Below, piece by piece: positions 1 through 37,817 of a DNA stretch of 37,817 nt; the stretch's first letter is position 1, and the number at the start of each line of letters is the position of its first letter. Source of the DNA: Bacillota bacterium (lineage in GTDB: Bacteria; Bacillota; Limnochordia; Darwinibacteriales; Darwinibacteriaceae); NCBI GenBank assembly GCA_012838305.1, contig DUPN01000033.1, positions 1 through 37,817 on the forward strand. The letters run 5' to 3'. The notes beneath the pieces were generated by a model that was not told the DNA's origin, ran no database searches, and was given only the letters and a program-made list of their open reading frames with translations. The position numbers were made by a program, and so were the translations under genes.

Positions 1-158
1 AGCTTCAGGAAGGCACCGAGATGATTATGCCTGGTGACAACACCAATCTGGTGGCGGAGCTGATTACTCCCATCGCCATGGAAGAAGGTCTGCGCTTTGC
101 TGTGCGCGAAGGCGGCCGTACGGTTGGGGCAGGCGTTGTAACGAAAATCCTGGCCTAA
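1..158 (+). CDS. tuf: Elongation factor Tu, C-terminal end (partial)
   Basis: Reading from base 3, this open frame enters from the left edge and stops at TAA 156-158. It encodes the last 51 residues of EF-Tu, the GTPase that delivers aminoacyl-tRNA to the ribosome. The peptide has the family's C-terminal beta-barrel motifs [23 protein letters not shown] and the ending TKILA. tuf lies directly upstream of rpsJ in many bacteria, which fits this context. No intrinsic terminator with a T-run follows, so read-through into the S10 cluster is possible. Confidence 0.97.
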
Positions 159-191
159 GTTCGGACAGGAAGTAGAGTTAGTTTCGGCCGG

Positions 192-249
192 ATGGGGAAA
201 GCGGTCTGTGCATTTTGAAGAACGGAGCAACCAAGATCGCTTTTCCCAT
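192..249 (+). promoter_or_regulatory. Long hairpin in the tuf-rpsJ intergenic leader
   Basis: Bases 192-203 pair with 238-249 in a 12-bp helix with one G-U wobble, closing a 34-base loop. It sits in the 252-base gap between the tuf stop and the rpsJ start. It is not followed by a T-run, so it does not look like an intrinsic terminator. A smaller 5-bp hairpin (335-339 with 343-347) lies closer to rpsJ. I infer a leader, processing or autoregulatory structure for the ribosomal operon. I saw no convincing promoter in the rest of the gap. Confidence 0.45.
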
Positions 250-410
250 TCGACTGCTTAGATACAGCTAGCGATGACGTAGGAGGTTGCGAGCGCGGTT
301 CATCCGTTGGTGGACGTAAACACTCAACTCGGGGTTCACTGCGTGAAACACCTATGCTCGGGAATTTCTACAGAGTATGTTCGTCAATCGAGCGAAAGGA
401 TGGATTATTC

Positions 411-725
411 TTGGCTAAACAAAAGGTTCGAATCAGGCTAAAAGCGTTTGATCACAAAATCCTGGACAGTTCTGCAGAAAAGATTGTTGATACTGCAAAA
501 CGAACAGGTGCGACGGTTTCGGGTCCCATCCCCTTACCTACTGACAAGAACATTTTTACTGTTTTGCGTTCTGTACACGTCCATAAGGATTCTCGTGAAC
601 AGTTCGAAATGAGAACGCATAAACGTCTCATTGACATTTTGGATCCGAATCCAAAGACAGTGGATGCGTTAATGCGCTTAGATTTACCTGCTGGTGTAGA
701 TATTGAGATAAAGATTCAAGATTAA
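411..725 (+). CDS. rpsJ: 30S ribosomal protein S10
   Basis: This gene encodes a 104-residue S10 (uS10), which sits in the 30S head and also acts as NusE in transcription antitermination. Typical motifs are [18 protein letters not shown] and [11 protein letters not shown]. The frame is open further upstream from 354, but TTG 411 is the best start: AAAGGA lies at 395-400 and the product then begins [10 protein letters not shown] like the family. It is the first gene of the S10-type cluster. Confidence 0.97.
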
Positions 726-763
726 TTGGGTACCGGTGGGAGTAATTTTAGGGGGTGCGAAAG

Positions 764-1399
764 ATGGCCAAAGGTATTCTAGGTAAGAAATTGGGAATGA
801 CCCAGATATTCAGTGCAGATGGATTGCTAATCCCCGTAACTGTCATCGAAGCTGGCCCATGTACCGTAGTGCAAAAGAAGACGATGGAAAAGGATCAGTA
901 TCTTGCAGTACAGCTTGGTTTCGGTGATCGGCGGGAAAGACTGTTTAACAAACCGGAAAGAGGGCACTTTGATCAGGCAAAGGTAAAGCCTCGCCGCTAT
1001 CTCAAGGAGATTAGGTTTAATGAAGGCGATGATTTTGCCGATTTGAGTGTCGGTGACTCCGTGGACGTTAGCATTTTCAGCGAAGGGGAAAAAGTCGACG
1101 TTACAGCCACCAGTAAAGGCAAGGGTTTCCAAGGCTCCATTAAGCGTCATAACCAAAGCCGGGGACCAAAAAGTCACGGTTCCCATTACCATCGCGGTGT
1201 AGGTTCTCTGAACGCTGTGGATCCGGCGAGGGTGTTCAAGGGTCGGAAACTACCAGGTCGCATGGGCGGAGAACGTGTTACCACACAGAATTTGGAGATC
1301 GTCAAAGTTGACCAGGATCGAAATCTTCTCTTAGTGAAGGGTTCCGTACCCGGTGTTAAGGGCAGTCTGGTCATAGTTAGAAATGCAGTGAAAGCTTAG
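764..1399 (+). CDS. rplC: 50S ribosomal protein L3
   Basis: This is a 211-residue uL3, an early-assembly 23S rRNA-binding protein near the peptidyl transferase centre. It begins [16 protein letters not shown] and carries the conserved loop motifs [12 protein letters not shown] and [12 protein letters not shown] 755 is also in frame, but the GGGGGTG at 751-757 is better read as the ribosome binding site for ATG 764. It lies between rpsJ and rplD in standard S10 order. Confidence 0.97.
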
Positions 1400-1427
1400 A
1401 GTTTCGAGAAGAGAGGAGGCTGCAATC

Positions 1428-2048
1428 ATGCCGAAAGTGGCCGTTTTCAATATGGAAGGCAAGCAAGTTGGTGAGCTAGAGCTCAATGATGCCGTTTTTG
1501 GGGTTGAGGTTAATCAGGATCTGATGCACAAGGTTGTCCTCAGCCAATTGGCCAATGCCAGACAAGGCACCGTGGCCACTAAGTCCAGGGGACTTGTTCG
1601 CGGAGGCGGGCGGAAGCCTTGGAGACAAAAGGGTACCGGTCGGGCCCGCCAGGGAAGTACTCGCTCACCCCAGTGGGTTGGCGGCGGAGTGGTCTTTGGA
1701 CCAACACCGCGGGATTTTTCTTACAGACTGCCGAAAAAGGCACGCCGGGCTGCGCTGAAGTCTGCCCTGAGCGCCAAACTTAAAGCGGGCAATATGGTGG
1801 TCTTGGACCAGCTGCAAGTGGATGAACCGAAGACCAGAGTCATGGCCAATATGTTCCAGGCTCTTGATGTGCAAAAGCCCCTGGTGGTTACAGCAGACTG
1901 GGACAGGAATGTGGAGCTCTCTGCCCGGAACATTCCCGGAGCAGTGGTGGCTAAGTCCATGGGTCTAAATGTGTATGACATCCTAAACAGCCAAAAACTG
2001 GTTATCACGAAGGATGCAGTGACGATGTTGGAGGAGGTGCTTGCATAA
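1428..2048 (+). CDS. rplD: 50S ribosomal protein L4
   Basis: This is a 206-residue uL4, which lines the peptide exit tunnel with its extended loop. The loop motif [18 protein letters not shown] is present, followed by SPQWVGGG and [24 protein letters not shown] stands just upstream of ATG 1428. Its TAA stop overlaps the rplW ATG by one base, which indicates translational coupling. In E. coli L4 represses its own operon. Whether it does so here through the upstream hairpin is not known. Confidence 0.97.
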
Positions 2049-2332
2049 TGGAAGCGCGAGACATTATCAAACGACCAATTGTAACCGAAAAAAGCACCGA
2101 CTTATTGAGTGAGAACAAGTATACGTTTGAAGTGGATTTACGAGCTACCAAACTGCAGGTCAAGGCTGCGGTGGAAGAGATCTTTAATGTCAAGGTTCAG
2201 AGTGTGAACACGTCTCGAGTGAAGGGTAAGCTGCGCAGGATGGGACGCCATGAGGGATACACATCCGAATGGAAAAAAGCTGTGGTGACCCTGCAACCAG
2301 GCCATAGCATCGAGGTATTTGGAGGATTTTAA
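2048..2332 (+). CDS. rplW: 50S ribosomal protein L23
   Basis: This is a 94-residue uL23, which forms the tunnel-exit docking site for trigger factor and SRP. Family motifs include the N-terminal [24 protein letters not shown] and VNTSRVKGK. Its start overlaps the rplD stop by one base. Length is normal for bacteria. Confidence 0.97.
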
Positions 2333-2347
2333 GGAGGGACGGAAACA

Positions 2348-3175
2348 ATGGCAATTAAGAAGTACAAACCGACCACTCCAGGGCGTCGCAACATGACCGG
2401 TTACACCTTTGAGGAGATTACCAAGAAAGAACCGGAGAAATCACTCGTAGTTTCTCTAAAGTCAACCGGTGGACGTAATGCTGGGGGTCGCATTACTGCC
2501 CGTCACCGCGGTGGCGGTCACAAGCGCAAGTATCGTATTATTGATTTTAAGCGGAACAAAGATGGGGTTCCAGCCAAAGTGGCTGCCATCGAGTATGATC
2601 CAAATCGGTCCGCAAGAATTGCTTTGCTGCACTATTTGGACGGAGAAAAACGTTATATCTTGGCCCCTGTGGGGCTGAGCGTGGGCGATATGGTTGAATC
2701 GGGTCCAGATGCTGACATTAAGCCTGGTAACGCTCTGCCGATTGCCAACATCCCTGTGGGCAGCGTGATTCACAATATCGAAATTCAGCCAGGCAAAGGT
2801 GCACAGCTGGTACGCTCCGCTGGTGTAGAGGCCCAATTGATGGCCAAGGAAGGTGCCTATGGAACCATCCGCCTGCCGTCAGGGGAGTTTCGCATGGTGC
2901 TCCAAAGCTGCAGAGCCACAATCGGTCAGGTTGGAAACGTAGAGCACGAGAATATGGTTGTGGGTAAGGCCGGTCGTTCTAGATATCTAGGCAAACGCCC
3001 CCATGTTCGCGGTGTAGCCATGAATCCCGTTGATCACCCCCATGGCGGTGGCGAGGGCAAGGCTCCTATCGGACGTCCTGGACCAGTTACTCCTTGGGGT
3101 AAGTCTGCGCTGGGATCACGGACTCGTAAGAAGAAGGCAAGCGACCGTCTGATCATTCGACGTCGTAAGAAGTAA
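2348..3175 (+). CDS. rplB: 50S ribosomal protein L2
   Basis: This is a 275-residue uL2, which is needed for subunit association and for the peptidyl transferase region. Hallmarks are [20 protein letters not shown] near the N-terminus and [19 protein letters not shown] near the C-terminus, including the conserved functional His. The AAGGAGGG site ahead of ATG 2348 is strong. Length matches the bacterial family. Confidence 0.98.
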
Positions 3176-3203
3176 CGAAGATTCTCTACGGGGAGGTGTA
3201 GGA

Positions 3204-3479
3204 ATGAGTAGATCATTGAAAAAAGGTCCCTTCGCTGATGCTCATATTTTGAATAAGGTCAGGGAAATGAATGATAAGGGCGAGAAGCGGGTTGTGAAGA
3301 CATGGTCGCGGCGCTCCACAATCTTCCCGGACATGGTTGGTCATACCATCGCAGTTCACGATGGACGAAAACATGTTCCGGTATATATTACAGAGGAAAT
3401 GGTCGGTCACAAGCTGGGTGAGTTTGCTCCAACTCGGACGTTCCGGGGGCATGCCGGCGAAAGATCATCGGGCCGATAA
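3204..3479 (+). CDS. rpsS: 30S ribosomal protein S19
   Basis: This is a 91-residue uS19 of the 30S head, close to the A-site and S13. It begins [10 protein letters not shown] and contains [36 protein letters not shown] and APTRTFRGH, all typical. GGGGAGGTG precedes ATG 3204. It sits in its normal place between rplB and rplV. Confidence 0.98.
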
Positions 3480-3499
3480 GCAGAACGGGGTGAGAAATG

Positions 3500-3838
3500 A
3501 TGGAAGCGAGAGCAGTTGCTAGACATATTAGAATTTCACCACGCAAAGCGCGCCAAGTAATTGACTTGATTCGTGGCAAGGATGTGGATGAGGCATTGGC
3601 CATCCTTCGGTTTACACCAAAGGGAGGATCTCCTGCAATTGAAAAAGTTGTGCGGAGCGCTGTGGCGAACGCAGAGAACAACTTTGATATGGATGTGGAC
3701 TCCTTATTCGTGGCTGAGTGCTATGTCGATCAAGGTCCAACTCTGAAGAGGATTCGGCCAAGAGCTAGAGGCATGGCAAATCGCATCCGCAAACGCACAA
3801 GTCATATTACTGTGATTTTGCGGGAAAGGGAGGAATAA
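3500..3838 (+). CDS. rplV: 50S ribosomal protein L22
   Basis: This is a 112-residue uL22, which has a beta-hairpin reaching into the exit tunnel near the macrolide site. Motifs include [17 protein letters not shown] and the C-terminal [18 protein letters not shown]. Two ATG codons stand in tandem (3497 and 3500). The second gives better spacing from the GGGGTG at 3487-3492 and matches the usual N-terminus, but the first cannot be excluded. Confidence 0.96.
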
Positions 3839-3842
3839 GTGC

Positions 3843-4508
3843 GTGGGTCAAAAAGTACACCCGGTAGGGTTTAGACTTGGTGTTGTAAAAGACTGGGACA
3901 GCAAGTGGTACGCTAACAAGCTCAACTACGCGGATCTGTTACACGAAGACCTTGAGTTGAAAAAACTGATCAAAGAACGGTTTTTTCAGGCAGGTGTTTC
4001 CAAGGTCGAGATTGAACGGGCTGCCAATCGCGGTAAAGTAACGATCCACACCGGTCGGCCAGGCATGGTTATCGGTCGCGGTGGTGCAGAGGTTGATAAG
4101 CTTCGTAAGGATTTAGAGACCATGACAGGTCGCCAGATTCAGGTGAACATTGTGGAGGTAAAGACTCCAGAGACAAATGCCCAATTGGTGGCCGAGAGCA
4201 TTGCCTTTGCCTTGGAAAGAAGAATCTCTTTCCGCAGAGCGATGCGTCAAGCGCAGCAGCGCGCCATTCGCCTGGGGGCCCAAGGAATTAAAGTGGCCGT
4301 ATCCGGTCGTCTAGGCGGTGCGGAAATTGCTCGTACAGAGTGGAATCCAGAAGGATCCATTCCCCTGCATACACTGAGGGCGGATATTGATTATGGTTTC
4401 GCGGAAGCGAACACAACATTTGGGAAGATTGGGGTTAAGGTCTGGGTCTACCATGGTGAGATCCTGCCTGAAACGGCGGCCCAGAATAAGGCTAAAGGGG
4501 GCAAGTAG
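3843..4508 (+). CDS. rpsC: 30S ribosomal protein S3
   Basis: This is a 221-residue uS3, at the mRNA entry tunnel and part of the ribosomal helicase activity. It begins [13 protein letters not shown] and has a KH-domain GXXG loop in the motif GMVIGRGG. It also carries [20 protein letters not shown] and [10 protein letters not shown]. The start is GTG 3843, preceded by AAAGGAGG. It is followed two bases later by rplP, which indicates coupling. Confidence 0.98.
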
Positions 4509-4510
4509 GG

Positions 4511-4945
4511 ATGCTTATTCCGAAGAGAGTAAAGTATCGAAGAGTCCACCGCGGTCGCATGACCGGTAAGGCTCAGAGAGGCTCTGAAGTTTCTTTCGGC
4601 GAATTCGGTCTCCAAGCATTGGAACCAGGGTGGATCAAGAATACGCAAATTGAAGCAGCCCGTATTGCCATGACCCGTCATATTAAGCGGGGTGGGAAGG
4701 TTTGGATTCGGATATTCCCCGACAAGCCTGTAACCCAAAAACCAGCTGAAACTCGGATGGGTTCCGGTAAAGGTGCTCCAGAGTACTGGGTAGCAGTGGT
4801 AAAACCAGGGCGAATCATGTTCGAGATTGGCGGTGTACCAGAGGAGTTGGCTCGCGAGGCGATGCGCTTAGCTGCCCATAAACTGCCGATTCGGTGCAAG
4901 TTTGTATCTCGGGCTGTGGCAGGTGGTGACGCAAATGAAGGCTAA
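4511..4945 (+). CDS. rplP: 50S ribosomal protein L16
   Basis: This is a 144-residue uL16, a late-assembly protein near the A-site tRNA elbow. It shows [23 protein letters not shown]-like [16 protein letters not shown], the ETRMGSGKG loop and [12 protein letters not shown]. Its last codons overlap the rpmC start by 11 bases, so the two are probably translationally coupled. Confidence 0.98.
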
Positions 4946-5138
4946 AGAGGTTCGTGATCTTTCTGCGAATGAGCTAGAAGTGAGACTTGATGAGTTAAAG
5001 GAGGAACTCTTTAACCTCAGGTTTCAGTTGGCAACTGGTCAATTAGACAATCCCATGCGGATCAGTGCTGTGCGCAAGAATATTGCACGGGTGAAGACTG
5101 TCATGCGCGAACGGGAATTGAATATTGAACGAGCTTAA
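4935..5138 (+). CDS. rpmC: 50S ribosomal protein L29
   Basis: This is a 67-residue uL29, a two-helix protein near the tunnel exit beside L23. It begins [14 protein letters not shown] and contains [21 protein letters not shown] and the IARVKTV helix. The frame is open upstream to 4902, but ATG 4935 matches the family and has GGTGGTGAC before it. It overlaps the end of rplP by 11 bases. Confidence 0.97.
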
Positions 5139-5172
5139 GGTCTCCTATAGATCCGAGAAGGGAGGAGCACAG

Positions 5173-5433
5173 GTGGACAAGGAAAGAAACATGAGGCGGA
5201 CTCGAGTCGGGGTCGTCGTCAGTGATAAAATGGATAAGACCGCAGTTGTGTCCGTTGAGCAGACCATCAGCCATCCACTATATGGTAAGACAATGCGGAG
5301 AAACGCTAAATTCAAGGCACATGACGAAGCTAACGAGTGCGGCGTTGGGGATAGAGTACGGATTATGCAGACTCGGCCCCTGAGTAAACAAAAACGCTGG
5401 CGGGTAGTGGAAATCATTGAAAAGGCCCGTTAG
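5173..5433 (+). CDS. rpsQ: 30S ribosomal protein S17
   Basis: This is an 86-residue uS17, an OB-fold primary 16S rRNA-binding protein. Motifs include [22 protein letters not shown] and [20 protein letters not shown]. The frame is open from 5125, but GTG 5173 follows GGGAGGAG with good spacing and gives a normal-length product. It lies in standard order between rpmC and rplN. Confidence 0.97.
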
Positions 5434-5466
5434 TTACAGAATATAGCAAGGGAAGGAGGAGCTATG

Positions 5467-5835
5467 ATGATCCAGCAAGAGAGTCGTTTGAAATGCGCTG
5501 ACAACACTGGTGCCAGAGAGATCCTGTGCATTCGTGTGCTTGGCGGTTCAGGACGACGTTATGCTCGTGTCGGTGATGTGATCATTGCTTCCGTTAAACA
5601 CGCGACTCCTGGTGGCGTTGTTAAGAAGGGCGAGATTGTGAAGGCTGTAATCGTTAGAACTAAGAAGCAATATGGCCGCAAGGATGGTTCATATATTCGT
5701 TTTGATGAAAATGCAGCAGTAATTATAAACGACCAGAACAATCCGAGAGGGACTCGTATTTTTGGGCCTGTGGCCAGAGAATTGCGGGAAAAAGATTTCA
5801 TGAAGATCGTCTCTCTGGCTCCTGAGGTTCTCTAG
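5467..5835 (+). CDS. rplN: 50S ribosomal protein L14
   Basis: This is a 122-residue uL14, which forms an intersubunit bridge and binds RsfS. It begins [19 protein letters not shown] and carries [18 protein letters not shown] and [14 protein letters not shown]. There are tandem ATGs at 5464 and 5467. The second gives the family length of 122 and about 7 bases from AAGGAGG at 5453-5459. Confidence 0.97.
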
Positions 5836-5853
5836 TAGAAAGGAGGATGGGGA

Positions 5854-6174
5854 ATGGCAAAAGTTCATGTTAAGCGTGGAGATACAGTGGCCATACTTTC
5901 CGGTGACAGCAGTGGTAAGAGAGGAAAAGTGCTAGAGGTTCACCCTAAGTCGGGCAAGGTTATCGTGGAAGGGGTCCATATCCAAAAGAAGCACACCAAG
6001 CCTACTCAAACGAATCCTCAAGGAGGAATTATTGAGGCACCGGGACCCATCGATGCGTCGAATGTTGCCGTGGTTTGCCCGAAATGCAAAAAACCTACTA
6101 GGGTTCGTCGCCAACGGCAGGCAAATGGTGAGTTAGAACGTCAGTGCAAACAATGTGGTAAAGCCATTGATTAG
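5854..6174 (+). CDS. rplX: 50S ribosomal protein L24 with zinc-ribbon cysteines
   Basis: This is a 106-residue uL24, an assembly initiator on 23S rRNA. The N-terminal KOW region reads [20 protein letters not shown]. The C-terminal part holds two CXXC pairs (CPKC and CKQC) that would form a zinc knuckle, as in many Firmicutes L24 proteins. AAGGAGG precedes ATG 5854. An unusually long 101-base gap separates it from rplE. Confidence 0.97.
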
Positions 6175-6180
6175 TGTTGA

Positions 6181-6235
6181 CTGCTGCTGCCAGTGATTGG
6201 TGCAGCGCAGGAAACTTGGAGCTTGACCAAGTCAA
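6181..6235 (+). promoter_or_regulatory. Hairpins in the rplX-rplE spacer; possible S8 control site
   Basis: The 101-base spacer before rplE holds two hairpins. In the first, CTGC and GCTGC (6181-6190, with one unpaired T at 6185) pair with GCAGC and GCAG (6202-6210). In the second, TTGAC (6223-6227) pairs with GTCAA (6231-6235) over a CAA loop. In E. coli, S8 represses the spc operon by binding mRNA at the start of rplE. The position here is the same, so an S8-type site is an inference worth testing. Confidence 0.35.
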
Positions 6236-6275
6236 ACAGCGATGATGTGTTTGTTTGAGAAGGGGGGAGTAGTGC

Positions 6276-6815
6276 TTGGCACGGTTTAAGGAAAAATACC
6301 AAACCCAAGTGGTACCAGCCATGATTGAACGGTTCGGTTACAAGAATGTCATGGAGGTACCCAGGTTCGATAAAGTGGTTCTTAATATTGGCGTGGGCGA
6401 AGCGGTGCAAGATCCTAAGGCGCTTGAGGCGGCCGCACGGGACCTGGAGACCATCTCGGGGCAAAAACCTGTGATCACCCATGCGAAAAAGTCCGTAGCG
6501 GCATTTAAACTTCGTGAGGGAATGGCCATCGGGTGCAAAGTAACCCTGCGTGGTGATCGGATGTATGAGTTCCTCGATCGGCTCATTAGCGTTAGCCTTC
6601 CGCGGATTCGTGACTTTCGGGGTGTTTCGGAAAAGTCCTTCGACGGACGCGGCAACTATAGTATCGGTTTGCGGGAACAGTTAGTGTTTCCCGAGATCGA
6701 CTATGACAAGATCGACAAGGTCAGAGGACTGATGGTCGTAATCGGTACCACCGCCAAGACGGACGAAGAAGCGTATGAACTCTTGAAGCTGATGGGTATG
6801 CCATTTAGAAGCTGA
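6276..6815 (+). CDS. rplE: 50S ribosomal protein L5
   Basis: This is a 179-residue uL5, which binds 5S rRNA and contacts P-site tRNA. Motifs include [35 protein letters not shown] and [18 protein letters not shown]. The start is TTG 6276, preceded by GAAGGGGGGAG. GTG 6272 is out of frame. Length is typical. Confidence 0.97.
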
Positions 6816-6828
6816 AAGGAGAGATAGT

Positions 6829-7014
6829 GTGGCGAAAAAATCGATGATCGTTAAGGCGCAGCGTCCAGCGAAGTTTAAAGTGCGTCAAGTGAATCGTTGT
6901 AGAATTTGCGGTCGTCCCCGTGGATACATGCGCCGTTTTCAGATGTGCCGTGTATGCTTCCGGAAGTATGCTAATGAAGGGCAGATTCCCGGAGTAACCA
7001 AATCCAGTTGGTAG
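6829..7014 (+). CDS. rpsZ: 30S ribosomal protein S14, zinc type
   Basis: This is a 61-residue uS14 of the short, zinc-binding type Z. Four cysteines in two CXXC pairs (CRIC and CRVC) would hold one zinc. Other motifs are RPRGYMRRF and the C-terminal GVTKSSW. The start is GTG 6829 after AAAGGAGAG. The gene is called rpsN or rpsZ in different genomes. A zinc-free paralogue elsewhere cannot be judged from this window. Confidence 0.97.
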
Positions 7015-7037
7015 GGGTCGGAAAGGAGGTTTCCTGA

Positions 7038-7436
7038 ATGGTAATGACAGATCCAATTGCGGATATGCTCACACGGATTCGGAATGCAAGTTCCGTGAAG
7101 CACGAGTCGGTTGATATTCCCCGTTCCAAGCTTAAGGAAGAGTTAGCGCGGATCCTTAAGGACGAGGGGTTCATTCGAGAGTATAAAGTGGTGGAAGATG
7201 ATAAACAAGGCATGATCCGGGTCTATCTGAAGTATGACGCCAACAAAGGGCAGGTGCTCAAGGGCATTAAGCGCATCAGCAAACCAGGTTTGCGGGTCTA
7301 TGCGAACAAGGACGAAGTGCCCAGGGTGTTAGGCGGCCTAGGTGTAGCCATATTATCCACTTCACAAGGAATCATGACAGACCGTTTAGCTCGGAAAGAG
7401 GGCATCGGCGGCGAAGTAATCTGCTATGTGTGGTAA
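7038..7436 (+). CDS. rpsH: 30S ribosomal protein S8
   Basis: This is a 132-residue uS8, a primary binder of 16S helix 21 and the known autoregulator of the E. coli spc operon. Motifs include [36 protein letters not shown] and [25 protein letters not shown] stands 8 bases before ATG 7038. ATG 7044 is a less likely start. Confidence 0.97.
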
Positions 7437-7449
7437 GGGAGGGAAGTAA

Positions 7450-7989
7450 ATGTCCAGAATAGGAAGAGCTCCAATTGAGATTCCCTCTGGTGTTGAGGTC
7501 AAAATCAACGGCAATGTGATCGACGTTAAGGGACCAAAGGGACAGCTCACTCGAGAGTTCCATCCTGCGATGCAGGTTGAACTGACAGGCAGCACCATTT
7601 TGGTGACTAGGCCCAGTGATGAAAAGGAACACCGTTCCCTCCACGGACTGACTCGTACATTGATTGCGAACATGGTTCATGGGGTAACGGAAGGATTTAC
7701 TCGTAATCTAGAAATCGTCGGGGTAGGATACAGAGCGGCTAAGCAAGGTAGGAAGCTGGTCTTGTCCCTGGGGTATTCCCATCCCGTTGAAGTAGACCCA
7801 GCTCCAGGCATTGAAATTGAGGTGCCCACACCGACGAGAATTTCTGTCACCGGTATTGACAAAGAGCTCGTGGGTCAAACAGCTGCTAATATCCGCGACT
7901 TCAGAAGACCCGAACCATACTTGGGTAAAGGTATTCGGTATGAAGGCGAAAGAGTGCGTAGAAAAGCAGGTAAAGCAGGTAAAGCTTAG
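7450..7989 (+). CDS. rplF: 50S ribosomal protein L6
   Basis: This is a 179-residue uL6 with the two repeated domains of the family, located at the factor-binding side of the 50S subunit. Motifs include [37 protein letters not shown] and the C-terminal [28 protein letters not shown] precedes ATG 7450. Confidence 0.98.
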
Positions 7990-8000
7990 AAGGAGGGTGA

Positions 8001-8369
8001 ATGATGGCCAAATTCAGTCGGCGTGAAGCAAGGGAGCGTAGACACAAGCGTCTCAGGCAGCATGTGGTGGGAACCGCAGAGCGCCCCAGACTCAATGTTT
8101 ACCGCAGCCTGCATCACATTCACGCCCAAATCATTGATGATAGCGTTGGACACACCTTGGTTTCTGCATCCTCTGTGGAACCTGAACTGCGTGCGAAGTT
8201 AGGATCAACAGGGAATCAAGAAGCGGCCAAAGAAGTTGGGCTAGTCCTAGCACAAAGGGCAAAGGAACGTGGCATTGGTAAAGTTGTTTTTGATCGCGGC
8301 GGCTACATTTATCACGGAAGAATCGCCTCTTTAGCAGATGGCGCCCGTGAAGGTGGCCTGGAATTCTAG
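8001..8369 (+). CDS. rplR: 50S ribosomal protein L18
   Basis: This is a 122-residue uL18, which binds 5S rRNA together with L5. Motifs include [23 protein letters not shown] cut to its core [18 protein letters not shown] and [12 protein letters not shown]. Tandem ATGs stand at 8001 and 8004 after AAGGAGGGTG, and either may be used. Confidence 0.97.
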
Positions 8370-8390
8370 GTGCAAGGGAGGGAAACGAAC

Positions 8391-8894
8391 TTGTCGAAAC
8401 GAAATGAAACTAGTGGCGTAGAGCTACAGGAACGCTTAGTCAACATCAATCCTGTCTCCAAAACCGTTAAGGGCGGGCGGACCCGTTCCTTTAGCGCCTT
8501 GGTTGTTGTGGGAGATGGCAATGGCCAGGTAGGTATGGGTCTGGGCAAGGCCAAAGAGGTGCCTGAGGCTATTCGCAAGGCAACGGAAGAAGCGAAGAAG
8601 AACATGATCGCGGTACCGATGGTGGGAACCACCATTCCCCATGCTGTTACAGAAACCTATGGGGGAGCTAGAGTGCTTCTGAAACCGGCTTCTGAAGGTA
8701 CTGGAGTTATTGCCGGCGGGCCGGTGCGTGCCGTTTTGGAGTCAGCTGGTGTGCGAGATGTATTGACGAAGTCTTTAGGCTCCGCCAATCCCATTAACGT
8801 TGTGCGAGCAACACTTAAAGGGCTCAGCAGCCTAAGAACTGTGGAAGATGTGGCCCGACTTCGCGGGAAAACTCCCGGAGAGATCTTAGGTTAG
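8391..8894 (+). CDS. rpsE: 30S ribosomal protein S5
   Basis: This is a 167-residue uS5, important for decoding fidelity and mRNA unwinding. Motifs include [28 protein letters not shown]-type [17 protein letters not shown], and GAGVIAGG-like [18 protein letters not shown] 8370 is in frame but lies before the AGGGAGGG site at 8375-8382. TTG 8391, with normal spacing, gives the family length. Confidence 0.96.
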
Positions 8895-8906
8895 GGGGCG
8901 AATGTT

Positions 8907-9089
8907 GTGGCAAAGTTGAAAGTAACGTACAAGAAGAGCGTTATTGGTTATTCTCAAGATCAAAAAGACACAGTGGCAGCCCTGGGTTTGAAGAAGCTTG
9001 GCATGTCCATTGTCCATGACGATAACCCGGCAATCAGGGGTATGATCCATAAGGTTAGACATTTAGTTGAAGTGGAAGAACTAGACTAG
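8907..9089 (+). CDS. rpmD: 50S ribosomal protein L30
   Basis: This is a 60-residue uL30. It shows [33 protein letters not shown] and the C-terminal [14 protein letters not shown], all characteristic. The start is GTG 8907 with GGGGGCG before it. Order rpsE-rpmD-rplO is standard. Confidence 0.97.
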
Positions 9090-9106
9090 TACGAGGGGGT
9101 GTAAGT

Positions 9107-9547
9107 GTGCGGATTCACGAACTTAAGCCCGCAGAAGGCAGCACGCACAAAAGGAAGAGGGTTGGGCGCGGCATCGCCTCTGGCTGGGGCAAGACCTCTG
9201 GTAGGGGTCATAAAGGCCAAGGCCAGCGATCCGGTGGCGGCAAAGGTCGCTATTTCGAAGGAGGCCAGACTCCACTGGTCAGACGCCTGCCGAAGCGGGG
9301 ATTTACCAATGTTTTTCAGAAAGTCTATGCGGAAGTCAAGTTAAATGACCTGAATCGGTTCGCACCGGGTACAGTGATCACTCCCGAGCTCTTGATTGAA
9401 TCTGGGCTTGTGAAGAAAGTGAACGATGGGATTCGTGTTCTCGGTAATGGCGAGATTGATCGTGCGTTAACCGTACAGGCACATAGTTTCACAAAATCGG
9501 CAGCAGCCAAAATCGAAAAGGCTGGCGGCACAGTTGAGGTGATCTAG
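9107..9547 (+). CDS. rplO: 50S ribosomal protein L15
   Basis: This is a 146-residue uL15. It has the glycine-rich [20 protein letters not shown] core, the GFEGGQ-like [18 protein letters not shown] motif and a C-terminal [12 protein letters not shown]. The start is GTG 9107 after GAGGGGGTG. Its TAG stop directly abuts the TTG start of secY with no spacer. Confidence 0.97.
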
Positions 9548-10816
9548 TTGCTCGCTGCATTGAAGAATGCTATGAAAATCCCCGATCTGAGGAAAAAACT
9601 CCTCTATACGGTTGCGTTGCTAGCCGTTTACAGGATTGGCTCCTTTGTGCCAGTCCCCGGTGTGGACGCAGTGGGGCTGGCTCGGCAGTTAGGGGTCGAT
9701 GGAGGAAACATTTTCGGGTTCTTGAACCTCTTTACTGGAGGAGCATTGGAACGATTTACCGTATTTGCGCAGGGTGTTAGCCCCTACATTACGGCATCGA
9801 TTGTGATGAATCTTTTGTCCATTGTTATACCCAGTTTGGAAAAACTGTCCAAGGAAGGTCCGGAAGGCCGGAAAGTGATTGCCAAATACACCCGGTATGC
9901 GACAGTCGTTTTGGCCATCATTCAAGCTTTCGGTACAACCATGATGGCTCGTGCCTGGAATGTGATGGCGAGCACGGACTTCTTCAGCTTGTCCTTGGTC
10001 ACACTCACCCTCACCGCAGGTACCATGTTCACAGTGTGGCTGGGAGAGAAGATCTCTGAAAAGGGTATTGGCAACGGAATTTCTTTGCTCATCTTTGTCA
10101 ATATTGTGGCTGCCATGCCAACGCAGATCCTCAATGCCATTCGAGCAGTTGGGGAAGGCGGGCTGCATCCTTTGAGTCTGGTTGTGTATTTCCTGATCAC
10201 GATCATCGTAATTGGTGCAGTGGTCATGATTACCAGGGGTGAACGTAAGGTTCCTGTCCAATACGCCAAGCGTGTTGTAGGTCGCAGGGTCTATGGCGGG
10301 CAGTCCACGCACATCCCGTTGAAGGTGAACCAAGCGGGGGTTATTCCCGTCATTTTCGCATCGTCTGTGTTGACGTTTCCCCTGACCTTGGCGCAGTTCA
10401 TTCCAGCCGTGGACGTCATTAACCGCTGGTTTGGCTATGGCTCCTTTGGGTACAATGTACTTTATGTGGTTTTTGTGGTCTTCTTTACCTACTTTTATAC
10501 CGCAGTAACCTTCAATCCAACGGAGGTTGCAACCAACATGAAGAAAAACGGTGGATACATTCCGGGTTTGCGGCCAGGGAAGCCTACTTCAGACTACCTG
10601 GATAAGATCTTGTCCAGAATCACATTGCCCGGTGCGTTTTTCCTAGCAGCCATTGCTGTTCTGCCCTTTGTTGTCGCCGCAGTAACCAGGATACCTTCCA
10701 ATATTCTGTCGTTCGGCGGTACTGGAATCCTGATTATTGTCGGGGTGGCACTGGAGACAATGCAGCAAATCGAAGCACACTTGCTGATGAGGCACTACGA
10801 AGGTTTCCTGAAATAA
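9548..10816 (+). CDS. secY: Protein translocase subunit SecY
   Basis: This encodes a 422-residue SecY, the central channel of the SecYEG translocon in the cytoplasmic membrane. About ten hydrophobic segments are visible. Motifs include YRIGSFVPVPGVD, NIFGFLNLFTGGALERF, LGEKISEKGIGNGISLLIF and FNPTEVATNMKKNGG. The start is TTG 9548, immediately after the rplO stop, with GAGGTGA (9535-9541) inside the end of rplO as its likely binding site. That arrangement suggests coupled translation. Confidence 0.97.
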   Translation: MLAALKNAMKIPDLRKKLLYTVALLAVYRIGSFVPVPGVDAVGLARQLGVDGGNIFGFLNLFTGGALERFTVFAQGVSPYITASIVMNLLSIVIPSLEKLSKEGPEGRKVIAKYTRYATVVLAIIQAFGTTMMARAWNVMASTDFFSLSLVTLTLTAGTMFTVWLGEKISEKGIGNGISLLIFVNIVAAMPTQILNAIRAVGEGGLHPLSLVVYFLITIIVIGAVVMITRGERKVPVQYAKRVVGRRVYGGQSTHIPLKVNQAGVIPVIFASSVLTFPLTLAQFIPAVDVINRWFGYGSFGYNVLYVVFVVFFTYFYTAVTFNPTEVATNMKKNGGYIPGLRPGKPTSDYLDKILSRITLPGAFFLAAIAVLPFVVAAVTRIPSNILSFGGTGILIIVGVALETMQQIEAHLLMRHYEGFLK

Positions 10817-10832
10817 AAGGGGGAAAACGCAG

Positions 10833-11510
10833 ATGCGATTGGTGTTGCTTGGTCTGCCCGGTGCAGGTAAGGGTACTCAAGGTGATATGATTTCTGAGAA
10901 GTATGGAATACCACACATCTCCACAGGTAACATTTTCCGCGATGCAGTCGCGTCGGGTGTTGGTTTAGGTCGAGAGGTCAACTCCTACATCAGTAAGGGC
11001 GAGTTGATCCCTGATGATCTGACTCTGCGAGTCGTCCAGGAGCGTCTGAACCAGCCCGACTGTCAGCGAGGCTGGATTTTGGATGGTTTCCCCCGGACAG
11101 TTCTGCAGGCGAGAGAGTTGGATCGCAGCTTGGCCAAGAGCGGCTTGAATGTTGAAATGGCTTGTGACGTTCGAGTGGCACAGAGGGAAGCGATAGAGAG
11201 AATCTCCAATCGCCGCATTTGCTCCAATTGCGGTGCGGTGTATCATTTGGAACAGCATCGGGCTGAGGAAAAAGGGACCTGTGATGCTTGCGGAGGAGCG
11301 CTCTACCGCCGCACCGATGACAGCGAAGAGACGGTCCGTAAACGCCTCGATGTCTATATGCGGCAAACCCACCCGGTCCTGCACTATTATGCCAGGGATG
11401 GTCGGCTCTACAGTATTGACGGAGCGCGACCCATTGATGTGGTCTTTGCCGATGTGGATCATTATTTGCAGCACTTGGCGGAGGAATTGGCTGTGGGGGA
11501 GGCCCAATGA
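10833..11510 (+). CDS. adk: Adenylate kinase, zinc-containing long form
   Basis: This 225-residue enzyme converts AMP and ATP to two ADP. The P-loop GLPGAGKGT is at residues 7-15, and the NMP-binding region reads ISTGNIFRDAV. DGFPRT is the AMP-site motif. The LID carries CSNC and CDAC cysteine pairs, giving the zinc-stabilised long form typical of Gram-positive bacteria. Its stop overlaps the map start by 4 bases. Confidence 0.97.
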   Translation: MRLVLLGLPGAGKGTQGDMISEKYGIPHISTGNIFRDAVASGVGLGREVNSYISKGELIPDDLTLRVVQERLNQPDCQRGWILDGFPRTVLQARELDRSLAKSGLNVEMACDVRVAQREAIERISNRRICSNCGAVYHLEQHRAEEKGTCDACGGALYRRTDDSEETVRKRLDVYMRQTHPVLHYYARDGRLYSIDGARPIDVVFADVDHYLQHLAEELAVGEAQ

Positions 11511-12256
11511 TTATCCTGAAGTCTCCCGAGGAGATTCAGGCCATGAGGGCCGCAGGCAGAGTGGTAGCCCAAGCTCACGAAGTGGTTCGTGATTTGATTC
11601 GACCCGGCCTGACCACCTTGGATCTGGATAGGGCGGTGGAAGAGTTTCTGACAAAGCAAAACGCTATTCCAGCGTTTAAGGGGTATCAAGGGTATCCTGC
11701 GTCGATTTGCGCCTCGGTGAACGAGGTTGTCGTACACGGGATTCCCAGCCAAGATGTGGTCCTGCAGGAAGGATCCATCATCAGCGTGGATATTGGTGCC
11801 TTTGTGGACGGCTTCTGTGGCGACAGTGCCTGGACGTATCCAGTGGGTCAAATTGATTCCCAGACGCAGCTTTTGCTCGAGACCACAGAGAAAGCCCTGT
11901 TTGAAGGCATTGAGCAGGCCAGGATCGGTAACCGCCTTTCTGACATCTCCCATGCTGTACAAATGCGTGCAGAAGAACAAGGATTTTCTGTTGTCCGGGA
12001 CTTCGTCGGACACGGAATCGGGCGTCAGATGCACGAAGCACCACAAATTCCGAATTTTGGACCTCCCGGAAGGGGTCCCCGGCTGAAACAGGGTATGACC
12101 TTGGCCATTGAACCGATGGTGAATGCAGGTAGTTACCATGTGCAGATTCTGGATGATAACTGGACAGTGATAACACGGGACAATAGTTGGTCAGCTCATT
12201 TCGAACACACGATTGCTATCAGTGATGAAGGGCCCGTGGTTCTTACAACATTGTAG
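11507..12256 (+). CDS. map: Methionine aminopeptidase type I
   Basis: This 249-residue enzyme removes the N-terminal methionine from new proteins. The metal ligands of the pita-bread fold are in place: the Asp of SVDIGAF, the Asp of GDSAWT, the His of GHGIGRQMHEAPQIPNF, the Glu of AIEPMVN and the Glu of FEHTIA. The substrate-site VNEVVVHGIP motif is present. The ATG overlaps the adk TGA (ATGA), so coupling is likely. Position after secY-adk is common in Firmicutes. Confidence 0.97.
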   Translation: MIILKSPEEIQAMRAAGRVVAQAHEVVRDLIRPGLTTLDLDRAVEEFLTKQNAIPAFKGYQGYPASICASVNEVVVHGIPSQDVVLQEGSIISVDIGAFVDGFCGDSAWTYPVGQIDSQTQLLLETTEKALFEGIEQARIGNRLSDISHAVQMRAEEQGFSVVRDFVGHGIGRQMHEAPQIPNFGPPGRGPRLKQGMTLAIEPMVNAGSYHVQILDDNWTVITRDNSWSAHFEHTIAISDEGPVVLTTL

Positions 12257-12266
12257 GAGAGATCAA

Positions 12267-12554
12267 ATGGGACTCTTGGAAATTGGACAACTGGTGACAT
12301 CAAAGATGGGAAGGGACTCTGGAAAAAAGTACGTGGTGGTAGAGTTCCAAGACGATAGCCATGTCATCGTGGCGGATGGTTTTGTGCGCAAGCTGAACCG
12401 TCCTAAGCGCAAGAACAGGAAGCATCTCGTGGCTCACAATATCCGCCTTGATGTAGAAGAGTGGGACGATAAGGCGATTCGGGATTTTTTGGAGCAGCAC
12501 AGTAATGTGGAGGAAGTAGGAAAGGAGGGTTTTACAGACCATGGCCAAGGATGA
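12267..12554 (+). CDS. Small KOW-domain RNA-binding protein
   Basis: This 95-residue basic protein begins [20 protein letters not shown], which resembles a KOW motif of the eukaryotic L14e/L6e/L27e type. The middle VVVEF...HVIVADG and [13 protein letters not shown] suggest RNA binding. Proteins like this occur between map and infA in Clostridia and related Firmicutes, but their job is unclear to me. TAGGAGA precedes ATG 12267. The reading frame overlaps the infA start by 14 bases. I infer a ribosome or initiation-linked role from context only. Confidence 0.8.
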
Positions 12555-12759
12555 TGCCATTGAAGTTGAAGGTACGGTAGTGGAACCGTTGCCAAATGCT
12601 ATGTTTCGTGTAGAATTGGAGAATGGGCACAAAGTGCTGGCGCACATCTCCGGCAAGATGAGAATGAACTTTATTCGCATTCTACCTGGTGATAGAGTGA
12701 CTGTGGAACTGTCTCCCTATGATTTGACTAGGGGCAGAATTACGTACCGTAAAAAATAG
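12541..12759 (+). CDS. infA: Translation initiation factor IF-1
   Basis: This is a 72-residue IF-1, an OB-fold factor that occupies the A-site of the 30S subunit during initiation. It begins [20 protein letters not shown] and carries [17 protein letters not shown] and the ending [17 protein letters not shown] lies upstream inside the preceding KOW gene, with which it overlaps by 14 bases. Confidence 0.98.
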
Positions 12760-12782
12760 ACGGCTAAAGGGGGCACAAAGCG

Positions 12783-12896
12783 ATGAAGGTGAGACCTTCC
12801 GTGAAGCCGATGTGTGAGAAGTGTAAGATTATCAAACGCAAGGGTCGCGTCATGGTAATCTGCGAAAATCCCAGGCATAAGCAAAGACAAGGATAG
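12783..12896 (+). CDS. rpmJ: 50S ribosomal protein L36
   Basis: This is a 37-residue bL36, read by direct translation of ATG 12783 to TAG 12894-12896. It begins [15 protein letters not shown] and ends [10 protein letters not shown]. Three cysteines and one histidine (C-X2-C, C and H) give the zinc-binding form. AAAGGGGGC precedes the start. Position between infA and rpsM is standard. Confidence 0.97.
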
Positions 12897-12918
12897 TATA
12901 GAGGGGGTGTCTAGATAG

Positions 12919-13284
12919 ATGGCACGTATTGCAGGTGTAGATTTGCCTCGCGATAAGCGAGTAGTAGTAGGCTTAACGTATATCTACGGGATTGGCCGTA
13001 GTACGTCGGAAAAAATCATTGAGATCTGCGGAATTGATCCCGATACGCGTGTGCGCGATTTAACGGAGGACCAAGCAAACCAAATCCGCGAGATCATTGA
13101 AAAGCAGTTCCTAGTAGAGGGTGACCTCCGCCGGGAAGTAAACATGAATATCAAGAGATTGCGGGACATCGGTTGCTACCGTGGTATACGTCACCGCCGC
13201 GGCCTTCCTGTTCGAGGGCAACGCACCAAGACCAATGCCAGAACGCGCAAAGGTCCTAAGCGGATTGCCGGTAAGCGGAGATAG
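12919..13284 (+). CDS. rpsM: 30S ribosomal protein S13
   Basis: This is a 121-residue uS13, in the 30S head contacting P-site tRNA. It begins [19 protein letters not shown] and carries YGIGRS and the C-terminal [22 protein letters not shown] 12919 lies about 10 bases after a GGGGGTG site. It is followed by rpsK as usual. Confidence 0.98.
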
Positions 13285-13309
13285 GTCGTATTGAAAGGAG
13301 GAAAATTTA

Positions 13310-13711
13310 ATGGCAAGACCACGAGGTAGGGCTGGGCAGCGCCCACGCCGCAGAGAACGAAAAAACATCCCGGTTGGGGTAGCGCACATTCGTTCCACGT
13401 TCAACAACACCATTGTTACCATTAGCGATCCACAGGGAAACGTGATTTCCTGGGCAAGCTCGGGCAACATGGGTTTTAAGGGTTCCCGTAAGGGTACTCC
13501 GTTTGCAGCGGGTATGGCTGCGGAACAGGCAGCATCAGTGGCTATGGATCATGGTGTCAGGGAGGTCAGTGTGTTTGTAAAGGGCCCTGGCGCAGGACGA
13601 GAAGCTGCAATCCGTTCGCTGCAAGCTGCAGGGATTGATGTGACCACTATCAAGGACGTAACTCCCATTCCCTATAACGGTTGTCGTCCACCGAAACGGC
13701 GCAGAGTGTAA
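13310..13711 (+). CDS. rpsK: 30S ribosomal protein S11
   Basis: This is a 133-residue uS11 of the platform. Motifs include [56 protein letters not shown] and the ending [17 protein letters not shown] precedes ATG 13310. rpoA follows directly, with no rpsD between them. Confidence 0.98.
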
Positions 13712-13752
13712 TTAGTTCGGCCCATGCGTTCGCAAAGGAGGGTGCAAGAACT

Positions 13753-14694
13753 ATGATTGAGATAGAAAAACCAAGGATTGATCAAGTTGAACTAACGGAC
13801 AACTATGGCAAGTTTGTTGTGGAGCCGTTAGAACGAGGATATGGTATCACTTTGGGCAACGCCCTGCGCAGGATTCTGCTTTCATCGTTACCAGGTACCG
13901 CCGTTACTTCGGTCCACATTGACGGGGTCCTACACGAGTTTTCCACCATCGAAGGGGTGGTGGAAGACACTGTGGACATCGTGCTGAATCTGAAGAAGCT
14001 CCTGGTTAAACTGCATACAGATGAGCCGGTGACCATTCGCGTTGAAGCCAATGAAGAAGGCCCTTTGCTGGCTGGGCACATTACCCCTGACCCTTCCGTG
14101 GAAATTCTTAATCCGGACTTGGTCATTGCCACACTGCAGAAAGGGGCTCAGCTCAATATGAACATAACTGTGGCCAAGGGCCGCGGCTATGTGAGTGCAG
14201 AAGGCAATAAGAGTCCCGATCACCCCATTGGATTAATCCCAGTGGACTCCATCTTTACCCCTGTGACCAAGGCAATTTATCATATCGAGGACACGCGGGT
14301 GGGGCAGATCACGGACTACGATCGGCTGGTTCTGGAGGTTTGGACTAATCGCGTCATCGCTCCAGATAGCGCCGTGAGCTTAGCGGCTAAGATTTTGATG
14401 GAGCATGTCAAGCTGTTCACTGATCTGACGGAGAGCGTGGGCAGTGTCGAGATTATGGTGGAGAAGGAAGAAGAAAGCGTTGACCGCCTAATGGAGATGA
14501 CTGTGGAGGAGTTGGATCTTTCGGTACGCTCTTACAACTGTCTGAAACGGGCTGGGATTAACTCCGTTGACGAGCTGATTCGCAAAACCGAAGAGGACAT
14601 GATGAAAGTGCGTAATCTCGGAAAAAAATCCCTGCAGGAAATCAAAGAGCGACTCGCCGATCTAGGGCTGTCCTTGCGCAAATCTGATGAATGA
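13753..14694 (+). CDS. rpoA: RNA polymerase alpha subunit
   Basis: This 313-residue subunit nucleates RNA polymerase assembly and contacts UP elements and activators. The N-terminal domain has [20 protein letters not shown] and [11 protein letters not shown]. The C-terminal domain, after an acidic linker, has [19 protein letters not shown] and [14 protein letters not shown]. The frame is open from 13681, but AAAGGAGG at about 13734 points to ATG 13753. In many clostridial genomes rpsD lies just upstream; here it does not. Confidence 0.98.
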
Positions 14695-14708
14695 GGTAGG
14701 TGAGCAAG

Positions 14709-15047
14709 ATGAGACTCAGGAAATTGGGTAGAAAGTCTGGCCATCGGAGAGCATTACTCCGGGGGCAAGTAACCAGTCTAGTGTTGCATGGTCAGATAGA
14801 AACTACAGTAGCCAAAGCTAAAAGCATTAAGCCCTTGGCAGATAAAATGGTCACCTTAGGCAAACGAGGAGATCTAGCCGCCAGGCGCCAAGCTGCTCGG
14901 TTTTTGCTGGATCCCGTTGCTGTACAGAAACTTTTCGACGATATTGCTCCAAAAATGGCGGAGCGTAACGGAGGTTACACCAGAATCATCAAGACCGGTG
15001 TTCGTCGGGGAGATGCGGCACCAATGGCGATCATTGAGTGGGTGTAG
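14709..15047 (+). CDS. rplQ: 50S ribosomal protein L17
   Basis: This is a 112-residue bL17. It begins [19 protein letters not shown] and carries [16 protein letters not shown] and the C-terminal [15 protein letters not shown] 14700 is in frame, but ATG 14709 with AGGTGA at 14698-14703 fits the family N-terminus. It is the last gene of the translation cluster. Confidence 0.96.
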
Positions 15048-15063
15048 GTTATACAAACAAGGT

Positions 15064-15095
15064 CGCAGAGGAGCCTCCTCTGCGTTTTGTTTTTT
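15064..15095 (+). terminator. Intrinsic terminator of the ribosomal cluster
   Basis: CGCAGAGGA (15064-15072) pairs perfectly with TCCTCTGCG (15076-15084) around a GCC loop, followed by TTTTGTTTTTT. It lies 16 bases after the rplQ stop and only 18 bases before the ecfA1 start, so ecfA1 translation depends on read-through or on a promoter not obvious here. Confidence 0.93.
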
Positions 15096-15113
15096 AGACT
15101 TGGAGTGTTTGTG

Positions 15114-15959
15114 ATGAAGGAACCGTTGATTCGCTTTACTGATGTAGACTTCACCTATGCAAGGACACATGGAGGAGATGGCTGGGCCGCACTGAAGAGG
15201 GTTAATCTGGAGATCTTCGAAGGTGAGTTTGTGGCCGTTTTGGGCCACAACGGTTCCGGCAAATCCACCTTGGCTAAACACATCAATGCCCTTCTTACTC
15301 CCACTTCAGGCAGGGTCTTGGTGGCCGGATTGGACACCGCCGCCGAGGATAAGGTTTGGGAGATTCGACAGAAGGTTGGCATGGTCTTCCAAAATCCGGA
15401 CAACCAGTTGGTGGCCACCACGGTGGAAGAGGATGTGGCCTTTGGTCCGGAGAATTTGGGTATTCCATCTCCGGAGATTCAGCGCCGGGTTACCGAGTCC
15501 TTACAGGCTGTGGACATGCTTTCCTATCGGCGTCATTCTCCCCACCAGTTATCAGGCGGGCAAAAGCAAAGGGTTGCCATTGCGGGGATGATCGCCATGC
15601 TGCCCATGTGCATTGTCCTGGATGAACCCACGGCTATGCTCGATCCCCAGGGACGCCGTGAAGTGATGAGCACGATTCATCGCTTGAATAAAGACGAAGG
15701 AATTACCATCGTCCATATCACCCATCACATGGATGAGGTCATCGGCGCAGATCGGGTTGTGGTCATGGATGAGGGGCGTATTGTTCTGCAGGGTACTCCC
15801 AGAGAAGTCTTTAGCCAGGTAAAGCTGCTGCGTAGCCTCCATCTGGATGTCCCCCAGGTGACAGACTTGGCGGAGCGACTGCGAAATCGCGGCCACCTGA
15901 TACCCCAGGGAACGCTGACTGTAAATGAAATGGTGATGCTTTTATGTCCATCCGATTAG
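15114..15959 (+). CDS. ecfA1: ECF transporter ATPase EcfA1
   Basis: This 281-residue ATP-binding subunit powers an energy-coupling-factor transporter for vitamins or metals. Walker A is GHNGSGKST at residues 44-52, the Q-loop follows in VFQNPDNQL, the signature is LSGGQ, and Walker B is CIVLDEPT. ATG 15114 follows GGAG at 15102-15105. GTG 15111 is an alternative. The next gene overlaps its end by 16 bases. No substrate-binding S component is nearby, which suggests a shared group II module. Confidence 0.95.
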   Translation: MKEPLIRFTDVDFTYARTHGGDGWAALKRVNLEIFEGEFVAVLGHNGSGKSTLAKHINALLTPTSGRVLVAGLDTAAEDKVWEIRQKVGMVFQNPDNQLVATTVEEDVAFGPENLGIPSPEIQRRVTESLQAVDMLSYRRHSPHQLSGGQKQRVAIAGMIAMLPMCIVLDEPTAMLDPQGRREVMSTIHRLNKDEGITIVHITHHMDEVIGADRVVVMDEGRIVLQGTPREVFSQVKLLRSLHLDVPQVTDLAERLRNRGHLIPQGTLTVNEMVMLLCPSD

Positions 15960-16801
15960 TCGATGTTTTTTTCAGTTACCTGGAGGATACCCCTTCATCC
16001 GAGGCGACCCTGCGGGATGTGAGTCTGGAAATTGACGATGGAGAATTCGTTGGTTTGATCGGTCCTACGGGTTCGGGCAAATCCACCCTAATTCAACATT
16101 TTAATGGTCTGCTCAAGCCAAATTCTGGAAAAGTCTATGTTGATGGTGTCGACTTGACTCTCAAGGACACACAGCTTAGGCGCATCCGCCAAAAGGTGGG
16201 TATGGTGTTTCAGTATCCGGAACACCAGCTTTTCGGAGAAACAGTGCTGGAGGACGTGGGGTTTGGGCCACGCAATGGCGGTTTGTCCGACGAAGAGGTT
16301 ACCGAACGCGTGCGGGAAGCCCTCAACTATGTGGGACTCGACTTTGAGGCTCTGAAGGATCATTCTCCTTTCGAGCTAAGCGGAGGTCAGAAACGGCGGG
16401 TTGCCATCGCCGGTGTCCTGGCGATGCGACCGTCTGTCTTAATCCTGGATGAGCCGACGGCCGGTTTGGATCCGGAAGGCCGCGAAGAGATTCTCGGTGA
16501 AATCAAACATCTTCATGAAGACCGCGGTATCACTGTGATTTTGGTTACGCACAGCATGGAAGACGTGGCGCGCTTGGTGGATCGACTGATCGTCATGGAA
16601 GCGGGCACGATTGCTCTAGACGGAACGCCTGTGGAAGTCTTCGGGCAGGCCGCAAGGCTTCGGGAAATGGGTCTGGGTGTACCCCAGATCACAGAGCTGA
16701 TGCATGAATTGAAGAATCGGGGATTGGCTGTGAACACCGACATTTTCACGGTGGATCAGGCTGAAGAGGAGATCATCAGGGTAATGGGGTGGCAAAAATG
16801 A
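15944..16801 (+). CDS. ecfA2: ECF transporter ATPase EcfA2
   Basis: This 285-residue second ATPase forms the asymmetric EcfA1-EcfA2 pair. Walker A reads GPTGSGKST, the Q-loop VFQYPEHQLF, the signature ELSGGQKRR and Walker B VLILDEPT. VTHSMEDVA is the switch histidine region. It overlaps ecfA1 by 16 bases and ecfT by 4 bases, so the three are likely translated in a coupled way. Confidence 0.95.
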   Translation: MSIRLVDVFFSYLEDTPSSEATLRDVSLEIDDGEFVGLIGPTGSGKSTLIQHFNGLLKPNSGKVYVDGVDLTLKDTQLRRIRQKVGMVFQYPEHQLFGETVLEDVGFGPRNGGLSDEEVTERVREALNYVGLDFEALKDHSPFELSGGQKRRVAIAGVLAMRPSVLILDEPTAGLDPEGREEILGEIKHLHEDRGITVILVTHSMEDVARLVDRLIVMEAGTIALDGTPVEVFGQAARLREMGLGVPQITELMHELKNRGLAVNTDIFTVDQAEEEIIRVMGWQK

Positions 16802-17595
16802 GGATGTTTCGCAGCATAACCATTGGCCAGTATCTCCCGGGCGACTCTTTGATTCACCGCCTCGATCCGCGCAGCAAGATCCTATCTACCACGCTTTTGA
16901 TTGTCCTTCTGTTCCTTGTTAATGGTTTTGTGGGATACGCCTTGGTTGCGCTAGCCATCGCCCTGGTGGTTCGGGCTGCCCAGATCCCGGTCAAATACGT
17001 ACTGCGGGGTTTGCGGCCGCTCTTGGTGATTCTCGTGCTGACGATAGGATTGCATCTCTTTATGACAGAAGGCAGGGTGATCTTCCAGATTTGGTTCCTC
17101 AAGGTAACCTGGGAGGGGCTTTTTCGTGGCTTGATGATGGGTACGAGGTTGATTCTGTTGATTATTGGGACCTCCATCTTAACTCTGACAACATCGCCCA
17201 TTCAGCTCACGGATGGGATTGAAAGCCTTTTGAAACCGGGGAAAAAGATGGGGATTCCCGCCCATGAACTGGCCATGATGATGACCATTGCCCTGCGCTT
17301 TATCCCCACTCTTCTGGAGGAAACAGAGAAGATCATGAAGGCCCAAATGGCCCGAGGAGCAGATTTCCAAAGCGGCGGAATCATGCACAGGGCTAAGAGC
17401 TTAGTCCCCCTTTTGGTGCCCCTCTTTGTAAATGCCTTTCGACGGGCCGACGATTTAGCCATTGCCATGGAAGCGAGGGGTTATCGCGGGGGCGAAGGAC
17501 GCACGAAGTTTAGGGAGCTCAAGTTCCAAACGGTTGATGGGGTCGCCTTGGGTGTGGCTCTTACCTTCGCTGTTGTTGTGGGCGTCTTTTTCTAA
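16798..17595 (+). CDS. ecfT: ECF transporter transmembrane subunit EcfT
   Basis: This 265-residue membrane protein links the two ATPases to exchangeable S components. Several hydrophobic segments lie at residues 30-160, and a final one ends the protein. The two coupling motifs of the family are visible as MARGADF and EARGYRG, both with the A-R-G core. ATG 16798 overlaps the ecfA2 TGA. GTG 16789 is an in-frame alternative. Confidence 0.94.
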   Translation: MRMFRSITIGQYLPGDSLIHRLDPRSKILSTTLLIVLLFLVNGFVGYALVALAIALVVRAAQIPVKYVLRGLRPLLVILVLTIGLHLFMTEGRVIFQIWFLKVTWEGLFRGLMMGTRLILLIIGTSILTLTTSPIQLTDGIESLLKPGKKMGIPAHELAMMMTIALRFIPTLLEETEKIMKAQMARGADFQSGGIMHRAKSLVPLLVPLFVNAFRRADDLAIAMEARGYRGGEGRTKFRELKFQTVDGVALGVALTFAVVVGVFF

Positions 17596-17604
17596 GGAGT
17601 AGAT

Positions 17605-18345
17605 ATGAAGACCTATTGTCTGGTAGTGCAGTACGACGGCACGGAATATGCAGGTTTTCAGATCCAGCCTAATCAGCGTACCATTCAAGGGGAGTTAGAG
17701 AAAGCCCTCCAGAGACTCGGACCGAACGCGATTCGTATTGCCGGTGCTGGCCGAACTGATGCAGGCGTGCATAGCCAGGGCCAAACAGTGAGTTTTAGGG
17801 ATGATCAGCTGACCGTGCCTGTTGATCGCTTACCCTATGCTCTAAACTCCCTTCTTCCCAAAGACATTCGGGTGGTGGAGAGCCGTTTGGAGAAGCCGGA
17901 TTTTCATGCCCGGATCAGCGCTCTGGAAAAGACCTATCGTTACCAAATCTATCAGAGCGAGTTCCCCAATGTTTTCTATCAGCGTTATGCTTATTGGATA
18001 AGGGAACCACTCGAATGGGATGCTATCCGCGAGTGCGCGGGCTTGTTTGTGGGATGTTTGGATTTCGCAGCTTTTGCTTCGAGCGGGAGCAATGTCAAGA
18101 GCACTGTAAGAACCATGCGTCAAGTGACAGTGGATACCGAGGGCTCCTTGAAACTGCTTCGCTTTACGGCAGATGGTTTTCTGTACAATATGGTGCGCAA
18201 TCTAGTGGGGACCCTTGTTGATGTGGGCCTGGGCAAGCTGAGCCCTGAAGACGTAGAGAGGATCATGGCCAGCGGTGACAGACGCCTTGCTAGCGCCACC
18301 ATAGCACCGCACGGGCTCGTCTTGGAAAAGGTGAAATATTCTTGA
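17605..18345 (+). CDS. truA: tRNA pseudouridine synthase A
   Basis: This 246-residue enzyme makes pseudouridine at positions 38-40 of the tRNA anticodon arm. The catalytic Asp lies in AGRTDAGVHS near residue 52. Other motifs are YDGTEYAGFQIQPN, KTYRYQIY and FLYNMVRNLVG. AAGGAGT precedes ATG 17605. It usually sits between ecfT and rplM in Firmicutes, as here. The -35 of the next promoter overlaps its stop codon. Confidence 0.96.
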   Translation: MKTYCLVVQYDGTEYAGFQIQPNQRTIQGELEKALQRLGPNAIRIAGAGRTDAGVHSQGQTVSFRDDQLTVPVDRLPYALNSLLPKDIRVVESRLEKPDFHARISALEKTYRYQIYQSEFPNVFYQRYAYWIREPLEWDAIRECAGLFVGCLDFAAFASSGSNVKSTVRTMRQVTVDTEGSLKLLRFTADGFLYNMVRNLVGTLVDVGLGKLSPEDVERIMASGDRRLASATIAPHGLVLEKVKYS

Positions 18346-18370
18346 CACCCAGCCCAGAGTGGGGTAGAAT
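18342..18370 (+). promoter_or_regulatory. Sigma-70-type promoter for rplM-rpsI
   Basis: TTGACA (18342-18347), a 17-base spacer and TAGAAT (18365-18370) form a near-consensus vegetative promoter. The -35 overlaps the truA stop codon. It gives rplM-rpsI their own transcription start, about 100 bases before the rplM ATG. Confidence 0.85.
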
Positions 18371-18376
18371 GAGAGT

Positions 18377-18480
18377 TGGTAATTTTTCTTTAGAAGCTTT
18401 TTGGCAGCGACACAGCCCCGTTCGTTGGCCGAGAAGGCTTACCTCTAAACCTGTTTGAGACAAAGGGGGGAAATCCCAAA
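18377..18480 (+). ncRNA. Structured 5' leader of rplM (L13-leader candidate)
   Basis: The roughly 100-base leader between the promoter and rplM can fold. AAGCTTTTTGGC near 18394-18405 pairs with the region GCC-G-AGAAGGCTT near 18429-18441, giving about 12 bp with one bulge, some G-U pairs and an internal loop. A strong GGGGGG ribosome site follows. Firmicutes are known to carry an L13 leader RNA at this place that is thought to bind L13. The match to that family was not tested. Confidence 0.5.
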
Positions 18481-18915
18481 ATGAAAACCTACACAGCAAA
18501 ACCACAGGAGTTAGATAGAAAGTGGTATGTTGTCGATGCTGACGGACAGACTCTTGGGCGTTTGGCCACACAAGTCGCCATGATTCTGCGAGGCAAGCAT
18601 AAGCCAACGTTTACACCACATGTGGACACTGGTGATCATGTGATTATCATCAATGCCGAGAAAATACATTTGACAGGCAAGAAGCTTAAGGATAAGAAAT
18701 ACTATCGTCACAGTGGATACCCAGGCGGGATTAAGTCCATAACCGCCGGCGAGCTGCTAAATCGCCATCCTGAACGAGTTGTCAAAGCGGCTGTCTGGGG
18801 CATGATTCCCCATAATAAACTGGGCCGCCAGATGATCAAGAAGCTGAAGGTCTACGCCGGTGCTGAGCATCCACACGAAGCACAAAGGCCCGAGACCCTT
18901 GAACTGAAATACTAA
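18481..18915 (+). CDS. rplM: 50S ribosomal protein L13
   Basis: This is a 144-residue uL13, an early 50S assembly protein. It begins [20 protein letters not shown] and carries [30 protein letters not shown] and [24 protein letters not shown] precedes ATG 18481. It is co-transcribed with rpsI. Confidence 0.98.
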
Positions 18916-18957
18916 AACTATAGATCCAAAAACCCTAAGTGAAGGGAGGCTGTCTGG

Positions 18958-19362
18958 ATGAATGCTGTTCGAAAGACTGAAACCAACTACGGAACCGGTA
19001 GACGGAAGAAGTCGATTGCTCGTGTTAGAATACTGCCTGGTAATGGCAACATTACCATTAACAAGAGGTCCATTGATGACTACTTTGGCCGTGAAGTTCT
19101 GCGTACCATTGTACGTCAGCCCTTAGTCTTGACCAACACCGAAGGTAAGTACGACATTATTGTTAATGTACACGGTGGTGGAACAACGGGTCAGGCTGGT
19201 GCCATCCGCCATGGCATTTCTCGTGCCCTGACTACAATTGATCAAGATTTGCGAGGACCCCTCAAAAAAGCAGGATACCTCACAAGAGATCCACGTATGA
19301 AAGAAAGAAAGAAATACGGTCTGAAAAAAGCGCGCAGAGCACCTCAATTCTCCAAGCGTTAA
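18958..19362 (+). CDS. rpsI: 30S ribosomal protein S9
   Basis: This is a 134-residue uS9, whose C-terminal tail touches P-site tRNA. Motifs include [37 protein letters not shown] and the C-terminal [20 protein letters not shown] precedes ATG 18958. A terminator follows 20 bases after its stop. Confidence 0.98.
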
Positions 19363-19380
19363 TTCCCTTGGCCGATGGAA

Positions 19381-21009
19381 CTACCCCCTGCCATCCAATT
19401 GGTTTGGGGGTTTTTTCGATCCCATGGCGGCCTGCACAAATCCTAAGAACAAGGGATGTGGCCTGTTGGGCCTGCTTTTGAATTCGGGATGGAACTGAAC
19501 ACCGATAAAAAACTCCTTATTGGACAGCTCAATCGCCTCCACCAGGCGGTCATCGGGGGATGTTCCACAGATTCCTAGCCCCTGTTGCACCAGCTCCTTG
19601 CGGAAGGTATTATTGAACTCAAAGCGATGGCGGTGACGCTCGCTGATGAGCTCTGTTTTATACAGGCTGTACAGGCGCGATCCCTCAGCCACTTTGCAGG
19701 GGTAGGCCCCAAGGCGCATCGTTCCGCCGCTTCCGACCTTGCCTGCTTGTCCCGGCAAAAGATCGATCACAGGATAGGGACTGTCTTGATCAAACTCGGT
19801 GGAATGGGCTCCTTCCAGGGCGCATACATGGCGGGCAAACTCAATCACCGCAACCTGCATACCCAGGCAGATGCCAAGATAGGGAAGATTACGCTCCCGC
19901 GCATAGCGGCAGGCTTGAATCTTTCCCTCAATTCCCCTTTCCCCAAATCCCCCAGGAATGAGCACAGCATCGACTTGACCCAGCAGACGATCAACCGTTT
20001 GCTCCGTCACATGTTCGCTGTCCACCCAGCGGATAGTAATCTGCGCACCTGCTTCGAACCCGGCGTGGTGGAGGCTCTCCACAATGGAGAGATAGGCATC
20101 GGGGAGTTGGACGTACTTGCCCACAAGGGCGATGGTGGCGCCGGTCTTTGGGGAGTCGATTTTGCGCACCATCAGTTCCCATTGGGTCAACTCAGGTTCG
20201 GGGACATCAATTCCCAGTTCCCGACAGACCACTTCATCCAGTCCGTTTCTGTGCAGCATGAGGGGAGCTGCGTAGAGGGACGGGAGTGTGGTGTTCTCGA
20301 TCACACAGTCGGACTTAACATCACAGAAGAGGGCGATCTTCTCCTTGATGGCCGGGGGCAAGGCCTGATCAGAGCGGGTGACGATGATATCTGGAGATAT
20401 GCCCATGGAGCGAAGCTCCTTCACGGAATGCTGGGTGGGTTTGGATTTGTGTTCGCCTGCGCTTTGCAGATAGGGAACGAGTGTAACATGGATGGACAGA
20501 CAATGTTCGGGTCCCTGCTCGTGGGAGATTTGGCGGATAGCTTCAATGAAGGGTTGACCTTCGATATCCCCTACTGTACCCCCGATCTCCACGATGAGCA
20601 CATCTGCTTGGCTTGCCGCCGCCCCGGCATAGATAAAGCTTTTGATGGTGTCAGTGACATGGGGAATCACTTGCACAGTACCCCCCTGGTAATCGCCGGA
20701 CCGTTCGCGACCCAAGACGGTCCAGTATACTTGTCCCGAGGTGAGGTTGCTCAATTTCGTCAGGTTTTCGTCGATAAAGCGCTCATAGTGACCCAAATCC
20801 AAGTCGGTTTCGGCTCCGTCGTCTGTAACAAAGACTTCTCCATGTTGAAAGGGACTCATGGTGCCGGGATCAACATTGATATACGGATCAAGCTTCTGCG
20901 CCGCGACTGTCAATCCCCGCTGTTTGAGAAGGCGCCCTAGAGCTGCTGCTGTAATTCCCTTGCCCAGTCCCGAAACCACTCCGCCTGTGATGAAGATGAA
21001 CTTGGTCAT
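19381..21009 (-). CDS. pyrG: CTP synthase
   Basis: This 542-residue enzyme aminates UTP to CTP with ATP and glutamine. The synthetase domain begins [18 protein letters not shown]. The glutaminase domain has GGFGERG, the nucleophile motif GICLGMQ and the His-Glu of FHPEFKSRP. Upstream codons extend the frame to 21045, but ATG 21009 with the purine-rich AGGGGGGAAG site is the family start. Its last codons double as the rpsI terminator. It is convergent with rpsI and probably monocistronic. Confidence 0.97.
19383..19416 (+). terminator. Intrinsic terminator of rplM-rpsI, inside pyrG 3' end
   Basis: ACCCCC (19383-19388) pairs with GGGGGT (19406-19411), with inner CCA/TGG pairing possible, then TTTTTT runs to 19416. 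The whole hairpin and T-run lie within the last codons of the convergent pyrG. There they encode [11 protein letters not shown]. Confidence 0.85.
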
Positions 21010-21029
21010 CGCTCTTCCCCCCTGAGAAT

Positions 21030-21058
21030 AGTGTATTCTTACCAAGAGAAGCTGTCCA
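21030..21058 (-). promoter_or_regulatory. Candidate promoter of pyrG
   Basis: On the minus strand TGGACA (21053-21058), a 17-base spacer and TACACT (21030-21035) resemble a sigma-70 promoter (5 of 6 and 4 of 6 matches). It would give a very short leader before ATG 21009. A TTGACA at 21084-21089 lacks a good -10. Confidence 0.4.
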
Positions 21059-21089
21059 CATTTTTTTCCAGAGCATGAGGCGTGTCAAA

Positions 21090-21114
21090 GGAAAACCCCC
21101 AAGAAAAGGGGGTT
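21090..21114 (-). terminator. Intrinsic terminator downstream of the PBP-like gene
   Basis: On the minus strand AACCCCC pairs with GGGGGTT (21108-21114 with 21094-21100) around a 7-base loop, followed by TTTTCC. It lies 28 bases past the stop of the PBP-like gene and separates it from pyrG, which is read in the same direction. Confidence 0.8.
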
Positions 21115-21141
21115 GACTGTTTCCGATTGTTTTGATGCCCA

Positions 21142-23259
21142 TTACTCTCCGGGCTCTTCCGGGAGGATGGGCTCCTCAGGGGGGGGTTCCTCCCCTGGAG
21201 GAGCTGGGGGAGGTTCAGGCGGAGTTGGTTCCGTTGGTTCAATCGGTTCAATCGGTTCAATCGGTTCAGGCTCGGGCTCAGGTTCCGGTTCGGGTTCAGG
21301 CTCGGGCTCAGGTTCCGGTTCAGGTTCAGGCTCGGGCTCAGGTTCCGGCTCGGGTTCAGGTACAGGTACAGGGGTCCGTTCCACAGGGGGTGTGCGCGGA
21401 GCAGGCGGAGGCTCCGGGGGAGGGAGGGCGCATGGAGCTAATTGGGTGGGCTTGGTTCCTTCAATGAACGCATCCCGCTCGACTTGGGCACAGCGTTCGC
21501 TGGCCAAGAGTCCAGTAAAGACGTCAATCAGGACATTGGTCTCAACCTTGTCGGGCACCTCAAATTCGTCAGGGGTCTCCTCGCTGTCTTCATCGTCCGC
21601 ATTGACCTCTTTTGTGTCCGGCTCGGTCTGGGCAAGGGCTTCGGTCATAAACTGCACCCAGAGATCACCCGCCAGTAACTGGGGTTGCGCTGCAGTCTCA
21701 TCTTCGCTTGGGGCCTTCACCATTACGCCAACAAGCAGGCTTGGTGTATAACCGATGGCCCACTCAGAAGCATCATTCGGCGATGAACTGGCTGTGAGTG
21801 CTGCGGGAAAGTCCACATCCAGGGAACGGATACTGCCGTACTGGGTGCCAGGCATGAGCATATCTGTGAACAGGTAGGCCTGTTCAGCAGACAGAATCCG
21901 CCGGGCAGTGTCGGTGGGCTGGGCTAGGACCGTCTGGTTTTGCGTGTCGGTAACCTTTTCAAAGCCGGAGACGGGTATATAGTTTCCTCCATTGACACCT
22001 GGCATGTAAGCCGCTGTCAGCTCAAGCAGGGACAGTCCCTCTCGGACTTCGCCCATAACTAAGCGGAGATGCTGATCGACCTCTTCGATCGTAAGATCAA
22101 CCGATTCTGCGAACTCGTTGAACCTCTCAATACCGAGTTCATTGAGTGTCCAAGCTGCCGCGTTGTTCAGGTCCATTACTAAGGCATGCTTCATCGTGAC
22201 GGGTCCCCAGTAGCGATCGCCGGCGTTGTCCACCCGGAAATCCTCAAACTCGCGCTGGATATCCTGGACAAGATGATTCAAGGCCCAGCTTTCCTGCAGC
22301 CCTGTGGCATAGATCAGAGGTCTTAAGGTAGTCGCCACTTCCTGCCTTTTCACAGTGGCTAAATTCGTGGAGTCTTCTAGATAGTTTCTGCCTCCCACCA
22401 TGGCCAAAACAGCACCGCTCTTGGGATCCAGAGCGACTAAGGCCCCATCGAGTTCAGCATCTTGAAACATGTTCTCGGCAAGTTTCTGCAGCTCTCGATT
22501 TAAAGTGGTGGTAACTCGCAGGCCCCCTTGATACACTCGCTCCTCGCCTAACTCGTCCAGGAGGATGTTACCAAGATAGTCGGAGAAATGGTGAGCGTAT
22601 CCCGGTTCGTGACGTTCGGTGTCAATCCCTTGCTGCGCTGCTTGTTCCTGTTCGGTCTGGTCGATATGCCCGCTCTGCTCCATGTGCGCAAGGATGGTGT
22701 TACGGGCTTCTTTCGCCCTGTCTGGATCACGAAAGGGCGAAGCTTGATCAGATTCTTCTATTAACGCGGCCAACAGAGCGCTTTGGGCCAAATCGATGGC
22801 TCCAACGGGTTTGGCGAAATAGGTCTGACTTGCAGCCTCTGCACCATAGGCGCCTTCGCCGAAGTAAGCACTGTTTAGGTACATTTCTAAGCGCTCTCGC
22901 TCAGAGTAACGTCGGTTGAGGACAGAAGGAAGAACAGCTAGCTGCAGACGGGACCAAAGCCCTTGCGGCTCCACGATCAGCCTGGCCAAACGCTGGTTGA
23001 TGGTGGTGTCGTCCTGGGTCGACTTCACCGCGTTTTGCAGACTTTCGGGAGTCTGCGCTAGGGGTATGTACACATTTCCCTTTCCGAGCCGCTTGATCAC
23101 TTCGCCAGTTTGATCATACAAGACGGCTCCCGGCAGGGGTCTCGACTCTTCAAAAACTGTGATCTGCCGCCCAGCCTGTGCATACAGACTAGCTGCAATG
23201 GCGGCCCCAATAAGGAGCACCAAGGTGATGAGCAAAACAAAGAGATTCCTTCTATTCAT
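21142..23259 (-). CDS. Class A penicillin-binding protein homologue, apparently inactive
   Basis: This is an intact 705-residue frame with a strong GAGGAGGTG site. It has an N-terminal membrane anchor (residues 6-28), a GT51-like region (about 60-210), a transpeptidase-like region (about 240-540), an acidic linker, and a Pro-Glu tail from about residue 630. The GT51 fold motifs MYLNSAYFGEGAYGAEAA and TYFAKP are kept. However, the catalytic ED is replaced by Q82-D83, roughly 30 residues that normally follow are missing, and the second Glu (KXKE) aligns with RLQL at 104-107. In the transpeptidase, SXXK aligns with T310-T-L-R313, SXN with D363-L-N and KTG with LTA near 488-490. Both enzymes would be dead. 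I infer a conserved pseudoenzyme with a scaffolding or regulatory role in wall synthesis. Alignments were made by eye. Confidence 0.85.
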   Translation of the reverse strand: MNRRNLFVLLITLVLLIGAAIAASLYAQAGRQITVFEESRPLPGAVLYDQTGEVIKRLGKGNVYIPLAQTPESLQNAVKSTQDDTTINQRLARLIVEPQGLWSRLQLAVLPSVLNRRYSERERLEMYLNSAYFGEGAYGAEAASQTYFAKPVGAIDLAQSALLAALIEESDQASPFRDPDRAKEARNTILAHMEQSGHIDQTEQEQAAQQGIDTERHEPGYAHHFSDYLGNILLDELGEERVYQGGLRVTTTLNRELQKLAENMFQDAELDGALVALDPKSGAVLAMVGGRNYLEDSTNLATVKRQEVATTLRPLIYATGLQESWALNHLVQDIQREFEDFRVDNAGDRYWGPVTMKHALVMDLNNAAAWTLNELGIERFNEFAESVDLTIEEVDQHLRLVMGEVREGLSLLELTAAYMPGVNGGNYIPVSGFEKVTDTQNQTVLAQPTDTARRILSAEQAYLFTDMLMPGTQYGSIRSLDVDFPAALTASSSPNDASEWAIGYTPSLLVGVMVKAPSEDETAAQPQLLAGDLWVQFMTEALAQTEPDTKEVNADDEDSEETPDEFEVPDKVETNVLIDVFTGLLASERCAQVERDAFIEGTKPTQLAPCALPPPEPPPAPRTPPVERTPVPVPEPEPEPEPEPEPEPEPEPEPEPEPEPEPEPEPIEPIEPIEPTEPTPPEPPPAPPGEEPPPEEPILPEEPGE
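21236..21358. repeat. Tandem repeats encoding the Pro-Glu tail
   Basis: Three 9-base units GGTTCAATC (21236-21262) are followed by three near-identical 30-base units at 21269-21298, 21299-21328 and 21329-21358, differing by about one or two bases. On the minus strand they encode Ile-Glu-Pro and then (Pro-Glu)n in the tail of the PBP-like protein. Short internal 6-base periodicity (GGYTCR) makes copy-number change by slippage likely. Confidence 0.9.
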
Positions 23260-23402
23260 GGCTTCACCTCCTCGCTTTAGTATTTGCCCAAAGGGACTCT
23301 TCCATGCACAGGGCTGTAAAAGGAGAAGGCCGAGTTCACAGGGATGGCTGGGATCCCATTGCTCCTTCTTTTATTGCTGGTTTACCAGGGCAGTCTTCTG
23401 TT

Positions 23403-23432
23403 TTGACAAGGCTTTCCCCTATCGTTTATAAT
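23403..23432 (+). promoter_or_regulatory. Sigma-70-type promoter of trxA
   Basis: TTGACA (23403-23408), an 18-base spacer and TATAAT (23427-23432) are full consensus hexamers, 32 bases before the trxA start. The rest of the 205-base gap between the divergent PBP-like gene and trxA shows no other element I can support. Confidence 0.88.
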
Positions 23433-23464
23433 CATACTAGACCACAGGAAATGAAGGGGCGATA

Positions 23465-23791
23465 TTGTTGAAGAAGATCATTGAAGCAACGGATGAGAGT
23501 TTTCAAATAGAGGTTTTACAGGCGGACCTGCCGGTTCTTGTAGACTTTTGGGCTGTATGGTGCGGACCTTGCCGTCAAATCGCACCTGTCTTCGAGGACC
23601 TAGCCGCACAATATGCAGGGAAGATCAAGTTTGTTAAAGTCAATGTTGATCAAGTGACAGAGTCTGTGGGGACCTATGGAATTATGAGTATTCCCACACT
23701 GATGCTCTTTAAGGATGGAAATCCCATGGAGACCCTAGTTGGTGTTCAACCCAGGGAGCGTTTAGAAGAAGTGTTGGACAGTTACATATAA
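23465..23791 (+). CDS. trxA: Thioredoxin
   Basis: This 108-residue disulfide reductase has the active site WCGPC with cysteines at residues 33 and 36. The upstream VDFWAVW strand and the cis-proline motif SIPTLMLFKDG are typical. Two TTG codons stand in tandem at 23465 and 23468 after AAGGGG, and either could be used. It has its own consensus promoter and appears monocistronic. Confidence 0.95.
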   Translation: MLKKIIEATDESFQIEVLQADLPVLVDFWAVWCGPCRQIAPVFEDLAAQYAGKIKFVKVNVDQVTESVGTYGIMSIPTLMLFKDGNPMETLVGVQPRERLEEVLDSYI

Positions 23792-23867
23792 GAAAAAAGG
23801 AGCGGCGCTGGGCGCTGGCCTGAACTGCTCCCTGCCAATAGAGAGCGGACATAACGAAAATCTCCAG

Positions 23868-23894
23868 GAGCACCAACCATATCGGTTGGTGCTC
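23868..23894 (+). terminator. Perfect 11-bp hairpin after trxA
   Basis: GAGCACCAACC (23868-23878) pairs perfectly with GGTTGGTGCTC (23884-23894) over a 5-base loop. Only a weak T-rich stretch (TTGTCAT) follows, so termination may be inefficient. It lies 76 bases after the trxA stop. Confidence 0.5.
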
Positions 23895-23991
23895 TTGTCA
23901 TAGCTCCGATACTCCATCGGTAGCATCCACAGCAATCTTTTTTTGCAGACGACTTTTGCTAAAATGAGACTTTCGACCGTTCCATAAAAGA

Positions 23992-24043
23992 GCTCCCCTG
24001 CGCTAGGCAGTTTTTTATCTGAACTGTCAAGCGCAAGGGGAGC
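23992..24043 (-). terminator. Long hairpin downstream of the RND gene
   Basis: GCTCCCC-TGCGCT (23992-24004) pairs with AGCGCA-A-GGGGAGC (24030-24043) with one bulged base, and CAGTT pairs with AACTG inside. On the minus strand it follows the RND stop by about 40 bases and is followed by TCTTTTAT. It is probably a terminator for that gene, with a modest T-run. Between this and the hairpin at 23868 I see nothing else. Confidence 0.55.
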
Positions 24044-24082
24044 ATATCGCCTTTGAGTTGGTACCGTTTTTCTAGGCGGTGT

Positions 24083-27000
24083 CTACTTCTCTCCACCGAC
24101 TGCTGCCGGAGGTTTTCGTTCCAGACGATGGAAAACCTCATAGACTGTGGGGATCACAAAGAGTGTCAAGAAGGTCGACGTGAGTAGTCCTCCCATGATG
24201 GTGGCGGCCAAAGGCCTCTGGAACTCAGCTCCCACTCCCCGGGCCAAGACAACGGGCAAGAGGCCAAAGACAGTTGTAATTGTGGTCATCAAAATGGGAC
24301 GCAAACGAACTTGACAAGCCTCTAGAATTGCTTCCCGCACGGGAAGGTTCGGATTTTGGCCTCTGCGAAGGTTGATGTAGTCCACAAGCACAATGGCATT
24401 GTTCACTACCACTCCTGCCAAGACGATAATACCTATAATCGACATGATGCCGACATTTCCACCCACGAGCCACAAACCGATTAAAGCGCCAATCAGGGCC
24501 AGAGGAATGGTAAACATGATAATAAAGGGCTGGACAAAGGACTCGAATTGGGCCGCCATTACAAGATAGACTAAGGCCACGGCTAAAACGAGGGCAAGAA
24601 GGAGTTCATCAATGGATTCGCCGATCATCGTCTGTAAACCGCCTATGCTGACATGGTAGCCAGGGGGAATGTCCATATCTGCGAGGATATCTTCGCTGAT
24701 GCGGACCGCCTGGGTAAGGGATAAATCGCCTAGAATTCCAATCACCCTGGCCAGGTTCAGACGGTCGGCACGCTGGGAGAGTGCTAGATTGGGTTGAACT
24801 TCAGGTGTGACCACTTCGCTTAGAAGAATCGGCTCACTGCCAAGGTTCTCAATTTGAACCGGAGAGGTGATGCGAGTGTTGAGCAGATCATCTACTGAAT
24901 CAATGGACGAGCTTGGTCTGAGCACAACTGGAAGGGATCTGTCTCCAATTTGCAGGTCGGTGGCCTTCAAACCTGCTGTGGCATAGCGCATACCCAAGCC
25001 AACTTGTCCCGCAGTAAAGCCTCCCAAAATGCTGCGGGAGGTATCCACCTTGAGGAACAGGTCTTTGGCCGGCCGAAAACCTGAGTCTTGCACATCCCTG
25101 AATCCTGGGATTTTGCTCAATTCGTCCCGCAGCTCCGCCGCTATAGCAGCGCACACCTGGGCACTCTGACCGCGAATATCAATGGTTAGGTTCGGTGTCA
25201 TCAGTGTACTAACGGAGGTGCCAAACAAAGATGTGTCCGAGATATTGGTTCGGAGTACACCATGCTTCTCCATGATATCATGGATGTCCTGGGTTAGGTC
25301 TTTGGCCATGCGCTCGCGTTCGCTGTGGGGTACTAGGGTAATAGAAAACATGGCGTTATCCAGTCCGGTACCCGCGAGCAGAGAGAGCAGATCCATTTCC
25401 CCTTGATCACCGGATTGCACAGCCACAGATGCTATTTCTGGAATCGCCATCAAATCGTTCTCGATGGCTATCACCAATTCCCGTGCGGTTTCCAAAGGCA
25501 AGCCTGACGGGAAATTGGTGTTCACCCCCAAAAACCCTTCATCGAAAGTGGGCAGGAACTCTTGGTCCATGCGGGGATAGATCAGAAGAGCTGTCCCAAG
25601 AAGCACCACAACTATGGTAAAGATAAGGGGCTTTTTGTCCAAAGCCTGCTTGAGAAGATTAGCGTAACCAGCCCGGAATTTAGCGAACTTGGCATCTGTT
25701 TTTTCCGCACTGGATGCCGCGTTTCTCTTCAGGAATTTTGAGGCTAACATGGGTAAGACGCTGAGAGACACGATCAAGGACGCCAAAAGTGCATAGGATA
25801 TGCTTAAGCCAAACTCTTTAAGCAACTGCCCTGCAAAGCTGCCTAGGAAAATGATGGGTAGAAAGATGACCACGGATGTTGCAGTGGAGGCGATTAACGC
25901 TCCTGCAATTTCTCCAGCTCCATGTGCTGCGGCCAATCGCGGATTGGCCTCTGTGCCGCGGTGACGGAAGACATTCTCCAAAACTACGATGGAGGAGTCC
26001 ACCAGCATACCGACTCCTAAGGCCATGCCTCCGAGGGTCATCAGGTTAAGGGATAGATTGGAAAAATACAACAAGACAAAACTAGCAATAATGGACACAG
26101 GAATGGATAAACCTACAATCAAGAGACTGGAAACGTTGCGCAGGAAAAACCAAAGAACCGCAATGGCAAGGATACCACCGATGATGCCGCTTGATGCCAA
26201 AGAGCCAATGCTTTGGTTGATGAAGACAGACTGATCTGTAATGGTAGCAAAACGGAGATGCGGACGATCCGTCTCAATCTTCTTCAGGGTCTCCTTGAGA
26301 TCCGCCGCTACTTGCACGGTGTTAGCCCCACTTTGCCGCATCACCTGGATCAAAATGGTGTCTTGCCCATCGTGGCGGGTGATGCCGTCTCTGGGTTCGA
26401 TATGGGTGGTGACCTCAGCAACATCGCTCAAATAGGTTAAGGACGGGAGAAGGCCCCCTAAACCCAGGATGCCGCTTCCTTGTCTCATGCCAACAATAAT
26501 GTTCTCCAGCTCTTCCACGCTGCCGATTTGGCTGCCGGCACGCGTTGTGTAACGGGTTCCATCGGCGGTCACTGCACCACCAGGGACGATAATGTTTTGG
26601 TACATAATGAGCTGCTGGAGGATAACGGGCGTTAGGCCAACTTCGTTGAGGTAATCCGGATCGAAAAGCACTTGAACCTCTTCTTTGCTGGTGCCGAACA
26701 AGCTGACTTGAGCTACGCCAGGCAATTGTTCCAGCTGGGGTTTGATCTCCGCTATTTCCTCGGAAAGGTCCACAGCGGAAAGATTCTGCGAGCTAACCCC
26801 GATTAACATGAGGGGAAAAGCGTTCGGATCAATTTGGACCACGACGGGATCTTCTGCGTCTGCCGGCAGCGATAAACTCACCTGGGCCAGCTTGCTGCGG
26901 ATCTCATCAAGTGCGCTGAGCATATCGGTACCCCAGTCAAATTGGAGCACCACTGCGGAAACGTCTTCCATGCTGTAGGATTCCATGAACTTGAGGCCGC

Positions 27001-27223
27001 TGATGCCTGAAACGCTGCCTTCGACAGGAATGGTTATGTTCTGTTCGATGGCGTTAGCTGCGCCGCCCGGATAAACAGTCACCACTGCGGCAATGGGCAA
27101 ATCCAGGTTCGGTAGCAGATCGATCCCTATTCGCTGCAGGGAGATAACTCCGAATAATAAAGTGATAATGACCACAACCGTAACGGCGACGGGTCTGCGT
27201 ACCGCAAGTTTTGACAGTTGCAT
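24083..27223 (-). CDS. RND-family efflux permease (AcrB/SwrC-like)
   Basis: This 1,046-residue inner-membrane pump would export hydrophobic compounds using the proton gradient. It starts MQLSKLAVRRPVAV with TM1, has two large extracytoplasmic loops, and ends with a TM block containing VVNNAIVLVDYINL. The TM4 proton-relay motif is GMLVDSSIVVLENV: the first Asp (409) is kept and the second is Ser 410, as opposed to the Asp pair in AcrB. No membrane-fusion partner or regulator is adjacent. B. subtilis SwrC is also a lone RND. AAGGAGGA precedes ATG 27223. Substrate cannot be told. Confidence 0.92.
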   Translation of the reverse strand: MQLSKLAVRRPVAVTVVVIITLLFGVISLQRIGIDLLPNLDLPIAAVVTVYPGGAANAIEQNITIPVEGSVSGISGLKFMESYSMEDVSAVVLQFDWGTDMLSALDEIRSKLAQVSLSLPADAEDPVVVQIDPNAFPLMLIGVSSQNLSAVDLSEEIAEIKPQLEQLPGVAQVSLFGTSKEEVQVLFDPDYLNEVGLTPVILQQLIMYQNIIVPGGAVTADGTRYTTRAGSQIGSVEELENIIVGMRQGSGILGLGGLLPSLTYLSDVAEVTTHIEPRDGITRHDGQDTILIQVMRQSGANTVQVAADLKETLKKIETDRPHLRFATITDQSVFINQSIGSLASSGIIGGILAIAVLWFFLRNVSSLLIVGLSIPVSIIASFVLLYFSNLSLNLMTLGGMALGVGMLVDSSIVVLENVFRHRGTEANPRLAAAHGAGEIAGALIASTATSVVIFLPIIFLGSFAGQLLKEFGLSISYALLASLIVSLSVLPMLASKFLKRNAASSAEKTDAKFAKFRAGYANLLKQALDKKPLIFTIVVVLLGTALLIYPRMDQEFLPTFDEGFLGVNTNFPSGLPLETARELVIAIENDLMAIPEIASVAVQSGDQGEMDLLSLLAGTGLDNAMFSITLVPHSERERMAKDLTQDIHDIMEKHGVLRTNISDTSLFGTSVSTLMTPNLTIDIRGQSAQVCAAIAAELRDELSKIPGFRDVQDSGFRPAKDLFLKVDTSRSILGGFTAGQVGLGMRYATAGLKATDLQIGDRSLPVVLRPSSSIDSVDDLLNTRITSPVQIENLGSEPILLSEVVTPEVQPNLALSQRADRLNLARVIGILGDLSLTQAVRISEDILADMDIPPGYHVSIGGLQTMIGESIDELLLALVLAVALVYLVMAAQFESFVQPFIIMFTIPLALIGALIGLWLVGGNVGIMSIIGIIVLAGVVVNNAIVLVDYINLRRGQNPNLPVREAILEACQVRLRPILMTTITTVFGLLPVVLARGVGAEFQRPLAATIMGGLLTSTFLTLFVIPTVYEVFHRLERKPPAAVGGEK

Positions 27224-27329
27224 GAAAATCCTCCTTCAAGGTATAAGGCAGGCTGTTTCCGCCTCTGTATAGGTTCGGGTTTGGGTCGGGTTATCCTCCC
27301 TTTTTTGGTGGGAAGGAGTGGAAAAGGAT

Positions 27330-27842
27330 ATGGGTAGATCTAGCAGGTTAGTGTGGCCCTTGCTTGTCCTGATCGGGATCTGCAGCTTAGCCCTATACCT
27401 TTGGTGGGGCGGAAGAGCTCCACTTGTACCCTCTCCTCCAGGTGAAGACGGGGGGGAAGGAAAACTGGAGGGTTGGCGCCAGACTTTTTCCGAAGCGGAC
27501 CTCGACCTCTTGGCCAGGGTGGTGAGGGCAGAAGCCCAGGGAGAACCCTATGACGGTCAGGTGGCCGTGGCTGCTGTGATCTTAAACAGGGTCAATCATC
27601 CAGAGTTTCCCAACACGATTCCGGGCGTCGTGTACGAGCCTCTGGCTTTTTCGGTTGTGGCCAATGGACAAGTCAATAAGCCCGCGGATCAAAGCGCCAT
27701 CCAAGCAGCCCACTGTGCCCTCAACGGCTTGGATCCATCTGGAGGCGCTTTGTATTTCTACAATCCTGCCAAGACCCGAAGTGCGTGGATTCGCAGCCGC
27801 GCGGTGATCAAAACAATCGGGGATCATATTTTCGCTAGTTAG
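27330..27842 (+). CDS. sleB: SleB-type cell wall hydrolase (spore germination)
   Basis: This 170-residue protein has an N-terminal membrane segment (residues 8-26), a short linker, and a SleB/CwlJ-type hydrolase domain. The domain begins LLARVVRAEAQGEP, with the likely catalytic Glu at residue 68, and continues AVAAVILNRV and the C-terminal ALYFYNP. Such enzymes are lytic transglycosylases acting on spore cortex. It lacks the peptidoglycan-binding domain of full-length SleB. Pairing with ypeB 12 bases downstream supports a cortex role. GTG 27318 is an in-frame alternative start. Confidence 0.85.
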   Translation: MGRSSRLVWPLLVLIGICSLALYLWWGGRAPLVPSPPGEDGGEGKLEGWRQTFSEADLDLLARVVRAEAQGEPYDGQVAVAAVILNRVNHPEFPNTIPGVVYEPLAFSVVANGQVNKPADQSAIQAAHCALNGLDPSGGALYFYNPAKTRSAWIRSRAVIKTIGDHIFAS

Positions 27843-27854
27843 GGGTCTACACGC

Positions 27855-29126
27855 ATGCCCAAGAGTGTGAAAGGCAAGCTCATAGCCATAGTGTTCGTAG
27901 TTGGATTGCTTGGTGTGGGGTATGCCGCAGGACAGTATTATCTCCATGGCATCTATCAGCGGCAAGTGGAGGTAGGTTATCGCCGAGCCTTAGGGGAACT
28001 CTGCAGCCACCTGGATGAAATTACTAAAGAGATGGGCCGTGCCAGGCTGGCGGTGAGTCCCAAACAGCGCAGTCTGATCAGTGCCAACCTGCGTCGTCTG
28101 GTTTACGCTGCCCAAAGCAATATGGGTGAGTTACCCCTGGGAGAGATCCATCTGGAGCGGATCTCCCATCTTTTAGATCGCATCGATGCAGAGAGTCATG
28201 CCTATTGGCAGGATGGCGATAACTCGCCGCTTTTGGATCAGCTCCACGAACAAATAGGGTATGTGAGTCGTGAGTTTGGGCAGTTGGTGGAGCGCAAAGA
28301 TCAGGAGTTCCCCTGGGTCTTTTGGTACGAGTATTTCTCCACTGCAGCCGTTGTACCCCAATTTCTGCAGGCTCTGACCCTAATCAATGACGGATTGGAG
28401 GAATTTGATGCTCCTGTACGTCAAGGAACAATTTTGGGCGAAGACATCGATGGAGAGCAGGCCATAGAAGCGGCCAGAGTGTTTAGCGAACGGGAGAATC
28501 TAAATTTTCAGGTAATCAGTGAAACCAAAGGCAGCATTCCCTCCTATACGGTGGTGGCGATAGACGGCGAGGAGAGGGTTATAGTCGAAGTGTCCCAAAA
28601 GGGCGGGATGGTTTTGTGGATGACGGTGGCTTCAGCAGTTCAAGACAATCGGGCAGGCACCCTCACCTTAGAGGAAATAATCAAACAAGGATGGGGGTTT
28701 TTGGAAGAAAGGGGGTTTACGTCCTTACACATTACGGATGCTCAAACCTTGCAAAACAGGGTAACCTTGACCTTTGTTCCCATGCGGGAAGGGGTCTTGC
28801 ACTATGGAGAGCCCCTGAGGGTGCAAGTAAGTGCAGTTGATGGCAGTATTATCGGTTTCTGGGCAACCTCGTTTTTCTTAGCTCAAAGCAGAGTGCGGCC
28901 CGAACGAACCGTTGGGGAGGCTGCTTGGAGTGTTAACGAGAAGATCCAGGCAGGTGTTGAGATCCTCGATCAAAAGATGGCCCTGATCCTCAATGAACAG
29001 CAGAAAGAGACCTTAACGACCAGGCTCGGTGTGCAGTATCAAGGGGATTACTATTTAATCTACTTGAATTTCGAGACGGGGGATGAAGAGCATATTGTAC
29101 AAGTTGCTTCACCCCAGTTCTTCTAG
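27855..29126 (+). CDS. ypeB: Germination protein YpeB
   Basis: This 423-residue protein is needed in Bacillus for SleB placement and stability in the spore inner membrane. It has an N-terminal signal anchor (VKGKLIAIVFVVGLLG), a helical N-terminal domain, then PepSY-like repeats in the C-terminal half (for example GEQAIEAARVF, LTLEEIIKQGWGFLEERGF and RTVGEAAWSVNEKI). It forms an operon with the SleB gene. Its stop shares the CTAG with the convergent dnaE2 stop. Confidence 0.88.
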   Translation: MPKSVKGKLIAIVFVVGLLGVGYAAGQYYLHGIYQRQVEVGYRRALGELCSHLDEITKEMGRARLAVSPKQRSLISANLRRLVYAAQSNMGELPLGEIHLERISHLLDRIDAESHAYWQDGDNSPLLDQLHEQIGYVSREFGQLVERKDQEFPWVFWYEYFSTAAVVPQFLQALTLINDGLEEFDAPVRQGTILGEDIDGEQAIEAARVFSERENLNFQVISETKGSIPSYTVVAIDGEERVIVEVSQKGGMVLWMTVASAVQDNRAGTLTLEEIIKQGWGFLEERGFTSLHITDAQTLQNRVTLTFVPMREGVLHYGEPLRVQVSAVDGSIIGFWATSFFLAQSRVRPERTVGEAAWSVNEKIQAGVEILDQKMALILNEQQKETLTTRLGVQYQGDYYLIYLNFETGDEEHIVQVASPQFF

Positions 29127-32100
29127 GGCAGTCCCTGGATTCGGGTTGCATTGATGCTGGCCCGTTCATGAGGATCACGCCGGGAGATCTTCCCAGTTAC
29201 AAGCAGCAAAGGCTGATTAAAGATAATTTTTGCATACTTTCGATAGATGTCTTCAAAGATTGTTACATCAATCAGGCCGTACTCGTCTTCCAGCGATAAA
29301 AAGACTACGGTTTTGCCGCTGCGGGTGGGCGGACGATGGGGTCGTATCACCAGACCTCCTAAGGTAAGGGGACTGCCCTCTGTGAGAAGGGAGGCATCTT
29401 GGGTCGTAAGTGCCTTCGCGGGGAGATTTGGGCGAAAAAACTCCATAATATGTCCCTGGGCCGAAAGACTGAGAACAGCATATTCTCTGACCCAGCGTTC
29501 AAAGGGAGAAAAGTCTGCGACAGTATTTTGAGTGGGAGTTTCCAAGAAGAGACTCCCCTGTTTTGTTTGATAGTATTTCGGCAAATTCCAAAGCAGCATC
29601 CGGCGATTGTTTAAAAGACTGTCGAATGCTCCCCCTAGAATTAGGTTTTCCACCACATCCTTATTGACATTGGTGCGATAGACAAAGTCTTGCAGGGAGG
29701 AAAAATGCCTTTTGCTGCGCGCTGCAACAATGGAATTGAGAAAGGCGGCTTCCATGCCCTTAACCTGCTTGAGACCAATGCGAATGGAGGTATCGGTGGC
29801 GGTAAATTCCACATCGCTTTCATTGATATCCAGGGGGGCAAGGGTAATTCCACGGTTTTTGGCTTGGACACAGAGTGTGTTGGGGGGATAAAAGCCCATG
29901 GGCTGCTGGTTCAAGAGTGCTGCATAGAACTGAGCGGGATGGTGTTCTAAAAGGTAAGCGGTGCGATAGGCTGTATCTGCAAAAGCTGCGGCATGGGCTT
30001 CGCAAAAACCATATCCTGCATAACCCAGGACATAGGAAAAAATCGTTTCCGCCGTCTCCTTTTCCACACCCCGCTTAACGGCTTTTTGGATAAAGTCCAC
30101 CTGAATTTGATCCATCTCTTTTTGGGAGCGAAACTTTGTCATCGCCTTACGCAAACGGTCAGACTCTCCTGGGGTAAACCCGGCAATCTCCGTGGCGATT
30201 TCAATCACCTGTTCCTGATAAAGCACAACACCATAGGTGGGGGCTAGGATCTTTTCCAGTTTCGGGTGGATATAGGTTACTGCTTCACGTCCATGCCTGC
30301 GGGCAATAAAGGGATCCACCATATTGCCCTTGATGGGGCCTGGTCTGATCAAAGCCACGCTGGCCACAATATCTTCGAAGCGGTCCGCTTGCAGACGCGA
30401 TTGTAAGCTGCGCTGGGCTGGACTTTCCAGCTGAAACACCCCTACTGTTTCTCCCTTCTGAAGCCTGGCAAAGGTAGCTTTGTCGTCGATGGGTATTTCA
30501 TTGTAGTCCAGCCTGGGCCCAACTTGATTTACTGCAGTGGAAACGGCGGATAGGGTACGCAAGGACAGAAGATCGATTTTGATCAGCCCCAAATCCTCAA
30601 TGGTGTCCTTGTCAAACTGGGTGATCAAGACCCCTTTTGCTGAGGGCTGCAAAGGTGTAACCGTGGTTAGGGGCTCGCCGCTCACCACCAAACCTCCTAG
30701 ATGGGTCCCCATTTGCCTGGGAAAACCCGTAATGGCAGCACAGTAATCCAAGAGCTTACTGTATTTGGCCTGATGTAGGGGATGTTTTTTCAGCTCAGGC
30801 AGTCTGTGCAGCAGAGAACGAATGCCATCCGCGGGAATACTGGTGATATTTTTGGTCAACTGCTGTAACTCACTGAGGGGAAGCCCCAAGGCCTTGCCCA
30901 TATCCCGCAGGGCCGAGCGGGCATGGTAGGTTTGGAAGGTGCAGACAGAGGCCACCCGTTCAGGCCCATAGCGCTCATAGACATACTGGGCCACCTGATC
31001 TCGATGGCGCGCATCAAAATCAATGTCGATATCGGGTTTCTGCGCTCGCTCTAGACTCAAAAAACGCTCAAACAGGAGTCCTCTGGCAAAGGCATCCACA
31101 TTGGTGATTTCAAGGCAATAGACCACAACGGAGTCGGCTGCTGAGCCCCGGCCGGCATAGCGTATGTTTTGTTCCTTAGCATATTGCACCAGATCCCAGA
31201 CCGCCAGAAAATAGTCAGCCACATCAAGCTGCTTAATGATTTCCAGCTCGTGTTGAATTCGTTCTCTTAAGGGGCGGGAGATGGATGCATAGCGCTTTTG
31301 GGCTCCATTCCAGGTCAATTCGCCTAGGACTTGAATGGATTTTTCCGGTCCGGCGTGAGGAAAGTAGCGGGGGAAGAGGTTCTTACCCAAATCCAGAGCC
31401 AAGGAGCAGCGATCTGCAATTTCCAATGTATTTCGAATGGCTTCGGGGAAGGGGGCAAAGCGCCGTTTCATTTCTTCCGGTGAGGTCAAATAGTTTTCTC
31501 CGTTTATGGGGCGATCCAGATGGAGCTCGTCAAGCCTTGTCTTGGTCCGGGTGCAAACCAGCAGATCGTGGATGGGAAAATCTTCTTTCCGTAGATAATG
31601 TACATTGTTGGTAGCCACCAATGGAATGCGTAATTCTTCATGGAGTTTGAAAAGTCCGCCAAGGAGGTATTTTGTAAAAGGCAGATAACTATGGATTATT
31701 TCCAGATAGACTTGGTTGGATCCAAAGATCTCCACAAGGCGCAAAGCCTCAGCTTTAGCCTGTGCATAGTCTTTACGCAAAATAGCTTGAGCCACACCTG
31801 AGCGGTGGCAGCCGCTCAGGACAAGTAAGCCGCGGTTGTTTTTGGCCAGAGCCTTCCAGGGCACTAAGGGCTGGTGTCTGGTACCATGGGCATACCCTGC
31901 CGTTAATAGGCGGCATAAAGCATGGTAACCGTCTCTGTTTTCGGCCAGCAGGGTGAGATGGGTGCCGTCTTCTGTGGTAATTTCGGCACCTTGAATAGGT
32001 TTTAAACCTAAGGCCAACGCTGTTTTTTGAAATTCCACCGCTCCGCTCACATTGCTATGGTCGGTTAAGGCCATGGCCGGCATATCCCACTTTGCTGCCT

Positions 32101-32176
32101 GAGTAAGAAGTGCCTCCAGTCGCGAGGCTCCATCTAAAAACGAATAGGGAGAATGAACATGTAAATGGACGAACAC
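29123..32176 (-). CDS. dnaE2: Error-prone DNA polymerase III alpha, DnaE2/ImuC type
   Basis: This 1,017-residue C-family polymerase has an N-terminal PHP domain (HLHVHSPYSFLDG, TDHSN, GAEI), a palm with catalytic Asp residues D382 and D384 in PDIDIDFDARHRDQV and D535 in KIDLLSL, and a C-terminal OB fold. GFPRQMGTHLGGLVVSG and a short C-terminus point to DnaE2 rather than replicative DnaE. The start is GTG 32176 after GGAGGT. It is last in a three-gene cassette under a LexA-box promoter, so translesion synthesis during SOS is the likely role. The replicative polymerase must be elsewhere. Confidence 0.88.
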   Translation of the reverse strand: MFVHLHVHSPYSFLDGASRLEALLTQAAKWDMPAMALTDHSNVSGAVEFQKTALALGLKPIQGAEITTEDGTHLTLLAENRDGYHALCRLLTAGYAHGTRHQPLVPWKALAKNNRGLLVLSGCHRSGVAQAILRKDYAQAKAEALRLVEIFGSNQVYLEIIHSYLPFTKYLLGGLFKLHEELRIPLVATNNVHYLRKEDFPIHDLLVCTRTKTRLDELHLDRPINGENYLTSPEEMKRRFAPFPEAIRNTLEIADRCSLALDLGKNLFPRYFPHAGPEKSIQVLGELTWNGAQKRYASISRPLRERIQHELEIIKQLDVADYFLAVWDLVQYAKEQNIRYAGRGSAADSVVVYCLEITNVDAFARGLLFERFLSLERAQKPDIDIDFDARHRDQVAQYVYERYGPERVASVCTFQTYHARSALRDMGKALGLPLSELQQLTKNITSIPADGIRSLLHRLPELKKHPLHQAKYSKLLDYCAAITGFPRQMGTHLGGLVVSGEPLTTVTPLQPSAKGVLITQFDKDTIEDLGLIKIDLLSLRTLSAVSTAVNQVGPRLDYNEIPIDDKATFARLQKGETVGVFQLESPAQRSLQSRLQADRFEDIVASVALIRPGPIKGNMVDPFIARRHGREAVTYIHPKLEKILAPTYGVVLYQEQVIEIATEIAGFTPGESDRLRKAMTKFRSQKEMDQIQVDFIQKAVKRGVEKETAETIFSYVLGYAGYGFCEAHAAAFADTAYRTAYLLEHHPAQFYAALLNQQPMGFYPPNTLCVQAKNRGITLAPLDINESDVEFTATDTSIRIGLKQVKGMEAAFLNSIVAARSKRHFSSLQDFVYRTNVNKDVVENLILGGAFDSLLNNRRMLLWNLPKYYQTKQGSLFLETPTQNTVADFSPFERWVREYAVLSLSAQGHIMEFFRPNLPAKALTTQDASLLTEGSPLTLGGLVIRPHRPPTRSGKTVVFLSLEDEYGLIDVTIFEDIYRKYAKIIFNQPLLLVTGKISRRDPHERASINATRIQGLP

Positions 32177-32192
32177 CCCAAACGACCTCCAT

Positions 32193-32432
32193 TTAGTCTG
32201 CTAGACGGTACAAAACCCATTGTTCAGTACTTGGTAGAAAATGCAGTTCGCAGCGGCAGCGGTCTGTACTCACTTCGTACACAAACAGTTCTGATTCATC
32301 TGTCCACCATTGTCCGGCCTCTCGCCAATGCTGGAGAATATACTTAATGATGAAGTTTTGCCCGAAGAAAAAGGAAGAGGGGAAATCCCCTGCATAGGTA
32401 AGCAGGATGGGTTGATTAATAAGTTTGCTCAT
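32193..32432 (-). CDS. Small Trp-rich protein of the mutasome cassette
   Basis: This 79-residue protein lies between the ImuB-like gene (ATGA overlap of 4 bases) and dnaE2 (16-base gap). It contains YILQHWREAGQWWTDESE, a YEV strand, CELHFLP and the ending QWVLYRLAD. This W-X-X-G-X-W-W pattern resembles the small domain, possibly DUF6504, that is fused to or found near Y-family mutasome proteins in other phyla. That match is from memory and should be checked. I infer a partner or detached domain of the ImuB-like protein. Confidence 0.75.
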   Translation of the reverse strand: MSKLINQPILLTYAGDFPSSFFFGQNFIIKYILQHWREAGQWWTDESELFVYEVSTDRCRCELHFLPSTEQWVLYRLAD

Positions 32433-33538
32433 CGAAAACACTCCTCCCAGAGGATCAAGAGCCGTTCTCGCCGGGAAAGCTTCATACCCACTTGGGTATA
32501 ATCTGGAAGTTCCTCGCCAAGCAGCTGTGGAGCCTGGGGCTCCCAAAACATAGTGAGCTGGGCTAAAGGAGACGGCTCCAATTTGTCGACAGTAATCCTT
32601 ATTTGTGCCAGAAAATCATCAGGTAGAAGACTTTCCGCTGCCCGCAATAAAGCCTTTGCATCATTTGTGGCCTGCTTAAATAGGCGCTTCTTTTCAAAAG
32701 GTGTTCCCTGGGCTAACTGAGCCTCTAGTTTGATTTGACCAGCCACTTTCTGCTGGTCGTTTAGCGTGGCGGCTAGTTTTTGGGCACCCTGCTGAAGATA
32801 GGGCTTAAGTTCGTGGGCCGCAGCAGGCCGCAGAAAGCCCTCGAGGGCGGTGAAATCCAGGTTCCAACTGTATGTTAGGTCTTGTCGGGGCTGAAAGGGG
32901 ATGCTATCTTGACCGCGCCCGAGCTGCTGTAGAAGGATAGCTCTTTGTCCAAATTGAATGCTAAGCTCGGCAGCGGGGATTTTCTCCAACTCGCCCACAG
33001 TTTTTATGCCAAGTTTTTCTAAGGAGTCCGCCTCGGGCAGGGGTAAGCGTCGGATCGGGATCCTATCCAGAAAAAACCGTGTTTGATTGGGAGGAACGAT
33101 TCGGTCAGAACCCGTTCGATTATGGGCGGCCAATTTGGCCACTATTTTACTTTGACCTGCGCCCCAAATTCCACCTTCAATCCCCTTGTCTGCTTGCAGT
33201 TTTTCCCTGAAATCGACGACAAACTGCTCGAAAATGGGCCTCTGTCTAAAGCGCAAGTACCAGGCATGGGGATACTCTACCTCCAGTTCCTCTGTGTAGA
33301 GGCGTGAGAATTGATGCCATTCTTGGGCGAAGGGAGCAAAATCGCTGAGAGAAATGGGGATGGTGCAAATTGGCTTGGTGGGATGATTGGTAAAGCCGTG
33401 CTCCTTGAGTTCGGGGGAAAAATCCCAGATTTCCCTTTTGTGTGTTAAAATGTAATAAGCATCACTTTGCGATTCAGAGGCGCGAGGCGATTCAAAATGA
33501 CGAATATAAAAGTGGCGTAAGCCACAGTAGACGATCAT
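32429..33538 (-). CDS. imuB: ImuB-like inactive Y-family polymerase
   Basis: This 369-residue protein has the Y-family palm/finger segment GIWGAGQSKIVAKLAAHN, the thumb helix-hairpin-helix LGIKTVGELEKIPAAEL and LGRGQDSIPFQP. The Asp near the N-terminus and the Ser-X-Asp-Glu motif that bind catalytic metal in true polymerases are not seen (MIVYCGLRHFYI and YPHAWYLRFR stand there). A beta-clamp-like motif QLTMF is at residues 327-331. These are the traits of ImuB, the non-catalytic hub of the DnaE2 mutasome. AGGAGG precedes ATG 33538. Confidence 0.78.
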   Translation of the reverse strand: MIVYCGLRHFYIRHFESPRASESQSDAYYILTHKREIWDFSPELKEHGFTNHPTKPICTIPISLSDFAPFAQEWHQFSRLYTEELEVEYPHAWYLRFRQRPIFEQFVVDFREKLQADKGIEGGIWGAGQSKIVAKLAAHNRTGSDRIVPPNQTRFFLDRIPIRRLPLPEADSLEKLGIKTVGELEKIPAAELSIQFGQRAILLQQLGRGQDSIPFQPRQDLTYSWNLDFTALEGFLRPAAAHELKPYLQQGAQKLAATLNDQQKVAGQIKLEAQLAQGTPFEKKRLFKQATNDAKALLRAAESLLPDDFLAQIRITVDKLEPSPLAQLTMFWEPQAPQLLGEELPDYTQVGMKLSRRERLLILWEECFR

Positions 33539-33554
33539 AAAGATGCCTCCTCGA

Positions 33555-33566
33555 GAACAACTGTTC
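33555..33566. promoter_or_regulatory. LexA (SOS) box 1, upstream of imuB-like gene
   Basis: GAAC-AACT-GTTC is a perfect GAAC-N4-GTTC palindrome, the Firmicutes LexA/DinR operator. It lies between the -10 and the ribosome binding site of the mutasome cassette, so bound LexA would block the promoter start region. Confidence 0.85.
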
Positions 33567-33572
33567 GCCCCA

Positions 33573-33602
33573 ATTATAATACAGAACAAAGGTTCGAGTC
33601 AA
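33573..33602 (-). promoter_or_regulatory. Promoter of the SOS mutasome cassette
   Basis: On the minus strand TTGACT (33597-33602), an 18-base spacer and TATAAT (33573-33578) form a strong sigma-70 promoter. Its spacer holds LexA box 2, and LexA box 1 follows just downstream. Confidence 0.85.
33584..33595. promoter_or_regulatory. LexA (SOS) box 2, inside the promoter spacer
   Basis: GAAC-AAAG-GTTC is a second perfect GAAC-N4-GTTC site, with centres 29 bases from box 1. It sits between the -35 and -10, where LexA would directly exclude RNA polymerase. It is also 27 bases upstream of the divergent MBL-fold gene. Confidence 0.85.
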
Positions 33603-33621
33603 GGAGGGAAAGGGTGGTATC

Positions 33622-34380
33622 ATGGAAATTACATTTTTGGGAACCGGTACATCCCATGGTGTGCCTGTCATAACCTGCGGCTGTGCAGTATGTCAAAGCC
33701 GTAATCCCAAAAACAAGCGTACCCGCAGTTCTCTTTGGATACGTAATCAAGATACGGATCTTCTCATTGATACCGCCACCGAATTTCGACTGCAGGCCCT
33801 CAAGGCCAAGATTCAGAAGGTGGATGGGGTGCTCTACACCCATTGCCACGCTGACCATGTCTTTGGTTTCGATGATCTGCGTGTTTTTAGTAAGCTAACA
33901 GGCAGGAGCATTCCTATTTATGGGAATGAACCCACAATTTCCGAGCTCAGGGAGGTCTTTTCCTATGTTTTCCGGAAAACTCAGGTGGGCGGGGGAAAAC
34001 CACAGGTTGAAACCATCGTGGTTGAGGAGCCTTTCCGAGTGCAAAATCTGCTGGTGCAACCCATCCCTGTTTTCCACGGAACATTGCCTATTTTCGGATA
34101 CCGCCTCGGACAGTTAGCTTATATCACAGATTGCAGCTATATTCCCCCTTCCTCCCTTGATTTGCTCTTGGGTTTGGATACTCTGATTCTGGGTGTGATC
34201 CGGCATGAGCCCCATCCCACCCACATGCATATGGAGCAGGCTCTGGACTTGGCCAGCAAGCTCGGGGCGAAGCGCACATATTTTACCCATATCTCCCATT
34301 TGCTGGAGCATGAAGAAATAAGCCAAATGTTACCGGAGGGTATTTCACTGGCCTATGATGGGTTGACCGTCCGGATCTAA
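33622..34380 (+). CDS. MBL-fold metallo-hydrolase (PhnP-like)
   Basis: This 252-residue protein has the metallo-beta-lactamase fold. It starts MEITFLGTGTSHGVPVITCGC, with the CXC-X2-C cysteines seen in PhnP-type proteins, and has the metal motif THCHADHVFGFDDLR. Further ligands are likely in VFHGTLP, ITDCSY and FTHISH. The best guess is a phosphodiesterase related to PhnP, but the substrate is unknown. It is divergent from the SOS cassette and shares its 83-base control region. No clear promoter of its own was seen. Confidence 0.88.
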   Translation: MEITFLGTGTSHGVPVITCGCAVCQSRNPKNKRTRSSLWIRNQDTDLLIDTATEFRLQALKAKIQKVDGVLYTHCHADHVFGFDDLRVFSKLTGRSIPIYGNEPTISELREVFSYVFRKTQVGGGKPQVETIVVEEPFRVQNLLVQPIPVFHGTLPIFGYRLGQLAYITDCSYIPPSSLDLLLGLDTLILGVIRHEPHPTHMHMEQALDLASKLGAKRTYFTHISHLLEHEEISQMLPEGISLAYDGLTVRI

Positions 34381-34454
34381 GGGACCAAAGTGGAAGAATT
34401 CTTGCCTCGCATTTGCATATAGTGTAATGATCTTCTATAGCAGGGAGGGGCAAG

Positions 34455-35042
34455 ATGATCATCCACAAGGAATATGCTTTGCGTCGTTTTTGCGAAGTTC
34501 CCCTGAAACATGCGTTAAGCAAGGGCCTTCTAGAAAAAATCTGTGCACATCCAGCCTTGCTCACCAAGTTGGTTTTTGTTCGTACCCGAGATTTTCTATC
34601 GAACACGATGGTTGTTTCCCAGGCCGGGACCTCTGAGATCGGCTTTGAACTGCAATTGGGAAGTGATTCGGAGCACCTGACCCTGGTCAATGGGGATTTG
34701 CATCGAGAAAGGCAAAAAACAAGAGAGATACCCATCCAAGATCCCCTCAAGGCATGGGATATCTTGCAGGACTTCCCTGGAATCCTCCATGTACAGCTCG
34801 TTTTTAAAGCTGATACTCCCGATTGGTATGAGGAAATCGCGGTGCCAAATGAAGCTATTCCTCCTCCAGCTCCAGGGGTTGGCTATGGGGCCTTTGTCCG
34901 CGAGCAAGTGGACTTAATCCTCTGGGCCATCACCTTGAGGGGACAAATCGATCAGGCGCTCCAGGCCAGAGATGAAAAAAGTTTCAAAGAATCGGTTCAG
35001 CTCTATAAGGAGGTCTGCCATTCTTGTTTTTGGAGGTTATAA
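34455..35042 (+). CDS. YpiB-like protein (UPF0302 with IDEAL motif)
   Basis: This 195-residue protein resembles B. subtilis YpiB. It has an N-terminal region with LLEKICAHPALLTKLVFVR and SQAGTSEIGFEL, then a C-terminal IDEAL-type helix IDQALQARDEKSFKE. No catalytic motif is visible. In B. subtilis YpiB has been linked to lipid A-type or quinol oxidase assembly only loosely, so I assign no function. A GGGAGGGG site precedes ATG 34455. The identification is from memory of the family. Confidence 0.55.
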   Translation: MIIHKEYALRRFCEVPLKHALSKGLLEKICAHPALLTKLVFVRTRDFLSNTMVVSQAGTSEIGFELQLGSDSEHLTLVNGDLHRERQKTREIPIQDPLKAWDILQDFPGILHVQLVFKADTPDWYEEIAVPNEAIPPPAPGVGYGAFVREQVDLILWAITLRGQIDQALQARDEKSFKESVQLYKEVCHSCFWRL

Positions 35043-35060
35043 AACACGGTGATTGTTTCC

Positions 35061-35121
35061 ATCCTGCCTTGATCGAAGTAGGCAGGATTTATCATGATAG
35101 GCGTGGAACTCTCCATGATAA
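35061..35121. repeat. Two inverted repeats upstream of lepB
   Basis: ATCCTGCCT (35061-35069) pairs with AGGCAGGAT (35080-35088) over a 10-base loop. It is directly followed by TTATCATG (35089-35096), which pairs with CATGATAA (35114-35121). The first may terminate the upstream gene weakly (only TTTAT follows). The second could be an operator. Confidence 0.5.
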
Positions 35122-35151
35122 GCCGAAACCATTATCTTGGAGGTAGCCAGA

Positions 35152-35715
35152 TTGAAGCCAGAAGTTCGCAGACCCAAGAGCCAAATACGAGAACTCGTGG
35201 AAACGGTAGGCTCCGCCGTCCTGATCGCAGCGTTCATTATGATTTTTATCGCTCGAGCCTATACCGTCAATGGCGACTCCATGCTTCCCACTTTACATCA
35301 CGGTGAACGTCTTTTGGTGGACAAGATCTCCTACCGTTTTGTGGACCCCTCCCGTGGGGAAATCATTGTTTTCAAGAACCCATCGGATACGGATGAGCAA
35401 TTTGTGAAGAGAGTGATTGGTCTGCCTGGGGATGAGATTGCCATCGTGCAGGGTGTCGTGTACATCAACGGTCAGCCTGTTGAAGAAGACTATACCCTAG
35501 CTCCGGCCCGGATTGGATTTACATCTCAAATTGTTCCGGAAGGTACGTACTTTGTCCTGGGCGACAATCGGAATAACAGCGAAGACAGCCGCTTTGGCCG
35601 TGTGGGGTTTTTGCCCCGCAGCTTGATCATTGGACGTGCCGTCTGGCGGTATTGGCCTCTAAATCAAATGGACCTGATGTTCCCGCCAAAGGTCTTTGAG
35701 TCCTTCGCCCTCTAA
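35152..35715 (+). CDS. lepB: Signal peptidase I
   Basis: This 187-residue membrane protease removes signal peptides from exported proteins. It has one N-terminal TM segment (about residues 18-36), the nucleophile Ser 43 in GDSMLPTL and the general-base Lys 86 in FVKRVIGLPGD. The box E motif GDNRNNSEDSRFGRVG is also present. The frame is open from TTG 35137, but TTG 35152 follows GGAGGT with proper spacing. The start is therefore TTG 35152. Confidence 0.95.
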   Translation: MKPEVRRPKSQIRELVETVGSAVLIAAFIMIFIARAYTVNGDSMLPTLHHGERLLVDKISYRFVDPSRGEIIVFKNPSDTDEQFVKRVIGLPGDEIAIVQGVVYINGQPVEEDYTLAPARIGFTSQIVPEGTYFVLGDNRNNSEDSRFGRVGFLPRSLIIGRAVWRYWPLNQMDLMFPPKVFESFAL

Positions 35716-35858
35716 GGACAGAACACCGCTTTACGTTCCCGCTTTAGCTTCAGAAATAACAGAATACTATGAATTTACGCTTCGAGTTTTTTCTCCGCTG
35801 GCATGAACAAGCTTCCCAAATCTGTGTAATATATATGGATTTTGAGGAGGTTATCATT

Positions 35859-36965
35859 GTGAAGAAACGACTTGCTTTGGCCTTATCAGGAGGCAGTGTG
35901 CGGGCGGCCGCCCATGTTGGTGTCCTCAAGGCTTTGGAAGAGTATGCTTTGGAACCCGATGTGGTGGTGGGAACATCGGGAGGCGCCATTGTGGCAGCGC
36001 TTTATGCCACTGGGCTTACAGCCGCAGAGTTGCAGAAACTCTTTTGGGAGTACAGCAGAGCGAAAGGGAAAATCGTTGATCTAAACTGGCCAGGAGCGAT
36101 CTTGGCCCTGCTTACTTGGGATATTAAGCGCCTTACCGGGGTTGTCAGGGGGGTATCACTGGAGAAGATCATTGCCCAGAGCCTTCCCGTCCAGCATTTC
36201 CGCGATTTGAAAAAATGCCAGCTTCTTATTCCTGCAGTCAATCTGAACAATGGTCAGCAGACGGTGTTCTGTGATTACAAAACCCTGGGGTTAACCTTGG
36301 ATGCAGAGGGCAAGTGTGCAGAATACCCTCTCCGCGATGACCTGACCATAGCCCAAGCAGTTCGCGGCAGTATCAGTATTCCGGGGGTATTTGTTCCCGC
36401 CGTGTTCGACGGTGGGGCAAGCGGCGATTGTTTCGTGGATGGGGCCTTAAGGGATGGCTATCCCCTGAATATTGCTGTCCGTCTCGGTCAGGCTCAAAGG
36501 GTGCTCGGAGTGAACTTAGGCTATGCGGGTATACGTCGAGACACCATTTTGGACGATGGTCCCCTGGAGATTTTCAGCCAGTCGCTGGATATCATGATGC
36601 GGGCGCAGTATCGGGATCGCCTGCAGGATCGGGCCTTAATCCGCAGCAGAATTCTGACCATTAATCCTTTGATCTATGATATCGGGACCTTTGAGATCGA
36701 ATATATTCCTCCCATGATTGAAAGGGGCTACGAGGTGGCCACCCGCCTGTTTCGGGAGAGGGGACTCCAGCCTGGCAGGGCCGAAAATAGGGAGCGCCTT
36801 TTCCAATTGGTTGGCGATCCCCAGAGCTTTCCCGCCAAAGGCAGCGCCTATTTTACTCATCTCCTGGAAAACCAGATCAAAAGGAAGTCGGTGGTCGAGC
36901 GCGAGGCCAAGGTGGGCTGGCTAGGTTATTTGCGTACACTCGTAGGCAGACGTGAGGTGGGCTAA
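35859..36965 (+). CDS. Patatin-like phospholipase
   Basis: This 368-residue protein has the patatin fold. The oxyanion motif is LSGGSVRAAAHVGVL, the nucleophile elbow VGTSGG puts Ser at residue 40, and the catalytic Asp is residue 194 in FVDGALRDG. It likely hydrolyses acyl esters of lipids, probably in the cytoplasm since no signal peptide is seen. GAGGAGG at 35844-35850 selects GTG 35859, although the frame is open from 35769. A weak candidate promoter (TGAACA, 17 bases, TAATAT, 35804-35832) lies upstream. Confidence 0.9.
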   Translation: MKKRLALALSGGSVRAAAHVGVLKALEEYALEPDVVVGTSGGAIVAALYATGLTAAELQKLFWEYSRAKGKIVDLNWPGAILALLTWDIKRLTGVVRGVSLEKIIAQSLPVQHFRDLKKCQLLIPAVNLNNGQQTVFCDYKTLGLTLDAEGKCAEYPLRDDLTIAQAVRGSISIPGVFVPAVFDGGASGDCFVDGALRDGYPLNIAVRLGQAQRVLGVNLGYAGIRRDTILDDGPLEIFSQSLDIMMRAQYRDRLQDRALIRSRILTINPLIYDIGTFEIEYIPPMIERGYEVATRLFRERGLQPGRAENRERLFQLVGDPQSFPAKGSAYFTHLLENQIKRKSVVEREAKVGWLGYLRTLVGRREVG

Positions 36966-36990
36966 ACGCGTGGTTTTCGCGGACAGCAGA

Positions 36991-37817
36991 CTACAGGCTG
37001 ATCCCGTAGGTCTCTCGAGTAACACTGATATAGCGCTCGGCTAGTTCGTGGGCACCTTGAATGTCGAGCATATGGACGGAGGACTGTAAGCTTGTGAGGT
37101 ATTCGGGATGACCAAGGTGATACTGGGCTATTCCTTTTCTGTATAACAAGGCTCCAAGGCAGTGCGATAGGTAGTTATCATTGCAGAAATCGATTCCTTC
37201 TGTAGCCACCTTCAGGGCATTTTGGTGGTCGTCGATGCGGTGGTAGTTGTAGGACAGGTTGAAATAAATCTTGGCCCGAAGCAGTTTTTCGTGCCAGGTG
37301 GCATACATGCTTCCATCCAAATGTTTTAAGCAAAAGAGCATGATCTCATTGCTTAATTGTGCTTTCTCGTGGGAGAGGGATGTGGCAATCATGAACAAAA
37401 TCCGCAGCTCAAACTCTGTATACTTAAACGCATGGAAACGCTCCGGTTCGAAGTTGGGGTGGCTGATCTGCATGGCCGCACAAAAATCCTCCAAATCACC
37501 CTGACGAAGAGAAAAGTGTTTGTTAGCACCGGATAACATCAAGCGAAACTGCTCTGCGGCCACAATATTCACCAAGGTGCTCTTGGCACTCATATTACTG
37601 ATATAGTCCTCAAGGTTCTGGCTCAACTGCTGGAATGCGTCGAGATCATAATAGACGATCAAATCATCAAAGCGGTAGTAAAGCTCAAAGAGATCATTGG
37701 CATTACTATACGAGGCCAGGAGGGCTAATAGATCCCTTTTGTAGGTCAGGGACAGATGGGCCAGGGTATCATATCTGGGGACAACCTCTCCGTTTTCTAT
37801 TCTGCGCAGGGTATCTG
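36991..37817 (-). CDS. HTH XRE-family regulator with TPR-like C-terminus (partial)
   Basis: The gene runs off the right edge, with its stop at 36991. At least 275 residues are visible, ending VTRETYGISL. The part nearest the edge reads TLRRIENGEVVPRYDTL, which matches the last helices of a Cro/C1-type HTH. The rest is helical with TPR-like repeats (for example KIYFNLSYNYHRIDDHQNAL), as in Rgg/PlcR-like peptide-sensing or other HTH-TPR regulators. The true start is outside the window. It converges on the patatin gene. Confidence 0.75.
   Translation of the reverse strand, partial: DTLRRIENGEVVPRYDTLAHLSLTYKRDLLALLASYSNANDLFELYYRFDDLIVYYDLDAFQQLSQNLEDYISNMSAKSTLVNIVAAEQFRLMLSGANKHFSLRQGDLEDFCAAMQISHPNFEPERFHAFKYTEFELRILFMIATSLSHEKAQLSNEIMLFCLKHLDGSMYATWHEKLLRAKIYFNLSYNYHRIDDHQNALKVATEGIDFCNDNYLSHCLGALLYRKGIAQYHLGHPEYLTSLQSSVHMLDIQGAHELAERYISVTRETYGISL

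Follow-up and report, generated by a model that had tools for sequence, protein, structure and literature searches.

The question that is raised by this locus is whether a homologue of the class A penicillin-binding proteins (PBPs), in which the catalytic motifs of both domains are replaced while the reading frame remains open, is a gene in decay or a protein that has been retained for a purpose other than catalysis. The window, i.e., the whole stretch of 37,817 nucleotides analysed here, is contig 91 of an assembly of 2.68 Mb in 121 contigs. The original prediction, made from the sequence by eye, had suggested that the gene encodes a conserved pseudoenzyme and had pointed to its uninterrupted frame and its ribosome site. 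Both are indeed present: the frame has 705 codons with an ATG start and zero internal stops, and AGGAGG lies 7 nt upstream. The features of the gene, to which we refer below, are as follows.

21142..23259, minus strand: dead class A PBP homologue of 705 residues (P0001), identified from the frame, Pfam, phmmer and alignment.
23260..23272, minus strand: ribosome-binding site (AGGAGG, 7-nt spacer, then ATG), read from the sequence.
23146..23253, minus strand: N-terminal membrane anchor helix, residues 3-38, taken from the AlphaFold2 helix.
23008..23019, minus strand: former GT Glu1 site, T81-Q82-D83-D84 (ED changed to QD), with about 31 residues deleted right after D83 (alignment).
22681..23007, minus strand: truncated GT51 domain, Pfam Transgly positions 67-177 of 178, with motifs 4 and 5 retained.
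22939..22950, minus strand: former GT motif 3 (KxxE), now R104-(K deleted)-L105-Q106-L107, with Glu2 replaced by Leu (alignment).
22321..22332, minus strand: former SxxK box, T310-T311-L312-R313 (alignment).
22165..22173, minus strand: former SxN box, D363-L364-N365 (alignment).
21787..21795, minus strand: former KTG box, T489-A490-S491 (alignment).
21424..21570, minus strand: most constrained C-terminal segment, residues 564-612, common to the intact orthologues (omega 0.026 over 40 codons).
21145..21423, minus strand: Pro/Glu-rich low-complexity tail (PEPEPE...), which intact orthologues from the order have as well.

The 705-residue protein is a class A PBP in its sequence, its predicted fold and the position of its gene, but it has none of the tested catalytic signatures. 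The domain order, from the anchor to GT51 and then to the transpeptidase (TP) domain, is the class A layout. Both domains score above the Pfam cut-offs, with 83 bits for PF00912 and 36 bits (35.7) for PF00905, vs 233-237 bits for GT51 and 106-125 bits for the transpeptidase in the intact orthologues, so that annotation at the Pfam level would miscall the protein as an active penicillin target. The nearest NCBIfam model is TIGR02074 (PBP_1a), with 285 bits vs a cut-off of 508.75. The AlphaFold2 model (17 sequences; pTM 0.72, mean pLDDT 77), which is weakest at residues 324-349, at residues 472-479 and past residue 547, is predicted to adopt the overall class A PBP fold, and the top Foldseek matches to it are all class A PBPs, with the best superposition on E. 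coli PBP1b (3vma; TM 0.70 over 534 columns). With the PBP_1a class A PBPs, with PBP1b and with L. monocytogenes PBP4 (3zg7; phmmer 5e-42 to the window protein), the protein shares the anchor, the C-terminal half of GT51, the TP fold and the order of these parts, but it differs from them in lacking both active sites and in the deletion of the N-terminal GT51 segment.

The losses were placed by an alignment of the window protein with 28 intact orthologues and 20 further dead sequences (21 dead in all). In the GT51 half, the donor-side segment of motifs 1-2 is lost: residues 76-110 make up 35 residues in the window protein vs 67 in the intact forms, with the motif-3 Lys among the missing ones, and the gap of about 31 residues relative to the intact orthologues falls between 'ED' and 'GGSTIT'. 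It had been claimed that both GT glutamates are lost together with about 30 residues after the first one, and the alignment bears this out, with E82 changed to Q and Glu2 to L107. The motif-3 Lys is deleted in 18/18 members of the dead clade, where Glu2 is also replaced in every case (Leu in 13, Phe in 2, Ala in 2 and Ser in 1). At Glu1, a Glu can be aligned in 4/18 relatives of the dead clade, in a column that is uncertain because of the adjoining deletion. The stretch that matches residues 76-110 has 67 residues in the intact forms, 47-48 in G009 and G016, 46 in G015, 39 in G013 and 33-35 in the other dead forms, and the erosion of GT51 in the dead clade thereby looks stepwise. A GT51 scan of the whole order gave bimodal scores, 172-243 bits for near-complete domains vs 76-105 bits for truncated ones, with the truncated ones confined to the dead clade; besides these, there is one partial match of 60 bits (G034:C114).

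In the TP half, the Lys of SxxK is replaced by Arg in 18/18 members of the dead clade, the Ser of SxN by Asp in 19/19, and the Gly of KTG by Ser in 17/18 and by Thr in the remaining one, while the Ser position of SxxK holds Ser in 12/18, Thr in 5/18 and Gly in 1/18. The catalytic residues are retained by the 28 intact orthologues, the exceptions being Asp at Glu2 in one of them and Ser for the Thr of KTG in five. As had been read by eye, the Ser and Lys of SxxK in the window protein are gone (T310, R313), and so is the Ser of SxN (D363). The loss of KTG also stands, but its earlier placement at LTA, residues 488-490, does not, the box aligning one residue later. Intact Glu, Ser and Lys residues at other places of the domains, which would speak against a pseudoenzyme, were looked for in the alignment of the 28 intact and 21 dead sequences, and none was found.

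The persistence of Ser310 in two-thirds of the members (12/18) might be taken to mean an altered catalysis, in which a different reaction would be carried out by this Ser with Arg313 and Asp363, or by another residue; pseudoenzymes that have gained new chemistry are known from other families (PMC10211241). However, with Thr in five members and Gly in one there is no conserved nucleophile at this position, and no Lys general base is left there. Residual chemistry in the dead clade is thus unlikely from the sequences, and we give a new reaction very little chance. A decoy had also been suggested, and the protein, which resembles an antibiotic target, might be a beta-lactam decoy or resistance protein. 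Such a protein must bind the drug, yet neither the Ser-Lys pair needed for acylation nor KTG is left. Because it is the acylation machinery itself that is missing, the decoy is the least likely of the roles listed in the original prediction, the others being a scaffold and an allosteric control, and we consider it extremely improbable.

The dead form is not peculiar to one genome. The family has 23 genomes in nine genera, where 19 genomes of six genera carry the dead form and four genomes of three genera (G011, G012, G014 and G018) carry the intact form. The gene is present in all 19 genomes of the dead clade, some copies being cut by contig ends, and the frames are open across the domains; the copy of G005 has one TAG, which falls within the low-complexity tail region. 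The clade genomes that were seen by name are all MAGs or assemblies of uncultured bacteria (uncultured Bacillota or Firmicutes among the close relatives). A lone pseudogene or an assembly error is ruled out by the separate assemblies from several projects, by the intact frames and by the low omega given below. The search for conserved motif loss among homologues, which had been proposed as a check, thus found it in 19/19 genomes of the clade.

The intact genes of the four genomes are positional orthologues, sharing with the dead gene the locus, the gene order, the type of tail and about 39% identity, but differing from it in keeping EDxRFY, KIQE/KIEE, SAMK/SAIK, SLN and KTGT. Dead genomes and intact ones both have the order rpoA-rplQ-ecfA1-ecfA2-ecfT-truA-rplM-rpsI, followed by the PBP gene, and within the family the PBP gene is followed by trxA, an AcrB-type transporter, sleB-ypeB and dnaE. 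The sister families of the order (G024, G025, G031) have the same gene order minus trxA and the transporter. Since the locus is shared, the gene was inactivated at its ancestral site rather than acquired. The gene tree together with this synteny shows that the dead gene descends from an active class A PBP of this locus. In the gene tree the dead clade is monophyletic, the support being 100 for the clade that excludes L053, a long-branched sequence discussed below. In the concatenated tree of the neighbour genes, G011 with G018 and then G014, all intact, fall outside the dead clade, and G009 is the first branch within it. The dead clade is nested once in this species tree, so one loss explains the distribution, and the two trees agree with a single loss in the ancestor of six genera of this family of uncultured Bacillota.

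The selection on the gene was estimated as omega with a tree-based model (iqtree), using 4 sequences of the window genus and 5 of genus g4; in the window genus the estimate rests on this model because most pairs there are saturated in the pairwise NG86 estimate of dS. For the dead gene, omega is 0.084 in the window genus and 0.12 in g4, and forcing omega = 1 makes the fit worse by 534 and 532 log units, respectively, so that the purifying selection that had been named as a further check is present. The active class A PBP at a second locus of the same genomes has omega 0.023 in the window genus and 0.045 in g4, and the intact orthologues in the sister genera have 0.042. The constraint on the dead gene is strong, yet it falls short of that on intact copies by a factor of two to four, and the weaker selection relative to the second-locus PBP implies that some constraint has been lost.

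It could be argued that the gene is in slow decay, its activity lost and its open frames mere leftovers, and both the stepwise erosion of the GT domain (from 47-48 of 67 residues down to 33-35) and an omega two to four times that of the intact copies go in that direction. However, 19/19 genomes still have the gene although their synonymous divergence is near saturation, the two genera each reject omega = 1 by more than 530 log units, and a decaying gene would not persist across six genera. We therefore think decay highly unlikely. With the motif loss in 19/19 clade genomes and the purifying selection, the conserved pseudoenzyme of the original prediction is well supported as a reading of the sequences.

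The pattern of change gives an indication of what has been retained. Of the 82 columns that do not vary among the intact orthologues, 41 are unchanged in 90% or more of the dead ones, and the loss is enriched near the catalytic residues, with 16/21 columns lost within six residues of them, a distance of our own choice, vs 25/61 beyond (Fisher p = 0.01). The lost columns of the GT domain are scattered or deleted, none having a single replacement, while in the TP domain seven columns have one fixed new residue. By region, omega in the window genus is 0.19 for the anchor, 0.11 for the GT domain, 0.061 for the TP domain and 0.026 for the C-terminal segment, values obtained from small samples with synonymous sites near saturation. 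In our reading of these data, the GT half is eroding and the TP half would be under a new constraint, with shared ancestry contributing to the fixed residues.

In active PBPs the catalytic Lys and the Ser of SxN are hydrogen-bond neighbours. The Arg fixed for this Lys and the Asp fixed for this Ser could form a salt bridge, which would fill and stabilise the former catalytic pocket. Alternatively, the rebuilt pocket with Arg313 and Asp363 might be that of a non-catalytic ligand sensor, binding a stem peptide or another envelope ligand and reporting the status of the wall to partners. The replacements in the pocket are fixed rather than scattered (R313 in 18/18, D363 in 19/19, S491 in 17/18, V308 and V343 in 16/18), which speaks for a sensor, and the omega of the TP domain (0.061) is lower than that of the GT domain (0.11). 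But the fixed residues could equally mean the packing of a closed pocket, and the KTG motif, by which active PBPs hold the backbone of the substrate, has not been conserved as such. A sensor is thus an unlikely account, though one to be taken seriously. The long PEPEPE tail, which is found in dead and intact members, would also allow a passive structural tether made of the anchor and a Pro/Glu-rich wall-spanning tail, with the PBP body as a mere spacer. The tail is, however, the most variable part, and the PBP body and segment 564-612 are strongly constrained, which is needless for a spacer, so we regard the tether as quite improbable.

We now return to the conserved pseudoenzyme. The window genome also encodes two intact class A PBPs, five transpeptidase proteins without a GT51 match and three SEDS proteins, and so the catalysis of wall synthesis is covered from elsewhere in the genome. 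In most genomes of the dead clade there is just one intact class A PBP, with one extra in the window genome (PBP1C-like) and in G013. Where a dead synthase is conserved next to live ones, the simplest role for it is that of a scaffold or a regulator. The best reading, in our opinion, is accordingly a conserved pseudoenzyme that would act in wall synthesis as a scaffold or regulator alongside the active synthases. In the mechanism that we propose, a formerly bifunctional class A PBP would have lost catalysis once, in the ancestor of the six genera, and would since have been retained in peptidoglycan synthesis as a non-catalytic component anchored in the membrane. The C-terminal helices of the GT domain, the TP fold and the constrained C-terminal segment may provide a surface on which active wall synthases dock or by which they are regulated, and the simplest choice of partner would be the active class A PBP that remains at another place in the genome or one of the SEDS/class B pairs. 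We hold this explanation as a whole, the one-time loss followed by the non-catalytic role, to be probable, though by no means certain. The more specific statement, that a naturally occurring class A PBP with two dead domains has become fixed in a bacterial lineage to serve solely as a non-catalytic regulator of wall synthesis, its TP pocket being under new selection, also seems to us rather likely to be true.

It is noted that non-catalytic roles of PBPs have been inferred from engineered dead mutants. PBP2B of B. subtilis supports division without its transpeptidase activity (PMC5656894), and non-catalytic roles are reported for PBP3 and SpoVD of C. difficile (PMC12154710, preprint; PMC12713402). 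These differ from the present protein in that they are class B proteins with no GT domain and are naturally active, their inactivity having been engineered. If our explanation is true, the dead clade is their natural counterpart, where a whole lineage did the experiment: it shows which surfaces matter without catalysis, with the intact orthologues of this locus serving as controls, and it supplies intermediates of the erosion of the GT51 domain. A limited search of the open-licence literature found nothing relevant as a precedent for a natural pseudo-PBP, which gives weak support to its novelty. Another degenerate class A PBP, L053 (L122:6003-7682, G039:C36), occurs in another family of the class, which is represented by one genome. 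It is likewise without the same GT segment, but has SAFD, NPP and KVS in place of SxxK, SxN and KTG, and its transpeptidase falls just below the Pfam cut-off. In the gene tree it stands beside the dead clade on a very long branch (1.85), and none of the other genes of the window was found on its contig. L053 is possibly an independent loss.

Some further features of the window may be mentioned. At 36991-37662 on the minus strand, a 223-residue protein is encoded that has no Pfam match at E 0.001. The CTP synthase gene pyrG (19381-21045, minus strand) lies between rpsI and the PBP gene in only some members of the genus, namely G000, G002, G004 and G007; it is missing from this place in G005, in G006 and in the other genera that were examined. 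A perfect sigma-70 consensus promoter (TTGACA-18-TATAAT) stands before trxA at 23403-23432 on the plus strand and points away from the PBP gene. The transporter at 24083-27223 on the minus strand is of the AcrB/RND type (726 bits), in a Bacillota genome; it is retained near the PBP gene within the family and is absent from the locus in the sister families. At 27318-29126 on the plus strand, a SleB-like cell wall hydrolase is followed by YpeB, and both are kept at the locus in dead and intact lineages. SleB and YpeB are a spore-germination pair, and their presence here suggests a spore-forming ancestry. Finally, a DnaE-type polymerase (29123-32176, minus strand) has just upstream of it a Y-family-like protein (32429-33589, minus strand), in which only the IMS_C domain was detected and no catalytic IMS domain; the two are neighbours in the sister families of the order too, and their pairing is reminiscent of the ImuB-DnaE2 pair.

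Follow-up and report, generated by a model that had tools for sequence, protein, structure and literature searches.

The window analysed here, a 37,817-nucleotide stretch of contig DUPN01000033.1 from a Bacillota bacterium (Darwinibacteriaceae), contains a Y-family gene, a standalone ImuB-C gene and a dnaE2 gene, all on the minus strand (Table 1). An AGGAGG sequence lies seven bases upstream of the Y-family ATG, the ATG of the small gene shares ATGA with the Y-family stop codon in a 4-base overlap, and dnaE2 starts 16 bases beyond the stop codon of the small gene. These coordinates agree with a preliminary description of the locus, made from the sequence alone, as a tight three-gene operon. 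Homologues of SleB and YpeB adjoin the operon (27318–29126) and support the same description's guess that the host is a spore former. An Rfam scan of positions 26000–37817 returned no match.

Table 1 Features of the operon, in the order in which they are read on the minus strand
Feature	Position	Strand	Basis or detail
-35 hexamer TTGACT, operon promoter	33597..33602	minus	consensus scan, 11/12 matches jointly with -10, 18-bp spacer
LexA box 1, GAAC-N4-GTTC, within promoter spacer	33584..33595	minus	pattern search; motif also upstream of the genome's lexA
-10 hexamer TATAAT, operon promoter	33573..33578	minus	consensus scan
LexA box 2, directly downstream of -10 hexamer	33555..33566	minus	pattern search; 29 bp from box 1
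Y-family gene (iPolY/ImuY-type scaffold, predicted inactive)	32429..33538	minus	369 aa, ATG start; Pfam IMS_C
Sliding-clamp-type motif QLTMF of iPolY, residues 327–331	32546..32560	minus	alignment A1
24-residue linker lacking the RecA-NT motif that related proteins carry there	32474..32545	minus	motif scoring
Standalone ImuB-C gene (DUF6504)	32193..32432	minus	79 aa; PF20114 match and beta model
dnaE2 gene (putative X-type clade)	29123..32176	minus	1017 aa, GTG start; Pfam, trees, catalytic aspartates
Consensus-type clamp motif QGSLF of DnaE2, residues 873–877	29546..29560	minus	aligned with QISLF/QVSLF/QTDLF/QADMF of DnaE1

Both GAAC-N4-GTTC boxes are perfect and sit on a TTGACT-18-TATAAT promoter; the preliminary description did not include them. 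Two perfect boxes 28–32 bp apart occur at 20 of the 21 loci of the window's family that have an upstream region (29 bp in 16, 28 bp in three and 32 bp in one), and the remaining locus has one perfect box and one with a single mismatch. Upstream of the genome's own lexA there are three boxes of this kind, of which one is perfect and two carry a single mismatch; recA has one, also with a single mismatch. Counted across the genome, the pattern is not enriched (32 sites, compared with 76 for a reversed control pattern); the case for SOS control rests on the position of the boxes and their conservation. With these putative LexA operators at its promoter, the operon is predicted to belong to the SOS regulon.

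In the Y-family protein, the little-finger domain IMS_C was the sole Pfam match, and no palm domain (IMS) was found at E ≤ 1; for the one other Y-family gene of the genome, the IMS score is 176 bits. A structural match to polymerase eta/kappa/IV (Z about 18) indicates a Y-family fold. The catalytic D/DE is missing, and a conserved ExEYPHAWY aligns, by eye, where the genome's DinB has PLSIDEAFLD. These observations favour the preliminary description of a dead Y-family protein, and we refer to it below as a predicted inactive iPolY. When 78 Y-family proteins of the phylum were searched for an active site with a regular expression, five matched, by chance as judged by eye. In alignment A1, Q327 and L328 of the clamp-type motif are invariant and F331 is nearly so. 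Proteins of the order share a C-terminal RRExLxxW element, in which R356 and R357 are invariant.

The small protein matches PF20114 (DUF6504) at 23.2 bits, just below the cut-off of 24.2. The same profile matches 23 of 27 cassette small proteins and, at 31.7 bits, residues 430–508 of canonical Komagataeibacter ImuB, its C terminus. In Abditibacteriota, DUF6504 also occurs in a standalone 111-residue protein whose gene is flanked by a Y-family gene and dnaE2. Because the small protein matches the C-terminal domain of an ordinary ImuB, it and the Y-family protein would together represent a split ImuB. Its AF2 model (mean pLDDT 88.8) is nearly all beta, with seven strands that may form a beta barrel. 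Its PDB matches (best Z 5.6), monellin and spermidine synthases among them, are too weak to identify a relative. A YolD-like identity was also unsupported, Pfam giving DUF6504 only; we found no phage match to the small protein, and the term 'DUF6504' was not found in the literature searched. In relatives from two other families, imuB-C starts with a conserved ATC codon. A +1-frameshift fusion of iPolY and ImuB-C is possible in these relatives but cannot easily apply to L179, in which the frames are separated by a gap.

The polymerase comprises PHP, polymerase, finger, HhH and OB domains (Pfam), ends right after the OB domain and keeps the catalytic aspartates of PDIDIDF and IKID. The cassette polymerases group in our tree as a single clade of 17 rows (SH-aLRT 100) beside DnaE2A/B, and this side as a whole is split from DnaE1/3 (SH-aLRT 100). 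That tree omits L095 (the replicative DnaE of the window genome, a long branch), L067 from Rubrobacter, and the phylum rows L201 and L204, which fall outside the cassette clade in a larger tree; there, 26 of 28 cassette rows lie in the clade. We assign the window polymerase to a third, putative DnaE2X clade beside DnaE2A/B and apart from replicative DnaE1/DnaE3. Of the 17 window-family members that have the region, only 11 show an intact clamp motif (QGSLF or QGGLF); a consensus-type motif on the DnaE2 of this family appears to be new.

No ImuA was found in the window genome with profiles for RecA, NF033429 and ImuA, whose matches, apart from RecA itself and a RadA-like frame, were trivial. 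The ImuA profile recovered four of five held-out ImuA proteins in a leave-one-out check, and no ImuA was found in 35 relatives. Within the reach of these profiles, the preliminary claim that a RecA-like ImuA is absent thus extends from the operon to the whole genome. The arrangement is not a chance one: of the order's 36 genomes, 35 carry the Y-family gene, and all three genes occur at 27 of 30 order-level loci, the other three stopping at contig edges. Across an even sample of the phylum to which the window genome was added, 76 of 398 genomes have the iPolY, ImuB-C and DnaE2 gene set without ImuA, suggesting that ImuA-less DnaE2 cassettes are ordinary there. Passages of a 2013 survey describe DnaE2 as extremely rare in genomes with PolC (PMC3919608).

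We then come to the linker that follows the clamp-type motif of iPolY, which is 24 residues long in the window and 21–30 in its family. A clamp-plus-RRE pattern was recognized in 40 of 74 Y-family proteins of the phylum, the other 34 being left unscored; an earlier regular expression with a wider clamp pattern had yielded the segment for 73 of 109 proteins. The RecA-NT profile was trained on 34 proteins with linkers of 30–60 residues, and six with shorter linkers were excluded. These six phylum proteins show that short linkers also occur elsewhere. Held-out phylum segments exceeded the decoy 99% level (3.1 bits) in 33 of 34 cases, compared with -1.4 bits for the window segment. Among the 21 segments from the window's family, one alone, L026, rises above the 99% level of shuffled sequences, at 3.2 bits versus 3.1, and the other 20 do not. 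Rows of families f2 and f4 (2.9 and 2.4) clear the 95% level only, although L033 of f2 passes with a RecA PSSM. By that PSSM, which places just 21 of 78 phylum proteins above the 99% level, the window segment has p=0.75. In the window's family the Y-family subunit has a deleted or eroded RecA-NT docking motif, a feature that looks new; very few independent events lie behind its co-distribution with QGSLF.

We consider it very probable that LexA represses this operon and that its genes encode an error-prone polymerase complex for lesion bypass, of the published iPolY/ImuY–ImuB-C–DnaE2 type. The boxes, the DnaE2-type polymerase and the dead Y-family protein all favour the SOS-type mutagenesis cassette initially proposed, and neither finding named at that stage as refuting it, a polymerase grouping with replicative DnaE or an imuA homologue elsewhere, was obtained. 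From work in Deinococcus and mycobacteria we infer that the window proteins form a complex, make the contacts described there and are mutagenic. DNA damage would lead to RecA filaments and LexA self-cleavage, so that both promoter-straddling boxes become free. The dead Y-family protein would then act as a scaffold on the sliding clamp through QLTMF, and the ImuB-C beta protein would bridge it to the PHP domain of DnaE2, which would carry out synthesis and is probably able to grip the clamp on its own by way of QGSLF. Induction would require RecA, whose customary docking motif is gone from the scaffold in the window lineage.

Together, the loss of RecA-NT and the QGSLF motif on DnaE2 suggest that the sliding clamp, not RecA/ImuA, may hold this mutasome together. 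According to PMC8072749 (section 3.2), it is not known whether ImuY, ImuB-C and DnaE2 can bypass lesions by themselves or require RecA as a stand-in for ImuA. A rewired mutasome, in which RecA/ImuA docking is lost, the three proteins alone perform clamp-based bypass and RecA serves only to switch the operon on, is possible, and we propose it tentatively. In a competing account, to which we give somewhat below an even chance, the published model stands unchanged: RecA is a working subunit that docks elsewhere on iPolY (perhaps on the conserved RRE..L..WE C-terminal helix) or on ImuB-C, and loss of the motif is of little consequence. The order-wide retention of the RRExLxxW element is consistent with this, as are the part that ImuB-C plays in binding ImuA in the model for mycobacteria, as far as excerpts of two papers describe it (PMC12926913, PMC11791113), and the need for chromosomal RecA in UV mutagenesis of D. 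deserti, although RecA is also needed there for induction. Against it stand the short, motif-poor linkers of the window's family and, in the mycobacterial passages available (PMC11791113), the finding that removal or mutation of RecA-NT abolishes ImuB–ImuA' binding and mutagenesis. A motif-less family beside sister families with a longer linker offers a ready comparison for the RecA need of such mutasomes.

The remaining accounts concern individual subunits. The PHP metal site keeps eight of nine positions of the published pattern HHDHEH[C/H]DH, mapped by eye, which could mean proofreading and hence a less error-prone enzyme. With the consensus-type clamp motif, this departs from most DnaE2 proteins as characterized in part of the 2013 survey (PMC3919608), and would suit an SOS-induced polymerase that is fairly accurate and fills gaps or acts as a backup, as opposed to a mutator. 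We regard such an enzyme as unlikely, given its place on the DnaE2 side of the tree, its end right after the OB domain and the mutagenic activity of the same gene set in Deinococcus; moreover, the M. tuberculosis DnaE2 subgroup also has a mostly intact PHP site, according to the same survey passages, and M. tuberculosis DnaE2 is reported to be mutagenic (PMC6511836). It is scarcely credible that dnaE2 is an extra replicative dnaE that has ended up in an SOS operon: the NCBIfam replicative-alpha model does slightly outscore the error-prone model (902 versus 870 bits, both under cut-offs), but the trees rule out a replicative identity, as the preliminary assignment to DnaE2 had anticipated, and the genome encodes its own PolC and another DnaE. 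The preliminary description further suggested that the small protein may stand in for ImuA in third position, giving a distinct mutasome, in keeping with the position of its gene between the other two and the lack of a detectable ImuA. Its homology to the C-terminal domain of ImuB itself and its model as a small beta protein rather than a RecA fold make this substitution very improbable.

Nor is the cassette a previously unknown version of inducible mutagenesis, as first supposed. ImuA-less sets of iPolY, standalone ImuB-C and DnaE2 were described in 2013 (PMC3765255) and 2019 (PMC6511836) and, as seen in sections of a 2026 paper, have been classified (PMC12926913), with published examples in Deinococcus and Kyrpidia (the DnaE2X group); what looks new here is the loss of RecA-NT together with QGSLF. 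The Deinococcus cassettes (D. deserti, D. ficus; PMC8072749) share a Y-family protein predicted to be inactive, an 80-residue ImuB-C, the gene order, LexA control and the lack of ImuA in operon and genome. In Deinococcus, deletion of imuY or dnaE2 abolishes UV mutagenesis (PMC8072749, sections 3.2–3.3), whereas the window lineage is known from genes alone; the window genome's lexA lies elsewhere in the genome, and RecA-NT is lost in the window's family, by a scoring that covered proteins of the phylum. The Kyrpidia tusciae type shares the three genes and a DnaE outside DnaE2A/B in a Gram-positive relative but, in the portions consulted (PMC6511836, PMC12926913), is described with RecA-NT, RecA being presumed to act instead of ImuA; the window protein lacks this motif and its DnaE2 has QGSLF. 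The canonical ImuA–ImuB–DnaE2 mutasome of Mycobacterium, Caulobacter and Pseudomonas has in common SOS control, a dead Y-family scaffold with a clamp motif, ImuB-C and DnaE2; by contrast, the window has no ImuA, its ImuB is split into iPolY and ImuB-C genes, and its DnaE2 belongs to another clade. The Bacillus YqjW/UvrX–YolD (YqjX)–RecA system is likewise Gram-positive and SOS-induced and pairs a Y-family protein with a small beta protein, but there the Y-family member is an active polymerase, the small protein is YolD and no DnaE2 takes part (PMC6511836).

Our analysis placed the three genes on the minus strand and bore out the overlaps stated in the preliminary description. In Pfam searches, the Y-family protein contained IMS_C, and no match to the palm domain was found in its 369 aa. 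Residues 1–323 of its AF2 model (mean pLDDT 82.9) aligned with Y-family polymerases (VIA Z about 17–19) at a large rmsd (12–20), so its domains are probably placed differently relative to those enzymes. In a by-eye alignment, the cassette Y-family proteins have ExEYPHAWY at the position of PLSIDEAFLD in the active DinB of the same genome, indicating at the sequence level that the catalytic D–E pair has been lost.

Coordinates of the features discussed (window positions unless a locus is named)
Feature	Position	Strand	Remark
Y-family gene (iPolY/ImuY-type)	33538–32429	minus	
imuB-C	32432–32193	minus	79 aa
dnaE2	32176–29123	minus	
SleB-like and YpeB-like spore germination genes	27318–29126		last gene and dnaE2 tail to tail, stops overlapping by four bases
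Metallo-beta-lactamase-fold gene	33622–34380		divergent from cassette promoter
Promoter-like site for that gene	33551–33580	that gene's strand	overlaps LexA box 2
PolC gene (window's genome, C61)	L096:1413–4817		1135 aa; no exonuclease insertion
Peptidase_S24/RecA-like gene (Candidatus Manganitrophus plasmid CP114554)	L100:3575–4576		

The cassette polymerase kept the catalytic aspartates and ended directly past the OB domain (Pfam). In a 45-row tree (LG+G4), 26 of the 28 cassette polymerases formed one clade (support 98) beside the DnaE2A/B references; a 32-row mixture-model tree gave full support (100) both to the cassette clade and to a branch separating all DnaE2 from DnaE1/3. The polymerase fits the DnaE2X group as described in PMC12926913. 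The genome also encodes another DnaE, with neighbours that read in translation as accD, accA and pfkA, and its own PolC, which has no exonuclease domain; PMC3919608 describes PolC proteins of this kind in some Clostridia and Negativicutes. Unlike in most DnaE2 proteins, the PHP metal-binding positions are nearly all retained in the window's DnaE2, and this error-prone enzyme may therefore retain some proofreading.

The small protein scored 23.2 bits against DUF6504 in Pfam, just below the cut-off of 24.2, and 23 of 27 homologues from the order matched (E ≤ 0.01). DUF6504 also matched residues 430–508 of an ordinary ImuB on a Komagataeibacter plasmid, where the gene is flanked by one for a ‘damage-inducible protein’ and by dnaE2. 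Another match was a standalone protein of 111 aa from an Abditibacteriota plasmid, whose gene has a Y-family gene on one side and dnaE2 on the other. Because the domain is common to the ImuB C terminus and this standalone protein, sequence comparison identifies the small protein as ImuB-C. Its predicted structure has seven beta strands (mean pLDDT 88.8) and no close relative in the PDB (best Z 5.6), in agreement with PMC12926913, whose authors likewise report no close structural match for ImuB-C there.

A normal start lay nearby in 121 of the 137 imuB-C frames examined. In families f3 and f5 of the order, all nine genomes read (L028, L029, L030, L031, L032, L035, L232, L249 and L250) lacked ATG, GTG and TTG at the frame start; there, a conserved ATC TCT AAR (AGG in L035) overlaps the iPolY stop 7 bases past GGGAG. 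In L179, from another family, imuB-C likewise begins with ATC, preceded by GGGAGGTGATCT. Such starts suggest that translation begins at AUC or, in all of these genomes but L179, that a +1 frameshift restores a fused ImuB.

Consistent with the earlier remark that no RecA-like ImuA is present, a RecA family search of the genome returned RecA and weak matches only (best 0.004). The NCBIfam ImuA model gave nothing above cut-off in 36 genomes, which proves little by itself because control genomes gave none either. A profile built from five ImuA-type proteins, which clearly found four of the five in leave-one-out tests and missed the most divergent, recovered only RecA-like and RadA-like frames, plus trivial cross-stop matches in two genomes. 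As the assembly is 94.9% complete in 121 contigs, ImuA is likely, not certainly, absent. Separately, the plasmid gene in L100 encodes Peptidase_S24 (LexA/UmuD-type) and RecA-like domains in one protein, a possible protease–ImuA fusion. Downstream of it come a Y-family gene, a small protein and a dnaE2-like stretch.

RecA-NT, the RecA-docking motif, is present near the C terminus in most published Y-family groups (PMC6511836 and PMC12926913), and in mycobacteria both ImuA′ binding and mutagenesis are lost when it is damaged (PMC11791113). We built a profile from the stretch linking the clamp motif to RRE in 34 phylum members; it recognized 33 of the 34 in held-out tests (median score, 26 bits, with the 99% level of decoys at 3.1) but failed on 20 of 21 segments from the window's family (f1), the window scoring −1.4 bits. 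The linker spans 24 residues in the window and 21–30 in f1, compared with 35–56 in most relatives with the pattern. At the DnaE1 clamp motif position, the window lineage's DnaE2 has QGSLF, whereas PMC3919608 describes a non-consensus motif for DnaE2 generally, with prolines dominant at positions 1 and 3. Such motifs occurred in f1 (QGSLF or QGGLF, 11 of 17), f3 (QGSLF or QRSLF, 6 of 6) and the sole f5 member (QGQLF), and in neither the one f4 nor the two distinct f2 sequences. Since linkers are short in f1, f3 and f5 and longer (32 residues) in f2 and f4, the two traits coincide at the family level, though over very few independent events.

The operon promoter, TTGACT-18-TATAAT, matches the consensus at 11 of 12 positions. 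One perfect GAAC-N4-GTTC LexA box (box 1) occupies its spacer and another (box 2) lies directly past the −10 hexamer. These are the window's only two such sites (shuffle average, 0.62); because 13 of 100 shuffles contained at least two, the count alone is weak evidence. Conservation of the pair in f1 is strong: 20 of 21 loci with upstream sequence had two perfect boxes, spaced by 29 bp in 16, 28 in 3 and 32 in 1, and the remaining locus had one perfect and one single-mismatch box 29 bp apart (a 22nd locus without upstream sequence falls outside this count). Among eight loci from the other four families, three had one perfect box and the rest single-mismatch boxes only. Elsewhere in the genome, lexA (named by NCBIfam) is preceded by one perfect and two single-mismatch boxes and recA by one single-mismatch box, with none seen upstream of dinB; genome-wide, there were 32 GAAC-N4-GTTC sites versus 76 for the reversed control pattern. 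Sequence evidence supports induction of the operon through LexA release. The divergent metallo-beta-lactamase-fold gene might share this SOS control, given the overlap of its promoter-like site with box 2.

The Y-family gene was present in 35 of the order's 36 genomes, and publicly recorded relatives come from uncultured Bacillota (some labelled Limnochordia) and Peptococcaceae bacterium 1109. In an even draw of 398 genomes across the phylum, the ImuB-C profile matched 98. Reading the loci of the 97 other than the window's own, we found Y-family, ImuB-C and DnaE genes together in 75, ImuB-C and DnaE with no recognized Y-family gene alongside in 13, Y-family and ImuB-C without DnaE in 3, and what was counted as ImuB-C alone in 6, two of which (L201 and L204) have dnaE on the other side. 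The full set thus occurs in 76 of 398 genomes, the window's included. The 97 loci yielded no recA-like frame, and lexA was adjacent in three of them. Further ImuB-C copies had no Y-family gene or dnaE nearby in the stretch read (L135, L136, L151, L165, L193, L196, L197, L203, L225 and L230; a short contig in L203 and L225), and some of these genomes also carry a full cassette.

By analogy with published models and mutants (models in PMC12926913; sections 3.2 and 3.3 of PMC8072749), DnaE2 would be the synthesizing subunit and iPolY a clamp-bound scaffold, with ImuB-C bridging to the PHP domain. In the window's lineage RecA may not be a mutasome subunit, a reading that is our own inference. Our literature search found no prior account of a lineage lacking RecA-NT, which a supplement may describe. 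The proposal that the cassette is a distinct mutasome version did not hold, as the iPolY/ImuB-C/DnaE2 architecture is already in print in Aravind 2013 (PMC3765255), Timinskas and Venclovas 2019 (PMC6511836) and a 2026 survey (PMC12926913), and is described in Deinococcus (PMC8072749).
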